From: Sinorhizobium sojae CCBAU 05684
GTDB taxonomy: Bacteria > Pseudomonadota > Alphaproteobacteria > Rhizobiales > Rhizobiaceae
Assembly (NCBI RefSeq): GCF_002288525.1
Contig: NZ_CP023067.1
Location: 2,862,501 to 2,926,500 of the forward strand
DNA: 64,000 nt
Direction of reading: 5' to 3'
The position numbers were made by a program, and so were the translations under genes. The notes beneath the pieces are model-generated. The model was not told the DNA's origin, did not search any database, and worked only from the letters and a program-made list of their open reading frames with translations. Of this stretch, positions 1 through 64,000 are shown one piece after another (within the stretch, counting starts at the first letter, position 1; every line of letters begins with the position of its first letter).

Positions 1-1
1 G

Positions 2-829
2 CGTTATGGCGACGGCTTTTGCGGCGCGAGCGATACAGCGCGTCTCGGAGAAACGATCGCGATCGACGGCGTTCGCATATGCTTCCATCCGGCCGGCCAC
101 GTGCTCGGATCGGCGCAGATCTCGGTCGAAACGAATGGAACGCGGATTGTCGTCTCCGGCGATTACAAGCGCCGCCCGGACCCCACCTGTCTGAGCTTCG
201 AGCCCGTCCCCTGCGATGTCTTCATCACCGAGGCGACCTTCGGCCTGCCGGTGTTCCACCATCCGGACGACAGGGTGGAAGTTGCCCGTCTGCTTCAATC
301 GCTGAGGCAATTCCCCGAGCGAGCCCATCTGGTCGGCGCCTATGCGCTCGGCAAGGCGCAGCGCGTCATCGCCCTCCTTCGTCAGCAGGGCTATGACGCG
401 CCGATCCACATCCATGGCGCGCTTGCGAAGCTCTGCGAGTACTACCAGCGCGAAGGTATCGAACTCGGCGAAATCCGCCACGCAACGGTCGAGGGCGGGA
501 ACCGACAGGACCTCGCCGGCGCGATCATCGTCGGCCCTCCCTCGGCCTTCTCCGACCGCTGGGCGCGGCGCTTCGCCGACCCGCTTGCCGCCTTTGCTTC
601 CGGCTGGATGCTCATTCGCCAACGGGCGAAGCAGCGCGGCGTCGAACTGCCCCTCGTTATCTCCGATCATTGCGACTGGGCGGAACTGACACAGACCATA
701 CGGGACATCGCACCAGGTGAGGTCTGGGTGACGCACGGCCGCGAAGAGGCCCTCGTGCGCTGGTGCGAGTTGGAGGGCATCCCGGCACGCCCGCTGCACC
801 TCGTCGGTTACGACGATGAAGGGGAGTGA
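2..829 (+). CDS. Ligase-associated DNA exonuclease (metallo-beta-lactamase fold), 5' truncated by window edge
   Basis: The reading frame is already open at base 2, so the N-terminus lies outside the window; 275 residues are visible. Early in the visible part is HPAGHVLGSAQ, the mid-domain metal-binding histidine region of the CPSF/SNM1-like metallo-beta-lactamase family, and SDHCDW near the C-terminus is typical of the 'ligase-associated DNA exonuclease' subfamily. The stop is 3 bp before the ATP-dependent ligase start, so the two genes are almost certainly co-transcribed. By family, the product is a predicted nuclease working with the ligase in DNA end processing; this is inferred from the gene pair, not from the sequence alone. 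The first internal candidate start (GTG at 101) would cut the fold in half and was rejected. Confidence 0.9.
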   Translation, partial: RYGDGFCGASDTARLGETIAIDGVRICFHPAGHVLGSAQISVETNGTRIVVSGDYKRRPDPTCLSFEPVPCDVFITEATFGLPVFHHPDDRVEVARLLQSLRQFPERAHLVGAYALGKAQRVIALLRQQGYDAPIHIHGALAKLCEYYQREGIELGEIRHATVEGGNRQDLAGAIIVGPPSAFSDRWARRFADPLAAFASGWMLIRQRAKQRGVELPLVISDHCDWAELTQTIRDIAPGEVWVTHGREEALVRWCELEGIPARPLHLVGYDDEGE

Positions 830-832
830 CCG

Positions 833-2446
833 ATGAAGGCCTTCGCTGAACTCCTCGGCCGCCTCGTGCTCACGCCGCAGCGAAACGCCAAGATCCGGCT
901 ACTCGTCGATTATTTCCACACCACCCCGGACCCGAGCCGCGGCTATGCGCTGGCGGCGATCGCCGGCACGCTTTCGCTCAATGCCGTGAAGCCGGCCCTG
1001 ATTCGCGACCTCCTGCTCGAGCGCATGGACGAGGTCCTGTTCCACTATTCCTATGACTACGTGGGCGATCTCGCCGAGACCGTTTCGCTTGCCTGGGAGC
1101 CGCCGGCCGATGTCGCGCCGGCGGACATTTCCCTCGGAGAGATCATCGAGCGCCTCCAGATGGCGGGACGCTCCGAGGTGCGCTCGCTCGTGCGCGATAC
1201 GCTGGACCGACTCGATGCGTCCGGCCGTTTCGCCTTCCTGAAGCTTGCCACCGGCGGGTTGCGGATCGGCGTCTCGGCGCGGCTCGCCAAACAGGCGCTG
1301 GCGGACATGGGTGGCAAGGATGTCGGCGAGATAGAGAGGCTCTGGCACGGCCTGGCACCGCCCTATTTGCCCCTCTTCCTCTGGCTCAGCGGAGAGGGTG
1401 AGATGCCTGTGCTCAAGACCCCCGCCGTCTTCCACTCGGTGATGCTCGCGACGCCAGTCGCCGAGCACGAACTCGAGGGGCTCGATCCCGCCGATTTCGC
1501 CGCCGAATGGAAATGGGATGGCATCCGCGTGCAGCTTGCCAATATCGGCGGCGTGCGGCGCCTCTATTCGCGCAGCGGCGACGAGATCTCCGGCGCCTTT
1601 CCCGAAATCCTCGATGCCGCCGACTTCACCGGCGTCATCGACGGCGAATTGCTGGTCGGCGGGACCGCGCGCAGCAACCGCGCTACGGGCAGCTTCGCCG
1701 ACTTGCAGCAGCGCCTGAACCGCAAGACGGTCAGCCGCAGGCTGCTTGAAGACTTTCCGGCCTTCATCCGCGGCTACGACATCCTGTTTTCCGGCGAGCA
1801 GGACATCCGCCCGGAGCCCTTTTACGTCCGCCGCGAGGCTCTGTCCTCTTTGATCGACTCCGCCTCGCCGCAACATTTCGACCTCTCTCCGCTGGTCCCG
1901 TTTTCCAGTTGGGAGGAACTGGACCGCCTGCGCTCGAGCCCGCCGGATCCGGTGATCGAAGGGGTCATGCTGAAGCGGTTCGATTCGCCCTATCTGGCTG
2001 GCCGCGTCAAAGGGCCGTGGTTCAAGTGGAAGCGCGAACCGTTCAACATCGACGCGGTGTTGATGTATGCGCAACGCGGCCACGGCAAGCGATCCAGCTA
2101 CTATTCCGATTTCACTTTCGGTGTCTGGACGGAAGGGGAAGACGGAGCGGCGCTCGTCCCGGTCGGCAAGGCCTATTTCGGCTTCACTGACGCCGAACTC
2201 GAGATCCTCGATCGGTTCGTGCGCGACAACACGGTCGAGCGCTTCGGCCCGGTGCGCGCCGTGCGGGCGGAACCCGATGCCGGGTTCGTCGTCGAAGTCG
2301 CCTTCGAAGGCATAAACCGTTCCACGCGCCACAAGTCGGGCGTCGCAATGCGCTTTCCGCGCATCGCCCGCCTGCGGCCCGACAAGCTGCCACGCGACGC
2401 CGACCGGCTGGCAACCCTGCAGGCGATGATCGGTGCGAGGGCATGA
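833..2446 (+). CDS. ATP-dependent DNA ligase (ligase-associated operon type)
   Basis: 537 aa. The adenylation motif KWDG is at residues 227-230, so K227 is the expected AMP-bound lysine, followed by RLYSRSGDEIS, IDGELLVGG (motif III) and later GVMLKR and FKWKRE (motifs IV/V). About 200 residues precede the catalytic core and form the DNA-binding domain of this class. An OB-fold region follows to the end. Length and layout match bacterial ATP ligases annotated as 'cisplatin damage response' ligases. It follows the exonuclease gene by 3 bp. It would seal nicks during repair, alongside the NAD-dependent replicative ligase expected elsewhere in the genome. Start ATG 833 is the first available in frame. 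Confidence 0.92.
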   Translation: MKAFAELLGRLVLTPQRNAKIRLLVDYFHTTPDPSRGYALAAIAGTLSLNAVKPALIRDLLLERMDEVLFHYSYDYVGDLAETVSLAWEPPADVAPADISLGEIIERLQMAGRSEVRSLVRDTLDRLDASGRFAFLKLATGGLRIGVSARLAKQALADMGGKDVGEIERLWHGLAPPYLPLFLWLSGEGEMPVLKTPAVFHSVMLATPVAEHELEGLDPADFAAEWKWDGIRVQLANIGGVRRLYSRSGDEISGAFPEILDAADFTGVIDGELLVGGTARSNRATGSFADLQQRLNRKTVSRRLLEDFPAFIRGYDILFSGEQDIRPEPFYVRREALSSLIDSASPQHFDLSPLVPFSSWEELDRLRSSPPDPVIEGVMLKRFDSPYLAGRVKGPWFKWKREPFNIDAVLMYAQRGHGKRSSYYSDFTFGVWTEGEDGAALVPVGKAYFGFTDAELEILDRFVRDNTVERFGPVRAVRAEPDAGFVVEVAFEGINRSTRHKSGVAMRFPRIARLRPDKLPRDADRLATLQAMIGARA

Positions 2447-2512
2447 TCCTATTTCAGCACGACGGATGAAGAATTGTTAAGGAGACTCTGAAATTATCGC
2501 AGCGAACTTCAT

Positions 2513-5218
2513 TTGCATGCGGGTCTGCTGGGTAGTCTTGTGCCAGAAAACAACATCCTCAACCTCGGAAAGTCCCGGCTTTCGCGATTTCTGACCCCCA
2601 ACTACCTTCCGGCGGTCATCGCCACCATTGTCGTGATGGTGGCCGGGATCTTCGCCGACCATCAGAACCGGATCATTTCGGAAGCGCGCATGCGCTCGCT
2701 CGTCGCCAACGAGCTCGCGCCGATCCACTCGAACCTAGAGAACAGCATTAACGGCAATATCCAGCTCGTCCGCGGTCTGGTCGGCACCATAGCCACCGAA
2801 CCGGAGATGCAGCAGCAGCGTTTTGCCGAGCTCGCGCAAAGCATCTTCACCGAGCGCTCGCAGTTGCGCAACCTTGCGGCTGCCCCGGATCTGGTCGTGT
2901 CGATGGTCTATCCCGTCGAAGGCAACGAAAAGGCCATCGGCCTCGATTATCGCAGCAATGAAAAGCAACGTGCGAGCGCGTTGCGGGTGATGGAGACGAG
3001 AAAGCTCGTGCTCGCCGGCCCAGTCGAACTCGTGCAGGGCGGTCAGGGGTTGATCGGCCGTTTTCCGGTGATTACCGGCAAGGCAAAGCGCTTCTGGGGC
3101 CTGGTCTCGGCCGTCATCGATGTCGATCAGCTCTATCGCGACAGTGGCCTGGTTTCGCTTGATCTCGACATCGATATAGCCATTGCCGGCCGCGACGGTC
3201 TGGGGCGCCATGGTTCCGTCTTCTTCGGGGACTCCACGATCTTCCGGAATGCGCCGGTCGAAATAGACGTTGCCCTGCCGGGCGGCTCCTGGCGCATCGC
3301 GGCGATACCGAAGGGCGGATGGCCCGCGACGCCGCAAAATGCCTGGACGGTTCGCCTGCTGATCCTGCTCGGCGGGTTGATGATCGTCGTCCCGATGATC
3401 ATGACCGGCCGCTTGACGACAGAGCGTCAGGAGAACATTCGAGCGCTGAAGCGGAGCAAGGATCAGCTCCAGGAACTTTCCCACCGCTTGAAGATCGCGC
3501 TTGACGCGTCGAAGATCGGCATTTGGGAAGTGGACATCGACAGCGGCAAGCTGCTCTGGGACAGCCGGATGAAAGAGCTCTACGGCGTCCGAACGCATGT
3601 CGGCACGACAACCGCTGTCTGGGAAGAGAGATTGCATCCGGGCGATCGCGTGCGCGCCGAAGCGGAATTCGCCGATGCAGTCGCAACGGGTGGAGCCTAT
3701 AACTCCGAATTCCGCATCATTCTCCCCGGCGGCCGGATCCGCCATATCCGCGCCATCGGCTCCACCTACCTCGCCGAGAGCGGCACACGCAAGATCGTCG
3801 GCGTCAACTGGGACGTGACGGCCGACATCGAAACGCGGGCGAGGCTTTCGGAAGCCAAGCGTCTTGCGGAGGCGCACAGCGCCGAGTTGGAGGCCGCGCG
3901 CCACCGCATGGAATTCAATGCGCTTCACGACCCGCTCACCGGATTGCCCAACCGCCGCTTCCTCGACCAGATCCTGGCGAACCGCAGCAGACAATTCGAT
4001 GCCGAGGCAAGGCTTAGCATTTTTCACATCGATCTCGACCGCTTCAAGCAGATCAACGACACGCTCGGCCACGCCGCCGGCGACGAGATCCTCAGGCATG
4101 CCGCCGCGCTTCTGCGGGAGAATGCGCGCGAGGGCGACTTCGTCGCGCGCATCGGCGGGGACGAATTCGTCATCATTCGCGCGAGCGGAAGCCCTGACGA
4201 GGATGGGGCACTGGCATCCCGCATCATCGAGGCGATGAGTACACCGGTCCGCTACAAGGATCAGGAATGCCGCATCGGCGTCAGCATCGGCATTGCCGGC
4301 CAGACAGCCGCCGCTGACGAACTCTCCCAGGTTCTCGTCAACGCCGATATCGCGCTTTACGAGGCCAAGCGCCGCGGCCGCAATCGCCACGAAACCTTCA
4401 CGGGCGCGCTCAAGACCGAGGTTTTCAGGACCAAGCAGACCGCCGATGAAATCCTTCGCGCTCTTGAGCAGAACGAATTCATCGCGCATTTCCAGCCGCA
4501 ATTCTGTCCGAAGTCGCTGGAGGTAATCGGCGTGGAGGCACTGGCGCGCTGGGATCATCCGACCAAAGGGCTCATCGGCCCGCACGCCTTCTTGAAGACG
4601 GCCGAGGACATCAACGTGGTCGCGGCGATCGATCAGGCGATCCTGGAGCAGGCGCTTTTCCAGATCTGCCGGTGGGAGGCGAACGGTGTCCGCATACCGA
4701 AGGTCTCCGTCAACCTCTCCTATTCACGGCTGCGCGACGAGCGGCTGATCGAGCGGCTGGAGCAGATGCACATACCCGAAGGGCGGTTTTCGTTCGAACT
4801 GCTGGAGTCGATCTCCTTCGATGAGAACGACCTGACGGTGCTGTCGAATATCCGGCGCATAAAGGAGCTCGGCATTGACATCGAAATCGACGATTTCGGC
4901 ACTGGCTATGCTTCGATCGTCAGCCTCCTGAAGCTGACGCCACGCCGGCTGAAGATCGACCGGCAACTGGTGCTGCCGATCCGCGAATCGGCTCAGCAGC
5001 GGCGTCTGGTGGAATCGATCATCGACATCGGCACGTCGCTCGGCATCGAAGTGATCGCCGAGGGCGTGGAAACGCTGGAGCATGCCGCCATTCTCAAGGA
5101 ACTCGGCTGCCATGGCCTCCAGGGCTATGCCTTCGCACGACCCATGGGTGCCAACGATCTCGCTGCCTTCATCTTCGAGCGGCGATGGCGCGCCGCTGAG
5201 CGTAAGCTCGGGACTTGA
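2513..5218 (+). CDS. CHASE-PAS-GGDEF-EAL c-di-GMP signalling protein
   Basis: About 901 aa. Order: an N-terminal membrane segment (residues ~25-45), a periplasmic CHASE-like sensor (~60-280), a second membrane segment (~285-305), a PAS domain (~325-440, with W-E-V-D), GGDEF at about residue 548 and EAL at about 674, with DDFGTGYAS later. The GGDEF signature is intact and is preceded five residues upstream by REGD, a product-feedback I-site (RxxD). Both diguanylate cyclase and phosphodiesterase activities are therefore possible. The start is uncertain: TTG 2513 has no close ribosome site (AAGGAG lies about 30 bp upstream), and GTG 2540 is an alternative. The ligand sensed by the CHASE domain cannot be read from the sequence. 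Confidence 0.9.
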   Translation: MHAGLLGSLVPENNILNLGKSRLSRFLTPNYLPAVIATIVVMVAGIFADHQNRIISEARMRSLVANELAPIHSNLENSINGNIQLVRGLVGTIATEPEMQQQRFAELAQSIFTERSQLRNLAAAPDLVVSMVYPVEGNEKAIGLDYRSNEKQRASALRVMETRKLVLAGPVELVQGGQGLIGRFPVITGKAKRFWGLVSAVIDVDQLYRDSGLVSLDLDIDIAIAGRDGLGRHGSVFFGDSTIFRNAPVEIDVALPGGSWRIAAIPKGGWPATPQNAWTVRLLILLGGLMIVVPMIMTGRLTTERQENIRALKRSKDQLQELSHRLKIALDASKIGIWEVDIDSGKLLWDSRMKELYGVRTHVGTTTAVWEERLHPGDRVRAEAEFADAVATGGAYNSEFRIILPGGRIRHIRAIGSTYLAESGTRKIVGVNWDVTADIETRARLSEAKRLAEAHSAELEAARHRMEFNALHDPLTGLPNRRFLDQILANRSRQFDAEARLSIFHIDLDRFKQINDTLGHAAGDEILRHAAALLRENAREGDFVARIGGDEFVIIRASGSPDEDGALASRIIEAMSTPVRYKDQECRIGVSIGIAGQTAAADELSQVLVNADIALYEAKRRGRNRHETFTGALKTEVFRTKQTADEILRALEQNEFIAHFQPQFCPKSLEVIGVEALARWDHPTKGLIGPHAFLKTAEDINVVAAIDQAILEQALFQICRWEANGVRIPKVSVNLSYSRLRDERLIERLEQMHIPEGRFSFELLESISFDENDLTVLSNIRRIKELGIDIEIDDFGTGYASIVSLLKLTPRRLKIDRQLVLPIRESAQQRRLVESIIDIGTSLGIEVIAEGVETLEHAAILKELGCHGLQGYAFARPMGANDLAAFIFERRWRAAERKLGT

Positions 5219-5432
5219 GAGCAGCCGAAGGCTGCGCACAGCGCCGGCCAGTTCTCTCCGGCGACCCAGGTAGCCGACTGAAAAAAAGCCGTAAAAACAT
5301 ACGCCTTTACCGTTTGGAGGGCGATGCGGGCATTGCCTTCGTCGGCCGCTTCGGCGACGATATCACCGGCGCGTCAGGACCCAATCCCAATACAAGTCAG
5401 GCGGGAGTCGAACGATCGTATACGCGGAGAAA

Positions 5433-8339
5433 TTGCTTACCATCTTCCTTCTCGCCCCTTTCGGGGGGAGTCTCCTCGTACTCTTCTTCCCGTCGGATCA
5501 GCGCGGCGCCACGGCTTGGTTCGCCGGCGCCATCGCGCTCGTCTGTTTCCTGTTGGCGGCCGGTCTCTACCCCTTCGTCACCGCAGGCGGCGTGCTGCGT
5601 TTCGAACTCGATTGGATCCCCGAGCTCGGCCTGAACCTCACATTGCGGATGGACGGCTTTTCCTGGTTGTTTTCAACGCTGATCACGGCGATCGGCGTCC
5701 TCGTCGTGCTCTATGCCCGCTATTACATGGTGGCGGAAGATCCCGTCCCGCGCTTCTTCGCGCTGTTCCTCGCTTTCATGGGCTCGATGCTCGGGGTCGT
5801 GCTTTCCGGCAACCTGATCCTGCTCGCAGTCTTCTGGGAACTGACGAGCATTATGTCCTTCCTGTTGATCGGCTATTGGCACCACAACGCCCATGCGCGC
5901 GACGGCGCCCGCATCGCACTGACGATGACCGGCATGGGCGGCCTCTCCATGCTGATCGGGCTGCTGCTCATCGGACGCGTCGTCGGCAGCTACGAGCTCG
6001 ATGCGGTGCTCGCCTCCGGCAATGCGATCCGCAATGATCCGCTCTACCTGCCAATCCTGATCCTCATCCTCTTCGGCGCGCTGACGAAGAGCGCGCAGTT
6101 TCCGTTTCATTTCTGGCTGCCACACGCCATGGCCGCGCCGACGCCGGTTTCCGCCTACCTGCACTCGGCAACCATGGTGAAGGCCGGCGTCTTCCTCCTT
6201 GCGCGGCTATGGCCGGTCATGGCCGGCACGGAGGCCTGGTTCTGGATCGTCGGCCTTGCGGGCCTGTCGACGCTATTGCTCGGCGCCTATTTCGCCATTT
6301 TCCAACAGGACCTGAAGGGCCTGCTCGCCTATTCGACCATCAGCCATCTCGGGCTGATAACCGTACTCCTCAGCCTCGGCAGCCCGCTCGCGGCGGTCGC
6401 CGCTGTCTTCCACATCGTCAATCATGCCACCTTCAAGGCGTCGCTGTTCATGGCGGCCGGCATCATCGACCACGAGACCGGCACGCGCGACATGCGCAGG
6501 CTGAGCGGCCTCTTTCACTACATGCCGATTACGGCGACGCTCGCCATGGTCGCCAGCGCTGCGATGGCCGGCGTGCCGCTGCTCAACGGCTTCCTGTCGA
6601 AGGAGATGTTCTTTGCCGAGGCGATCGAGACGCATCTCGTCAATACGCTCGATACGGTGACGCCCTATGTCGCGACGATTGCGGGCATGTTCGCCGTCAC
6701 CTATTCGCTGCGATTCATTCACAGCGTCTTCTTTGGTGCTCCGCCTGCGGATCTGCCGAAAAAGCCGCACGAGCCGCCGCGCTGGATGCGGGCACCCATC
6801 GAATTCCTGGTGCTCGCCTGCCTGGTCGTCGGCATTCTTCCGGGCCGGACGATCGGTCCCTTCCTGGACACTGCGGTCGTCTCGATCCTCGGGGACAGGA
6901 CGCCGGACTACAGCCTGGCCGTCTGGCATGGCTGGAACGTCCCGCTGATCATGAGTTTCGTGGCGCTTTCGGGCGGCGTCGGCCTCTATTTCCTCATGCG
7001 CTCCTATCTCGCGACCGGGATCGAGGGCCCGCCGGTTTTCCGGCTGCTCGAAGGACAGCGCATCTTTGAGCGCGTGCTGGTGACGCTTTCGTGGAAATGG
7101 GCGCGCTCGCTCGAACAGAGGCTCGGTACGCGCCGGCTGCAACCGCAGATTTTGCTCCTCGTTTTCCTGGCGGTTTCGGCGGCCGCAACCCCGCTTTTCC
7201 TCCGGGGTTTCGAATTGCCGTCCTTGGTGATACGCGGCGTCGACCCGGCCTTCGCCCTGCTCTGGGCGATCGGCATCGCCTGCGCCGTCGGCGCAGCCTA
7301 CCAGGCAAAATTCCACCGCTTGTTCGCGCTCGTACTGCTCGGCGGAGCGGGGCTCGTCACCTGCATCACCTTCGCCTGGCTCTCCGCACCAGACCTGGCG
7401 GTCACCCAACTTCTCGTCGAGATCGTCACGACCGTGCTCATCCTGCTCGGATTGCGTTGGCTGCCGAAACCCGTCCAGAAGCCGGAGCCGGAGGATATTC
7501 CGTTCCGCATCCGCTTCCGGCGCCTGCGCGACCTCCTGCTTGCGCTTGCCGCCGGCGGCGGAATGACGCTCATTGCCTATCGGGTGATGACGCAGCCGGC
7601 GTCCGGGACCGTCGCTAGCTACTTCCTCGAGCGCGCCTATAGCGAAGGCGGCGGCACCAATGTCGTCAACGTCATCCTGGTCGACTTTCGCGGCTTCGAC
7701 ACGCTCGGCGAAATCGCCGTTCTGTGTATCGTCGCCTTGACCGTCTTCGCGCTGCTCCTGCGTTTCCGCCCGCACCCGGACAGCCAGGATATCCCGCTGC
7801 AGCAGAGGGTGCAGAACGCCTTCGACGACGACCATCCGGATCGGAACGCCGGCGACAGCATAGCCGAATACCTCCACATTCCTTCCGCGATCATGCGCTG
7901 GATGTTCCCGGTCACGGGCATGCTCGCCGCCTATCTCTTCCTGCGGGGTCACGACCTGCCGGGTGGCGGCTTTGCCGCGGGCATCGCCATGTCGATCGGC
8001 TTCCTCCTGCAATACATGTCCGGCGGCACGCGCTGGGTCGAGGAGCGGCTGCGCATCCACCCGTTGCGCTGGATGAGCCTCGGCCTATTGGTCGCGGCCG
8101 CCACCGGCATCGGTTCCTGGCTGTTCGGCCATCCGTTCCTGACCTCGCATTCGCAATATGCGACGCTTCCGATCATCGGCAAGGTGCCGCTGGCGAGCGC
8201 AATTCTTTTCGACCTCGGCGTCTTCTCGCTCGTGCTCGGCGCCACGGTGCTGATCCTCATCGCGCTGGCGCACCAGTCCGTCCGCGCACCGCGCGCCCAT
8301 GCGAGACCCGCGCGCACCGAGAGGGAGGCGGCACAGTAA
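5433..8339 (+). CDS. phaA: Monovalent cation/proton antiporter subunits A and B, fused (Pha/Mrp type)
   Basis: 968 aa, almost entirely hydrophobic segments. The first ~770 residues are MrpA/NuoL-like, with conserved stretches such as FWLPHAM and HSATMVKAG. The last ~150 residues match the MrpB/MnhB domain (around GHDLPGGGFAAG). The A-B fusion is characteristic of rhizobial pha operons and group 2 Mrp systems. The product is the main proton-pathway subunit of a multisubunit inner-membrane K+ or Na+/H+ antiporter. The start is TTG at 5433, preceded by GGAGA. No ATG fits in frame before the conserved N-terminus. phaC begins on the last base of the stop codon. In rhizobia this operon supports pH adaptation and root-nodule invasion (established for S. 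meliloti pha; transfer to this strain is inference). Confidence 0.95.
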   Translation: MLTIFLLAPFGGSLLVLFFPSDQRGATAWFAGAIALVCFLLAAGLYPFVTAGGVLRFELDWIPELGLNLTLRMDGFSWLFSTLITAIGVLVVLYARYYMVAEDPVPRFFALFLAFMGSMLGVVLSGNLILLAVFWELTSIMSFLLIGYWHHNAHARDGARIALTMTGMGGLSMLIGLLLIGRVVGSYELDAVLASGNAIRNDPLYLPILILILFGALTKSAQFPFHFWLPHAMAAPTPVSAYLHSATMVKAGVFLLARLWPVMAGTEAWFWIVGLAGLSTLLLGAYFAIFQQDLKGLLAYSTISHLGLITVLLSLGSPLAAVAAVFHIVNHATFKASLFMAAGIIDHETGTRDMRRLSGLFHYMPITATLAMVASAAMAGVPLLNGFLSKEMFFAEAIETHLVNTLDTVTPYVATIAGMFAVTYSLRFIHSVFFGAPPADLPKKPHEPPRWMRAPIEFLVLACLVVGILPGRTIGPFLDTAVVSILGDRTPDYSLAVWHGWNVPLIMSFVALSGGVGLYFLMRSYLATGIEGPPVFRLLEGQRIFERVLVTLSWKWARSLEQRLGTRRLQPQILLLVFLAVSAAATPLFLRGFELPSLVIRGVDPAFALLWAIGIACAVGAAYQAKFHRLFALVLLGGAGLVTCITFAWLSAPDLAVTQLLVEIVTTVLILLGLRWLPKPVQKPEPEDIPFRIRFRRLRDLLLALAAGGGMTLIAYRVMTQPASGTVASYFLERAYSEGGGTNVVNVILVDFRGFDTLGEIAVLCIVALTVFALLLRFRPHPDSQDIPLQQRVQNAFDDDHPDRNAGDSIAEYLHIPSAIMRWMFPVTGMLAAYLFLRGHDLPGGGFAAGIAMSIGFLLQYMSGGTRWVEERLRIHPLRWMSLGLLVAAATGIGSWLFGHPFLTSHSQYATLPIIGKVPLASAILFDLGVFSLVLGATVLILIALAHQSVRAPRAHARPARTEREAAQ

Positions 8340-8686
8340 TGGAACTCATACTCTCCGCCGGCATCGGAGCGCTGACCGCATCGGGCGTCTATCTGCTGTT
8401 GAGACCGCGAACCTATCAGGTCATCATCGGGCTTTCGCTGCTTTCCTACGCGGTCAATCTCTTCATCTTCGGCATGGGACGGCTGCGGGTGAATGCACCG
8501 CCCATTCTTCAGCCGGGCGGCATCGGCGACCTGGCGCACCACACCGATCCCGTACCGCAGGCACTGGTGCTGACCGCGATCGTAATCGGCTTCGCGATGA
8601 CCGCCCTGTTCCTCGTGGTGATTCTCGCCTCGCGCGGCTTCACCGGCACCGACCACGTCGACGGCAGGGAGCCGCGCGGTGACTGA
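8339..8686 (+). CDS. phaC: Cation/proton antiporter subunit C (MrpC/NuoK-like)
   Basis: 115 aa with three hydrophobic segments, related to NuoK. It starts MELILSAGIG. The ATG at 8339 overlaps the phaA stop by one base (TAATG), which indicates translational coupling. It contains a typical MrpC segment (DPVPQALVLTAIVIGFA, around residues 78-94) in which the DP-QALVLTAIVI core is diagnostic of the family. It is a small membrane subunit of the antiporter complex. A much longer frame running through the 3' end of phaA (from 7724) is open but is a shadow of phaA. Confidence 0.95.
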   Translation: MELILSAGIGALTASGVYLLLRPRTYQVIIGLSLLSYAVNLFIFGMGRLRVNAPPILQPGGIGDLAHHTDPVPQALVLTAIVIGFAMTALFLVVILASRGFTGTDHVDGREPRGD

Positions 8687-10298
8687 GTGGCTCCACCATC
8701 TGCTGATCCTGCCGATTCTCGTGCCGCTCGCGGTCGCCGCCGCGCTGGTCCCGATCAACGAGCGCGAGCGGACGCTCAAGGGTTCCATCGGCTTTGTATC
8801 GACACTCGTGGTCTTCGTCGTGACGATGATCCTCATGCGCCTTGCGGCGGCGGGCGAGGACAGCCTACCGGGTGACGGCGTCTACCAACTCGGCAATTGG
8901 CCGGCGCCCTTCGGCATCGTTCTCGTCCTCGATCGGCTCTCTGCGCTCCTGTTGTGCCTGACGAGCGGCCTTGCGCTCGCTGCCCAGGTTTATTCGATGG
9001 CGCGCTGGCATACGGCCGGACATCATTTCCACTCGCTCGTCCAGCTTCTTCTGGCCGGCCTCAACGGCGCTTTCCTGACGGGCGACCTCTTCAACCTCTT
9101 CGTCTTCTTCGAAATGATGCTCGCGGCGTCCTACGGTCTTCTGTTGCATGGCTCCGGTCCGCTGCGGGTGAAGGCCGGGTTGCACTATGTCGCCATCAAT
9201 CTCGCCGCCTCCTCGCTTTTCCTGATCGGCGTCAGCCTGATCTACGGCACCACAGGCACGCTCAACATGGCGGATCTCGCGACAAAGCTCGCGGCGCTGA
9301 CACCCGAAAGCAGGATGCTCGTCGAGACCGGCGCCGCCCTTCTCGGCATCGCATTCCTGGTAAAGGCGGGCATGTGGCCGCTTGGATTCTGGCTGCCGAC
9401 GGCCTATGCCGCGGCAACGCCACCCGCCGCCGCCGTCTTCGCCATACTGACGAAGGTCGGGATTTACATCATCCTCCGTCTGCACCTGCTCGTCTTCGGC
9501 GCCGCGGCCGGCGCCTCGGCCGGTTTCGGCCAGAGCTGGCTGCTTGCGGGCGGCATGGCGACGATCGCCTTCGGCGCCATCGGCGTGCTGGCATCACAGG
9601 CGATGGGACGGCTCGCGGGCTATTCCGTCCTCGTCTCCTCGGGCACGTTGCTTGCCGCCATCGGGCTAGGGCATGAGGAAATGCTGGCCGGCGCGCTCTT
9701 CTATCTCGTCAGTTCGACGCTGACGATCGCCGCCTTCTTCCTGCTCATCGAGCTCGTCGAACGCGGCCGCGATGCCGCAGCCGACGTATTGGCGGTGACG
9801 ATGGAGGCCTATGGCGACTTCGACCAGGACGAAGAGGAGGAGGAAGCGGGCGTCGCCATTCCGGGCACCATGGCCGTGCTCGGCCTCTGCTTTTCGCTTT
9901 GCGCTGTGCTAATGGCCGGCCTTCCGCCACTTTCGGGATTCATCGCCAAATTCGCGCTCCTCAAGGGCCTCTTCGACATGTCGGCGGCTGACCCGGCAAT
10001 GGCAATTTCCGCTGCCGACTGGACCTATGTGACGCTGATCATCCTTTCCGGGCTCGCGGCCATGATCGCCATGAACCGAATCGGGATCCGCACCTTCTGG
10101 GCCTCGATCGAGGGAACCATCCCGCGTGTCGTCATCATCGAAATCACGCCGGTCGCGGTCCTGCTCGCCGCCTGCCTCTTCCTGAGCTTCCAGGCGGGCC
10201 CCGCCATGCGCTACATGCAGGCAACGGCCGACGACCTGCTTGCACCGGCACTGCACAGCGAGCGGGTCCTTTCCGCACCCCGGGCCGGAGGCCGATAG
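8679..10298 (+). CDS. phaD: Cation/proton antiporter subunit D (MrpD/NuoN-like)
   Basis: 539 aa multispanning membrane protein with the proton-pumping antiporter core shared with NuoM/NuoN (FEMMLAASYGLLL, then LVKAGMWPLGFWLPTAYA). The start is GTG at 8679, overlapping phaC by 8 bp. An acidic loop (FDQDEEEEEAG, around residue 385) interrupts the hydrophobic pattern and is cytoplasmic or periplasmic by prediction only. It forms the second large channel-like subunit of the Pha complex. phaE follows after 3 bp. Confidence 0.95.
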   Translation: MTEWLHHLLILPILVPLAVAAALVPINERERTLKGSIGFVSTLVVFVVTMILMRLAAAGEDSLPGDGVYQLGNWPAPFGIVLVLDRLSALLLCLTSGLALAAQVYSMARWHTAGHHFHSLVQLLLAGLNGAFLTGDLFNLFVFFEMMLAASYGLLLHGSGPLRVKAGLHYVAINLAASSLFLIGVSLIYGTTGTLNMADLATKLAALTPESRMLVETGAALLGIAFLVKAGMWPLGFWLPTAYAAATPPAAAVFAILTKVGIYIILRLHLLVFGAAAGASAGFGQSWLLAGGMATIAFGAIGVLASQAMGRLAGYSVLVSSGTLLAAIGLGHEEMLAGALFYLVSSTLTIAAFFLLIELVERGRDAAADVLAVTMEAYGDFDQDEEEEEAGVAIPGTMAVLGLCFSLCAVLMAGLPPLSGFIAKFALLKGLFDMSAADPAMAISAADWTYVTLIILSGLAAMIAMNRIGIRTFWASIEGTIPRVVIIEITPVAVLLAACLFLSFQAGPAMRYMQATADDLLAPALHSERVLSAPRAGGR

Positions 10299-10301
10299 CC
10301 G

Positions 10302-10787
10302 ATGCGCACCTGGTTTCCCTACCCGCTGCTTTCGACTGCGCTTCTCCTCATGTGGCTCTTGCTAAGGCAATCGGTGGCACCGGGCACTATTCTCGTCGGC
10401 ATCGTCCTCAGTACGATCCTCGCCTGGGTCATGCTGAAGCTGCAGCCGCCGCGATCGCATCTGCGCCGCCTCGGCCATATGGCAAGCTTCGGCCTCCACG
10501 TCGTCGCCGACATTGCCCGCTCGAATATCGCGGTGGCGCGCCTCATACTGCGGTCGCGACGACAGCCGGTGAGGTCTGGCTTCCTTTCCGTCGACCTGGA
10601 TATCGAGGACGAGAACGCCCTGGCGCTGCTTGCCTGCATCCTGACGGCAACGCCGGGCACGGCCTGGCTGGAACACGACAGGCGCAAGAAGAAGCTGCTC
10701 TTCCACATCCTCGACATGGATAATGCAAATGCCTGGCGGCAAACGCTTGCGCGCTATGAAGCATCGCTGAAGGAGATATTCCGATGA
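10302..10787 (+). CDS. phaE: Cation/proton antiporter subunit E
   Basis: 161 aa. Two hydrophobic segments lie at the N-terminus (residues ~5-45), followed by a soluble domain with the family pattern (ALALLACILTATPGTAWLE, around residues 107-125), typical of MrpE. It is placed between phaD and phaF, with a 4-bp ATGA overlap with phaF. MrpE-type subunits are needed for assembly or activity of the antiporter in other systems; the exact role is not evident from sequence. Confidence 0.93.
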   Translation: MRTWFPYPLLSTALLLMWLLLRQSVAPGTILVGIVLSTILAWVMLKLQPPRSHLRRLGHMASFGLHVVADIARSNIAVARLILRSRRQPVRSGFLSVDLDIEDENALALLACILTATPGTAWLEHDRRKKKLLFHILDMDNANAWRQTLARYEASLKEIFR

Positions 10788-11065
10788 CAGAGCTGGCAAT
10801 CCTCTGGTCCATCCTGCTCGCCCAGGTCATGCTCGCGCTCGCCATGGCCTTCGCGCTCTACCGGATCGTCAAGGGGCCACACGCCCAGGACCGCGTCCTC
10901 GGCTTGGACACGCTCTACATCAACGCCATGCTGATGCTCGTTGCCTTCGGCATTCGCACGGCGAACACGGTCTATTTCGAGACGGCACTGATTATCGCAC
11001 TGCTCGGCTTCGTCTCGTCGATCGCCTTCGCGAAATTTCTCATGCGCGGGGAGATCATCGAATGA
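10784..11065 (+). CDS. phaF: Cation/proton antiporter subunit F
   Basis: 93 aa with three hydrophobic segments. It contains the MrpF signature around RIVKGPHAQDRVLGLDTL (residues ~27-44). ATG 10784 overlaps the phaE stop by 4 bp, and its own stop overlaps phaG by 4 bp. Length is normal for MrpF/PhaF. It is a small inner-membrane subunit of the complex. Confidence 0.94.
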   Translation: MTELAILWSILLAQVMLALAMAFALYRIVKGPHAQDRVLGLDTLYINAMLMLVAFGIRTANTVYFETALIIALLGFVSSIAFAKFLMRGEIIE

Positions 11066-11433
11066 GCCACCTCACCGATCTGCCGGCCTGGGCGGCGATC
11101 GCCGTCTGTGGTCTTCTGCTCCTCGGCGCGGCAATGACGCTGATCGGCTCGATCGGCTTGTTGCGCCTTCCGACCTTCTACGACCGACTGCACGCGCCGA
11201 CCATTACGACGAGCGGCGGCACGATTCTCGTTTGCCTCGCTTCTATGCTCTGCTTCGCAGTACTGCAGAGCCGCTGGATCTTCCATGAAGTGCTGATCAT
11301 CGTCTTCATTACGGTGACCACCCCCGTGACGCTGATGCTGCTCGGGCAGGCCTCCCTTTACCGCCACCGTTTCGAGAAGCCGCAGGACGTTCCCGTAAAA
11401 CCCGGTCCGCCGGCCAGGGCGGACCCGGACTGA
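11062..11433 (+). CDS. phaG: Cation/proton antiporter subunit G, last gene of pha operon
   Basis: 123 aa with three hydrophobic segments and the MrpG pattern GLLRLPTFYDRLHAPT (around residues 33-48). It overlaps phaF by 4 bp. The operon ends here: cobM lies on the opposite strand, its 3' end only 10 bp away, so the two transcripts converge with no room for separate terminators. No clear hairpin is visible in the gap. Confidence 0.94.
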   Translation: MSHLTDLPAWAAIAVCGLLLLGAAMTLIGSIGLLRLPTFYDRLHAPTITTSGGTILVCLASMLCFAVLQSRWIFHEVLIIVFITVTTPVTLMLLGQASLYRHRFEKPQDVPVKPGPPARADPD

Positions 11434-11443
11434 CCCCGCAGCC

Positions 11444-12202
11444 CTATCCGCGCCCACGGAAGCGGCGCTGATAGGCCGGATCGTAGAGCGAGCTCTCGCG
11501 GAAGTCGGACGCCTCGAGGCCCGGCCCCACAAAGATCAGCGCGGTGCGCTCTATCGGCTCGGCCGCGACTTTGGCGGCGATATCGCCGAGCGTGCCGTGC
11601 AAGACTCGTTCGTCCGGCCAGGAGGCCTTGACGACGATCGTCACCGGGCAATCCGCGCCATAGAGCGGCGTCAGTTCGTCGACGACGCGATCGAGCGCAT
11701 GGATCGCAAGATGGATCGCCAGCGTCGAACCGGTGGCTCCGAAGCCGGCCAGCGTCTCCCGGTCGGGCATCGGCGAGGCGCGGCCGGAAATGCGCGTCAG
11801 GACGAGACTTTGTGCGAGCGCCGGGATCGTCAGCTCACGGCCGATTGCTGCGGCAGCGGCGGCGAAGGACGGCACGCCGGGCGTCATGGTATAGGCGATG
11901 CCATGATTTTGAAGCCGCCGGATCTGCTCGGCGACCGCGCTCCAGACGGAGAGGTCGCCTGAATGCAACCGCGCGACATCCTCGCCGGCCTTGGCGGCGC
12001 GAACATATTCCGCCTCGATCTCGTCGAGTGACATGGGTGCCGTATCGATGATGCGCGCACCCGGTGGACAATATTGCAGAAGCTCCGGCGAGACGATCGA
12101 ACCGGCATGGAGGCAAACTGGGCAACGGCCGATCAGGTCTCTGCCCCGGACCGTGATTAGGTCTGCCGCGCCCGGACCGGCGCCGATGAAATGAACGGTC
12201 AT
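11444..12202 (-). CDS. cobM: Precorrin-4 C11-methyltransferase
   Basis: 252 aa SAM-dependent uroporphyrin-III C-methyltransferase-like fold. It shows [18 protein letters not shown] at the N-terminus, [11 protein letters not shown] in the middle (residues ~88-98) and [12 protein letters not shown] (~115-126). Together these separate CobM from the other corrin methylases. It methylates precorrin-4 at C-11 to give precorrin-5 in the oxygen-dependent pathway. The start ATG 12202 has an AGAGGGA ribosome site. It is the last gene of the minus-strand cob run, 28 bp after cobL. Confidence 0.95.
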
Positions 12203-12230
12203 GATCTATCCCTCTTGGAACTATTTCTGC

Positions 12231-13472
12231 TCAGGCCTTGGTCCACGACCAATGCGTGACCGGCATCGCCGGCCGCCACCCGGTCATGGTACCGACCGGC
12301 GAAGCCCGTGCGATATCGATGCGGATCAGCGAACCGCCAAGCCGTGCGTGGTGCGCAAGAAGCACCGCTTCCATTTCCGTCGTCACCGCATTGGCGACGA
12401 GCCTGCCGCCGCTCCGAAGCTCAGCGATCGCCGCATCCATCACCCCCGGTTCGCTGCCGCCACCGCCGATGAAGATCACATGAGGCTCCGGAAGGCCGCG
12501 CAGCGCATCCGGCGCCTGGCCCTCGACAACGACAAGGCCCGGTACACCGAAGCTTGCGGCGTTGCGGCCGATCCGCGCGGCCCTCTCGGGCGAAGCCTCG
12601 ATGGCGATCGCCCGCATAGCCGGATCGCTCAGCATCCACTCGATGGCGATCGAGCCGGAACCGGCGCCGATATCCCAGAGAAGCTCGCCCCTGCGCGGTG
12701 CGAGCGCCGAAAGCGTCAGCGCCCGCATCTCGCGCTTGGTGATCTGGCCGTCGTGTTCGAACAGGGCGTCATCGAGGCCGCAGGCGAGCGGCAGCACGCG
12801 CGCGTGCGCCTCGCCAATCACCTCGATGGCGCAGACGTTTAGGGAATGGATTTCCTCGAGCGCGAAATCTGCGGCAACCTGCCGCGAAATCCGCTCGCGC
12901 TCTCCTCCCAGCGCTTCGAGCACGGTAATCCGGGACCGACCGAATCCGCTTTCGGTGAGGAGTTCGGCGAGCGCCCTCGGGCCATTTGCGTCCGATGTCA
13001 GCGCCAGCACCCGGCCCTCCGGCTGCAGATGCGGCCGAACGAGATCGAGCGGACGGCCGTGTAGTGAGACGGCCGCAACGTCCTGCAAGGCCCATCCGAG
13101 CCGTGAGGCGGCCAGGCTGAATGCGGAGGGCGCCGGAATCGTGCGCATTTCGCTCGGGTCGATGCGACGGGCAAGCGTCGCGCCGACGCCGTAGAGGAAC
13201 GGGTCGCCCGAGCCAAGCACGACGACAGGGCTGCCGCGCCGCGCCACGATCGCCTCGATCGATCTTTCGAAAGGGCTTTGCCAGACCTGGCCTTCGCCTC
13301 TGATCAGCGGTGCCGCAAGCTCCAGATGGCGCACACCGCCGAAAACGACCGGTGCCGTCGCAACGAGCTGCTTGGCCTCGTCGCCGAGACCGGCTACACC
13401 GTCCTCGCCGATACCGATGATGGTGAGCCAGGGAGCGGCTATGGCCGAGACGCTGTTCGACATGTCAGCCAC
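12231..13472 (-). CDS. cobL: Precorrin-6Y C5,15-methyltransferase (decarboxylating)
   Basis: About 413 aa and two domains. The N-terminal CbiE-like domain (residues ~10-200) has IGIGEDG, LGSGDPFLYGVG and an HGRPLDLVRPHLQPEGR stretch. The C-terminal CbiT-like Rossmann methylase (~225-410) has LLWDIGAGSGSIAIEWML and IFIGGGGSE. It performs two methylations plus decarboxylation of dihydro-precorrin-6. I chose GTG 13472 because the resulting VADMSNSV lines up with the start of the known 'P. denitrificans' protein as I remember it. ATG 13463 is the alternative, and an ATG at 13508 would extend further into cobK. The 5' end overlaps the 5' end of divergent cobK. Confidence 0.93.
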   Translation of the reverse strand: MADMSNSVSAIAAPWLTIIGIGEDGVAGLGDEAKQLVATAPVVFGGVRHLELAAPLIRGEGQVWQSPFERSIEAIVARRGSPVVVLGSGDPFLYGVGATLARRIDPSEMRTIPAPSAFSLAASRLGWALQDVAAVSLHGRPLDLVRPHLQPEGRVLALTSDANGPRALAELLTESGFGRSRITVLEALGGERERISRQVAADFALEEIHSLNVCAIEVIGEAHARVLPLACGLDDALFEHDGQITKREMRALTLSALAPRRGELLWDIGAGSGSIAIEWMLSDPAMRAIAIEASPERAARIGRNAASFGVPGLVVVEGQAPDALRGLPEPHVIFIGGGGSEPGVMDAAIAELRSGGRLVANAVTTEMEAVLLAHHARLGGSLIRIDIARASPVGTMTGWRPAMPVTHWSWTKA

Positions 13473-14241
13473 GGGCAGACCTCGCATTCTGATCCTCGGT
13501 GGAACCACCGAAGCGCGGCAGCTCGCCGATCGCCTCGCAGCGGATTCGCGCTACGACGCGGTGATCTCGCTTGCCGGACGCACGGCCGACCCCCGCCCGC
13601 AACCGCTGCCGACGCGGATCGGCGGCTTCGGTGGCGCAGAAGGGCTCGCGACCTTCCTGACGGCGGAGAAGATTTCCCTGCTCATCGACGCCACGCATCC
13701 CTTCGCCGCCCGCATCTCGCGCAATGCCGTTACGGCGGCGGAGGCAAGCGGGACGCCAATCCTGGCGCTGCGCCGCTCCGCCTGGAAAGCCGAGGCCGGC
13801 GATCGGTGGACGCGAGTGGAGAGCGTCCCCGAAGCGGCGGCCGCCGTCGGCGAAGAGCCACGCCGCGTCTTCCTGGCGATCGGCCGGCAGGAGGCGTTCC
13901 ATTTCGAAAGGGCCCCGCAGCACAGCTATGTCCTGCGCAGCGTCGACCCCGTCACGCCGCCGCTCGAGCTGCCGAACGTAACTCCGATTCTCGCCAGCGG
14001 CCCGTTTGCGGAAGCGGACGAGATGAAACTGCTCCGGGATCACGAAATCGACGTCGTCGTGGCCAAGAACAGCGGCGGCAGCGCAACCTACGGCAAGATC
14101 GCCGCCGCCCGCACACTCGGGCTCGATGTGGTCATGGTCGAGCGCCACGAGCCCGCCGATGTGACCGCAGTCAGCACGTGCGACGAGGCGCTCGAACGCA
14201 TCCATCAATGGCTTTCCCCGTTAAAGGATCGGGGCGTGTAG
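13441..14241 (+). CDS. cobK: Precorrin-6A reductase
   Basis: 266 aa NADPH-dependent reductase. It has ILILGGTTEARQLADRLA at the N-terminus, IDATHPFAARIS (residues ~82-93), AIGRQEAFHFE and VVAKNSGGSATYGKI near the C-terminus, all CobK hallmarks. It reduces precorrin-6A to precorrin-6B. It is the only plus-strand gene in the cob block, with its head overlapping cobL and its tail overlapping cobJ by 37 bp. The ATG at 13441 gives MAETLFDMSATG, comparable with the classical protein. ATG 13462 is an alternative, and the open frame reaches 13372. The same arrangement is known from the historical cobF-cobM fragment. Confidence 0.95.
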   Translation: MAETLFDMSATGRPRILILGGTTEARQLADRLAADSRYDAVISLAGRTADPRPQPLPTRIGGFGGAEGLATFLTAEKISLLIDATHPFAARISRNAVTAAEASGTPILALRRSAWKAEAGDRWTRVESVPEAAAAVGEEPRRVFLAIGRQEAFHFERAPQHSYVLRSVDPVTPPLELPNVTPILASGPFAEADEMKLLRDHEIDVVVAKNSGGSATYGKIAAARTLGLDVVMVERHEPADVTAVSTCDEALERIHQWLSPLKDRGV

Positions 14242-14969
14242 ACGAGATCCGGTCTGCCTTGACGGGCGACCATGCGCGTCTCCGGAGACCCGATGATAAC
14301 GCAGGTCGCCATGTCGGCGCGGTTGGCATCGGCCTCGCCGAGCGGCATAACCGTGATGCGCTCGTCCGGCCGCCCGGCCGCCCGGCCGAAAATGACCGGC
14401 ACGCTGGCCGGCAGCACATTGCGCAGGACCTCGAACGCCTCGCCGAGCTGCCAGGGACGCGCTTTGCTGATGGGGTTGTAGAGTGCGATCACCAGCCCCG
14501 CCTCCGCAGCGAGCCTCAAACGTCGGGTGATGACGTCCCATGGCTTCAGATTGTCCGACAGCGACATGGCGCAGAAGTCATGGCCGAGCGGCGCTCCGAT
14601 GCGGGCGGCAACCGCGAGCATCGCCGTTACGCCCGGCGTGACCACCAGATCGACCTGCCGCCACTCCGAGGGACCCTTGTCGATCGCCTCGCAAACGGCC
14701 GCCGCCATGGCGAAAATGCCGGGATCGCCGCCGGAGACGACACAGACATTCGCACCGGCGGCCGCCCGCGCGAGCGCGGCCTGGGCACGGTCGAGCTCCT
14801 CGCGATTGTCGGAGGCAATGCGGACCTGATCGGAGCGAAGGTCCAGGCGATCGAGATACGGCCCATAGCCGAAGAACTCGGTCGCGGCCGCGATCGCCTC
14901 CCGCGTTTCGGGCGTCATCTGTGACGGCTTGCCGGGGCCGGTGCCGACGATGAAGAGCTTGCCGCTCAT
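14205..14969 (-). CDS. cobJ: Precorrin-3B C17-methyltransferase
   Basis: 254 aa SAM-dependent methylase with LFIVGTGPG at the N-terminus, VVSGGDPGIFAMAAAV (residues ~80-95) and VTPGVTAMLAVAARIGAPLGHDF (around residue 115). It catalyses C-17 methylation and ring contraction to precorrin-4. The ATG at 14969 was chosen because it gives the usual MSGKLFIVGTGPG start, overlaps the cobI stop by 4 bp and gives the family's usual length. A longer frame to 15017 is not needed. The 3' end overlaps cobK, which is on the opposite strand. Confidence 0.95.
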   Translation of the reverse strand: MSGKLFIVGTGPGKPSQMTPETREAIAAATEFFGYGPYLDRLDLRSDQVRIASDNREELDRAQAALARAAAGANVCVVSGGDPGIFAMAAAVCEAIDKGPSEWRQVDLVVTPGVTAMLAVAARIGAPLGHDFCAMSLSDNLKPWDVITRRLRLAAEAGLVIALYNPISKARPWQLGEAFEVLRNVLPASVPVIFGRAAGRPDERITVMPLGEADANRADMATCVIIGSPETRMVARQGRPDLVYTPRSFNGESH

Positions 14970-15748
14970 GCCCTCACCTCCTGGACAATCTCGTTCGAGC
15001 AGGGCCGGTCCTTCCAACCGGGCACGAGCACCAGCGAGAAATAGGGTGCCGCGTCGTCCGGCTTCTCGTTCAGCGGGATCATTGCCGCATTTTTCATGGT
15101 GCCGCGCTCGACGTAGACGGCGGCCTCCAGCCTCCCGGCCGCTGCAAGGGCGCGGCGGATTTTCGGCAGGTTGCGGCCGACCTTCATGATGACGGCGGCT
15201 TCAGTGTCCGCGAGACGGCGCTGGAGCTCACCCTCGCCCATTGTGCCGGGAAGAACCGAGAGCACGTCGTCGCCCTGCACCAGCGGCAGGCCGGCGAGCG
15301 ACCAGCAGCCGGACATGGCGGTGATGCCGGGAATGACCTCAACCGGAAAGCGGCCGGCAAGCCGCACATGCAGGTGCATGTAGGAACCGTAGAAGAGCGG
15401 GTCGCCCTCGCTCAACACGGCGACGGTTCGCCCTGCCAGCAGATGCGCCGTGACCGCTTCCGCGGAGGCATTGTAGAATTCGGAGATCTGGGTCTTATAG
15501 GCTCCGTCGTCCTTGTCGATCTCGGTCGTGACCGGATAGTAAAGCGGCAGTTCGACGAGATCCGGCTTCAGCAGCCCGTCGACAACGGCGCGGCCGTTGC
15601 CACTGCGTCCGGCCTTGGCGAAATAGGCGACGACGTCCGCCTCGCCGAGCGCCCGCACCGCCTTCATCGTCAGGAGCTCCGGATCGCCCGGCCCAGTACC
15701 GACGCCTATGAGCCTGCCAACGTCTACAGACCTGCCGACGCCGCTCAT
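14966..15748 (-). CDS. cobI: Precorrin-2 C20-methyltransferase
   Basis: 260 aa with LIGVGTGPGDPELLTMKAVR at the N-terminus, VLSEGDPLFYGSYMHLH (around residue 106) and VIPGITAMSGCWSLAGLP, the CobI pattern. It methylates precorrin-2 at C-20 to make precorrin-3A. The ATG at 15748 follows cobH by 20 bp. A longer open frame to 16111 is a shadow of cobH. Residues 1-12 before the conserved GTGPGD core are a few longer than I expect for the family, so a slightly later start is possible. Confidence 0.94.
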   Translation of the reverse strand: MSGVGRSVDVGRLIGVGTGPGDPELLTMKAVRALGEADVVAYFAKAGRSGNGRAVVDGLLKPDLVELPLYYPVTTEIDKDDGAYKTQISEFYNASAEAVTAHLLAGRTVAVLSEGDPLFYGSYMHLHVRLAGRFPVEVIPGITAMSGCWSLAGLPLVQGDDVLSVLPGTMGEGELQRRLADTEAAVIMKVGRNLPKIRRALAAAGRLEAAVYVERGTMKNAAMIPLNEKPDDAAPYFSLVLVPGWKDRPCSNEIVQEVRA

Positions 15749-15768
15749 TCTGCCTGCACACGCCGCGC

Positions 15769-16401
15769 TCACAGGCCGGGCCTCGCGAGCGAATTGAGGG
15801 CTGCCGCCGTCATCGCGCTGCCGCCAAGGCGGCCCCGAACGATGGCGAAGGGAACGCCGTAGGAATTCTCGGCAAGCGCATCCTTCGATTCCGCCGCACC
15901 GACGAAGCCGACCGGCATGCCGAGGATCGCCGCCGGCTTCGGTGCTCCGTCGCGCAGCAGTTCGAGCAGATAAAAGAGCGCCGTCGGCGCGTTGCCGATT
16001 GCGACCACCGACCCCGCCATCCGCTCGCCCCAGAGCTTCAACGCCGCCGCCGAACGCGTATTGCCCATTTCGGCCGCAAGCTCTGCCGTGCGCGGATCGC
16101 GCAACGTGCAAATGACGTCATTGCCAGCCGGCAAGCGAGCCCGCGTCACGCCATGCACCACCATTTCCGCATCGCAGAAAATCGGCGCGCCGATCTTCAA
16201 CGCCGTGCGAGCGGCGGAAACGAAGTCTGGTGAGAAGACGAATTGGCGCGCTGCTTCAACGGAGCCGCAGGCATGCACCATGCGGACCGCAAGGTCCGCT
16301 TCTTCTTCCGAAAAGCCGGAAAGATCGGCCTCGGCGCGAATGATCGCAAAGGAACGCTCATAGATGGCGTTGCCATCGCGGATGTAATCGTAGTCAGGCA
16401 T
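15769..16401 (-). CDS. cobH: Precorrin-8X methylmutase
   Basis: 210 aa, the standard length. It begins MPDYDYIRDGNAIYERSF and contains VHACGSVEAARQFVFSPDF (residues ~48-66, including the catalytic-region histidine) and GMPVGFVGAAESKDAL near the C-terminus. It moves the methyl group from C-11 to C-12 to give hydrogenobyrinic acid. It sits 2 bp downstream of the cobG stop, so the genes are co-transcribed. Confidence 0.96.
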   Translation of the reverse strand: MPDYDYIRDGNAIYERSFAIIRAEADLSGFSEEEADLAVRMVHACGSVEAARQFVFSPDFVSAARTALKIGAPIFCDAEMVVHGVTRARLPAGNDVICTLRDPRTAELAAEMGNTRSAAALKLWGERMAGSVVAIGNAPTALFYLLELLRDGAPKPAAILGMPVGFVGAAESKDALAENSYGVPFAIVRGRLGGSAMTAAALNSLARPGL

Positions 16402-16403
16402 TT

Positions 16404-17777
16404 CTATCCCTGTTCAAACGCTGCGGCGATCGGCCCGGTCCCGAGCCGTGTAAGACAGGAGCGTGCCGATTCGCCAGCGCCTTTGTTCTCCCGCACCAGC
16501 ACATTGAGACGCGCCAGCGCGGACCCTATTTCGTTTTCATCCGTGTAGGCGCTCGGCGCGACGGAAGCCGTACCATTTACGACAAGCGCATGTCCTGATG
16601 GCGCACCGACGAGTGTCAATGGAGAGGCCGTCGGCCTGGCGCACCCCTTGGCACAGCCCGACAGGTGGACCGTAAGCGAACCGTCGAGCAGCTCGGAGCC
16701 CGCCTCCGCCAAGAGCCTTGCCGCCGCTTTCGTGTCCATCAGCGCAGAGGCGCAGGCGCGGCCGGCGCAGGTGGCGATGTGATTGCGCGGATCATCGGAC
16801 GAGATCAGCAGATCCTGGGCGAGCGCCAGGTCTTGCGCAAGCGTTGCCGCTTCACTGGATAGACCGAGCACAAGAAAGCCATGCCGCGGCGAAAGCCGTA
16901 TCTCCGTCGCGCCCATCTCCTCCACCCCGTTCACTAAGGCGATGAGAGCGCTTGCTTCCGTCTGCGCATAAGCAAGGCCGAGGCCGAGCACGATGCGGCC
17001 GTCGCCGAAGTCGTGGATTCCCGCCGGCAGCCAGGGTGAGATCTCTTCAGCCACGGCCGGCAAAGCGGCATCGGACCGGCACTGCCGGATACGATCGGCA
17101 TCGAGATCGCGGCCACGGGCGCCTGGCCCAAGGGAGCTCAGTTCCGCCAGTATCTCCATAACCGCAGGAACGACCTGCTCGGATGCGAGCAGAGCAACCG
17201 GCAGGGCCGAGCGGGCCGGGCCGCCGACCGACAACAGCCAGCGGACGCCCCCCCCTCCGCCGAGCGCGTCGAGCCGCAGATCGGCCGCCACATCCTTCAA
17301 ATGGAAGCGTCCGCCGCCATCGACAACGATCGCCAGTTTCGGCGCGAGCGTCAGCTCCGGCTGGTGCTCGGCGATCGCCGCGCGCAAGCGGGCGGCAAGT
17401 GGCCGCGGGTCGGCAATTCCCCCCGGATCGTACCCGGAAAGCGGCGGCGTCTCGATCGCGACACCATCGGAAATCGCAATCTCCGCCTCTGCGATAGCCG
17501 CGGCGAGCGGCGCAACGGTCGAGGCCGTCAGCCCGCGAATCTGCAGGTTGCCGCGGGCCGTCACCTCGAGAAGGCCATTGCCGAAGCGCTCCGCGAATAT
17601 GGCAATCTTACGCAGGTCCGTCGGCGCCAGGGCGCCGGCGGGGCGCAGGCGCACAAGCAGACCATCGCCCGTCTGCATCGGGGTCGCCAGCGAGGGGCAG
17701 GCGCCGCGGCGCATCGAGGGGTCTGGCTTCACGGCACAGCTCGTCATCGCTTCAATCAATCTCCCCTGAGGTAGCAC
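16404..17777 (-). CDS. cobG: Precorrin-3B synthase (oxygen-dependent, Fe-S/siroheme-reductase-like)
   Basis: 457 aa. It has two copies of a ferredoxin-type sulfite/nitrite reductase half-domain and C-terminal paired cysteines (TCAGRACAS around residues 333-341 and LSGCAKGCARP around 370-380) that would bind a 4Fe-4S cluster. Presence of CobG marks the aerobic pathway, in which O2 is used for ring contraction. ATG 17777 gives MLPQGRLIEAM; ATG 17747 (MTSCAVKPD) is an alternative start. About 100 bp separate it from cobF. Confidence 0.93.
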   Translation of the reverse strand: MLPQGRLIEAMTSCAVKPDPSMRRGACPSLATPMQTGDGLLVRLRPAGALAPTDLRKIAIFAERFGNGLLEVTARGNLQIRGLTASTVAPLAAAIAEAEIAISDGVAIETPPLSGYDPGGIADPRPLAARLRAAIAEHQPELTLAPKLAIVVDGGGRFHLKDVAADLRLDALGGGGGVRWLLSVGGPARSALPVALLASEQVVPAVMEILAELSSLGPGARGRDLDADRIRQCRSDAALPAVAEEISPWLPAGIHDFGDGRIVLGLGLAYAQTEASALIALVNGVEEMGATEIRLSPRHGFLVLGLSSEAATLAQDLALAQDLLISSDDPRNHIATCAGRACASALMDTKAAARLLAEAGSELLDGSLTVHLSGCAKGCARPTASPLTLVGAPSGHALVVNGTASVAPSAYTDENEIGSALARLNVLVRENKGAGESARSCLTRLGTGPIAAAFEQG

Positions 17778-17877
17778 CTCGCCATCCTCCGCAATTCGGT
17801 CGACCCTATATCACAGGCTCGCGCCTTGAGAGAGATCAATCGGGCCCAACTATGGCGACCCGGCGCTACCGGCTTCG

Positions 17878-18648
17878 TCAATCGTCGAAATCTGCGCCCT
17901 TGCGCAGGAGATAGATATCCATGATCCAGCCCATGCGCTCCCGCGCTTCCTTGCGGGTGCTCAGAATTTTTTCCTTCACCTCATCGAGGCGCCCGGAAAT
18001 GACGATCTCGTCCGGCGTGCCGAGATAGGCGCCCCAATAGATTTCCGCCTCGGGATCCTCGACCTTTTGAAAAGCCTGCTCCCCGTCGAGCATCACCGCC
18101 GCCGTGGCGGTTTTCTCCGGGAAGCTCTCGGCCAGCCGCCGACCTGTGGTGATCTCGACCGGCTTTCCCACGAGGTTGAGGGGAATGCGATGACTGGCGC
18201 AGAGCGCCTGAAGACTGGTTATGCCCGGTATCACATCGAAACCAAAGTCGACACGCCCCCGCGCCCGGACCCGTTCGATAATGCGGATCGTGCTGTCGTA
18301 GAGCATTGGATCGCCCCAGACGAGGAAAGCGCCGGTCTGCCCGTCCGAAAGTTCGCGTTCGAGCAGATCCTCATAGGCCGTCGCGATGCTGGCATGCCAC
18401 TCGTCGACGCTATCCGTGTAACTCCGCCCCTCGGTGCGGCGCATCGGCACGGCGAACTCGACCGTGCGGCTGCCGGGCCGTGTCACATAGCGGGCACAGA
18501 TATCGCGGCGCACCTCGGCAAGCTCCGCCTTCTTCGCGCCCTTGGTGGGAATGAAGAGCACATCCGCCCGGTTCAGCGCATTGATCGCCTGGACCGTCAT
18601 ATGTTCGGGATTGCCCGCGCCGATGCCGATGATCAGGATATGCCGCAT
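17878..18648 (-). CDS. cobF: Precorrin-6A synthase (deacetylating), C1-methyltransferase
   Basis: 256 aa SAM-dependent corrin methylase with ILIIGIGAGNPEHMTVQAI at the N-terminus, FLVWGDPMLYDSTIRI (residues ~107-122) and VIPGITSLQAL. These match CobF, which methylates precorrin-5 at C-1 with loss of acetate. CobF is confined to the aerobic route. It is the first gene of the minus-strand cob run. GGGGGA precedes ATG 18648. I looked for a cobalamin riboswitch upstream and did not find a B12-box-like sequence. Confidence 0.94.
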   Translation of the reverse strand: MRHILIIGIGAGNPEHMTVQAINALNRADVLFIPTKGAKKAELAEVRRDICARYVTRPGSRTVEFAVPMRRTEGRSYTDSVDEWHASIATAYEDLLERELSDGQTGAFLVWGDPMLYDSTIRIIERVRARGRVDFGFDVIPGITSLQALCASHRIPLNLVGKPVEITTGRRLAESFPEKTATAAVMLDGEQAFQKVEDPEAEIYWGAYLGTPDEIVISGRLDEVKEKILSTRKEARERMGWIMDIYLLRKGADFDD

Positions 18649-18755
18649 GCCGTGTCCCCCACTTTGCGCCGGTCCGTCTTGGCGGATCGGGATCGCCGAC
18701 GCAAGCCCAACCGCGACAGGAGGCCGAACGAGCGCGCCAGAGGGCGACGCCGCGC

Positions 18756-18812
18756 TACAGCGCCCGCGCGGCTTTTCAGACGCGCAAAGGTCGCTGCAAC
18801 TCTTTAAATCGG
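18756..18812. repeat. Dispersed palindromic intergenic repeat, copy 1
   Basis: The arms CAGCG (18758-18762) and CGCTG (18792-18796) flank a core containing GACGCGCAAAGG. A related structure with the same ACGCGCAAA core lies at 30457-30488. The GCGCAAAG...CGCTG core is a pattern I associate with sinorhizobial intergenic repeats. The position between cobF and ung, both on the minus strand, would allow a role in termination, but no T-run is seen. Confidence 0.5.
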
Positions 18813-18859
18813 CGCTTCGAGCTCTCCGAGAATCGGGTACGATTTTTCGGGCCGATGCG

Positions 18860-19567
18860 CTACGGTTCAGCCCTGAGCGGTGGGGTGTCCGGCAGGCGCC
18901 AATCGATTGGATCGAGCCCCTTCGAGGCCAGAAAGGTGTTGGCCTGGGAGAAATGCCGGCAGCCTAAGAAGCCGGAATGTGCCGAGAGCGGCGAGGGATG
19001 CGGCGCCGTCAGGACGAGATGGCGGGAACGATCGACGAAGGCCGCCTTCTTCTGCGCATAGGAACCCCAAAGCATGAAGACGACGGGCTGTTGCTGCTCA
19101 TTGATCGCGCGAATGACCGCGTCGGTGAAGCGCTCCCACCCCCGGCCCTGATGCGAAGCCGCCCGGCCGCGTTCGACCGTCAGCACCGCGTTCAGGAGAA
19201 GCACGCCCTGGCGCGCCCAGCTTTCGAGGAAGCCGTGCCGTGCCTGCGCGATGCCGAGATCGGTCTCGAGTTCCTTATAGATATTGACGAGCGAAGGCGG
19301 GATGCGCACACCGGGCAGCACGCTGAAGCAGAGCCCATGCGCCTGGCCGTCGCCGTGATAGGGATCCTGGCCGAGGATCACCACCCGCACCCGGTCTAGG
19401 GGCGTCAGGTCCAGCGCCCTGAAATACTCGCTACCCTTTGGGAATATCTGCCGGCCCTGGTGCTTCTGTTCAATGAGGAAACGCTTGAGATCGGACATAT
19501 AGCCGTGCCGGAACTCCGGCGCCAGAGCCGCCTTCCAGCTTTCTTCCAGCTTGATCGTCGCATCCAT
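18860..19567 (-). CDS. ung: Uracil-DNA glycosylase
   Basis: 235 aa family-1 UDG. It has [13 protein letters not shown] at residues 66-78 (catalytic Asp68), FMLWGSYAQ at about 164-172 and [11 protein letters not shown] at 190-200 (His190). All key motifs are present. It removes uracil from DNA to start base-excision repair. The start ATG 19567 has an excellent GGAGG site 7-9 bp upstream. The frame stays open to 19639, but those codons are not needed. Its 5' end faces modA across a ~190 bp intergenic region. Confidence 0.96.
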
Positions 19568-19726
19568 GGGCCCCCAACCTCCTTCGTGTTCCGCCGAGGA
19601 ATTTAGCCGCGTCGGCACCGGTCGCAAGCATTTGCCCACATTTTACCCCTTCCTTTCACCGCTTTGATCGCCCTCATCGATGAGCATTGTATTTCTTCGG
19701 ATATAGAGCTAACGAAAAGGATAAAG

Positions 19727-19750
19727 CGTTATATACTCCGGAATATCACG
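19727..19750. promoter_or_regulatory. Candidate ModE-type molybdate operator
   Basis: CGTTATAT (19727-19734), an 8-bp spacer, then ATATCACG (19743-19750), an inverted repeat with one mismatch. This resembles the known enterobacterial ModE box built on CGTTATAT half-sites. It lies directly before the modA start codon and in the same neighbourhood as a ModE-like gene (22451-22855). Binding here would block modABC expression when molybdate is plentiful; this is inference. Confidence 0.65.
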
Positions 19751-19756
19751 TGGAAA

Positions 19757-20560
19757 ATGGAGCAAGGACAGGTGGATATCGGACGCAGAGACTGGCTGAA
19801 GGGATTGGCGCTGGCGCTCGGCATTCTCCTCTTGGGCGCGGGCTTCACCCCCGTTCGGACGGCCGAGAGGGTGACGATATTCACCGCGGCGAGTCTGAAG
19901 AACGCGCTCGATGCCGTCAATGCGGAATGGAAAAGGCAGACGGGCAGCGATGTGACCGCGTCCTATGCGGCAAGCTCTGCGCTTGCCAAGCAGATCGAAC
20001 AGGGGGCGCCGGCCGATATCTTCATCTCGGCCGATCTTGCCTGGATGGATTATCTGGCCGGGAAGAATCTCATCAAGGCCGATAGCCGATCAAACCTGCT
20101 CGGCAATCGGCTCGTCCTCGTTTCCGCCAAGGCGGACGCCGCCCCGGTGGACATCAAAGTCGGCCTCGACCTCGCCGGCCTCCTCGGCGATGGACGCCTG
20201 GCCATGGGCGCGGTCGATTCGGTCCCCGCCGGCAAATACGGCAAGGCGGCGCTCGAAAAGCTCGGCCTCTGGCCGACGGTTGCCGACAGGGTGGCGGGCG
20301 CTGAAAGCGTGCGTGCCGCCCTCCTGCTTGTTTCGCGCGGTGAAGCGCCCTATGGCATCGTCTATCAGACCGACGCAGCGGCCGATCCGGGCGTGAAAGT
20401 CGTCGGGACTTTCCCGGAAGACAGCCACCCGCCGATCATCTATCCGATCGCGATCACCGCAGACAGCGCAAGCCCGAATGCGGCTGCCTATCTCGACTTC
20501 ATCAGATCGCCAGATGCCGCGCCGCTCTTCGAGGCGCAAGGCTTTACCGTGCTGAAATAA
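19757..20560 (+). CDS. modA: Molybdate ABC transporter, periplasmic binding protein
   Basis: 267 aa from ATG 19757. The N-terminus is a signal peptide (positive residues, then LALALGILLLGAG), followed by VTIFTAASLKNALDAV, a typical ModA start of the mature domain, and SSALAKQIEQGAPADIFISAD. It captures molybdate in the periplasm for ModBC. The start is uncertain. The frame is open from 19664, but that would include the candidate operator. GTG 19772 with AAGGA upstream is also possible. RRDWLKG before the hydrophobic stretch is Tat-like. Confidence 0.92.
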   Translation: MEQGQVDIGRRDWLKGLALALGILLLGAGFTPVRTAERVTIFTAASLKNALDAVNAEWKRQTGSDVTASYAASSALAKQIEQGAPADIFISADLAWMDYLAGKNLIKADSRSNLLGNRLVLVSAKADAAPVDIKVGLDLAGLLGDGRLAMGAVDSVPAGKYGKAALEKLGLWPTVADRVAGAESVRAALLLVSRGEAPYGIVYQTDAAADPGVKVVGTFPEDSHPPIIYPIAITADSASPNAAAYLDFIRSPDAAPLFEAQGFTVLK

Positions 20561-20653
20561 CCTTCACCGCCCGTCGCCGCAGGGCTAGAAACATCAAAGG
20601 CCGCGCCGTGGAATCCGAATGCGCAGCGCGGCAGTCAACAGGAGAGAATCGAT

Positions 20654-21355
20654 TTGGATTGGATGGCGCTGAGCGAGGCAGAGTGGACGGCCGTCCGGCT
20701 GAGCCTGCGCGTCGCAACCGTTGCGATGCTTTCGAGCCTGCCGCTCGCGCTCGTCACCGCCATGATCCTCGCGCGCGGCCGCTTCTGGGGCAAGTCGGTC
20801 CTCAACGGATTAGTGCACATGCCGCTGGTCCTGCCGCCTGTCGTCACCGGCTTCGTGCTGCTGCTGCTCTTCGGCCGGCGCGGTCCGATCGGTGCCTTCT
20901 TGGCGGAAAATGTCGGTCTTGTCTTTTCCTTCCGTTGGACCGGTGCGGCGCTCGCCTGCGCCGTCATGGGCTTTCCGCTGATGGTGCGTAGCATGCGGCT
21001 GTCGATCGAAGCGGTCGACCGCAAGCTCGAGGATGCCGCCGCCACGCTCGGCGCCGGCCCCGCCTGGATCTTCTTGACGGTGACGCTACCATTGATCCTG
21101 CCCGGGATCGTCGCCGGCATGATCCTGTCCTTCGCCAAGGCCATGGGCGAGTTCGGAGCCACGATCACCTTCGTCTCGAACATTCCCGGCGAGACGCAGA
21201 CGCTTTCCGTCGCAATCTACACCTTTACGCAAGTGCCGGGCGGCGATGCCGGTGCCATGCGCCTCACCATCATCTCGATCGTCTTGTCGATGGCCGCGCT
21301 GATGGTCTCCGAGATCCTTGCCGCAGCCGCGGCGAGACGGACGGTCTCCGCATGA
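20654..21355 (+). CDS. modB: Molybdate ABC transporter permease
   Basis: 233 aa with about five membrane spans. It has the EAA-type loop seen in ABC permeases ([22 protein letters not shown], residues ~124-145), and [23 protein letters not shown] is diagnostic of ModB. The start is TTG 20654, with AGGAGA about 10 bp upstream. It follows modA by ~90 bp and overlaps modC by 4 bp. Confidence 0.95.
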
Positions 21356-22425
21356 GCCTGGAGGTCGAGGCACGCCATCGGATCGGCACCTTTCGAATCG
21401 ACGCCGCTTTTCGCTCGCACGGCGGCGTGACGGCACTATTCGGGCGCTCCGGATCCGGCAAGACCACGCTCGTCAACATCATCGCCGGGCTTCTGCGCCC
21501 CGATGGCGGCCGAATCGTCCTCGACGGCGACGTGATTGCCGATAGCGCGCGCAAGCGCTTCACGCCGGTCCACCGCCGCCGCTTCGGTTACGTGTTCCAG
21601 GAGGCGCGCCTCTTTCCGCATCTGACGGTCCGCAGCAATCTCACCTACGGCCGCTGGTTCGCCGGCACAAGCAGGTCCGCGTCCGAATTCGCCAAAGTCG
21701 TCGACATGCTAGGCATCGGGCACCTGCTCGACCGAGGCCCCTCGACGCTCTCGGGCGGCGAACGCCAGCGGGTCGCCCTCGGCCGTGCGCTGCTTGCCGC
21801 CCCCCGCCTCCTGCTGATGGACGAACCGCTCGCTGCGCTCGACGAAGCGCGAAAGGCGGAAATTCTGCCCTATCTGGAGCGGCTCCGCGACGAAACCAAG
21901 ATCCCGATCGTCTATGTGAGCCACTCGGTGGCGGAAGTGGCGCGATTGGCGCAACGCGTTGTCGTCATCGACGATGGCCGGGTTCAAGCCTCCGGCGAAG
22001 CCGCCGCCATTCTCAGCCGGCCGGCCGACACGCTGGCGATCGCTAGAATGGAGGCGGGCGCGTTGATCGAGGGCCTCGTGGAGCATCATGACCAGGCGCA
22101 CAATCTGACGCTCGTGCGCGCCGGCGAATGCCTCTTCCGTATTCCTCACCTGGTCGCAGCGGCCGGCCACCGCCTTCGGCTCTACATCGCCGCCCGCGAC
22201 GTCATGCTGGCCACGACACGGCCGCAAGGGATCAGCGCTCTCAACGTGCTGCCTGGGACGGTCTTCGACCTGTCGCCGGCCCACGAGGGGAGCCTCGACG
22301 TCCGCGTCGACTGCGGCGGCGCCATGGTGGTCGCCCGCATCACAACCCTTTCGCGCGAGGCGCTCGGGCTTGAACCGGGAACGCCGGTGCACGCGATCGT
22401 CAAGAGTGTCGCGCTCGATTATTAG
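21352..22425 (+). CDS. modC: Molybdate ABC transporter ATP-binding protein
   Basis: 357 aa. Walker [10 protein letters not shown] is at residues 31-39, the ABC signature LSGGERQR at about 131-138 and Walker B LLLMDEP just after. A C-terminal ~70-residue TOBE-like domain (around residues 285-357) is expected to sense oxyanion. It energises molybdate import with ModA and ModB. ATGA overlap with modB shows tight coupling. The next gene, the ModE-like regulator, is convergent. Confidence 0.95.
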
Positions 22426-22450
22426 ACGAGGCACCGCATCTGTTGCGGCC

Positions 22451-22855
22451 TCAGTCGAGAGGCAGCGTTTCGCTGGGCCGCGCTCGATCCTGTGCACGCA
22501 CCGTCTCCAGCCAGGCGAGATCGTCGGCGATCGCAGCTCGCGACCTTGTTTCCATCGCCCGAAAGCGGTCGATCAGCACCTCGCCGAAGGCGGTGAGTGC
22601 GGCGCCGCCGCCCTGCTTTCCGCCCCGCTGCGATTCGACGGCGGGCTCCTTGAACATGCGGTTGAGCGCGTCGACCAGCAGCCAGGCGCGCCGGTAGGAC
22701 ATGTCCATCGCCCGGCCGGCGGCCGAGATCGACCCGGTTTCGCGGATAAGCTCCAGAAGCATGATCTTTCCGCGTCCGAGGCGGTCTTCGGGCGGGAAAT
22801 CGATGCGCAGAATGGGGCGAAGCTCGTTATCGGCTCTGGACATGCGCTGGAGCAT
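22451..22855 (-). CDS. ModE-family molybdate regulator, DNA-binding domain only
   Basis: 134 aa (130 aa if ATG 22843 is used). It has the ModE N-terminal winged-helix pattern: LGRGKIMLLELIRETGSISAAGRAMDMSYRRAW at residues ~27-59, then the LVDALNRMF wing region. The molybdate-binding TOBE (Mop) domains of full-length ModE are absent. Convergent with modC and close to a candidate ModE box at 19727-19750. Single-domain ModE-like proteins are common in alphaproteobacteria. Whether this one senses molybdate, and how, cannot be told from sequence. Confidence 0.85.
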   Translation of the reverse strand: MLQRMSRADNELRPILRIDFPPEDRLGRGKIMLLELIRETGSISAAGRAMDMSYRRAWLLVDALNRMFKEPAVESQRGGKQGGGAALTAFGEVLIDRFRAMETRSRAAIADDLAWLETVRAQDRARPSETLPLD

Positions 22856-22888
22856 AACGGCTGCAGCGATACTCGAAAAGTCCCGCAG

Positions 22889-26718
<3,830 letters not shown>

Positions 26719-26719
26719 C

Positions 26720-27733
26720 ATGGCCAGAATGACAATGATCGAAGCGGTGCGCAGCGCCATGGACGTCTCGATGGGGCGCGACGAGGACGTCGTCGTCTTC
26801 GGCGAGGACGTCGGTTATTTCGGCGGCGTCTTCCGCTGCACCCAAGGGCTTCAGGCGAAATACGGCAAGACCCGCTGTTTCGATGCGCCGATCAGCGAAT
26901 CCGGTATCGTCGGCACCGCCATCGGCATGGCCGCCTACGGTCTGAAGCCGTGCGTCGAGATCCAGTTCGCCGACTACATGTACCCGGCCTACGACCAGCT
27001 GACACAGGAAGCGGCCCGCATCCGCTATCGCTCGAACGGCGACTTCACCTGCCCGATCGTCGTGCGCATGCCAACCGGCGGCGGCATCTTCGGCGGTCAG
27101 ACTCACAGCCAGAGCCCTGAGGCGCTCTTCACCCATGTCTGCGGTCTCAAGGTCATCGTGCCGTCTAATCCGTACGACGCAAAGGGCCTGCTGATCTCGG
27201 CCATCGAGGATCCGGATCCGATCATCTTCCTGGAGCCGAAGCGGCTCTATAACGGCCCCTTCGATGGTCATCACGAGCGTCCGGTAATCCCCTGGTCGAA
27301 GCACGAACTCGGCGACGTGCCGGAGGGGCACTACACGATCCCCATCGGCAAGGCGGAAGTCCGCCGCAAGGGCTCGGCGGTAACCGTGCTCGCCTATGGC
27401 ACCATGGTGCACGTGGCGCTTGCCGCAGCCGAGGAGACCGGCATCGATGCGGAAGTGATCGACTTGCGCAGTCTCATGCCGCTCGATCTCGAGACGATCG
27501 TCGACTCCGTCACCCGGACCGGGCGCTGCGTCGTCGTGCACGAGGCGACGCTGACTTCGGGCTTCGGCGGCGAACTGGCCGCCCTCGTCCAGGAACATTG
27601 CTTCTACCATCTGGAAGCTCCGGTCATTCGGGTGACCGGCTGGGACACCCCGTATCCGCATGCCCAGGAATGGGACTATTTCCCGGGGCCGGCGCGCGTT
27701 GGCCGCGCGCTCACTGAAGCGATGGAGGCGTGA
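26720..27733 (+). CDS. bkdAb: Branched-chain 2-oxoacid dehydrogenase E1 beta
   Basis: 337 aa transketolase-like pyrimidine-binding protein. It has FGEDVGYFGGVFRCTQGL (residues ~29-46), FDAPISESGIVGTAIGMA (~54-71) and a C-terminal half with DLRSLMPLD and VHEATLTSGFGGEL. It pairs with BkdAa, whose stop is one base before this ATG. Together they form the E1 heterotetramer of the complex. The normal length is kept. Confidence 0.96.
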   Translation: MARMTMIEAVRSAMDVSMGRDEDVVVFGEDVGYFGGVFRCTQGLQAKYGKTRCFDAPISESGIVGTAIGMAAYGLKPCVEIQFADYMYPAYDQLTQEAARIRYRSNGDFTCPIVVRMPTGGGIFGGQTHSQSPEALFTHVCGLKVIVPSNPYDAKGLLISAIEDPDPIIFLEPKRLYNGPFDGHHERPVIPWSKHELGDVPEGHYTIPIGKAEVRRKGSAVTVLAYGTMVHVALAAAEETGIDAEVIDLRSLMPLDLETIVDSVTRTGRCVVVHEATLTSGFGGELAALVQEHCFYHLEAPVIRVTGWDTPYPHAQEWDYFPGPARVGRALTEAMEA

Positions 27734-27737
27734 GGCC

Positions 27738-29021
27738 ATGGGAGAATTCGTCCTGAAAATGCCGGACGTTGGTGAAGGTGTCGCCGAGGCGGAACTCGTG
27801 GAATGGCATGTGAAGCCGGGCGATCCGGTGCGCGAAGACATGGTGCTGGCCGCCGTCATGACCGACAAGGCGACGGTCGAAATCCCCTCGCCGGTATCCG
27901 GCAAGGTGATTTGGCTCGGAGCCCATGTGGGCGACACGGTTCCGGTCAGGGCGCCGCTCGTCAGGATCGAAACGGCCGGCGAAGCGGGCGAGCCTCCAGC
28001 GGACAGCATTCCCGAGGCGCTTGCCGAAGCCGTGCTTGAGGAACCCCTGGCCGCAGCCCCCGCGCCGGTCAAGGAGGATGCTCGCCCGAAACCGGACAGG
28101 AGCGCGGTCAGGGAAACGCCAAGGCCGCGACAGGCGCCGGATGTTTCCGCCAAGCCGCTCGCCTCCCCGGCCGTGCGCCTGCGCGCCAAGGAAAGCGGCG
28201 TCGATCTCCGGCAGGTCGCCGGCACCGGCCCTGCCGGACGGATCACCCACGAGGATCTCGATCTCTTCATCAGCCGCGGGCCCGGCCCGCTGCCTGCGCA
28301 GATCGGGCTCGTCCGCAAGACGGCGGTCGAAGAGGTCAAGATCGCCGGGATGCGGCGACGGATCGCCGAGAAGATGTCACTCTCCACTTCGCGCATTCCC
28401 CACATAACCTATGTGGAGGAGGTGGATATGACGGCACTGGAGGACCTGCGGGCGACGATGAACCGCGACCGCAAGCCCGGCCAGCAGAAGCTGACGATCC
28501 TGCCCTTCCTGATGCGGGCGCTGGTCAAGGCGGTTTCCGAGCAGCCCGGCATCAACGCCACTTTCGACGACCATGCCGGCGTCATCCATCGCCATGCGGC
28601 CGTCCATATCGGCATTGCCACGCAGACCCCCGCCGGCCTGACGGTGCCGGTCGTGCGTCACTCGGAAGCGCGCGGCATCTGGGACTGCGCGGCGGAACTC
28701 AATCGGTTGGCTGAGGCCGCCCGCAGCGGCACCGCAACGCGCGACGAACTGACTGGCTCGACGATCACCATTTCCTCCCTCGGCGCGCTTGGCGGCATCG
28801 TCTCGACGCCGGTGATCAATCACCCGGAGGTGGCGATCGTCGGCGTCAACAAGATGGCGACCCGCCCGGTGTGGGACGGGACACAATTCGTGCCGCGCAA
28901 GATGATGAATCTCTCGTCCAGCTTCGACCATCGCGTCATCGATGGCTGGGACGCCGCCTCCTTTGTTCAGAGACTGAAGACCCTGCTCGAAACACCGGCG
29001 CTGATTTTCGTGGAAGGATGA
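27738..29021 (+). CDS. bkdB: Branched-chain 2-oxoacid dehydrogenase E2 (dihydrolipoyl acyltransferase)
   Basis: 427 aa. The lipoyl domain covers residues ~3-77, with MTDKATVEIPSPVSG placing the lipoyl lysine at K44. A Pro/Ala-rich linker is followed by a peripheral-subunit-binding domain (~140-180, SPAVRLRAKESGVDL...GRITHEDL). The catalytic acyltransferase domain has SSSFDHRVIDGWDA near the C-terminus, supplying the HxxxDG active site. ATG 27738 follows the bkdAb stop by 4 bp. The open frame upstream (27660) is a shadow of bkdAb. Confidence 0.96.
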   Translation: MGEFVLKMPDVGEGVAEAELVEWHVKPGDPVREDMVLAAVMTDKATVEIPSPVSGKVIWLGAHVGDTVPVRAPLVRIETAGEAGEPPADSIPEALAEAVLEEPLAAAPAPVKEDARPKPDRSAVRETPRPRQAPDVSAKPLASPAVRLRAKESGVDLRQVAGTGPAGRITHEDLDLFISRGPGPLPAQIGLVRKTAVEEVKIAGMRRRIAEKMSLSTSRIPHITYVEEVDMTALEDLRATMNRDRKPGQQKLTILPFLMRALVKAVSEQPGINATFDDHAGVIHRHAAVHIGIATQTPAGLTVPVVRHSEARGIWDCAAELNRLAEAARSGTATRDELTGSTITISSLGALGGIVSTPVINHPEVAIVGVNKMATRPVWDGTQFVPRKMMNLSSSFDHRVIDGWDAASFVQRLKTLLETPALIFVEG

Positions 29022-29028
29022 TCTCGCA

Positions 29029-30423
29029 ATGAAGGAAATCTCCTGCAAGCTCATGGTGCTCGGCGCCGGCCCCGGCGGCTATGTCTGCGCCATCCGTGCC
29101 GGCCAGCTCGGCGTCGACACGGTGATTGTCGAGAGGGCAAAGACGGGTGGCACGTGTCTCAATGTCGGCTGCATTCCCTCGAAGGCGCTGATCCACGCCG
29201 CCGAGGAATACCACAAGCTTCATGCTGCTGCCTCCGGCAACAGCCCGCTCGGGCTCTCCTTGAGCGCGCCCACCATCGACCTCAAGCGCACGGTCGCCTG
29301 GAAGGACGGCATTGTCGGGCGCCTGAACGGCGGCGTGACCGGGCTCCTGAAGAAAGCGGGCGTGAAGGCCGTGCTTGGAGAAGCACGCTTCGTCGACGGC
29401 AAGACGGTAGATGTCGAAACGGAAACGGGCCAGCAGCGCATCCGCGCCGAAGCGATCGTCATCGCCACCGGCTCGGCGCCGGTGGAGCTACCGGACCTGC
29501 CCTTCGGCGGCAGCGTCATTTCCTCGGCCGAGGCCCTTTCGCTGACCGAGCTGCCCGAGACCCTCGCGGTCATCGGCGGCGGCTATATCGGCCTCGAACT
29601 CGGCACCGCCTTCGCCAAGCTCGGCTCCAGGGTTACCGTGCTCGAAGCGATGGACCGCATCCTGCCGCAATACGACGCCGAGCTTTCGAGACCGGTGATG
29701 AAGCGACTCGGCGAGCTCGGCGTCCAGGTCTTCACCCGTACCGCGGCGAAGCGCCTCTCGGCCGACAAGCGCGGTCTTCTGGCCGAAGAAAACGGCCGCG
29801 CCTTCGAAGTTCCGGTGGAAAAGGTTCTGGTCACTGTCGGTCGCCGGCCGGTAACGGAGGGCTGGGGGGTCGAGGAGATCGATGTCGACCGATCCGGCCG
29901 CTTCATCCGCATCGACGACCAGTGCCGTACCTCCATGCGCGGCATCTACGCGATCGGTGACGTGACCGGCGAACCGATGCTCGCGCACCGCGCCATGGCG
30001 CAGGGGGAAATGGTCGCTGAAATCGTCGCCGGGCACAAGCGAAGCTGGGACAAGCGCTGCATCCCTGCCGTCTGCTTCACCGATCCGGAGATCGTCAGCG
30101 CCGGCCTCTCTCCGGACGAGGCCCGCGCAGCTGGCATCGAGGTCAGGATCGGCCAATTCCCGTTCCAGGCAAACGGCCGCGCCATGACCACACTCGCCGA
30201 GGACGGATTCGTGCGGATAGTCGCCCGGGCGGACAATCACCTCGTCCTCGGCATCCACGCCGTCGGCCATGGCGTCTCGGAACTCTCCGCCACCTGCGCG
30301 CTGGCTATCGAAATGGGCGCAAGGCTCGAAGACATCGCCGGCACGATCCACGCGCACCCGACCCAGTCGGAGGCCTTCCAGGAAGCAGCGTTCAAAGCCC
30401 TGGGGCACGCTCTGCATATTTGA
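29029..30423 (+). CDS. lpdA: Dihydrolipoamide dehydrogenase (E3) of the bkd complex
   Basis: 464 aa. The FAD-binding LGAGPGGYVCAIRA is at residues ~11-24, the redox-active disulfide GGTCLNVGC at 40-48 (Cys43, Cys48), the NAD-binding AVIGGGYIGLELG around 183-195, and the C-terminal active-site HAHPTQSEAFQEAAF. It reoxidises dihydrolipoamide on BkdB. It is the last gene of the operon, 7 bp after bkdB, and dedicated to this complex by position. Confidence 0.96.
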   Translation: MKEISCKLMVLGAGPGGYVCAIRAGQLGVDTVIVERAKTGGTCLNVGCIPSKALIHAAEEYHKLHAAASGNSPLGLSLSAPTIDLKRTVAWKDGIVGRLNGGVTGLLKKAGVKAVLGEARFVDGKTVDVETETGQQRIRAEAIVIATGSAPVELPDLPFGGSVISSAEALSLTELPETLAVIGGGYIGLELGTAFAKLGSRVTVLEAMDRILPQYDAELSRPVMKRLGELGVQVFTRTAAKRLSADKRGLLAEENGRAFEVPVEKVLVTVGRRPVTEGWGVEEIDVDRSGRFIRIDDQCRTSMRGIYAIGDVTGEPMLAHRAMAQGEMVAEIVAGHKRSWDKRCIPAVCFTDPEIVSAGLSPDEARAAGIEVRIGQFPFQANGRAMTTLAEDGFVRIVARADNHLVLGIHAVGHGVSELSATCALAIEMGARLEDIAGTIHAHPTQSEAFQEAAFKALGHALHI

Positions 30424-30456
30424 GGTGGGTGTGGCTTCTGAGCAGCGCTCTGCAGT

Positions 30457-30488
30457 GCAGCGACTTAAAAACGCGCAAATGTCGCTGT
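30457..30488. repeat. Dispersed palindromic intergenic repeat, copy 2
   Basis: GCAGCGAC (30457-30464) and GTCGCTGT (30481-30488) form a hairpin with ACGCGCAAA in the loop, matching the core of the element at 18756-18812. It lies in the 80-bp gap between two convergent genes (lpdA and the thiolase), where a bidirectional terminator would be expected. Confidence 0.5.
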
Positions 30489-30503
30489 AGCTCGTCGCGC
30501 AAG

Positions 30504-31685
30504 CTACTCCACCAGCTCCAGCCCTATCGCCGTCGCCTCGCCGCCACCGATGCAGAGGGAGGCGATGCCGCGTTTGACGCCGTTTTTCCGCATTGCGTTA
30601 AGAAGCGTGACGACGATGCGCGCGCCGGAGGCGCCGATCGGGTGGCCGAGCGCGCAGGCGCCGCCATGGATGTTGACGATGTCGTCGGAGAGGCCGAGGT
30701 CGCGGATCGCCGCCATGGCGACGACGGCAAAGGCCTCGTTGATTTCGTAGAGACCGACGCTCCCCTTCTCCCAGCCGAGCTTGTCGAACAGCTTCTCGAT
30801 GGCGCCGATCGGCGCCGTGGTGAACCAGGCAGGCTCCTGCGCGTGGCCGGCATGGCCGGCGACAATCGCAAGCTGGGTCAGCCCGCGCCTCTCCGCCTCG
30901 CTCGCCCGCATCAGGATGAGCGCCGCCGCACCATCGGATATCGAGGAGGAGTTGGCGGCCGTGACACTGCCGCCGTCGCGGAAGGCTGGTTTGAGCCTCG
31001 GTATCTTCGCCGGATCGGCCTTCGCCGGCTGCTCGTCGCGATCGAGATTGGCGCTCTTGCGTTTGCCGCCATCGACTATCGCCACCATTTCGTCGACAAA
31101 GGACCTGTCTTCCGTCGCCTTTACGGCCCGGTCGAGCGAGCGGAGCGCGAAGGCGTCCTGCTCTGCCCGGGAGAACTGGTAATGTTGGGCCGTGTCCTCG
31201 GCGTAGGTGCCCATCAGCCGCCCGGAATAGGCGTCCTCAAGCCCGTCCAAAAACATGTGGTCCTTGATCTCGCCATGGCCGAGCCGGAAGCCGCCCCGCG
31301 CCTTCGGCAGGAGATAGGGGGAGTTGGTCATCGACTCCATGCCGCCGACCGCGACGACCGAAGCGCTGCCGGAGAGAAGCGCGTCGTGGCCGAGCATCAG
31401 CGCCTTCATGCCCGAACCGCAAACCTTGGAAACGGTCGTCGAGGGCGTATCCTGCCCAAGGCCCGCGCCTAGTGCCGCCTGCCGGGCCGGATTCTGTCCG
31501 ATGCCGGCGGGCAACACATTGCCCATCAGCACCTCGTCGACGGCATCGAGGCTCGCGCGATCGAGCGCCGCCTTCAGCGCAGTGGCCCCAAGTTCCGGCG
31601 CCGTCATATCCTTGAGCCCGCCCTGGAATGCGCCCATCGGCGTGCGGGCCGCCGAGACGATAACCACCGGATCGCGATTGCTCAT
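30504..31685 (-). CDS. Acetyl-CoA acetyltransferase (thiolase)
   Basis: 393 aa. The acyl-accepting cysteine is Cys89 in [12 protein letters not shown]. The second set of residues is [17 protein letters not shown] (about 343-359) and [10 protein letters not shown] with the proton-abstracting cysteine near the C-terminus. It condenses or cleaves acetoacetyl-CoA. The neighbouring tyrosine and branched-chain pathways yield acetoacetate and acetyl-CoA, so a degradative (AtoB-like) role fits, but it could also be a polyhydroxybutyrate biosynthetic enzyme. The ATG at 31685 has GGAGGAG upstream. Confidence 0.92.
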
Positions 31686-31752
31686 GATACTCCTCCCGTT
31701 CACCGATCATCGGTCGGCATTGGCTCCGGAGTGGGATCATCGCTTCGCCGCG

Positions 31753-31810
31753 CCCTCATTCGCCTGCCTGCACCTCTCCCCGCCAGGCGGGGAGAGGGTT
31801 AGGATGAGGG
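31753..31810. repeat. REP-like palindromic element
   Basis: Outer arms CCCTCAT (31753-31759) and ATGAGGG (31804-31810) enclose a 12-bp perfect inner stem, CCTCTCCCCGCC (31773-31784) with GGCGGGGAGAGG (31786-31797), separated by one base. This layout is that of the common rhizobial 'CCTCTCCCC...GGGGAGAGG' palindromes. It lies between purU and the thiolase gene, both on the minus strand. Confidence 0.7.
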
Positions 31811-31918
31811 GCAAAACACCCCATCTCACCGCCAGCACTCCCGGCCGACTATAGCCGGCGAATACGGCGAGGCAACATCGGCGCAGCACTTCTTCGCTGC
31901 AGGCGGGCTTCCCGGAAA

Positions 31919-32803
31919 TTATCCCATCCGTTCCGACGCGTAGGAGCCTGGGCTCGGCGGGAAGACGACGACGCGATTGCCGTTGATCAAGGTGCGGTGA
32001 TGGATATGGGCGTGGATCGCACGCGCCAGCACCTGGCTCTCGACGTCGCGGCCGATCGAGACATAGTCCTCGGCCGACTGCGCATGGGTGATGCGGGCAA
32101 TGTCCTGCTCGATGATCGGGCCCTCGTCGAGGTCGGCGGTGACGTAGTGCGCCGTCGCGCCGATCAGCTTCACGCCGCGCTCATAGGCCTGCTTGTAGGG
32201 GTTGGCGCCTTTGAAGCTCGGCAGGAAGGAGTGGTGGATGTTGATGATCTTGCCCGACATCTTCCTGCAGAGCGCATCGGAAAGCACCTGCATGTAGCGG
32301 GCGAGCACGACCAGTTCGGCGCCGGTCTGCTCGACAATCTCCATCAGCTGCGCTTCGGCTTCAGGCTTGTTCTCCTTCGTCACCTTGATGTGGTGGAAGG
32401 GGATATCGTGATTGGCGATGATTTTCTGATAATCGAAGTGGTTGGAGACGACGCCGACGATGTCGATCGGCAGCGCGCCGATCTTCCAGCGATAGAGCAG
32501 GTCGTTCAGGCAATGGCCGAAGCGCGAGACCATCAGGAGCACCTTCATCCGCTCCTCCGAATCGCGGATCTCCATTGCCATGCCGAAGCGCTCGATCGCC
32601 GGCGCGAAGCATTCGCGCAGTTCCTCGAGCTTCGCGCCGTTCTGGCTGGCGAAGGAGACGCGTAGGAAGAAAAGTCCCGTTTCGAGGTCGTTGAATTGCG
32701 AGCTGTCGCTGATGTAGCAGCCTTTTTCCGCAAGACAGCCGGTAACGGCGGCAACGATGCCGCGGGTAGATTTGCAGGTGACGGTCAGCACGTAGCTTTT
32801 CAT
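31919..32803 (-). CDS. purU: Formyltetrahydrofolate deformylase
   Basis: 294 aa. An N-terminal ACT domain (residues 1-80: YVLTVTCKSTRGIVAAVTGCLAE) is followed by a formyltransferase-like hydrolase domain, with LMVSRFGHCLNDLLYRW, NIHHSFLPSFKGANPY (around 223-238) and a C-terminal DLDEGPIIEQD. It releases formate from 10-formyl-THF and helps balance one-carbon pools. The start ATG 32803 begins the ACT domain directly. The open frame to 32959 runs through the hairpin region and is not credible. Confidence 0.94.
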   Translation of the reverse strand: MKSYVLTVTCKSTRGIVAAVTGCLAEKGCYISDSSQFNDLETGLFFLRVSFASQNGAKLEELRECFAPAIERFGMAMEIRDSEERMKVLLMVSRFGHCLNDLLYRWKIGALPIDIVGVVSNHFDYQKIIANHDIPFHHIKVTKENKPEAEAQLMEIVEQTGAELVVLARYMQVLSDALCRKMSGKIINIHHSFLPSFKGANPYKQAYERGVKLIGATAHYVTADLDEGPIIEQDIARITHAQSAEDYVSIGRDVESQVLARAIHAHIHHRTLINGNRVVVFPPSPGSYASERMG

Positions 32804-32840
32804 CGGTAGTCTCTCATTCTGAAGGTGTTTCCGGCCCCCA

Positions 32841-32890
32841 CTGCGTGTCTTTGTCAAAAATCGACCTCGATTTAAGGACAAAGACACGTA
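32841..32890. repeat. Nested intergenic hairpin, family member A
   Basis: GTGTCTTTGTC (32845-32855) pairs with GACAAAGACAC (32877-32887), 11 bp perfect. Inside, AAATCGA (32858-32864) pairs with TCGATTT (32867-32873). The outer CTGC/GTAG ends resemble the element at 51991-52035. It lies 38 bp upstream of purU, so it could affect the purU leader, or be a mobile palindrome. Confidence 0.6.
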
Positions 32891-33056
32891 GCAATTCAAA
32901 GTGCCTACAGCGAACTTTTGCGCGTCTGATAAGACGAGCGACGCCGTAGGGCGGTTCATGCGAACCTATCCTGGCGCTTTGAGACCCGCCGATCCATTCG
33001 CGACATCGGCTGGACGGAACGGGCCACGCCCCATCCGGCGCACAGAAGAGAGAAAA

Positions 33057-33695
33057 TCAGGGCTTCGCCCGATCGGGATGCGCATTGGCGAAGGCATCGA
33101 GCTCCGCACAGCGGGCGTCGACAGCGACGATCCGCGGGCAACGGGAGAGATCGACGTCCCAGCGCCGCGCATTGTAGACCTGTGGCACGAGGCAGATATC
33201 CGCCATGGTCGGGCTGTCGCCGTGGCAGAAGAGGTCTTTCGATGAAGCGTCCAGCATGCGCTCGAAGGCGGCAAGGCCGTCTCCGATGAACCTCTGCATC
33301 CAGGCGCGCCGCACCGCCTCGCCATTCTGGGTCGATGCCATCACATGGGCGACGACGCCGAGATTGCATACGGGGTGAATGTCCATGGCAATGGCGTGGG
33401 AGAGCGCCCGCACCCGCTGCCGGCCGATGGCGTCGCCGGGCAGGAAGGCGCTGCCCGGCCGCGTTTCGGCGAGATACTCGATGATGGCAAGCGACTGGGT
33501 GAGGCGTTCGCCATCGATGTCGAGCACGGGCACGAGGCCCTGCGGATTGCGCGCGAGATGATCCGGCCCACGATGCGCCCCGGTCAGGAGATCGACCGGG
33601 TCGGACCGGTAGTCCACACCGACGAGATTGAGCGCGATCCGCACGCGATAGCTCGCGGACGAGCGCCAGTAGTCGTAGAGAACGGTCTCCTTCAT
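33057..33695 (-). CDS. maiA: Maleylacetoacetate isomerase (zeta-class GST)
   Basis: 212 aa glutathione-S-transferase fold. The N-terminal SSASYRVRIALNLVGVDY (residues ~12-29) contains the zeta-class SSxSxRVRIAL motif with the glutathione-activating serine. LTQSLAIIEYLAETRP (about 65-80) follows. It isomerises maleylacetoacetate to fumarylacetoacetate in tyrosine breakdown. Positioned immediately after fahA and hmgA on the same strand. Confidence 0.94.
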   Translation of the reverse strand: MKETVLYDYWRSSASYRVRIALNLVGVDYRSDPVDLLTGAHRGPDHLARNPQGLVPVLDIDGERLTQSLAIIEYLAETRPGSAFLPGDAIGRQRVRALSHAIAMDIHPVCNLGVVAHVMASTQNGEAVRRAWMQRFIGDGLAAFERMLDASSKDLFCHGDSPTMADICLVPQVYNARRWDVDLSRCPRIVAVDARCAELDAFANAHPDRAKP

Positions 33696-33717
33696 CCGGG
33701 TGGCCTCCGGTTCCCCC

Positions 33718-34734
33718 TTATCGGCGCTCGTATTTCTCCACCTTCTGCTCGATGGCGCCGAAGATCGAGTGGCCGCTCACATCTTTCATCTCGATCCTGA
33801 CGACGTCGCCGAACTTCAGGAAATGGGTCTTCGGTGCGCCGCTCTCGATCGTTTCGATCATGCGCAACTCCGCGAGGCAGGAATAGCCAACGCCACCCTC
33901 CGACACCGGCTTGCCCGGTCCGCCGTCGAGCTTGTTGGACACAGTGCCCGAACCGATGATCGTACCGGCCGTGAGGGGCCGGGTGCGGGCCGCATGAGCG
34001 ATCAGCTGCGGGAAATCGAAAGTCATGTCGATGCCGGCATTGGCGCGGCCGAAGGGCTTGCCGTTGAGATCGACACGAAGCGGCAGATGCAGCTTGCCGC
34101 CGTCCCAGGCATCGCCCAGCTCATCGGGCGTCACGGCGACCGGCGAGAAGGCGGAAGACGGCTTCGACTGGTAAAAACCAAAGCCCTTGGCGAGCTCGGC
34201 GGGAATGAGCCCGCGCAGCGAAACGTCGTTGACGAGCATGATAAGTCGGATCGCCTCGCGCGCCTCCTCGACCGTCGCGCCCATCGGCACATCGTCGACG
34301 ATCACCGCGACCTCGCCCTCCATGTCGATCCCCCAGGCCTCGTCCGCCATGAGGATAGGGTCGCGCGGCCCGAGGAAACTGTCGGATCCGCCCTGGTAGA
34401 TCAGCGGGTCGCTCCAGAAGCTTGCCGGCATCTCGGCATTGCGCGCCTTCCTGACCAGTTCCACGTGGTTCACATAGGCCGACCCGTCGGCCCAGTGGAA
34501 GGCCCGCGGCAAGGGCGAGGCGGCATCGTGTTCATGGAAACGCATGGTCGGCTGCGAGCCCGTTTCGATGCCGTCGGCAACGCGCGCCAGCCGCGGCCCG
34601 GCATGCGCCCAGTCATCGAGCGCCGCCTGCAGCGTGCGGGCGATATGCCCGACTTCCGAGCAACGGGTGAGGTCTTTGGAGACCACGACGAGCCTGCCGT
34701 CGCGGGTGGAATCTTTCAGCGTCGCGAGTTTCAT
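33718..34734 (-). CDS. fahA: Fumarylacetoacetate hydrolase
   Basis: 338 aa. It has an FAH-superfamily core with the metal-binding E-x-E/D pattern (DMEGEVAVIVDDV, around residues 135-147) and a catalytic domain including GTIIGSGTVSN. It cleaves fumarylacetoacetate to fumarate and acetoacetate, the last step of the homogentisate pathway. The ATG at 34734 lies 76 bp after hmgA. Bacterial two-gene arrangement with maiA downstream by 22 bp. Confidence 0.93.
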   Translation of the reverse strand: MKLATLKDSTRDGRLVVVSKDLTRCSEVGHIARTLQAALDDWAHAGPRLARVADGIETGSQPTMRFHEHDAASPLPRAFHWADGSAYVNHVELVRKARNAEMPASFWSDPLIYQGGSDSFLGPRDPILMADEAWGIDMEGEVAVIVDDVPMGATVEEAREAIRLIMLVNDVSLRGLIPAELAKGFGFYQSKPSSAFSPVAVTPDELGDAWDGGKLHLPLRVDLNGKPFGRANAGIDMTFDFPQLIAHAARTRPLTAGTIIGSGTVSNKLDGGPGKPVSEGGVGYSCLAELRMIETIESGAPKTHFLKFGDVVRIEMKDVSGHSIFGAIEQKVEKYERR

Positions 34735-34810
34735 GGTGCTCCCGATATGTTCTGTCGATCCGCGCCGGGCGGCGCGAACCGTTGCAACATGTATGGTTCC
34801 CGGCGGAAAG

Positions 34811-36172
34811 TCACTTGATTCCGGGCGTGCCGTCGAATTTCCGCTCGAGCCCGGACCAGCAGTCCATATAGTCGTCCTGCAGCGTCTCCAGCTCGGCCGC
34901 GAAGGTCGTCAGCTGTTGCGGAAAGCGGGTCTCGAACATAAACGCCATGGTGTTGTCCAGCTTGACCGGCTTCAATTCACCGTTCGACGCCTTCCCGAAA
35001 CCGGAAGAGTCCGGTCCGTGCGCCAGCATCATGTTGTGCAGGCTCATGCCGCCGGGCACGAAACCCTCCTCCTTCGCGTCGTAGCGACCGTAGATCAGCC
35101 CCATGAACTCGCTCATGATGTTGCGGTGGTACCAGGGCGGGCGAAAGGTGTGCTCGGCAACCAGCCAGCGCGGCGGGAAGATGACGAAGTCGACATTGGC
35201 CGTTCCCTCCTCTCCCGATGGCGCCGTCAGCACGGTGAAGATCGACGGATCCGGATGATCGAACAGGATAGCGCCGACCGGCGAATAGGTCTTGAGGTCG
35301 TATTTGTAGGGCGCATAATTGCCGTGCCAGGCGACGACGTCGAGCGGCGAATGGCCGATCTCGACCATGTGGAAGGAGCCGCACCATTTCACCTGAACGC
35401 GGCAGGGCGTCTCCTTGTCCTCATAGGCTGCGACCGGCGTCTTGAAGTCGCGCGGATTGGCGAGGCAATTGGCGCCGATCGGGCCGCGATCCGGCAAGGT
35501 GAACTTGGCGCCGTAATTCTCGCAGATATAACCGCGCCAGACCTTCTCCTCGCCGAGGCGGGTGACCTTGAACATCATGCCGCGCGGCACAAGGCAGATC
35601 TCCGACGGCTCCACATCCATTTTGCCGAGCTCGGTAAAGACGCGGATGCCGCCGGTTTCCGGCACGATCAGCAGCTCGCCATCGGCATTGAAGAAGTAAT
35701 CGTCGACCATGTCGGCGTTGAAGGCATAGGCGTGCGCCGCCATGCCGGCCTGGGTCAGCGCGTCGCCGGCGGTCGTCATGGTGCGAATGCCCTCGAGGAA
35801 GTTCATCTCCTCGGCGGGCGCCGGCAGGGGACCCCAGCGCAATTGCCCGAGCGACAGCGAGTGCTCGACGATATGAGGCGCCGTTCTCCAATGCGGATAG
35901 TCGATCTTCCGAAAACGCCCCGTATGTCGCACGCTGGGCCGTATCCGGTAGAGCCAAGAGCGCTCGTTCGTGCCGCGCGGCGCTGTGAAGGGCGATCCGG
36001 AAAGTTGCTCGGCATAGAGGCCGTATTCACATTTCTGCGGACTGTTCTGCCCCTGCGGCAGGGCGCCGGGCAGGCTCTCGGTCTCGAAATCATTGCCGAA
36101 ACCCGGCATGTAGCCGGGGGAACCTTGCCCGCCGGCCTCGCCCGCGCGCCGCTGTTCCGACTTCTCCAACAT
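34811..36172 (-). CDS. hmgA: Homogentisate 1,2-dioxygenase
   Basis: 453 aa. The N-terminal [20 protein letters not shown] is the family signature. The iron-binding region toward the C-terminus includes [19 protein letters not shown] and the [14 protein letters not shown] stretch that supplies histidine and glutamate ligands. It opens the homogentisate ring with O2. The start ATG 36172 has GAGGAGG upstream. The open frame to 36541 runs back over the divergent regulator and is not used. Confidence 0.96.
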
Positions 36173-36203
36173 GGCTTGCACCTCCTCCTCGGCGCCGATA
36201 TTA

Positions 36204-36232
36204 GTTACGAATGTAACGATTGATTTTGTAAC
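36204..36232. promoter_or_regulatory. Candidate MarR/HmgR operator
   Basis: GTTAC (36204-36208), 4 bp, GTAAC (36213-36217) is a perfect 5+5 inverted repeat, followed by another GTAAC at 36228-36232. It sits in the 80-bp gap between divergent hmgA and the MarR-type gene, the expected place for autoregulation and control of the hmg genes by homogentisate. Confidence 0.6.
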
Positions 36233-36253
36233 TATCAACGGCGGAGACATGCA

Positions 36254-36700
36254 TTGGATCACGCGTTCGAACTGGAGAGTTTCCTGCCCTATCGGCTCAA
36301 CCGGGCGGCGGAATTCGTGGCGCTGCGTTTCGCCGCGCAGTACAAGGCGCGCTATCGGCTCACCCGTCCTGAATGGCGGACGCTCGCCGCCCTCGGCAGC
36401 CTGGGCCGCCGCATGACGGCGACGGAAATCGGCGCGCACTCTTCCATGCACAAGACGAAGGTAAGCCGCGCCGTCTTCAGTCTCGAGCAGCGCCGCTGGC
36501 TGAAACGGGAGGAGGATGATCGCGACCGCAGGGTCGAGCACCTGGCACTGACGCCCGCCGGCGAGCAGGCTTACCGGGAGCTGACGGCGCTTGCGGGCAC
36601 CTATCAGGCCGAATTGCTCTCGACGCTCGGCGCGGGCAACATGGACGCGCTGTCGACCGGCCTTCGGGCGATCGAGCAGGTGATGGGAAAATCGAACTGA
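36254..36700 (+). CDS. MarR-family regulator, likely controls homogentisate genes
   Basis: 148 aa winged-helix protein. [23 protein letters not shown] (residues ~37-59) and [28 protein letters not shown] (~65-92) are the MarR helix-turn-helix and wing (DxRxR) patterns. TTG 36254 is the start in frame, with GGAG just upstream; the nearby ATG 36249 is in another frame. Divergent from hmgA with a short palindromic gap, as in HmgR systems. Function is inferred from position. Confidence 0.9.
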
Positions 36701-36702
36701 TC

Positions 36703-37182
36703 CTACCCTCGCACGCGCTCCGGGATCGGAAGGCCCTCGAAGCTCTTCAATGTCTCGAGCACGATCGACGTCTTGACGTGCTGGACGCTGTCATGCGGCA
36801 AGAGCACATCGTTGACGAAGCGCGATAGCCCGGCAAGGTCGGGTGTCACGACGCGCAGGTGATAATCCATCTCGCCGGTCAGCGCATACGCCTCCAACAC
36901 CTCCGGCAGTCCGGAGATCAGCTTGGCGAAACGTTTGGCATTGTCCCGATTATGGGTGGCGAGCGTCACCGAGATCACCACCATCAAGTCAAGCCCCAGC
37001 TTCTGCCGGTCGATCTGCGCCTGATAGCCGGTAATGTAGCCTTCCGCCTCCAGTCGCGAGCGCCGGCGCGAACATTGCGACGGTGAGAGTGCGACCCGCT
37101 CCGACAACTCGTTGTTGGTCAGATGCCCGTCCCGCTGCAGCGCGCTGAGGATCTTGAGATCGAAACCGTCGATCTGCTCCAT
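36703..37182 (-). CDS. Lrp/AsnC-family regulator
   Basis: 159 aa. The N-terminal HTH is [33 protein letters not shown], and the RAM ligand-binding domain covers ~75-145 ([18 protein letters not shown]). Divergent from hppD (131-bp gap) and convergent with the MarR gene, with stops 2 bp apart. Probably regulates hppD in response to an aromatic amino acid. BkdR-like control of the bkd operon 11 kb away cannot be excluded. Confidence 0.9.
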
Positions 37183-37313
37183 TCATGCATCCACTTCCAA
37201 TTCAACGCAAGTTTCATGCGCATTTTCGGTAAAATCGCGCAAGAATACAAGCCTTATGCATCGGATCTGCTGCATACTCCGGCAAAGTCTGGAGATACTG
37301 AGAGGAGACTCCG

Positions 37314-38420
37314 ATGGGCCCCTTCCCGCATGACGCCCCACCCGCAACGATATCGCCGGAAAACCCCGCCGGAACGGATGGATTCGAGTTCGTCGAGTTT
37401 GCCCATCCGGAGCCTGAAAAGCTCGAGGAGCTTTTCGGGCGCATGGGCTACACGGCCGTTGCCCGGCATAGGGCGAAGAACATAACCGTGTGGCGGCAGG
37501 GCGACATCAACTACATCCTGAATGCCGAACCCGGTTCGCATGCCATGCGCTTTGTCGACAAACACGGCCCCTGTGCGCCGTCCATGGCGTGGCGCGTCGT
37601 CGACGCCAAACAGGCCTTCGAACATGCAGTTTCCAAAGGCGCCGAAGCTTATGAGGGGAGCGACAAGACCCTCGATGTCCCGGCGATCGTCGGCATCGGC
37701 GGCTCGCTTCTCTATTTCATCGAGAACTATGGCGAGAAAGGCTCGACCTACGATGACGAGTTCGAATGGCTCAGTGAACGCGATCCGAAGCCGGAAGGTG
37801 TCGGCTTCTATTATCTCGACCACCTGACCCACAACGTCTATCGCGGCAACATGGACAAGTGGTGGGCTTTCTACCGGGAGCTCTTCAACTTCAAGCAGAT
37901 TCATTTCTTCGACATCGACGGCCGCATCACCGGCTTGCTCAGCCGGGCGATCACTTCACCCTGCGGCAAAATTCGCATTCCGCTGAACGAGTCGAAGGAC
38001 GATACCAGCCAGATCGAGGAATATTTGAAGAAATACAAGGGTGAAGGCATCCAACACATCGCCGTCGGCACGGAGACGATCTACGACGCGTCCGACAAGC
38101 TCGCAGCCAACGGGCTGAAGTTCATGCCCGGACCGCCGGACACCTATTACGAGATGTCGCACGAACGCGTGCACGGCCATGAGGAGCCGATCGAGCGGAT
38201 GAAGGAGCACGGCATTCTGATCGACGGCGAAGGCGTGGTGGACGGCGGCATGACGAAGATCCTGCTCCAGATCTTCTCGCGCACCGTCATCGGCCCGATC
38301 TTTTTCGAATTCATACAGCGCAAAGGCGACGAGGGCTTCGGCGAAGGAAACTTCCGGGCACTGTTCGAATCGATCGAAGCCGACCAGATCCGCCGCGGCG
38401 CCCTGCAGCGCCGCGCTTAG
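37314..38420 (+). CDS. hppD: 4-hydroxyphenylpyruvate dioxygenase
   Basis: 368 aa two-domain vicinal-oxygen-chelate enzyme. Metal ligands are seen as the His in YYLDHLTHNV (~residues 166-175), the His in GIQHIAVGT (~244-252) and the Glu in PIFFEFIQRKGD (~327-338). It converts 4-hydroxyphenylpyruvate to homogentisate, the substrate of HmgA encoded next door on the other strand. ATG 37314 has GAGGAGA upstream. The C-terminus is intact. Confidence 0.96.
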   Translation: MGPFPHDAPPATISPENPAGTDGFEFVEFAHPEPEKLEELFGRMGYTAVARHRAKNITVWRQGDINYILNAEPGSHAMRFVDKHGPCAPSMAWRVVDAKQAFEHAVSKGAEAYEGSDKTLDVPAIVGIGGSLLYFIENYGEKGSTYDDEFEWLSERDPKPEGVGFYYLDHLTHNVYRGNMDKWWAFYRELFNFKQIHFFDIDGRITGLLSRAITSPCGKIRIPLNESKDDTSQIEEYLKKYKGEGIQHIAVGTETIYDASDKLAANGLKFMPGPPDTYYEMSHERVHGHEEPIERMKEHGILIDGEGVVDGGMTKILLQIFSRTVIGPIFFEFIQRKGDEGFGEGNFRALFESIEADQIRRGALQRRA

Positions 38421-38569
38421 ACGCTTCGCGCATCAGCCCGAAAATCAGTTCCGATTTTCGAAAAGCTCGATCGCAGATTCGAAGAGTTGCGGCTTTGCGC
38501 GCCTGAGAAGAGGCGCGGCGCTGCAAGCATCGCTGTGCGATCGGGCCGGAGCCGTCACTCAGGCGCGAG

Positions 38570-38601
38570 GACGCCGCGTGTCCGGACGGACACGCGGCGT
38601 C
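38570..38601. terminator. Strong hairpin between convergent hppD and LuxR-type gene
   Basis: A 14-bp perfect stem, GACGCCGCGTGTCC (38570-38583) with GGACACGCGGCGTC (38588-38601), and a GGAC loop, lies 20 bp from the end of the minus-strand regulator and 150 bp from the end of hppD. There is no run of T on either side, so it may be a bidirectional barrier or a repeat rather than a textbook terminator. Confidence 0.65.
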
Positions 38602-38620
38602 AATTCATCCGGCGGTACCG

Positions 38621-39391
38621 TCAATTGCGCCAGCGGGGCGGGCCGGCATCTCCGTCATGCCTGAAGTAGCGGGACGCCGCTTCGGTTCGGTTGCGCACGT
38701 TCATCTTCTTGTAGATGTTGCGGACATGCACCTTGACGGTGTTTTCCGAAAGGCCGAGGCGATCGGCAATGATCTTGTTCTGCGTGCCCATGCAGATGAG
38801 ATCAAGGATCTGGATCTCACGCGTCGTCAGCAGCCCTCTGCCGATATCGCTCTTCTGTGCCGGGGCCATGGCTTCGGCGCATGTGTCGCGCTGAGCAGGC
38901 AGGGTGCTGCCCGTTGGCGACCGCGGCGCCAGCCGCCGAAGCAGGGCGGCCGGAAAATGCTCGCCGCCCTTCATCAGGAGATCGATGGCAGTCAGGCAGA
39001 CGTCGAGATGCAGGTTCAAGGGCAGCACGCCGTGGATCAGCCCTTCGTCCACAAAACCGGCGATCGACGAGTCGAGTTCGTCCGCATTCTCCACGACGAG
39101 TCCGATTGAGGCCCGTGGGTGGAACTCGTGAATCGTTCTGATGACGGATGGAAACGTGCTCGCCGGTATCCGGTAGAGCATGATTAGCGCTACGTCTTCG
39201 AGATTACCATCGAGCAGGCTGTCGGCCTCCGAGAGGCTCACGACCTCATGCCCCTGAAAGCGGGTGCTGATCGCCTGCGTCAAGCACTCGGCGAGCAGAT
39301 CCGCCCGGGCGAGCATTACGATCTTAGTCTTCTTCGCTAGAACCTTGTTGTTGTCCTCAAAATCGCTCAAACTGGAGCCGGTACGATACAT
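38621..39391 (-). CDS. LuxR-type response-regulator-like transcription factor
   Basis: 256 aa. The C-terminal ~65 residues form a clear LuxR/GerE helix-turn-helix (LLTTREIQILDLICMGTQNK...LGLSENTVKVHVRNIYKKM). The N-terminal ~125 residues look like a receiver fold (KIVMLARADLLAECLTQAI at the start) but I do not see the acidic pocket and phospho-acceptor aspartate, so it is probably phosphorylation-independent. ATG 39391 has an excellent AAGGAGGGG site; the frame runs to 39484, but this is not needed. Nearest downstream targets could be the type I secretion locus, by position only. Polysaccharide and biofilm regulators of rhizobia share this layout. Confidence 0.88.
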   Translation of the reverse strand: MYRTGSSLSDFEDNNKVLAKKTKIVMLARADLLAECLTQAISTRFQGHEVVSLSEADSLLDGNLEDVALIMLYRIPASTFPSVIRTIHEFHPRASIGLVVENADELDSSIAGFVDEGLIHGVLPLNLHLDVCLTAIDLLMKGGEHFPAALLRRLAPRSPTGSTLPAQRDTCAEAMAPAQKSDIGRGLLTTREIQILDLICMGTQNKIIADRLGLSENTVKVHVRNIYKKMNVRNRTEAASRYFRHDGDAGPPRWRN

Positions 39392-40907
<1,516 letters not shown>

Positions 40908-41442
40908 GGGATTTGTGTACCTGGCTACCGGACATCCAACCGTTCATTTCAGGATAGCGCATTTCAGAATTTCCGAAAATTACATCTGACGCTTGCGGTC
41001 GACCGTAAACTACGCCCTAGGCGGTAGCACCAGACGTCGAAAGAGTTTCCCAAACACGCCCTTTGCGCAACATCCCTTTTTATGGATGTCGACCTTCGAG
41101 GAGCCTCGCCCACCGGGACTAGCCCGAACTGACAGCTTACAATTCCGGCCTGTTGGCAACACACTTTTCCCGCACAACAGAGGGCGGGAACGCTCAGGTT
41201 TGCGTTGCCAGTACTGCGTTTCAGGCCGAATGGCCCCTCGAAAGCCTGGCTGACTGCTCCCGATAACAAGGGAGGTGAATACCTGAGCCAGCAGTGCCGG
41301 ATCCCGGCCATAGCCGTGGGCCCCGGCGACACAGATTTCCATTTTCAAATCTTAACTTCAATTTCAGACCGCGCACCACCAAAATCCGCGTGAGAGATGA
41401 AAGCGGTTCGGTTGTGGCGGCCTCAACTTTGAGGACGTAGCG
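40908..41442. other. Intergenic region upstream of type I secretion locus
   Basis: 535 bp. Short frames occur on both strands (for example 40993-41253 plus), but none has a ribosome site or recognisable content. The last 60 bp hold GAGGACGTAGCG just before the ATG at 41443. The promoter of the secretion locus is presumably here; I could not place -35/-10 boxes with confidence. Confidence 0.5.
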
Positions 41443-43131
41443 ATGAGCAAGAAAAACTTCTTGTGGCCATGGGACGACCAGTCTCAGAGCCAAGACCAGG
41501 ATCAGTTCCAAGCCGAGCTTCAGGCGCAGTTCGAGCTCCAGGAACAGGAACAGGAACAGGAACAGGAGCAGGAGCAGGAGCAGGAACAGGAACAAGATCA
41601 GGACCAGTATCAGGAATCATACAACTACAACGGAAATTACAGCGAGAACGAGAACGACAACGAGAATGAAAACGAGAACGAGAACGAGAACGAGAACGAG
41701 AACGACAACGAGAATGAAAACGAGAATGACAACGAAAACGAGAACGAAAACGAGAATCTGAACGAAAACCTCAACGAGACCAAAGTCGACGTCGAGGTCG
41801 AGAGCGAGACAGAGGTCGACGTGGACATCGATCTCGATCTGGATGGCTACAAGCCCTCGGATGACGATTTCGCCGATATCGACCATTCCATCATCCATGG
41901 CATGGCCAATGTGAGCTTCAAGGACATCCTCAACGGCTCGCTCAATGGCGCCGGCAATGATGTCGGCAACGTCATCAGCCAGTCCGCCATCATGTCGGAC
42001 GATGATCACCTGCATGATGTATCCAACAGCGGCACTCTGAACCAGAGCGGCAATGCCAATGGCGGTACTGCCACGTCCGATGACGGCATCGATGCCGAAG
42101 GCGACGGCGGCTCGGGAGGCGATGATGCCGATGCCGATGGAGGCGATGGAGGCGCCGGCGGTGTTGCCGTTGGCGGCTTCTCGTTCGGCGGTATTGCCGT
42201 TGGCGGCGACGCCGATAGCGACGCGGACGGTGGCGACGGCGACGGCGGCGGCGCTTTGAGCGTTGGTGTCGGCACTGGCGGCGACAGCGGTGACGCGAAT
42301 GGTGGTGCAGCAACGGGCGGCGCCGGCGGCAACGGTGGCGCTGGTCTTGGTGTCGGCCTCGGGCTTGGTGTCGGGCTCGGCGTCGGCGCTGCTGCCGGCG
42401 GCGACGGAGGCAACAGTACGGCTGGCGATGCCGATTCCGGCGACATCGAGAGTGACGAGGCGGAGGCCGAGAGCGATGCCGGCGACGGCATTGATGATCT
42501 CACCGCCAACGATTTCGTCATCCCGATCTTGAACATCGGCGGCGACGCCGGCGGCAACAATGGCGGCAACAGCACTGCATCCGGCACCACCGGTGATGCC
42601 AGCAGCACGTCCGGCGACGCCGGTGACGGCGGCAATGCGCTTGGTGCAGGCGTCGGCCTCGGTGCGGGTATCGGCCTCGGCGCCGGCAATGGCGGCGGTG
42701 GCGGCGGCGGTGGCGGTGCCTCCGCGGATGGCGGAACATCCGGCGACGCCGCGGGCGGCACCGGTACATCCGGGGCAACCGGCGGCGCGGGTGCTGGCGG
42801 CCTTGCGCTCAGCGGCGCATGGGCCGGTGACGCCTCGGCCGACGGTGGCGCGGGCGGAGCGGCGACCGGCGGTGCTGGCGGTGGCGGCGGGGCCGGCGGC
42901 ACTGCCACGACCGGAGACGGCGGCTATGGCAGCGCCGGCTCATGGGGTTCCAACAACGGAGACGATGGCTTCGTCGAAGGAATTTCCTCGGCAACGGCCG
43001 ACGCCGTGATCGACACCAACGCCTTCAACCAGCAGATCGTGCTCGGCGCCAATCTGCAGGGCAATACTGTCGACATGACGATCGTCGGCGGCAACTACAG
43101 CACGTCTGTTATCGGCGAGGACGACGCTTAA
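41443..43131 (+). CDS. Low-complexity Gln-Glu / Asn-Glu / Gly-rich protein, candidate secreted protein
   Basis: 562 aa in four compositional blocks. Residues 1-32 are a polar leader with no Sec signal peptide. About residues 33-50 are Gln-Glu dipeptides encoded by nine tandem CAGGAR hexamers (41539-41592). Residues 68-105 are alternating Glu/Asp-Asn (41644-41757). After a short acidic spacer, residues ~190-515 are Gly/Ala/Asp-rich with repeated GGAGGxG and GLGxGLGxG. The last ~45 residues return to a normal composition (NAFNQQIVLGANLQGNTVD and GGNYSTSVIG). It lacks RTX GGxGxDxxx nonapeptides in any obvious array. Because it is first in a cluster with an ABC exporter and HlyD protein and has no Sec signal, a type I-secreted surface protein is likely, but not proven. 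Confidence 0.8.
   Translation: MSKKNFLWPWDDQSQSQDQDQFQAELQAQFELQEQEQEQEQEQEQEQEQEQDQDQYQESYNYNGNYSENENDNENENENENENENENDNENENENDNENENENENLNENLNETKVDVEVESETEVDVDIDLDLDGYKPSDDDFADIDHSIIHGMANVSFKDILNGSLNGAGNDVGNVISQSAIMSDDDHLHDVSNSGTLNQSGNANGGTATSDDGIDAEGDGGSGGDDADADGGDGGAGGVAVGGFSFGGIAVGGDADSDADGGDGDGGGALSVGVGTGGDSGDANGGAATGGAGGNGGAGLGVGLGLGVGLGVGAAAGGDGGNSTAGDADSGDIESDEAEAESDAGDGIDDLTANDFVIPILNIGGDAGGNNGGNSTASGTTGDASSTSGDAGDGGNALGAGVGLGAGIGLGAGNGGGGGGGGGASADGGTSGDAAGGTGTSGATGGAGAGGLALSGAWAGDASADGGAGGAATGGAGGGGGAGGTATTGDGGYGSAGSWGSNNGDDGFVEGISSATADAVIDTNAFNQQIVLGANLQGNTVDMTIVGGNYSTSVIGEDDA
41539..41592 (+). repeat. Tandem CAGGAR hexamer repeat (9 units) coding Gln-Glu
   Basis: Nine consecutive hexanucleotides CAGGAA or CAGGAG, in frame, encode (Gln-Glu)9. 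A further degenerate run (QDQDQYQE) follows. Because the unit is 6 bp, changes in copy number would change the protein length by two residues and not shift the frame. Confidence 0.95.
41644..41757 (+). repeat. Asn-(Glu/Asp) coding repeat
   Basis: About 19 hexamers alternating GAR/GAC with AAY encode (Glu/Asp-Asn)19. The unit is imperfect at the DNA level (GAGAAC, GAAAAC, GACAAC, GAGAAT), so it is older or under selection for amino-acid pattern, compared with the neighbouring CAGGAR run. Confidence 0.9.
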
Positions 43132-43237
43132 TCACAGCGTAAGCCGCCGATTCACATGCGGAATCGGGCATTGAACAGGACTGCGCGAGCCCCACTCGCG
43201 CAGTCCACCAGCACCGCAAGTAAAAGGGGGGCTGACA

Positions 43238-45310
43238 ATGACCTTGCATTTCGACAAGGCGACCGAGGCCATCGCCCATTTCATCGGACTGTTTGAAATC
43301 AAGATCGAAGAGCTCCGGTTGCGCGAAGCTCACGAGGAATTCCAGGCAACCCAGGATGACGAGCGGAATCCGCCGGAACTTCCCTTCGTGCCGGTCAATG
43401 TAAAGGCGCCTTACGCACTCGGCGACTTCAACCCGGATATTCCTTATAAACCGCTCGCGCCGGAACTGGTAGGACTGGACTCCCTGTCCTATGTCGGACC
43501 GCTCCCCCCCGCATTTTCCGCCCCCGGCGACATAGCGGCCTTCGCCGTGCCCGGGCCGCTCCCCCAGCACTGGTCGACCGCCAAGTCCTCCTCGCAGAAA
43601 TTCGATTTCCACATCGATCCGCCCGGGTCGGTCGCCTTGCATAGCGCCCAATATATACGGCTTTCGGACAATGACTTCGTCAGCATCGGCGGCCATGGGT
43701 TAAGTTTCGACCTGCGGATCGACAGCAGCGCGATGCTGGCCAACCTCATCGATACGGCCCGTCAAGTTTCTCCCCTCGCCGACGCGGAGGAGCCTGGCTC
43801 CCCAGACGCGGTCCTCGCATTCATCGACACCGCCTCACAACAGCTGGAGGCATTTTTCGCGGCGAGCGACGGCGCCGAAGGCCAGGTCAAGGCCAAATCC
43901 GATACGCTCGAAGGCACCTACGTGAATGGTGAACTTGTCGACGAAGCCCCGCGCCTCGAAGACTACCTGCCTGAGCCGGACGAGGCGGACGAGACGGCAA
44001 ACGACGCACCGATCTTATCCTTCCATGCCAGCGGATCCTTCGCTGCAGGCGAAGGGCCTGTATCGCCTGGAGCCTCGGTCGAGCTGGAAGCCGGCGGCAA
44101 TACCCTGGTTAATTCCGTCGTGCTGACGAACAACTGGCTGCAATCGCATGTCCTGGCCGTGGCCGGCGATCATGTCGAATTCAATGCAATCGTCCAGATC
44201 AACGCCTGGTGCGACAGCGATCTCGTGAGCCCTGCCCTGAACAATTGGAAACTGATTGGGGAAAATCCGACCCAGGCATTCAACATCGCGATGTTCAAGC
44301 ATCTGGATCCCTCGCCCGCAGAAGCCGGGAATGCCGGTAGCGGCGACTTCCCCAAGGCCTGGGCGATCACCGAGATCAAGGGCGACCTCCTGATCATGAA
44401 CTGGCTCGAGCAGTTCACCTTCATGACGGATGAGGACGTGGCCATTCTGGCATGCGCGGGTGCAACGGCCTCGATCATCGCCGGCGGCAACACCGCGGTG
44501 AACAATGTCTCGCTCGCCGAATTGGGAACTTATTACGATCTCATCTTCGTCGGCGGGCATGTCTACGACGCCAATATCATCCAGCAACTGAACATCCTGT
44601 TCGACAACGACCTCGTAGGCCCCGTCGACGGCTTCGCAACGAGCGGGGAAGGTTCTGTTTCCACGGGCGGCAACCTGCTCTGGAACTATGCGGGCATCGT
44701 GGAAGCCGGTGGCGCGATGAGCGTGGCGCCGATGCCGCAATCCTATCTCAATGCCCTCGACAAGCTGGCGGGCGGCAAGAAATCGGTCCCGGACGACGTC
44801 CTCCAGGATCAGGTTTTCGCCGGCATGAATGGACTGAAGGTGCTCTATATTTCGGGCAACCTCCTCAATCTCAACTATGTCAAGCAAACCACCATTCTCG
44901 GAGATAGCGATCAGGTCGCGTTGGCGAAGAGTGCTCTGGTGACCGGCTCCGACGGAGACTGGTCGATCTCGACCGGCTCGAATGTCCTCGTCAACCATGC
45001 CGGAATTCTCGACGTCGATGCCGGCAGGACGATCTATGCCGGCGGCGATGCCTATTCGGACGAGGTTCTTGTCCAGGCCGAGTTGATCCAGGACGAACCT
45101 TACCTGGGTGGCCAGAATCCCGATGCACTCGTGAACGAAGCGGTTGCCTTCCTCGGCGAGGACATGATGGCTCCCGACCCCGGCCCACGGCCGATGGACC
45201 ACGGGCAATCGGACTTCGGGCGATCCCATAATGACGGGACGGACAAGGGACTGTCTGATCATGCATCGCCCCATATCGATGCCGATCCAATGCACAGCAT
45301 GCTTGCCTGA
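43238..45310 (+). CDS. Repeat protein of unknown function in type I secretion locus
   Basis: 690 aa, no Sec signal peptide. From about residue 280 it contains copies of a two-part unit. One half is GGN-x-L/A-V/W-N (GGNTLVN, GGNTAVN, GGNLLWN, GSNVLVN). The other is hydrophobic-x2-G..., then N-x-V/I-x-Q-x4-D-x-D (for example in AGDHVEFNAIVQIN...CDSDLV, GGHVYDANIIQQLN...FDNDLV and SGNLLNLNYVKQTT...GDSDQV). At least four copies are visible. The N-terminal third is Pro-rich and unlike them. This pattern suggests a beta-solenoid or surface-exposed repeat domain (inference). I know of no named family for it. GGGGGG lies upstream of the ATG. It is between the low-complexity protein and the exporter, so it is a second candidate cargo. 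Confidence 0.85.
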   Translation: MTLHFDKATEAIAHFIGLFEIKIEELRLREAHEEFQATQDDERNPPELPFVPVNVKAPYALGDFNPDIPYKPLAPELVGLDSLSYVGPLPPAFSAPGDIAAFAVPGPLPQHWSTAKSSSQKFDFHIDPPGSVALHSAQYIRLSDNDFVSIGGHGLSFDLRIDSSAMLANLIDTARQVSPLADAEEPGSPDAVLAFIDTASQQLEAFFAASDGAEGQVKAKSDTLEGTYVNGELVDEAPRLEDYLPEPDEADETANDAPILSFHASGSFAAGEGPVSPGASVELEAGGNTLVNSVVLTNNWLQSHVLAVAGDHVEFNAIVQINAWCDSDLVSPALNNWKLIGENPTQAFNIAMFKHLDPSPAEAGNAGSGDFPKAWAITEIKGDLLIMNWLEQFTFMTDEDVAILACAGATASIIAGGNTAVNNVSLAELGTYYDLIFVGGHVYDANIIQQLNILFDNDLVGPVDGFATSGEGSVSTGGNLLWNYAGIVEAGGAMSVAPMPQSYLNALDKLAGGKKSVPDDVLQDQVFAGMNGLKVLYISGNLLNLNYVKQTTILGDSDQVALAKSALVTGSDGDWSISTGSNVLVNHAGILDVDAGRTIYAGGDAYSDEVLVQAELIQDEPYLGGQNPDALVNEAVAFLGEDMMAPDPGPRPMDHGQSDFGRSHNDGTDKGLSDHASPHIDADPMHSMLA

Positions 45311-45330
45311 GCGGAACGCGGGAGAAGATC

Positions 45331-47697
45331 ATGACCGACAACCGCGCGCCGTCCCTGCAAGCATTCGCAAGCGACGGCGAGGAGATTTCCCCGGCTGACA
45401 TTGAAATGGAACGGCGACGGCAGAAGCTCGATGCAGAGGCCGCCGGTCAGCAGTTGCTCCGCGAGATCGACAATCAGGAGGATGTATTGAATCAAACCGT
45501 GAAAAAGATCGACGGTGTGATCTGCGTGCTCCGCGGCGGAGCCGCTGCAAGCGACCTCCCCGGCGGCGATCGCGCAAATCCCGCGGCATCGCCGACGATC
45601 GGAGAGGCCGGAACGGCGCAGGGTGCCGCGCCGAGGCCGGAAATCGCGCGGCAGGCACGACCGGCCACGAAGTCAGTTCCCCCGATTGACGCGGAAGTCC
45701 GGCCCGAACCACGGCATCACGACAGGCACCAGCTCGCCCGGGAAGCGCATGCACCGGCCAAGCGCAGCGATAAGCCTGCCCCGGAGACCAGAGCCGAGGT
45801 GAAGGCCGAAGCGAAGTCCGAGGTAAAGGACAAGACCGGCGTACCGGGAATGGTCGTGATCGATGGCGACCGTGGCCCAGTAAAGACTGAACATAGGTCA
45901 CCTGACAAGGGCGGTTCGGACGGCGGTGGCAATGGCGGTGGCGGCAACGGCGGCGGCGTTTTCCACAAGCGCCTCGGGCCGGTCGATTTCTCGGCGAGCC
46001 TCAAGGCGGGCATCACGGCGATCAAGCAGAACCTGATGATCGTGATGATCTTCACGATCGCCACCAATGTCCTGGTGCTCGCGATACCGATCTATCTGTT
46101 CCAGATCTCCGACCGTGTGCTGACCAGCCGCTCGGTCGACACGCTGGTCATGCTCACCGTCCTGATCGTCGGCGCTGTGATCCTCCAGGCCGTCTTCGAT
46201 GGAATTCGTCGCATGATCCTCATGCGAACGGCCGTGGAAGTCGCCGCCCAACTCGGCGCGCCGATCCTCAGCGCGGCCGCCAGGGCCTCGCTCCACAGCA
46301 ACGGGCGTGAATATCAGACGCTCGGCGATCTGCAGCAGCTTCGCTCCTTCCTGGTGTCTGGCACGCTGCTTTCCTTCCTGGATGCACCGATTGCGCCATT
46401 CTTCGTCGCGGCGGTTTTCCTGATCCACCCACATCTCGGCTCGATCGTCATTGGTTCGGCCCTCCTTCTTCTGATCGTCACCCTTCTCAATCAGAGGGCG
46501 ACTGCCGCATCTTTCGGCGAGGCCAACAGTTTCCAGACGAAGGCCAATCTCCACCTCGATTCGATGTCACGCAATTCGCAGATCATCAATGCGCTCGCGA
46601 TGATCCCCGAAGCGGTTCGCATCTGGGGCAAGGACATGGCGGGCTCGCTGAAGTCGCAGGTGCTGGCGCAGGACCGCAACATCGCCTTCGCTTCGCTCTC
46701 CAAGGCCGTGCGCCTCCTCACCCAGGTATCCATGCTTGGCTGGGGCGCCAATCTCGCTTTGCACGGTGAGCTCACGGGCGGCATGGTGATTGCAGCCTCG
46801 ATCATCGCCGGCCGGGCGCTGGGGCCGATCGAAGGCGCGATCGAAGGCTGGAATCAGGTCATCCAATCCCGCGCCGCCTATGGGCGCATCACCGCCCTGC
46901 TCCAGAACTCGCCGCTCAATTTCGAGCGGCTGAAGCTGCCGCAGCCGGAGGGGCGCCTGGACGTCGAACGGTTGCTTTTCGTGCCGCAAGGGACCAAGCG
47001 CGTTGTCCTCAACGGCGTGAGCTTCTCGCTGAACCCGGGCGACTCGTTGGCGGTGATCGGCAGTTCCGGCGCGGGCAAGACGACGCTCGGCAAGATGCTC
47101 GTCGGCTCCATCCTGCCGACATCCGGCAATGTCCGGCTCGACCTCATGGACTTGAGGAACTGGGACCAGCGCCAGTTCGGCGAAAACATCGGCTATCTGC
47201 CGCAGGACGTCCAGCTGTTCCCCGGAACGATCAAGGCCAATATTGCACGCATGCAGGAGGAGGCGAGCGACGCCGACATCTACGCCGCCGCCAAGCTGGC
47301 CGACGTACATGACATGATCGCCTTGCTGCCGCACGGCTACGAGACCTTCGTCGCGGCCGACGGTTCGCCGCTCTCCGGCGGGCAGAAGCAGCGCGTGGCC
47401 CTCGCCCGCGCATTTTTTGGCAATCCGCGCATGGTCGTACTCGACGAACCCAATTCCAATCTGGACAGTGCCGGGGAGGCTGCGCTGACGCGTGCCCTCC
47501 AGCATGCCAGGGAACAGAAAATCACCGTCATCACCATCACCCAGCGCCCCGCCCTCCTCAGCAGCGTGGACAAGGTGCTGCTTCTGGTCAACGGCACGGT
47601 GGCCCTGTTCGGCATGCGTCAGGACGTGCTCAAGGCGCTCTCCGCACGCGGCATGAACATCGAGGGCAACACGCTTGCCCAGAACCAACTGATGTAG
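45331..47697 (+). CDS. Type I secretion ABC exporter (PrtD/HlyB-type, no C39 peptidase)
   Basis: 788 aa. Residues ~205-480 are a six-helix transmembrane domain (LMIVMIFTIATNVLVLAIPIYLFQISDRVLTSRS...). The ATPase has Walker A GSSGAGKTT at about 575-583, LSGGQ at about 682 and MVVLDEP as Walker B. It fits PrtD-like exporters, but a ~200-residue hydrophilic N-terminal extension (acidic, Pro/Lys/Glu-rich, then a Gly-rich linker GGNGGGGNGGG) precedes the membrane domain and is not part of the usual exporter. The start is ATG 45331, with GGAGAAG upstream. It should act with the HlyD-type protein downstream and an outer-membrane TolC not encoded here. Confidence 0.93.
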   Translation: MTDNRAPSLQAFASDGEEISPADIEMERRRQKLDAEAAGQQLLREIDNQEDVLNQTVKKIDGVICVLRGGAAASDLPGGDRANPAASPTIGEAGTAQGAAPRPEIARQARPATKSVPPIDAEVRPEPRHHDRHQLAREAHAPAKRSDKPAPETRAEVKAEAKSEVKDKTGVPGMVVIDGDRGPVKTEHRSPDKGGSDGGGNGGGGNGGGVFHKRLGPVDFSASLKAGITAIKQNLMIVMIFTIATNVLVLAIPIYLFQISDRVLTSRSVDTLVMLTVLIVGAVILQAVFDGIRRMILMRTAVEVAAQLGAPILSAAARASLHSNGREYQTLGDLQQLRSFLVSGTLLSFLDAPIAPFFVAAVFLIHPHLGSIVIGSALLLLIVTLLNQRATAASFGEANSFQTKANLHLDSMSRNSQIINALAMIPEAVRIWGKDMAGSLKSQVLAQDRNIAFASLSKAVRLLTQVSMLGWGANLALHGELTGGMVIAASIIAGRALGPIEGAIEGWNQVIQSRAAYGRITALLQNSPLNFERLKLPQPEGRLDVERLLFVPQGTKRVVLNGVSFSLNPGDSLAVIGSSGAGKTTLGKMLVGSILPTSGNVRLDLMDLRNWDQRQFGENIGYLPQDVQLFPGTIKANIARMQEEASDADIYAAAKLADVHDMIALLPHGYETFVAADGSPLSGGQKQRVALARAFFGNPRMVVLDEPNSNLDSAGEAALTRALQHAREQKITVITITQRPALLSSVDKVLLLVNGTVALFGMRQDVLKALSARGMNIEGNTLAQNQLM

Positions 47698-47703
47698 GCG
47701 ACC

Positions 47704-49041
47704 ATGGCGCATACGGTGAAGATACATGACCTCGAGTGGTATTCGGAGGTTCCGCGTTCGATCTGGAGGCAGACCCTGATCGGGCTCGCCTTGATGGCGG
47801 CGACGTTCGGAGGCTTCGGTCTGTGGGCCTTCACCGCACCGCTGGCAGCAGCCGTCATTGCCCAGGGAAGCTTCGTAGCAACCGGGCAAAACAAGATCAT
47901 CCAGCATCTCGAAGGCGGGATCATCGAGGAGATCCTGGTAAGCGAGGGCGATCATGTGGTGGCGGACCAGCCGCTGGTGCGCCTTGACGAGACGTCGGCG
48001 CTCGCCAATCAAAGGCAATTGTTCCTGCGACAGGCGAGGCTCGACGCGATCATCGCACGCCTCACCGCCCAGATCCAAGGGGCGGATGCGATCACCCTGC
48101 CGGACACTCTCTCGCCGCATGTGCAGGATCCGGAGGTTCGGCCAATCGTCGACAGCCAGGAACTCAACTTCGAGGCATGGAAGAGCAAACTCGACAGCGA
48201 GATCGAACTGTTCAGGCAGAACATCGAAGGGTTCCGCTTCCGCGCCGAAGGCTACTCGCAGCAGCTCAGGGCGGTTCGCCGGCAGCTCGCTCTCCTCCAG
48301 GAGGAACACGCCGGCAAGCAGACGCTGCTTGCGAAGAACTTGATCCGCAAGACAGAGATCAAGTCGATCCAGCGAGCGATCGCCGACGCGGAGGGACAGA
48401 TCGGCAGGCTCATGGCCGAGATTTCGGAAACGGGCTCGCAGATCCTGAAACAGGAACAGCAGATCCGGCAGACGGAGGAAACTTATCGCGAGGCGGCACT
48501 GGAAGAAGTGCAGCAGGCGGAGGCCGAGCTGGACTCCGTACGCGAGCAGTTGAGAGGCGCTGCGAACGTCCTGCGTCGGGCCACTATCAATGCCCCGGTC
48601 ACCGGCACGGTCGTGCGGCTTCACTACCACACATCCGGCGGCGTTATCGAGAGCGGCAAAGCCATCATGGAAATCTTGCCGTCGGACGTCCCGCTCATCA
48701 TCGAGGCGCAGATCCTGCGCACCGAGATCGACAGCGTGAAGATCGGCCAGGGCGCCATCGTGCGGCTGACAGCCCTCAACCAGCGGACAACGCCGGTGCT
48801 GAACGGCGAGGTCTACTACATCTCCGCCGACTCCATTCCCGACTCGGCAGACGCCCCCTCGCGGGAAGTCTATCTCGCCAGGGTCAACCTGCCGGTCAGC
48901 GAACTCTCCCGCGTCCCCGGCTTCGCGCCGACCCCGGGCATGCCGGCCGAAATCCTGATCCAGACGGCCGAGCGCACCTTCTTCGACTATCTGACGAAGC
49001 CCATCCGGGACAGCATGGCGCGCGCCTTCATGGAACGGTGA
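47704..49041 (+). CDS. HlyD-family periplasmic adaptor of type I secretion system
   Basis: 445 aa. One N-terminal membrane segment (residues ~22-46) is followed by a biotinyl-lipoyl-like portion (IIQHLEGGIIEEILVSEGDHV), then a long coiled-coil hairpin (~95-290, with many Gln/Glu heptads). A beta-barrel and C-terminal region (NAPVTGTVVRL...) complete the PrtE/HlyD layout. It bridges the ABC exporter to TolC. ATG 47704 is 6 bp after the exporter stop. The ~250 bp downstream to the next gene is AT-rich, without recognised structures. Confidence 0.95.
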   Translation: MAHTVKIHDLEWYSEVPRSIWRQTLIGLALMAATFGGFGLWAFTAPLAAAVIAQGSFVATGQNKIIQHLEGGIIEEILVSEGDHVVADQPLVRLDETSALANQRQLFLRQARLDAIIARLTAQIQGADAITLPDTLSPHVQDPEVRPIVDSQELNFEAWKSKLDSEIELFRQNIEGFRFRAEGYSQQLRAVRRQLALLQEEHAGKQTLLAKNLIRKTEIKSIQRAIADAEGQIGRLMAEISETGSQILKQEQQIRQTEETYREAALEEVQQAEAELDSVREQLRGAANVLRRATINAPVTGTVVRLHYHTSGGVIESGKAIMEILPSDVPLIIEAQILRTEIDSVKIGQGAIVRLTALNQRTTPVLNGEVYYISADSIPDSADAPSREVYLARVNLPVSELSRVPGFAPTPGMPAEILIQTAERTFFDYLTKPIRDSMARAFMER

Positions 49042-49288
49042 GCGCCTGCTGCATTCTCCTGATTTCCTGTGCGTTGGTGAGAGCACAGGTTGCGGCTGTT
49101 GCGCCTGACAAGACGCGTTGCGCTGTACGGCGCCGTAGATGAACTATCACCTACACCTTATGTCTTAATCACAAGGCATGATAACTCCATTTCACATCAC
49201 ACCTCTACCTTAAGTAGCTATCTTCAATAATCGAGGCTGGCGTCGTATAATCGAATTTTATTTTATTATATTTCATCGGGGCTGAGCG

Positions 49289-50527
49289 ATGAGAGTAGAT
49301 ATTATTGAACGGATTGAAGACTTCGAAAATATTCGCGGGAACTGGGAGAACGTATATCACGCTGATCCCGAGGCCCACGCTGGACTGTCCTGGGAACGGC
49401 TCCACAAACACGTTTCGCGTGCGCTGCGATGGTCCGTCCTCGCACTGGGCAGTGAGAAAACCAACGAAGGATATTGCGCATTCCTGCCTCTTGAAGTGAA
49501 GACCTATCTCGACGAGAGCAACGGGCATTTCTGTGACGAAATCCAGATGGTCGGGAATTGCGGTACCGGGCGCACCGGCCTGCTCTGCACGCCGCAGCTC
49601 GAGAGCGAAGCAGTGGACGCCTTTGCCGGTTGCATCGGCAAGGAGAACTGGGCGCGCATGAAATTGGAATGCCTCGAACCCGTCTCCCCGCGGCTCGAGC
49701 GATTGCTGCGAGCCTTCGCCACCGAGCGTTTTCTCTGCGAAGACGCCGGCCGTGTCGAAGGCCGGCGCCTGAGCCAAGGCGATCGCTGCCGAAGCGTGCT
49801 TATAAGCACGCGCAGCGGCCGAAATCTGCGCGGCTGCCTCAACCGCCGCAGCATCGATTTGGTCTTCGATTCCGCCATGGACCTGCACGCCTGCGGAGAT
49901 CTAGACCGGGCGGAGGCGGCCTACCGTCAAGTGGCCCGATCGGCGCCCCGGCATATCCACGTCCGCTACGCGCTGGGGCAACTGTGCTGCGACCGGGGCG
50001 ATTATGCCGAGGCGGAGCAGATCTATCGCGGACTGCTTTCCGTCATGCCGCAGGTCGACAGAATCCTGCATCGGCTCGGGGACACGCAGATGGCGCAGGC
50101 GCTCTATCGAGATGCGAGCGAAACCTTCGAGAACCTGCTCGCTCGCCACCCGCACCTCGGCGTGGTCCGCTACAAGCTGGCCGTATGCCTCCTGGCCGCG
50201 GGTCTGAGAGAGGCGGCGGTCGCCGCCTTCGAGAGCTTCGAAGACATCGTGTCTGATGATCCGGATCACATGCGGTGTAAAGCGAAATCGCGCGAGGCCC
50301 TATGGCACCTGAGCACACTGGCAGAATCACAAAGGCCGCAGGCCGAATGCCAAGCGCCGCAAGGAGCGGAAGAGGCCAGCCGCCCTCCCCCCGCCGCGGC
50401 AAGCGCGACTCCGCTCGGGCTCGCCATGCCGCTTCTTAGGCCTTCACTGCCCCGGGGAATATCGACGCATCTGCATGCGAGGGCCGCTTCGCTTTACGGA
50501 CGTATCGGCTCAAGACTGAAGCACTGA
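49289..50527 (+). CDS. GNAT/CelD-like domain fused to TPR region
   Basis: 412 aa. The first ~160 residues have the pattern of the 'CelD/BcsL' GNAT acyltransferase N-terminal region found in polysaccharide loci: a short helix, W-x-N, LSWERL, then FLPLEVK and a second conserved half (CLEPVSPRLERLLRAF). Residues ~195-330 carry TPR-type helices (AEAAYRQVARSAPRHIHVRYALGQLCCDRGDYAEAEQIYRGL). The C-terminal ~85 residues are Pro/Ala-rich and low in structure. Neither activity nor partner is clear. Start ATG 49289 lies in an AT-rich leader. An unusual combination; the GNAT call is moderate. Confidence 0.65.
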   Translation: MRVDIIERIEDFENIRGNWENVYHADPEAHAGLSWERLHKHVSRALRWSVLALGSEKTNEGYCAFLPLEVKTYLDESNGHFCDEIQMVGNCGTGRTGLLCTPQLESEAVDAFAGCIGKENWARMKLECLEPVSPRLERLLRAFATERFLCEDAGRVEGRRLSQGDRCRSVLISTRSGRNLRGCLNRRSIDLVFDSAMDLHACGDLDRAEAAYRQVARSAPRHIHVRYALGQLCCDRGDYAEAEQIYRGLLSVMPQVDRILHRLGDTQMAQALYRDASETFENLLARHPHLGVVRYKLAVCLLAAGLREAAVAAFESFEDIVSDDPDHMRCKAKSREALWHLSTLAESQRPQAECQAPQGAEEASRPPPAAASATPLGLAMPLLRPSLPRGISTHLHARAASLYGRIGSRLKH

Positions 50528-50556
50528 CCGGTGCATCGGTACGGATCGAAACATAT

Positions 50557-51054
50557 TCACCGACGTCGAATGCGGCCGATGATGCCGGCATGCGACGACA
50601 GGCAAGCGCCGGCCAGCAGCAGAAAGAGCGCGATCCAAAGCGCTGGATTCGACATGGGTAGCAAGGACCAATCGCCGCGCAGAAGCTGCGGAAGCGAGAG
50701 GCCGGAAAGCCCGGCCTGCGCGCTCGACGCCCGCACCACGCCGAACATCGACGCGACCAGCGCGACATGCGCGTGAATGAAACGGGTTCTCACATAAAAC
50801 TCCGGCCGGACGGCAAGGGGGACCCCCACCGCTGCGGCAATCAGCAGCGCCGCCACGGCCGCTACGATGCCGACACTATCCAGGAGCAGGAAGGCGGGCT
50901 CGCGCACCGCCGGAAGGATCGTCATATAGAGCGACCAGACCATCGCGCTCGACGGAAACCGCGCCAACAGAAGCATGCTCAGGAGAAGAGCCGCGGCCAA
51001 TGCATAGGCAAAAGACGGTCCGAGCCGAACGAAAGTGAGAACCCGGGAGCGCAT
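50557..51054 (-). CDS. Four-helix membrane protein of unknown function
   Basis: 165 aa with about four hydrophobic segments (around residues 13-30, 50-85, 95-115 and 135-155) separated by short loops. No motif recognised. ATG 51054 is preceded by GGAAGC; the frame extends to 51123, but the extra residues are unlike a signal. Convergent with the GNAT/TPR gene (29 bp between stops) and divergent from the lipoprotein gene. Confidence 0.6.
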   Translation of the reverse strand: MRSRVLTFVRLGPSFAYALAAALLLSMLLLARFPSSAMVWSLYMTILPAVREPAFLLLDSVGIVAAVAALLIAAAVGVPLAVRPEFYVRTRFIHAHVALVASMFGVVRASSAQAGLSGLSLPQLLRGDWSLLPMSNPALWIALFLLLAGACLSSHAGIIGRIRRR

Positions 51055-51417
51055 TGGACATGCTTCCTTTTCGGTTGAAGGCGGACCTTTCGACGACAGC
51101 GCCGCGCGCCCCTGATCACGCAAGCTCGCTGTGGAATTGCTGCATCATACGAGCCGGCGCTTAAGCGGAGCTTACCACCGTTCCTTGCAATGCACGGCCA
51201 AAGCACCTTGGCCATTTCCCAGACTGACCGATTCGCTCTTCACGAGCCACTTCCCCCGTGAAATTCCAGTGGAAACGGCTATGCGAGACAAACAAATGTG
51301 TCTCTTTAATGCTACGCGCCTGCCCAATTCTTCATTTGTTAGCTTTTCTTCGGGATGAATTTTCGTGAGAAGCAGCACTTGCTTGGCTAGGATGCACCCG
51401 TAAGTTTGGGGGTAGGT
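51055..51417. other. Divergent intergenic region
   Basis: 363 bp between the membrane-protein gene and the lipoprotein gene. No credible gene: the minus-strand frame at 51172-51432 has no ribosome site and is not recognised. A G-rich ribosome site (GGGGGTAGGT) lies at its right end, just before ATG 51418. Confidence 0.5.
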
Positions 51418-51945
51418 ATGATCGCATTGCAAGTTGGATCACGGATCGCATGTATTACGACGCTGCTGGCCGTCGGAATTGTCCTGGCGGGGTGCCAATC
51501 CGCCGCTTTCGACGACGTAGCGGCATTTGGCGATAGCGCCAAGACGCTGGAGGACGACTCGGCGGTCGCCTTTTACAAGAACGATGAGCTGATCACGAAG
51601 GGCAAGCTGCAGTTCAAGGAAAAGAACTATGGCAAGTCCTACTCCATCTACAAGCGCGCGGTCGCGGTGTTCCCTCAGGATCCAGCCGCCTGGCTCGGCT
51701 TTGCCGCCTCCGCGGACATGATCGCCCGGTTCGACACGGCAGACCGGGCCTATGTGCAGCTCGCAAAGATGATCGGCAACACCCCGGTCTATTACAACAA
51801 CCTGGGCTACTCTCATCTTCTACGCGGCGACCTGCCCAAAGCGCGTCGCTACTTCCTGAAGGCCTACGAGCTCGATCCCGCAAACGAGACGACCGCGACC
51901 AACCTTGAATTGATGAAGAACAGCGTGAAATACGCTCAGCGCTGA
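51418..51945 (+). CDS. TPR lipoprotein, TadD-like
   Basis: 175 aa. A lipoprotein signal peptide ends in LAGC (about residues 25-28). It is followed by two to three TPR helices (LQFKEKNYGKSYSIYKRAVAVFPQDPAAWLGFA and NNLGYSHLLRGDLPKARRYFLKAYELDP). This is the layout of TadD, the TPR lipoprotein of Tad pilus systems, and a tad operon lies about 6 kb away. The gene is not in that operon, so the link is a suggestion. ATG 51418 was chosen over TTG 51406 because it begins the signal peptide and has a strong GGGGGTAGGT site. Confidence 0.75.
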   Translation: MIALQVGSRIACITTLLAVGIVLAGCQSAAFDDVAAFGDSAKTLEDDSAVAFYKNDELITKGKLQFKEKNYGKSYSIYKRAVAVFPQDPAAWLGFAASADMIARFDTADRAYVQLAKMIGNTPVYYNNLGYSHLLRGDLPKARRYFLKAYELDPANETTATNLELMKNSVKYAQR

Positions 51946-51990
51946 CGGCTGCCGGCATCGGATTACCGTCGACGGCCGTTTGCTCAACGG

Positions 51991-52035
51991 CTGCATGTCT
52001 TCTTGAATCGATGTCGATTTTAAGAAGACATGCAG
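51991..52035. repeat. Nested intergenic hairpin, family member B (possible terminator)
   Basis: CTGCATGTCTTCTT (51991-52004) and AAGAAGACATGCAG (52022-52035) are 14-bp perfect arms. A smaller AATCG/CGATT stem lies inside. Outer CTGC..GCAG and the AATCGA/TCGATTT core match the element at 32841-32890. It lies between convergent genes (the TPR lipoprotein and the methyltransferase) and may terminate both. Confidence 0.65.
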
Positions 52036-52057
52036 TAAGAGCGAGCCTTCCGCGTCG

Positions 52058-53179
52058 TCACGGGCGCTTTTGCAGAATGCCGTAGATGATGTTGCGATTT
52101 TCACCAAATTCCACACGCGCGTCGATCGTGTTGCGGTCGACGCTCGCATTGATGATCTTCCACATATCGCTTTCCGAACGCAGTAGCAGTGCCCAGTTCA
52201 TGAACGTTTCCATGTAGCCGTCGTCGCTGATCTCGTCTGCGAAATTGGCGAACAGGAAGATCCCGTTGGGCTTCAACATTTCCAGGCACTTCTGCGTCAG
52301 CTTCACCGCCACCTTATCGGCGAGATAGTCATAGAGACCGGCAGCATAGACGAAGTCGAACTGGCCCAGATCATAGCCCCTGGTGAGGAGACCGCGAACG
52401 GACCCGTCGATCGCTTCGATGCAGGTTCCGTTGAAGTCGCGCGCGATAGAGCCGACGCTCAAGGGATCCTGATCAAGCGCCACCCAGCGCTTTATCCGTC
52501 CCTCGCTCAGGGCGACCGAGCGGTCTGCCTCGCGCAGATGGCCGGCGGCGAGCGTGAGGACCTCTGTCTCGCCACCCCGCTCGCTCGCCAACGCATCGAC
52601 ATGCCGGGTCAGGAGATCGCGCCTTTCGCGAACCGCAACCGAGGACGGCGCGTTGCTGGTGTACTCATAAAGGGCGCGACCGAGCGGCGACGCCTTCTCG
52701 ATCGCCTCCGAGGTGCTCGGATGGCCATAGATGAAGTCGATCAGCTGCGCGTCGCCGGAATAGCCGCGCGGTTTCTCGAAGGACCAACGCGTGAACGGAT
52801 CCTCGTGGAAGAAATCCGCGAGCGGATGATTTTGCACCAACGGCACGAGCTCTTGCCAGACGCTCGGATCGAATTTGCCGCGCATTCCGTGAAGCGCGCC
52901 GATGAGCTGGTGAATGATGGCGGCCGGTTCCCGCCCGCCTTCGATCTGCTGCCGCGCGATCGACAGCACGAGCGCGAGCTCGGCCTTGGCGGTTTCGAGT
53001 TGCTTCTCGTGTTGAGCCGTTTTGGCGGGAGACAGTTCGGTTGTGATGGACTCTGGGGTGATAAGGCTTTCGCCGTCGAAGACAATCTTGAATTGGGTCA
53101 CGCGAAACTCATCCGTTAATAGCTTGTTAACAGTATGCTCAAGTTTGAAAGGGGCGCCAGCCGTACTTAAAGCTTTCAT
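52058..53179 (-). CDS. SAM-dependent methyltransferase of the EF/3-hydroxypalmitate-methyl-ester type
   Basis: 373 aa. It contains KPRGYSGDAQLIDFIYG (around residues 135-151), a stretch I associate with the 'extracellular factor 3-hydroxypalmitic acid methyl ester biosynthesis' family. A Rossmann methyltransferase follows, with a weak SAM site VLTLAAGHLREADRS (around 204-218) and WVALDQDPLSVG. Proteins so named make fatty-acid methyl-ester signals in Ralstonia-type systems, but many alphaproteobacterial relatives have unknown substrates. Divergent from a GGDEF-EAL gene with a ~200-bp shared region. Substrate unproven. Confidence 0.7.
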   Translation of the reverse strand: MKALSTAGAPFKLEHTVNKLLTDEFRVTQFKIVFDGESLITPESITTELSPAKTAQHEKQLETAKAELALVLSIARQQIEGGREPAAIIHQLIGALHGMRGKFDPSVWQELVPLVQNHPLADFFHEDPFTRWSFEKPRGYSGDAQLIDFIYGHPSTSEAIEKASPLGRALYEYTSNAPSSVAVRERRDLLTRHVDALASERGGETEVLTLAAGHLREADRSVALSEGRIKRWVALDQDPLSVGSIARDFNGTCIEAIDGSVRGLLTRGYDLGQFDFVYAAGLYDYLADKVAVKLTQKCLEMLKPNGIFLFANFADEISDDGYMETFMNWALLLRSESDMWKIINASVDRNTIDARVEFGENRNIIYGILQKRP

Positions 53180-53382
53180 AGAATATGGTTAACAAACGAT
53201 CGGACTGATCCGTTTTGCTACGCCGATGAAAAAGCATTTGAACTTGGTCGAATTCAGCAAAACTTAATCGACCCGTACTATTGTGCCGAATAATGTTGCC
53301 CTATGCGCAGTGGTTTCCCATGCGGACGGCGGACTGAAACGTCTGAGGTGACGTCAACTGTAGGAAGAGAACCTTAGCTCCG

Positions 53383-55398
53383 ATGGAGCGACTCAAAGCA
53401 ATGGATCGGTGCATGAAGCACACGTTGACCGACATCACTGAAGTCGATCTCGACAATGACCCGCCGAGACCGGCTTCAACCGAATTGCTCGCCCTCTATG
53501 ACGAGGAAGGCGAAGGTACGCGCATACAGGCGACCAGAAAGGGACTCTGGACCGCGGTTGCCGTGTATCTGCTGTTCTCAGTGACGGATATACTGCTGGT
53601 GCCGGACGTCGCGGCTATGACGATCGCGGCGCGTTTCACGATTTCGGTTGTGGCGCTCTTCATCCTGGAAATACAGGTCCGCCTGAATGCCACCGCGAAT
53701 TCGATCGATTGCACCGCCGCAGCCGCACTGGTGGTCGCCTATGCCGGATGGCTCTATCCGGCGATGATGACGTCGGATACCGAAAGCATCTCCTATTATA
53801 TGGTCTTCGGCGCCATCTTCATGATGAGCGTCAACCTGTTCTTCAGCTTCAAGTTTCGACTGTCCCTGCTCGCATCGATAACGATTCTGCTGATCTTCTT
53901 TGCCGCAGTTTTATCTTTCCCCCCGGCGGAGGTTTCCTACCGGCTTGCATTCGGCACCTTCAACGTCTCCTGTTTCATCTTTACTTCCTACGTGAACTGG
54001 AAGCTCAACAGGGAGCGCTACAAGGTCTTTCTCAATGCCATCGAGGCGAGAATCCAGCACAAGGAGGCGTCCGAGCGCGGAAGGGCGCTGCTGCGGCTGT
54101 CGCACACCGATTCGCTGACCGGCCTCAACAATCGCCGCGCCGTGGACCAGACGCTGCGGGACTATTGGGGAGACTGGCAGAGGCGCGGAAAGAGCTTCGC
54201 CGCAATCCTCATCGATGTCGATTTCTTCAAGAAATACAATGATTTCTACGGCCACCAGGAAGGCGATCGCTGCCTGGTCCTGGTTGCCAATGCCCTCAAG
54301 GAATCGATAGAGGCTTGCAACGGCTCCATCGGCCGTTACGGCGGTGAGGAGTTCATCGTCCTTGCGCATATGCAATCAAGCGAAGAGGCCGCCGAGCTCG
54401 CCGAAGCCATACGCCGCAACGTCGAAAACCTGGCCCTGCCGCATCAGGAACGGCGCGACGGCACGGCCGTGGTCACCGTCAGCGTCGGCGCCGCCTTCAC
54501 TCGAAACCAGACGGGTTCGAAGCTCGAGAGGCTTATCCATGAGGCCGATCGCGCGCTCTACAGCGCCAAGGCGAGCGGCCGCAATTGCGCAAAGCTTTTC
54601 GACCCGAGCGATCCCCTGACCAGTGACGAGAGCGAGAACATCGCGGCCCTGCTCAAGATCGCGACCGACCAGGACCTCGTCTCGATGGTCTACCAGCCGA
54701 TCCGCAATGTCGCATCGGGCAGAATCGACGCCGTCGAGGCGTTGATGCGGCTGAAAATGCTCGATGGCACCGCGGTCCCGCCCGGCCTTTTCATCCCGAT
54801 CGCGGAACGCACCGGCGTCATCCTGGAGCTCGGGCGTTGGGCGATTAGGACCGTCTGCCGCGAAATCCTGTCGGACGATCGCGTTCCGGTGGTTAGCGTC
54901 AACGTCTCGCCCATCCAGCTTAAATCGCCCGGCTTCGCCGCTTCCGTCGCGGCCATTCTTGGTGAAACGGGAGTCGCCGGCGCCCGGCTGGCGCTCGAAA
55001 TCACCGAGGGGCTGGAGATGGAGATGCATTCGGACGTCTTGCGATGCATCAGCGACCTCAAGACATTGGGCGTCCGTATCTGGCTCGACGACTTCGGCAC
55101 CGGCTTCGCCGGCCTGTCATGGCTGCGGCTGATCGATTTCGACACGGTGAAGATCGACCGTTCGTTCCTTCACGATTGCGACACTCCGAAGGGCAAGGCG
55201 ATGTTGAGGGATATTATCGGTCTCGTGCGAAATCGCGGCCACAAGATTCTCGTCGAAGGGGTGGAAACCGAGGACCAAATGGGGCTCATGCGGCAGTTCC
55301 GCATAGACCAGGTCCAGGGCTTCCATGTGGGCCGCCCGGCGCCGGCGGAAAATCTCCGGCTGAAGGCCACCGCAGGCGCCCATCTGACCCGAGCCTGA
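53383..55398 (+). CDS. Membrane GGDEF-EAL c-di-GMP signalling protein
   Basis: 671 aa. About five to six membrane spans (residues ~47-205) act as an unidentified sensor region, followed by GGDEF with GGEEF at about residue 320 and EAL at about 453 (EALMRL), with DDFGTGFAG further on. The cyclase signature is intact. The usual RxxD inhibitory site five residues before GGEEF is absent (A-C-N-G there), unlike the protein at 2513. Start ATG 53383 may be replaced by ATG 53401 or 53413. Divergent from the methyltransferase gene. Confidence 0.88.
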   Translation: MERLKAMDRCMKHTLTDITEVDLDNDPPRPASTELLALYDEEGEGTRIQATRKGLWTAVAVYLLFSVTDILLVPDVAAMTIAARFTISVVALFILEIQVRLNATANSIDCTAAAALVVAYAGWLYPAMMTSDTESISYYMVFGAIFMMSVNLFFSFKFRLSLLASITILLIFFAAVLSFPPAEVSYRLAFGTFNVSCFIFTSYVNWKLNRERYKVFLNAIEARIQHKEASERGRALLRLSHTDSLTGLNNRRAVDQTLRDYWGDWQRRGKSFAAILIDVDFFKKYNDFYGHQEGDRCLVLVANALKESIEACNGSIGRYGGEEFIVLAHMQSSEEAAELAEAIRRNVENLALPHQERRDGTAVVTVSVGAAFTRNQTGSKLERLIHEADRALYSAKASGRNCAKLFDPSDPLTSDESENIAALLKIATDQDLVSMVYQPIRNVASGRIDAVEALMRLKMLDGTAVPPGLFIPIAERTGVILELGRWAIRTVCREILSDDRVPVVSVNVSPIQLKSPGFAASVAAILGETGVAGARLALEITEGLEMEMHSDVLRCISDLKTLGVRIWLDDFGTGFAGLSWLRLIDFDTVKIDRSFLHDCDTPKGKAMLRDIIGLVRNRGHKILVEGVETEDQMGLMRQFRIDQVQGFHVGRPAPAENLRLKATAGAHLTRA

Positions 55399-55712
55399 GC
55401 TTGACGCAGTACTGCGTCTATGATCGGGCTGCTGCATATTTAGGCGTAGCCGGAATGTCGACTACTCCTCCTACGTCGTCATCCTCGGGCTTGACCCGAG
55501 GATCCAATCGTAAGCACCGTCCCCGCATGGTCCTGTCCGGATTGGGTAGGCTGTCCTTCGAACTTTAGGGGAGGTTAGTGCTTGGATCCTCGGGTCAAGC
55601 CCGAGGATGACCGAAGAGCGAGGGGCACCGGCAGTGATCCCATGCAGGAACCTCAACAGACCGTCGAGCGGGATGAGGAAAAGTGTGCGCGGTTTTCCGC
55701 CCGCATCCCACT
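55399..55712. other. Intergenic region with paired palindromes
   Basis: 314 bp between the convergent GGDEF-EAL gene and a small membrane-protein gene. It holds the inverted repeat pair at 55478-55611 and no credible gene. Confidence 0.7.
55478..55611. repeat. Inverted pair of 30-bp palindromic arms
   Basis: A 30-bp arm at 55478-55507 recurs as its exact reverse complement at 55582-55611. The inner half of each arm is itself palindromic, CCTCGGG...CCCGAGG. The 74-bp centre is non-repeated. I recognise the CCTCGGGCTTGACCCGAGG type as a widespread alphaproteobacterial repeat. It is between convergent genes and could be a bidirectional terminator. Confidence 0.85.
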
Positions 55713-56276
55713 CTACTGCACCTTGCGGAGAATGAGCTTGCCTTCGGGAGAGATCGAGCGCTCGTAGCGCGGCAGGTCGGCGATCGACGTACCGTCGGTT
55801 TCAGCCGGCGGAGAGCCTTCCGCCACATCCGGTCCACCGGCCGGAGCCCCGAACGAAGGCGCGAGGCGTTGCGTGACCCCCTTGCCTGGCGCGCTCAGGA
55901 TAACGGAGCCGCTAGAGGCCGGCGCCGAGACGCGCACGCCGCCATCGAATTCCGCGATCTCCTTTCGCAGCCCTTCCAATTGTTGACGGATGATCGCAAG
56001 CTCGTCGGCCTTGGCACCTTGTACGACATGCCGCCCCTGCTTCTCGATCTGCAGTTTCAGCCCGTCGATCGAACGCTTGACCGCGGCGAGAGCCTCCCGG
56101 CTTTCGCGCACATCCGCGGCATTCTTGGCCGTATAGAGCAGCATCCCGGCATTCAACGGCAGAAACACCACCGCGAGCGCGATGAAGGGCGCGAAGCGGG
56201 AACGGGCGGGCTCTTCCGCAGCCCGTTCGCGCCGCACGCCATCGAGTTCCACATCGACATTCGCCAAGCTGACCAT
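55713..56276 (-). CDS. Single-span membrane protein with coiled coil
   Basis: 187 aa. A positively charged head (residues 1-28), a hydrophobic span at about 29-50, a coiled-coil stretch (~55-110: REALAAVKRSIDGLKLQIEKQG and IRQQLEGLRKEIAEF), and a Pro/Gly/Ser-rich C-terminal third. The likely topology is one anchored segment with a periplasmic coiled coil. It follows the AAA+ ATPase gene after a 185-bp gap that includes a repeat. No family recognised; a pilus-associated role is possible because of its position. Confidence 0.65.
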   Translation of the reverse strand: MVSLANVDVELDGVRRERAAEEPARSRFAPFIALAVVFLPLNAGMLLYTAKNAADVRESREALAAVKRSIDGLKLQIEKQGRHVVQGAKADELAIIRQQLEGLRKEIAEFDGGVRVSAPASSGSVILSAPGKGVTQRLAPSFGAPAGGPDVAEGSPPAETDGTSIADLPRYERSISPEGKLILRKVQ

Positions 56277-56295
56277 AGCCTCACTCCGCCGCTAA

Positions 56296-56399
56296 TGCAT
56301 GTCGCCCAAAAGTGCGCAGCGGTTTTGGGGCAACGACATGCACAAAAACATAGACCTAAAGCGCGTCGAACGAGTACGTTTGATCGCGACGCGCTTTAG
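56296..56399. repeat. RIME-like intergenic mosaic element
   Basis: Two adjacent palindromes: TGCATGTCG (56296-56304) with CGACATGCA (56334-56342), and CTAAAGCGCGTCG (56356-56368) with CGACGCGCTTTAG (56387-56399). The 'GCATGTCG...CGACATGC' and 'TAAAGCGCGTCG...' modules are those of the Rhizobium-specific intergenic mosaic element family as I remember it. Located between two minus-strand genes. Confidence 0.75.
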
Positions 56400-56460
56400 C
56401 AGGCCGAAGCCCTCGAACATATCCCGGCGCCGTCCAGGGCGGAGAGGCATCATTCACGTC

Positions 56461-57756
56461 TCAATCCGACGTGAATACCCCTTCCCAGGCCCGTTCCAGC
56501 AACTCCAGCGACGCAACCTTCCGCACTCCATTGAATTCGCAATAGGACCCGATGAAATCGAGCAGGTACTTCGGATGGTAACAGGACGCCATCGATTCGC
56601 CACTGTAACGATGATCGTAGAACAATTCTAGGTCGCGTGGGCAAAGCTCCACGTCGACGCTGTGCGAATAGGCTTCGAAGATCTGGAAATAGTCCTCCCG
56701 GGATGGCGTGTTGACGAAGATCTTGTATTTCAGCCGCCGCAGGCCCGCCTCGTCGGAAAGATCCCGCGGCGCGATATTGGTGGAGAAAACCACGAGCTCG
56801 TCGAAGGGAACCTTGAACTTCTTGCCCGTATGCAGCGTCAGGAAATCGTAGCCGCGCTCGAGCGGCACGATCCAGCGATTGATCAGCGCCTGCGGCAGGA
56901 CCTGCTGGCGCCCGAAGTCGTCGATGATGAAGATGCCGCCGGAGGCCTTGAGGTGGATCGGCGCCTCATAGACATTCGAGCCCTCACCCAGGGTCAGGTC
57001 GAGGAGATCGAGCGTCAGCTCGCCACCGGTCTTGATCACCGGCCGTTTACATTCGACCCAACGCCGGTCGGCCTTGGAATAGGGCTTTGCTCCCGTAACC
57101 GTTTGATGCACCGCCTCGTCATGGAAGCTGATGACGTAGCCGCCGACCTCGATGGCATAGGGCACGAAGATCGTCTGCCGGAAGAGGCGCGCGGACCTTT
57201 CGGCGATGCTCGTCTTGCCGTTGCCGGGTGGTCCGTAAAGCAGGATCGATTGCCCGGAATTCATCGCCGGCCCAAGCTTCGCGATCAGCGACGGCGAAAG
57301 CACGAGCCCATCAAGGGCGTTGGTCAGGACCTCCGGTGTCACCCGTTCGTGATGGATCGTCTGCAGCCCGAGCTGGCGGCAGAAGGCATCGAGAGAGACC
57401 GGCGCCGGCCCTACGTAGCTCGACTGCCGCAAGGCGGCTTGCGCATATTCGACACCCTTCGATGAGAGCGCGTAGCGGATGTCGGATCTGACGTCCTCTC
57501 CCGCCAGCCCGCGCGCCTCGAAGTAAGCAAGCTTGGTGAGTTCCTTGATCAGGAGATTGACGACCGCCTTGGAGAGCTTCATGCGCTCGGCCAGATGCGA
57601 CGGCGTCACCGTGTCCTGTTCGGTCGCGCATTTCGCCGTGAGCCGCAGCAGGAACGACAGTTCGAGCCCGGTTTCCTCGATGCTCATCGGCGCCAGCGGC
57701 ATCCGGGGATCGAGCGTGGCGGCGAAATCTTCACGAACTTCGTCGAGCGAATGCAT
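56461..57756 (-). CDS. AAA+ ATPase with N-terminal helical domain, next to Tad operon
   Basis: 431 aa. Walker A GPPGNGKTS lies mid-protein and FIIDDFGRQQVLP as Walker B further on. VVFSTNIAPRDL is a sensor-1-like stretch. The ~100 residues before the ATPase, with LAERMKLSKAVVNLLIKELTKLAYF, resemble a winged-helix or helical interaction domain. The ATPase resembles 'ATP-binding' proteins seen next to rhizobial pilus operons; I know of no experimentally defined role. ATG 57756 has a GGAGG site. It lies 68 bp after tadC. Confidence 0.8.
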   Translation of the reverse strand: MHSLDEVREDFAATLDPRMPLAPMSIEETGLELSFLLRLTAKCATEQDTVTPSHLAERMKLSKAVVNLLIKELTKLAYFEARGLAGEDVRSDIRYALSSKGVEYAQAALRQSSYVGPAPVSLDAFCRQLGLQTIHHERVTPEVLTNALDGLVLSPSLIAKLGPAMNSGQSILLYGPPGNGKTSIAERSARLFRQTIFVPYAIEVGGYVISFHDEAVHQTVTGAKPYSKADRRWVECKRPVIKTGGELTLDLLDLTLGEGSNVYEAPIHLKASGGIFIIDDFGRQQVLPQALINRWIVPLERGYDFLTLHTGKKFKVPFDELVVFSTNIAPRDLSDEAGLRRLKYKIFVNTPSREDYFQIFEAYSHSVDVELCPRDLELFYDHRYSGESMASCYHPKYLLDFIGSYCEFNGVRKVASLELLERAWEGVFTSD

Positions 57757-57824
57757 GGGAACCTCCTCTACCAATTTGGAGCGGCATGCGGGCGGAACCC
57801 GCACACACTTTCCTCGATCCCGCT

Positions 57825-58775
57825 CTAACCGCCGGGCGCCGTCATGCCGACGAGCAAGCTGATGACGCGGATGACGATGGGAACGAGCACGATGACGAGG
57901 CTGACCGGGAACAGGAAAGCTCCGAGCGGCAGCAGCATCTTGATCGGTAGGGCATTGGCCTTTTCCTCCGCCCGCACGATGCGAAGATCCCGCATCTCCT
58001 TGCTATAGACCCTGAGCGTCTGGGTGACGCTCGTGCCAAGTTCCTCCGATTGCCGGAACAGCACCGAAAGCGCGCGCGCCTCGTCGATCCGGAGCCGCGC
58101 CGCAAGATTGGCAAGCGCCTCGCGCAGTCTTCGGCCGCCGCGTACCTCGAGCATCATGATCGACAGATGCAGGCCGAAATCCTGTCTCTTGCTGACGAAT
58201 TCCCGCGCGACGCGGTTTGCCGCCGCCTCGAGGCTCATGCCCGCGTCGAGGCAGACGATCAGCATGTCCATGAAATCGGGAAAGAGGCGGCGATACTCCC
58301 GCTCCTTCGCGTCGCCTCGCCGGTCGATATAGATATTCACCAGGATGAAAGTCGCGCCGGCGGCGAACATCGCGATGAGGAGCGTCATCAGTCTGGACGT
58401 TTCCGGCACGAAGCGGTTCAGAGCCCAGACGGTTGCGACCAGTACGCCCATACAGGCGATCGCGCGGATCATCTGGAAGGTCGTGACCGCATTGGCGCTG
58501 AAATAGCCGGCGCGGATCAGTCGGTTCTGCGTCGAATTGGCGTTGGTGTCGCGCCGGGTGATCTCGAAATAGCGGCGGATCAGCCGGTTTTCCGCCTCGC
58601 CGAGCTCGTCGATCGCGGCCTCGCCGACGTGAAATTCGTCACCGTGTGCCCTGGCACGCGCCTCGGAGAGGCGGACGCCGACCTCGCGGCGACGGAAGAC
58701 AACCTCCGATGCGGCTGCGGAAAAGATCAGAACCGAGAAGAAGACGACGAGGTAAATGCCGTACTCGTTCCACAT
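57825..58775 (-). CDS. tadC: Tad pilus inner-membrane platform protein TadC
   Basis: 316 aa type II secretion F-domain protein. It has about three to four membrane spans and the GspF-like region LIVCLDAGMSLEAAANRVAREF (residues ~170-190). It pairs with TadB in the pilus assembly platform. It is the last of the pilus core genes in the visible order, 9 bp after tadB. Confidence 0.93.
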   Translation of the reverse strand: MWNEYGIYLVVFFSVLIFSAAASEVVFRRREVGVRLSEARARAHGDEFHVGEAAIDELGEAENRLIRRYFEITRRDTNANSTQNRLIRAGYFSANAVTTFQMIRAIACMGVLVATVWALNRFVPETSRLMTLLIAMFAAGATFILVNIYIDRRGDAKEREYRRLFPDFMDMLIVCLDAGMSLEAAANRVAREFVSKRQDFGLHLSIMMLEVRGGRRLREALANLAARLRIDEARALSVLFRQSEELGTSVTQTLRVYSKEMRDLRIVRAEEKANALPIKMLLPLGAFLFPVSLVIVLVPIVIRVISLLVGMTAPGG

Positions 58776-58784
58776 GGCGGCACC

Positions 58785-59732
58785 TCAATACTCAAAGTTG
58801 ACCATCTTGTAGAGAATGACATTGCCGATCGCCATCACGATCAGCAGGCTCGTGACGATGATCGAGCCGTAGCCGCTGTTCCAGACCGGGTCGAAATAAG
58901 CCGGCGACAGCGCCTTGATCATGCTGTAGAGAAGAAACGGATAGACTGACATGAAGATCGCGGTGAAGCGCCCCTCCGCCGAAATTGCCTTGACCTTCGC
59001 CTTCAGCATGAAGCGGTCCCGCAGGGTCTTGGAGAGGTTCTGCAGGATCTCGACCAGATTGCCGCCGGTGCCGGCCTGGACACTGAGCGAGATCGCCAGC
59101 AGGTTGAGATCCTCGACCCCCACCCGATCATTGAGGTTGATCAGCGCATCGTCGAGCGTCACGCCATAGGTCAGTTCGTCCGAAAGGAGGCCGAACTCGC
59201 TGCCGATCGGATCCGGCATTTCGCGCGCGACCAGCGAAATCGCCGCGGGCAGCGGATGCCCGGCCGCAAGGCTGCGCGTCGCGACGTCGAGCGCCTCGGG
59301 CAGCTTTTCCGCGAACTTGCGCATGCGGGTCGCCCGAGCCCGCCAGATAACGATGACAGGGATGAGCAGGCAGATCGCAAGAAAGACCGGAATGCGGACC
59401 AGGTTGGTCGGCACGAAGAACTGCACGACAAGCCAGACGGCAAGCGCGCCTGCGACACCATAGAGCGTGAAGCGTTTGCCGTCGAACTTGATACCGGACT
59501 GCACGTAGTATTGGCGCAGCCGCTGCATCAGCGGGAGCGAACGCCATTCGGCGCCGCGTTCCTTCAGCATATCGCGGTAGATCTCGCGGTGGTTTTCATT
59601 GCCGGCGAGCAGGCTCAGGCGATGGTTGACCGCCTTGCTGCGTTCGGAGGTCCGGAAGTAGCCGCGCAGCAGCGCTTCGGCGGAAATCAGCGCCGCGACG
59701 AAGACGGCGCCGTAAAGGAGCAGGAGCGTCAT
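58785..59732 (-). CDS. tadB: Tad pilus inner-membrane platform protein TadB
   Basis: 315 aa. The N-terminal spans are followed by the GspF domain (LPEALDVATRSLAAGHPLPAAISLVAREM, residues ~142-170). ATG 59732 overlaps the cpaF stop by 4 bp. Together with TadC it forms the inner-membrane platform driven by the CpaF ATPase. Confidence 0.94.
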   Translation of the reverse strand: MTLLLLYGAVFVAALISAEALLRGYFRTSERSKAVNHRLSLLAGNENHREIYRDMLKERGAEWRSLPLMQRLRQYYVQSGIKFDGKRFTLYGVAGALAVWLVVQFFVPTNLVRIPVFLAICLLIPVIVIWRARATRMRKFAEKLPEALDVATRSLAAGHPLPAAISLVAREMPDPIGSEFGLLSDELTYGVTLDDALINLNDRVGVEDLNLLAISLSVQAGTGGNLVEILQNLSKTLRDRFMLKAKVKAISAEGRFTAIFMSVYPFLLYSMIKALSPAYFDPVWNSGYGSIIVTSLLIVMAIGNVILYKMVNFEY

Positions 59733-61177
59733 TTCTTGCCTCCCGTCTGCAACGGCTTGCCGGGCTCGAAGATCGACTGCGGCACGACGATGCCGACTTC
59801 GGCGAATTCCTCGACGAAGCGCGGTCTCAGGCCCGAGGCGCGGAATTCGCCGACGATCCGGCCGTTCTCGTCGGTGCCGGTCTTCTTGAAGCGCATGATC
59901 TCCTGCATCTGCACGACCTCGCCCTCCATGCCGGTGATCTCGGAGACGGAAACGAGCTTGCGGCTGCCGTCGCTCAAGCGCTGCACCTGGACGATGAGCG
60001 TAATCGCCGAGGCGATCTGCGAACGGACGCTTTGCGGGGTCATCGGCATGCCGGCCATGCCCACCATCTGCTCGAGGCGGCTCACCGCATCGCGCGGGGT
60101 GTTGGCGTGGATGGTCGTCATCGAGCCTTCATGGCCGGTGTTCATCGCCTGCAGCATGTCGAAGGCCTCTTCGCCGCGCACTTCGCCGACGATGATGCGG
60201 TCCGGCCGCATGCGCAGCGCGTTTTTCAGAAGCTCGCGCTGGCGGATCTCGTTGCGGCCGTCGAGCGTTGGCGGCCGGGTCTCCATACGGCCCACATGCG
60301 GCTGCTGCAATTGCAGTTCCGCCGCGTCCTCGATAGTGATCAGCCGCTCCTTCGGCGAGATCTGCGAGGAGAGCGCGTTGAGCAGCGTCGTCTTGCCCGA
60401 GCCTGTACCGCCGGAGATGACCATCGACACCCGCCCCTTGACGGCGGCGCTCAAGAGGATGCGCATCTCCTCCGCCATGGCGCCGAATTCGACGAGGCGC
60501 TCCATGGTCAGCGGCTTGCGGGTGAACTTGCGGATCGAAACCAGCGGGCCGTCGATCGAAATCGGCCGGATCGCGACGTTGACGCGCGAGCCGTCCTTGA
60601 GGCGGGCGTCGACCATCGGCGTCGACTCGTCGACGCGGCGGCCGACCGCCGAGACGATCTTGTTGATCACCCGCAGCAGGTGGTCCTCGTCCTTGAAGCG
60701 CACGGCCGTGCTTTCGAGCACGCCCTTCCGCTCTACATAGACGTTTTTGTAGCCGTTGATGAGAATGTCGGCGACGCTCTCGTCCGCCAGCAACGGCTCA
60801 ATCGGCCCGAGGCCCAGCATCTCGTCGGTGATGTCGCGAACAAGATCGTTGATTTCCTTGGCATTCAGGGCTGAGTTGTTGCGGCGGATATAGTCCTTGA
60901 CCAGCGGCCGGATCTCCGCCGCGATCTCTTCGGTATCGAGCGAGTCGAGAATGCCGAGATTGATATGATCGAGCAGGTGACGATGGAGGTTCACCCTTTC
61001 GGAGACCATGTCAAGGCCAAGCGGCGACTGCTCTTCGCTTGTCGCCTCGGCGACTGCCGCCACCGGCGCGGCCGCAAACACCGCCGCCCCGCCTGAGGGA
61101 AATTCGACGACCGGACCGCCCTCGGCCCTCTCCTGCGGCGGCTGCTTGTAAAAGCGTCCTATGAACCCATTCGCCAT
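59729..61177 (-). CDS. cpaF: Tad pilus assembly ATPase CpaF/TadA
   Basis: 482 aa. A hydrophilic N-terminal domain (~110 residues) is followed by a PulE/VirB11-type ATPase with Walker A GGTGSGKTT at about 255-263, an Asp box (TIEDAAELQL) and Walker B-region (RMRPDRIIVGEVRGEEAFDMLQAM). It powers pilus polymerisation. ATG 61177 is the first in frame. cpaF is followed by tadB with a 4-bp overlap. Confidence 0.95.
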   Translation of the reverse strand: MANGFIGRFYKQPPQERAEGGPVVEFPSGGAAVFAAAPVAAVAEATSEEQSPLGLDMVSERVNLHRHLLDHINLGILDSLDTEEIAAEIRPLVKDYIRRNNSALNAKEINDLVRDITDEMLGLGPIEPLLADESVADILINGYKNVYVERKGVLESTAVRFKDEDHLLRVINKIVSAVGRRVDESTPMVDARLKDGSRVNVAIRPISIDGPLVSIRKFTRKPLTMERLVEFGAMAEEMRILLSAAVKGRVSMVISGGTGSGKTTLLNALSSQISPKERLITIEDAAELQLQQPHVGRMETRPPTLDGRNEIRQRELLKNALRMRPDRIIVGEVRGEEAFDMLQAMNTGHEGSMTTIHANTPRDAVSRLEQMVGMAGMPMTPQSVRSQIASAITLIVQVQRLSDGSRKLVSVSEITGMEGEVVQMQEIMRFKKTGTDENGRIVGEFRASGLRPRFVEEFAEVGIVVPQSIFEPGKPLQTGGKK

Positions 61178-61242
61178 CAGCCTTACTCCTTACACACACT
61201 CGTTACTCTGCGGGTGCCGCTCACCCCCTCTGGCCTGCCTCC

Positions 61243-61836
61243 CTACTTCACCACCACCGTCGCCCCCAGCTTCACCCGGTTGTAGAGATCGATCACATCG
61301 GCATTGCTCATCCGGAAACAGCCGGAGGAGGCGAATTCGCCGACGGTCGATTGTTCGTTGGTTCCGTGGATGCGGTAGAGCGTGTCCGCCCCGCCGCGGT
61401 AGAGATAGAGCCCGCGCGCGCCCATGGGATTGAACGGGCCCGCCGGTACGAGATCGGGCAGTTCCGGCGAGCGCAGTTTCATCTCCGCCGGCGGGCGCCA
61501 ATCGGGCCATTCCGCCTTGCGGCCGATCCTGACGACGCCCGTCCAGCGGAAACCGTCGCGGCCGACGCCGATGCGGTAGCGAAGCGCACTCTTGCCGGAG
61601 AGGACAAGGTCGAGAGTCCGCTCGTCGCTCTTGATCACGATCGTGCCGGCCGGGTGGGCCTGGGCGGCGTTCACCACGGTCGCCGTCGTCTGGCCGAGAT
61701 TGCGCGGCACCCGCGCGCTCGCCGCTTTGGCGATCGCGGGAAGGGTAAGCGGGATCAGCACCAGTAGGGCGCCCGCCAATCGCTGCCACGCCGTTCCCGC
61801 CTGCCGCTTGCCGATGTCCTGTCCCCCTGCCTTCAT
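61243..61836 (-). CDS. L,D-transpeptidase (YkuD/ErfK-type) within the Tad operon
   Basis: 197 aa. A signal peptide (~1-40) is followed by the YkuD domain, with HGTN (His157) and the active-site SSGCFRM (Cys173). The family forms 3-3 peptide cross-links in peptidoglycan or attaches proteins to it. It overlaps cpaE by 4 bp (ATG at 61836) and precedes cpaF, so it is part of the pilus operon. A role in letting the pilus pass through the wall is inference. Confidence 0.92.
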   Translation of the reverse strand: MKAGGQDIGKRQAGTAWQRLAGALLVLIPLTLPAIAKAASARVPRNLGQTTATVVNAAQAHPAGTIVIKSDERTLDLVLSGKSALRYRIGVGRDGFRWTGVVRIGRKAEWPDWRPPAEMKLRSPELPDLVPAGPFNPMGARGLYLYRGGADTLYRIHGTNEQSTVGEFASSGCFRMSNADVIDLYNRVKLGATVVVK

Positions 61837-62975
61837 TTCACCAATGCTCCGAGCTTGCCGACCGCGCTGCAGAAGCGCGAGCGCGCGTTGACCTCGACCG
61901 GCAGCACGCCGCGGTCGAGCGCCTCGCGCAACGTCTCCCAGTCATAGGCGACGATATGGGCGTGAATGTCCTTGAACACCTGGTCGATCTGCTTGCGGCT
62001 GACGCCGAGGCTGAAGAGCCGGCTGCGATATTTGTTGACGACGAGAAAGATCGAGGCCGGGCTGCCGCGCAGCCGCGTCAGATGCAGGAAGAGGTCCCGC
62101 GCCTGGTGCAGCGCGGGGATGGTCATCTCGGTGACGATCGTGACGCTGTTGACCGATCGCAGCACGTCGTCCTTCCATGGCGTACTGTAATACGGCATGT
62201 CGATCACCGTCTCGTCGCTTTCGAAGGCTGCGACGTCCAGCATGCGCAGCACCAGTTCCGCGCCCTTCGGCGACCAGAGGACCGATGGCTGCTTGAAGGA
62301 GAGAAGCGAAAAGCCGCTCGAATGGCGCTTGCGCACGAGATCGATGAATTCGAGGTCGACGCGCGTGGGATTCGCGATGACCGGCATCAGGTCATAGTCG
62401 TTGACGAGGTTCAGATAATAGCCGAGCGACCCGGAGGAAAAATCCATGTCGAAGAGATCGACACGCGGCGTGCCGGTTTTCGTCGGCTGCGCCAGCACAT
62501 GGGCAAGCGAGGAGGCGATCACACTCGCCCCTGCCCCGCCGACGGCCGAGACGACCGCATGCACGCGGCTGCCGGTCGCGCCCGCAGTCGGCGTATGGGT
62601 CGAGATCATGTCGATCAGCGCCCGGCGGTCGAGCGGCTTCTTCAGCCAGTCGCTGCCATTGAGGCGGATAAGCAACCGCATCCGCTCGTCCGTCAGCTCC
62701 TCGGAAACGACGACGAGCGGGATGCTGCGGTGATTGGCGCGGAAGGAGAAGAGCTCCGGCTGCTGCAGCACCTCGCCATTGTCGACATCGAGCACGATCA
62801 TGTGGAACACGGCCAGATCGAAACGACCCTTTTCTCCGAGCGCCCTCAGCGCCATGTGGCGGACGTCGTAGCGCGACAGCGATCCGAAGGTGTCGAGCAT
62901 GAAGCTCGCAGCCGCGGCATCGTCGGAAAGGACGAGGATCTTGGTGGTCGCTACGAAGTTCATATGGGCTGTCAT
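61833..62975 (-). CDS. cpaE: Tad pilus localisation protein CpaE/TadZ
   Basis: 380 aa. A receiver-like N-terminal domain (residues ~10-125) precedes a ParA/MinD-like ATPase domain (~140-380). The P-loop reads VSAVGGAGASVIASS, lacking the lysine that follows G in ParA family members, as in some TadZ proteins. It positions the pilus at a pole. The ATG at 62975 lies 27 bp after the TadE-like gene. A downstream ATG (MNFVATT) is an alternative. Confidence 0.88.
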   Translation of the reverse strand: MTAHMNFVATTKILVLSDDAAAASFMLDTFGSLSRYDVRHMALRALGEKGRFDLAVFHMIVLDVDNGEVLQQPELFSFRANHRSIPLVVVSEELTDERMRLLIRLNGSDWLKKPLDRRALIDMISTHTPTAGATGSRVHAVVSAVGGAGASVIASSLAHVLAQPTKTGTPRVDLFDMDFSSGSLGYYLNLVNDYDLMPVIANPTRVDLEFIDLVRKRHSSGFSLLSFKQPSVLWSPKGAELVLRMLDVAAFESDETVIDMPYYSTPWKDDVLRSVNSVTIVTEMTIPALHQARDLFLHLTRLRGSPASIFLVVNKYRSRLFSLGVSRKQIDQVFKDIHAHIVAYDWETLREALDRGVLPVEVNARSRFCSAVGKLGALVK

Positions 62976-63002
62976 CTCGCTTCCCCACGCATTATCAAAG
63001 GT

Positions 63003-63917
63003 TTAGCAGGTTGAGCACGTTCTCAGGTCTTCAGTCGTGATCGTCACCGGATGGGCGGGCACGGTAATGTCGTCGAGCCCCAGCAGACCGCCGAGAAGCG
63101 GAAGGTCGAAGGTGATGTTGCGAACCTCGAACCGCATGGTTAGCACCGCCCCCTCGGGGCGGCCCCAATAGCCGAGCCCGGAACGCTGGTAGGTGACGAC
63201 CAGGTTCGCCGGCTGAATGCGCCAGTTGATATCGCAGATGCCGGGCCGCGGATCGCCCGCCGTGCCGCAGACGCCGTCGCTTCCGCGCACGATCCGACTC
63301 AGTCGAGCGGCATCACAAGCCGCATAGCCGGGGCCGCAACTCACGGAGATCGACGCATCGTTCGGCGTCGCGCCCCCGTTGTTCAACGGATTCGCAGCGC
63401 CCATTGGAAATGCGGCGTCAAAAGCCGCCTGGCTCACCAGCGGATCGGATACGGCCGCCAATCGCGCGCCATATTGCAGCGCCTTAACCGTCTGGTTCCA
63501 TTGCGACATCGCGTAGCCGAATTCGATGAAGGCGGCAAAGACCAGGAGCACGATGGGAAACGTGATCAGCGCCTCGGAAAGTGCGACGCCGCTCTCGTCC
63601 TGGCGGAATCCGATCTTCCGAGCAGGCGAGGCCGATCCGCCGGACGTTGTCGCGGAATTCGCGCCACCCTCATCCCTGTGCTCGTCACAGGGATCCAGCC
63701 ACAGTGCGTCCGCACCGTGATTGACCCTCTCCGACTCGACGCCGAAACCAACGCGTGCCCAACCCCGATATTGCTTCTTCAGTGCCGCCGACGCGGCGCC
63801 GCTGGTTTCCTGTGACGAGCGCAGGAATGAGGGAGGGGTGGACGCGCTGCCGGCCAGCGGAGCGCCCTGCTCCACCAGATCGCCCAACGGCTGTTCATGT
63901 ATCCGTTCGGTTACCAT
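63003..63917 (-). CDS. TadE-like pilin/assembly protein with repeat-derived N-terminal insertion
   Basis: 304 aa. The TadE-type anchor DESGVALSEALITFPIVLLVFAAFIEFGYAMSQW is at residues 107-140, followed by a soluble domain with several Cys. TadE proteins normally have only a short stretch before this anchor. Here residues 1-106 precede it, and residues 29-84 are encoded by an inverted-repeat element (63667-63833). No ATG/GTG/TTG codon that could restart translation after the repeat was found. The frame runs in phase through the element. ATG 63917 has GAGAGG upstream and overlaps the stop of the preceding gene. Confidence 0.8.
   Translation of the reverse strand: MVTERIHEQPLGDLVEQGAPLAGSASTPPSFLRSSQETSGAASAALKKQYRGWARVGFGVESERVNHGADALWLDPCDEHRDEGGANSATTSGGSASPARKIGFRQDESGVALSEALITFPIVLLVFAAFIEFGYAMSQWNQTVKALQYGARLAAVSDPLVSQAAFDAAFPMGAANPLNNGGATPNDASISVSCGPGYAACDAARLSRIVRGSDGVCGTAGDPRPGICDINWRIQPANLVVTYQRSGLGYWGRPEGAVLTMRFEVRNITFDLPLLGGLLGLDDITVPAHPVTITTEDLRTCSTC
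63667..63833. mobile_element. Palindromic repeat element within the coding region of the TadE-like gene
   Basis: The 33-bp arms at 63667-63699 and 63801-63833 are inverted copies that agree at 29 of 33 bases (within each, CCCTG/GTCACAGG-type palindrome). The 101-bp centre is unique. The arm type matches a common rhizobial repeat, 'CTCAT..CCTGTG..CGTCACAGG'. The element lies entirely within the open reading frame on the minus strand. Confidence 0.8.
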
Positions 63918-64000
63918 CCCATATACCTCTCTTCATGCGAGACGCTGATGGTGATGGCGCCGATGCCGAGCCAGCCGAAGAGCGGCGAGGCTTCGTAAAG
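63911..64000 (-). CDS. C-terminal end of a further pilus-cluster protein (cut by window edge)
   Basis: Only the last 29 residues are visible, ending ITISVSHEERYMGW with a TAA that overlaps the ATG of the next gene (GGATGGTAA). It is on the same strand and overlaps the next gene's start, so it is very probably part of the tad operon, most likely another TadE/TadF-type pilin. Too short to be sure. Confidence 0.6.
   Translation of the reverse strand, partial: LYEASPLFGWLGIGAITISVSHEERYMGW

Follow-up and report, generated by a model that had tools for sequence, protein, structure and literature searches.

A tadE-like pseudopilin gene in the window (the whole stretch of 64,000 nucleotides analysed here) carries an insert after codon 5 that is built from two nested repeats, a 167-bp palindrome within a fragment of a MITE-like repeat. 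Inserts of about 93-106 codons occupy this position in five Sinorhizobium species, nitrogen-fixing soil bacteria, and the reading frame of the repeat stays open across at least these five species despite little constraint on its residues. Both nested repeats are apparently translated, as a leader seven-fold longer than the ancestral one. The features concerned are the following.

63003-63917, minus strand: tadE-like pseudopilin gene with repeat-derived leader extension (ORF of 304 amino acids; PF07811; 23 same-genus orthologues from the conserved start)
63926-63932, minus strand: Shine-Dalgarno sequence AGAGAGG, 8 nt 5' of the ATG, in a context common to the orthologues
63903-63917, minus strand: ancestral leader codons 1-5 (MVTER), shared with insert-free orthologues in the protein alignment
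63834-63902, minus strand: 5' fragment of the outer MITE-like repeat, codons 6-28 (homology to a segment of G007)
63667-63833, minus strand: 167-bp palindromic repeat, codons 29-84, in frame (orthologous and dispersed copies, arms, fold)
63612-63665, minus strand: putative continuation of the outer repeat 3' of the nested palindrome, codons 85-102 (local alignment to the intergenic copy L144)
63573-63590, minus strand: predicted prepilin-peptidase-type site G110-VALS-E115, with Gly at -1 and Glu at +5 (invariant G110 and E115; motif context from PMC10934763)
63462-63590, minus strand: TadE hydrophobic anchor domain (PF07811; helix 109-153 in the structural model)
61833-62975, minus strand: CpaE-like P-loop protein of the Tad cluster (PF10609 alone, E 6.4e-4, under the curated cut-off; position in the cluster)
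59729-61177, minus strand: CpaF/TadA secretion ATPase (PF00437, E 1.4e-61)
58785-59732, minus strand: TadB platform protein (PF00482; PF19360 under the cut-off)
57825-58775, minus strand: TadC platform protein (PF00482)

The ORF starts with ATG, and a profile search placed the TadE domain at residues 110-152 (E 6.6e-7; 29.8 bits against a curated cut-off of 22.9 for PF07811). Downstream of tadE are the genes for the CpaE-like protein, an L,D-transpeptidase, CpaF, TadB and TadC, and an A24 prepilin peptidase gene is located about 6 kb away (C1:2932281). The Pfam assignments of CpaF, TadB and TadC together with the A24 peptidase place the gene in a Tad/Cpa cluster.

Alignment to orthologues, which the preliminary description had proposed as a check, showed that the extension is not universal. 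The insert is found in five of the 23 same-genus orthologues: G000 (the window genome), G017, G002, G007 and G029 (Sinorhizobium kostiense DSM 13372). The other 18 run from the conserved Shine-Dalgarno sequence and ATG without it; they begin with MVxxR followed by four residues and FRQDESG, which gives a leader of 16 residues. The same short leader is found at L018, and the 16-residue form is also kept in Rhizobium and Phyllobacterium. In 39 of 40 readable loci just 13-15 residues precede the Gly; in named genomes of Sinorhizobium, Rhizobium, Phyllobacterium and Pararhizobium the number is 15 in nearly all readable loci, as compared to 109 in the window protein and 106 in S. kostiense. Since nearly all relatives have a short leader, the long one is derived, not ancestral. 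Whether or not they carry the insert, nearly all of the 23 orthologues keep the arrangement AGAGAGG-N8-ATGGT (G010 has AGAGAGA). An example of the predicted insert-encoded sequence, from S. kostiense DSM 13372, is GADAPWLDPCDEHRDEGGAACATT.

Judged by homology to copies elsewhere, the insert is composite, with the palindrome nested in a 5' fragment of the MITE-like repeat. The codons preceding the palindrome match this second repeat, which is present in G009, G017 and G029; the window segment is 73% identical to that of G007 (E 3.8e-6), and an intergenic copy in G009 matches the G007 segment at 88% identity. On the 3' side of the palindrome, local alignment to L144 gave scores of 39 for L003, 50 for L004 and 32 for L001 (null maxima 25-28) and no significant match for L002 and L005. 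By genome, G002 and G007 show the homology clearly and the window less strongly; it does not reach significance in G017 and G029. At the intergenic loci L144 and L145, which lie after ilvA and next to ilvC, respectively (gene names assigned by eye from translations), the two stretches found on either side of the palindrome in tadE lie near each other without an intervening palindrome. The outer repeat has the properties of a MITE: it is short (ca. 240-266 bp), lacks a transposase, has terminal inverted repeats near TACCAACGGCAGTAGATTCTGACC, with complete copies at L141, L142, L147 and L148, and is present in multiple copies (G009, G029, G017); its ends are TA-like by eye. It occurs outside tadE in G000, G017, G029, G009, G012 and G015; in G002 and G007 a search at E <= 1e-6 gave no copy besides that in tadE. 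The repeat-encoded part had initially been given as residues 29-84, which is correct for the 167-bp unit but too narrow for the insert, as residues ca. 6-102 are repeat-derived, with the second repeat on both flanks.

The inverted arms of the palindrome (63664-63713 and 63787-63836) are 50 nt each, 78% complementary and separated by a 73-nt centre, and the predicted RNA fold of -102.5 kcal/mol (z -5.4) is better than that of all 200 shuffled sequences. Thus the ORF, the PF07811 domain, the arms and the fold agree with the initial description of a palindromic repeat in frame inside a TadE-like gene. The copies in tadE of the other carriers are orthologous and 81-89% identical, and related dispersed copies are found in 30 of 33 same-genus genomes (E <= 1e-14). 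An Rfam scan of 62500-64000 gave no match, nor did a literature search for the arm sequence in paper texts. Among the five carriers 15 of 51 and 8 of 57 sites are variable in the arms, against 36 of 54 in the middle; the arms differ little at every codon position whereas the centre diverges, and coding constraint is therefore not the sole force acting on them. Such conservation would result either from gene conversion involving dispersed copies or from selection acting on the hairpin or the DNA. The second possibility would mean that the arms function at the RNA or DNA level, for example in translation control or in mRNA stability between the pilus genes, and that the repeat has been co-opted as well as being read through. 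Both the low variability of the arms and the z-score of the fold fit this proposal, which we nevertheless consider rather unlikely: two changes in the 5' arm of G002 look by eye like unpaired mismatches instead of compensatory changes, no need for the arms is evident in the insert-free majority of species, and similarity of the arms could just as well be maintained by conversion from dispersed copies. Somewhat more doubtful still is a broader proposal, according to which a cleavable leader would be a refuge for repeats that turn protein-coding, the peptide being discarded, while the arms carry a selected RNA or DNA function, so that repeat, leader and regulatory structure would be united in one element.

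That the repeat has become protein-coding, as was suggested at the outset, is supported by frame-keeping indels, the lack of stop codons and the conserved start. The inserts of the five species differ in length by 6, 21, 27, 30, 3, 3 and a net +30, all multiples of three. At least six to seven indels separate them, every one of them frame-keeping. Frame 1 contains no stops in the five inserts, as compared to up to four in the other forward frames, and in a neutral simulation that ran at a uniform rate on a rough tree, started from either carrier, 5-6 stops were expected over the five sequences and none occurred in 0-0.75% of the runs. The dN/dS of the insert is 0.36-0.82, indicating weak constraint on its residues; an excess of third-position change is present in the middle and post-palindrome segments and absent from the outer-repeat codons 6-28. 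Together these data suggest that the frame of the insert is held and that its residues are nearly free. No ATG, GTG or TTG is found between the end of the element and the anchor in four of the five carriers, including the window, so translation must run through the repeat in these. The original statement that no start lies downstream of the element accordingly holds for the window and three of the four other carriers but not for G017, which has TTG at codon 84, GTG at codon 87 and ATG ATG at codons 108-109. In this genome (L002) the post-element segment, codons 84-109, is unlike that of the other carriers and contains MMPFRQDESG, possibly a new start with a short leader.

The insert would remain untranslated if TadE started past the element at a codon outside the canonical set, such as ATC or CTG, with the repeat acting as an mRNA leader or attenuator. 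Weak amino-acid constraint combined with strong nucleotide conservation of the arms, the strong hairpin and the ATG ATG just 5' of FRQDESG in G017 would suit such an arrangement. It is improbable, however, given that the Shine-Dalgarno sequence and the original ATG are kept in all five carriers, that the indels respect the frame with no stops arising, and that four carriers have none of the usual start codons downstream.

If the insert is translated, its fate depends on leader processing. The whole insert lies before the G(x4)E site, in which Gly at -1 and Glu at +5 precede the hydrophobic helix and G110 and E115 are invariant in 14 of 14 aligned sequences, suggesting that the prepilin peptidase CpaA/TadV probably removes the insert peptide. 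TadV processes TadE and TadF at GXXXXEF (PMC10934763). The sequence found here, G-VALS-E-A, has no aromatic residue after Glu (Ala 116 in the window, Ala, Thr or Gly in relatives), which makes cleavage uncertain. If cleaved, the mature protein would be the same as in species lacking the insert, with the repeat peptide discarded; the tolerance of the insert, and its persistence in frame as its residues drift, would then be accounted for. In the AlphaFold2 model residues 1-107 have pLDDT values below 50, in line with an unstructured leader or with a thin alignment.

The distribution of the insert is patchy. In the recA-locus tree one clade comprises G000, G017, G015, G029 and G009, another includes G002 and G007 beside the insert-free G005, and the insert distribution costs five changes; a single-clade origin of the carriers is ruled out by this tree and by local trees. 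In G002 and G007 the outer repeat is present only inside tadE, which suggests that the allele was acquired horizontally. On the simplest reading, the insertion happened once, in the first clade; the second clade would have received the allele by transfer, and in G015 and G005 it would have been replaced. A separate insertion in each carrier clade would also account for the polyphyly of the carriers in the recA and local gene trees, but we give this little credence, as the site, orientation and nesting are identical, the flanks of both repeats are homologous on both sides and G002 and G007 have no second copy of the outer repeat. Mobile-repeat insertions usually inactivate genes, and decay of the carrier tadE toward a pseudogene is nonetheless very improbable in view of the full-length ORF in five assemblies and a core dN/dS of 0.08-0.19 among carriers, which indicates that tadE is functional. 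In G015 (L022), which is insert-free though its sister G017 carries the insert, 1.3 kb upstream of tadE lies on a very long branch, as if the cluster had been replaced by recombination.

Taken as a whole, the following course of insertion, composite leader formation, read-through, cleavage and allele transfer appears likely to us. A MITE-like repeat would have inserted after about codon 5 of tadE in an ancestor of the S. kostiense/window clade, and the 167-bp palindrome would later have become nested within it. Loss of the 3' end of the outer repeat and of ancestral leader codons ca. 6-9 would have joined what was left in frame to the FRQDESG-TadE body. Ribosomes starting at the original Shine-Dalgarno sequence and ATG would then read through both repeats, extending the leader from 16 to ca. 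107-119 residues, and the insert peptide, situated wholly before G(x4)E, would probably be cut off by CpaA/TadV, leaving mature TadE unchanged. Homologous recombination would later have moved the allele into the G002/G007 clade. The insertion, its retention in frame, its composite origin and its patchy distribution can be read from the sequences.

Elsewhere, the palindromic element was found in other settings. At L119 (G028:C11:153200-159248) five palindromic copies form a tandem-like array at ca. 2535-4459 with a spacing of ca. 471 bp, within one long open frame. Small GIY-YIG nuclease genes that adjoin the element form one clade with 99/100 support (L175, L176, L177, L183-L186, L191; G029:C4:187800-188027). 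Arms are present within ca. 320 bp on both sides of the gene at L175, L176, L177, L185, L186 and L191 and on one side only at L183 and L184; they are absent at 10 of 10 other small GIY-YIG loci and at UvrC-like loci. By analogy with RAYT, the mobilising enzyme of REPs, the element-adjoining GIY-YIG protein is a candidate mobilising nuclease. The element is spanned by 45 ORF records, mostly spurious GC-rich frames, and two of ten scanned had domains, of response-regulator type (L054) and GIY-YIG type (L025). Both were rejected as further gene-internal cases; their domains lie 3' of the element, which is therefore probably upstream of those genes. Among ca. 50 loci examined there was no other convincing gene-internal copy.

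With TadE/TadF pseudopilins the carrier proteins share the TadE domain, the N-terminal anchor, the G(x4)E site and the Tad cluster context, but their leader has ca. 107-119 residues, not 16, and Glu +5 is followed by Ala, not by an aromatic residue. The inner repeat likely belongs with the RIME and A/B/C palindromes, judging from its behaviour. The A/B/C palindromic motifs of Sinorhizobium were reportedly described by Osteras in 1995. Dispersed palindromic repeats of the RIME type occupy rhizobial intergenic regions (PMC2573895); the 167-bp unit behaves alike genus-wide, whereas its tadE copy lies in frame within a gene. Intragenic MITE ORFs fused in frame to genes have been described, for example QMITE1 of Coxiella (PMC10969869), which the outer repeat resembles in having terminal inverted repeats and no transposase. 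Unlike in such fusions, a second repeat is nested here in the MITE fragment, and a leader is added, not mature protein. The literature searched, with subscription papers mostly outside it, contained no previous description of an insertion of this kind in rhizobia.

The best-known cases of palindromic repeats captured in frame are those of Rickettsia, in which the RPE, a repeat of ca. 150 bp, lies in frame inside host genes and is apparently translated (PMC10969869). The comparison with RPE made in the preliminary description is apt for the in-frame insertion and the existence of insert-free orthologues, with translation here being the conditional part, but does not extend to the many intragenic copies: R. 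conorii has 44 insertions, nearly half of them in genomic ORFs, whereas the capture in tadE, the one convincing intragenic case found, appears to be an isolated event. The Sinorhizobium copy further differs by being nested in a second repeat and by its position in a probably cleaved leader, and the likeness is one of outcome. How host proteins tolerate such repeats is a question raised by Rickettsia; with the insert-free orthologues, the reconstructable insertion and transfer and the probable cleavage site, it can be put to direct experiment in a soil bacterium that grows in culture.
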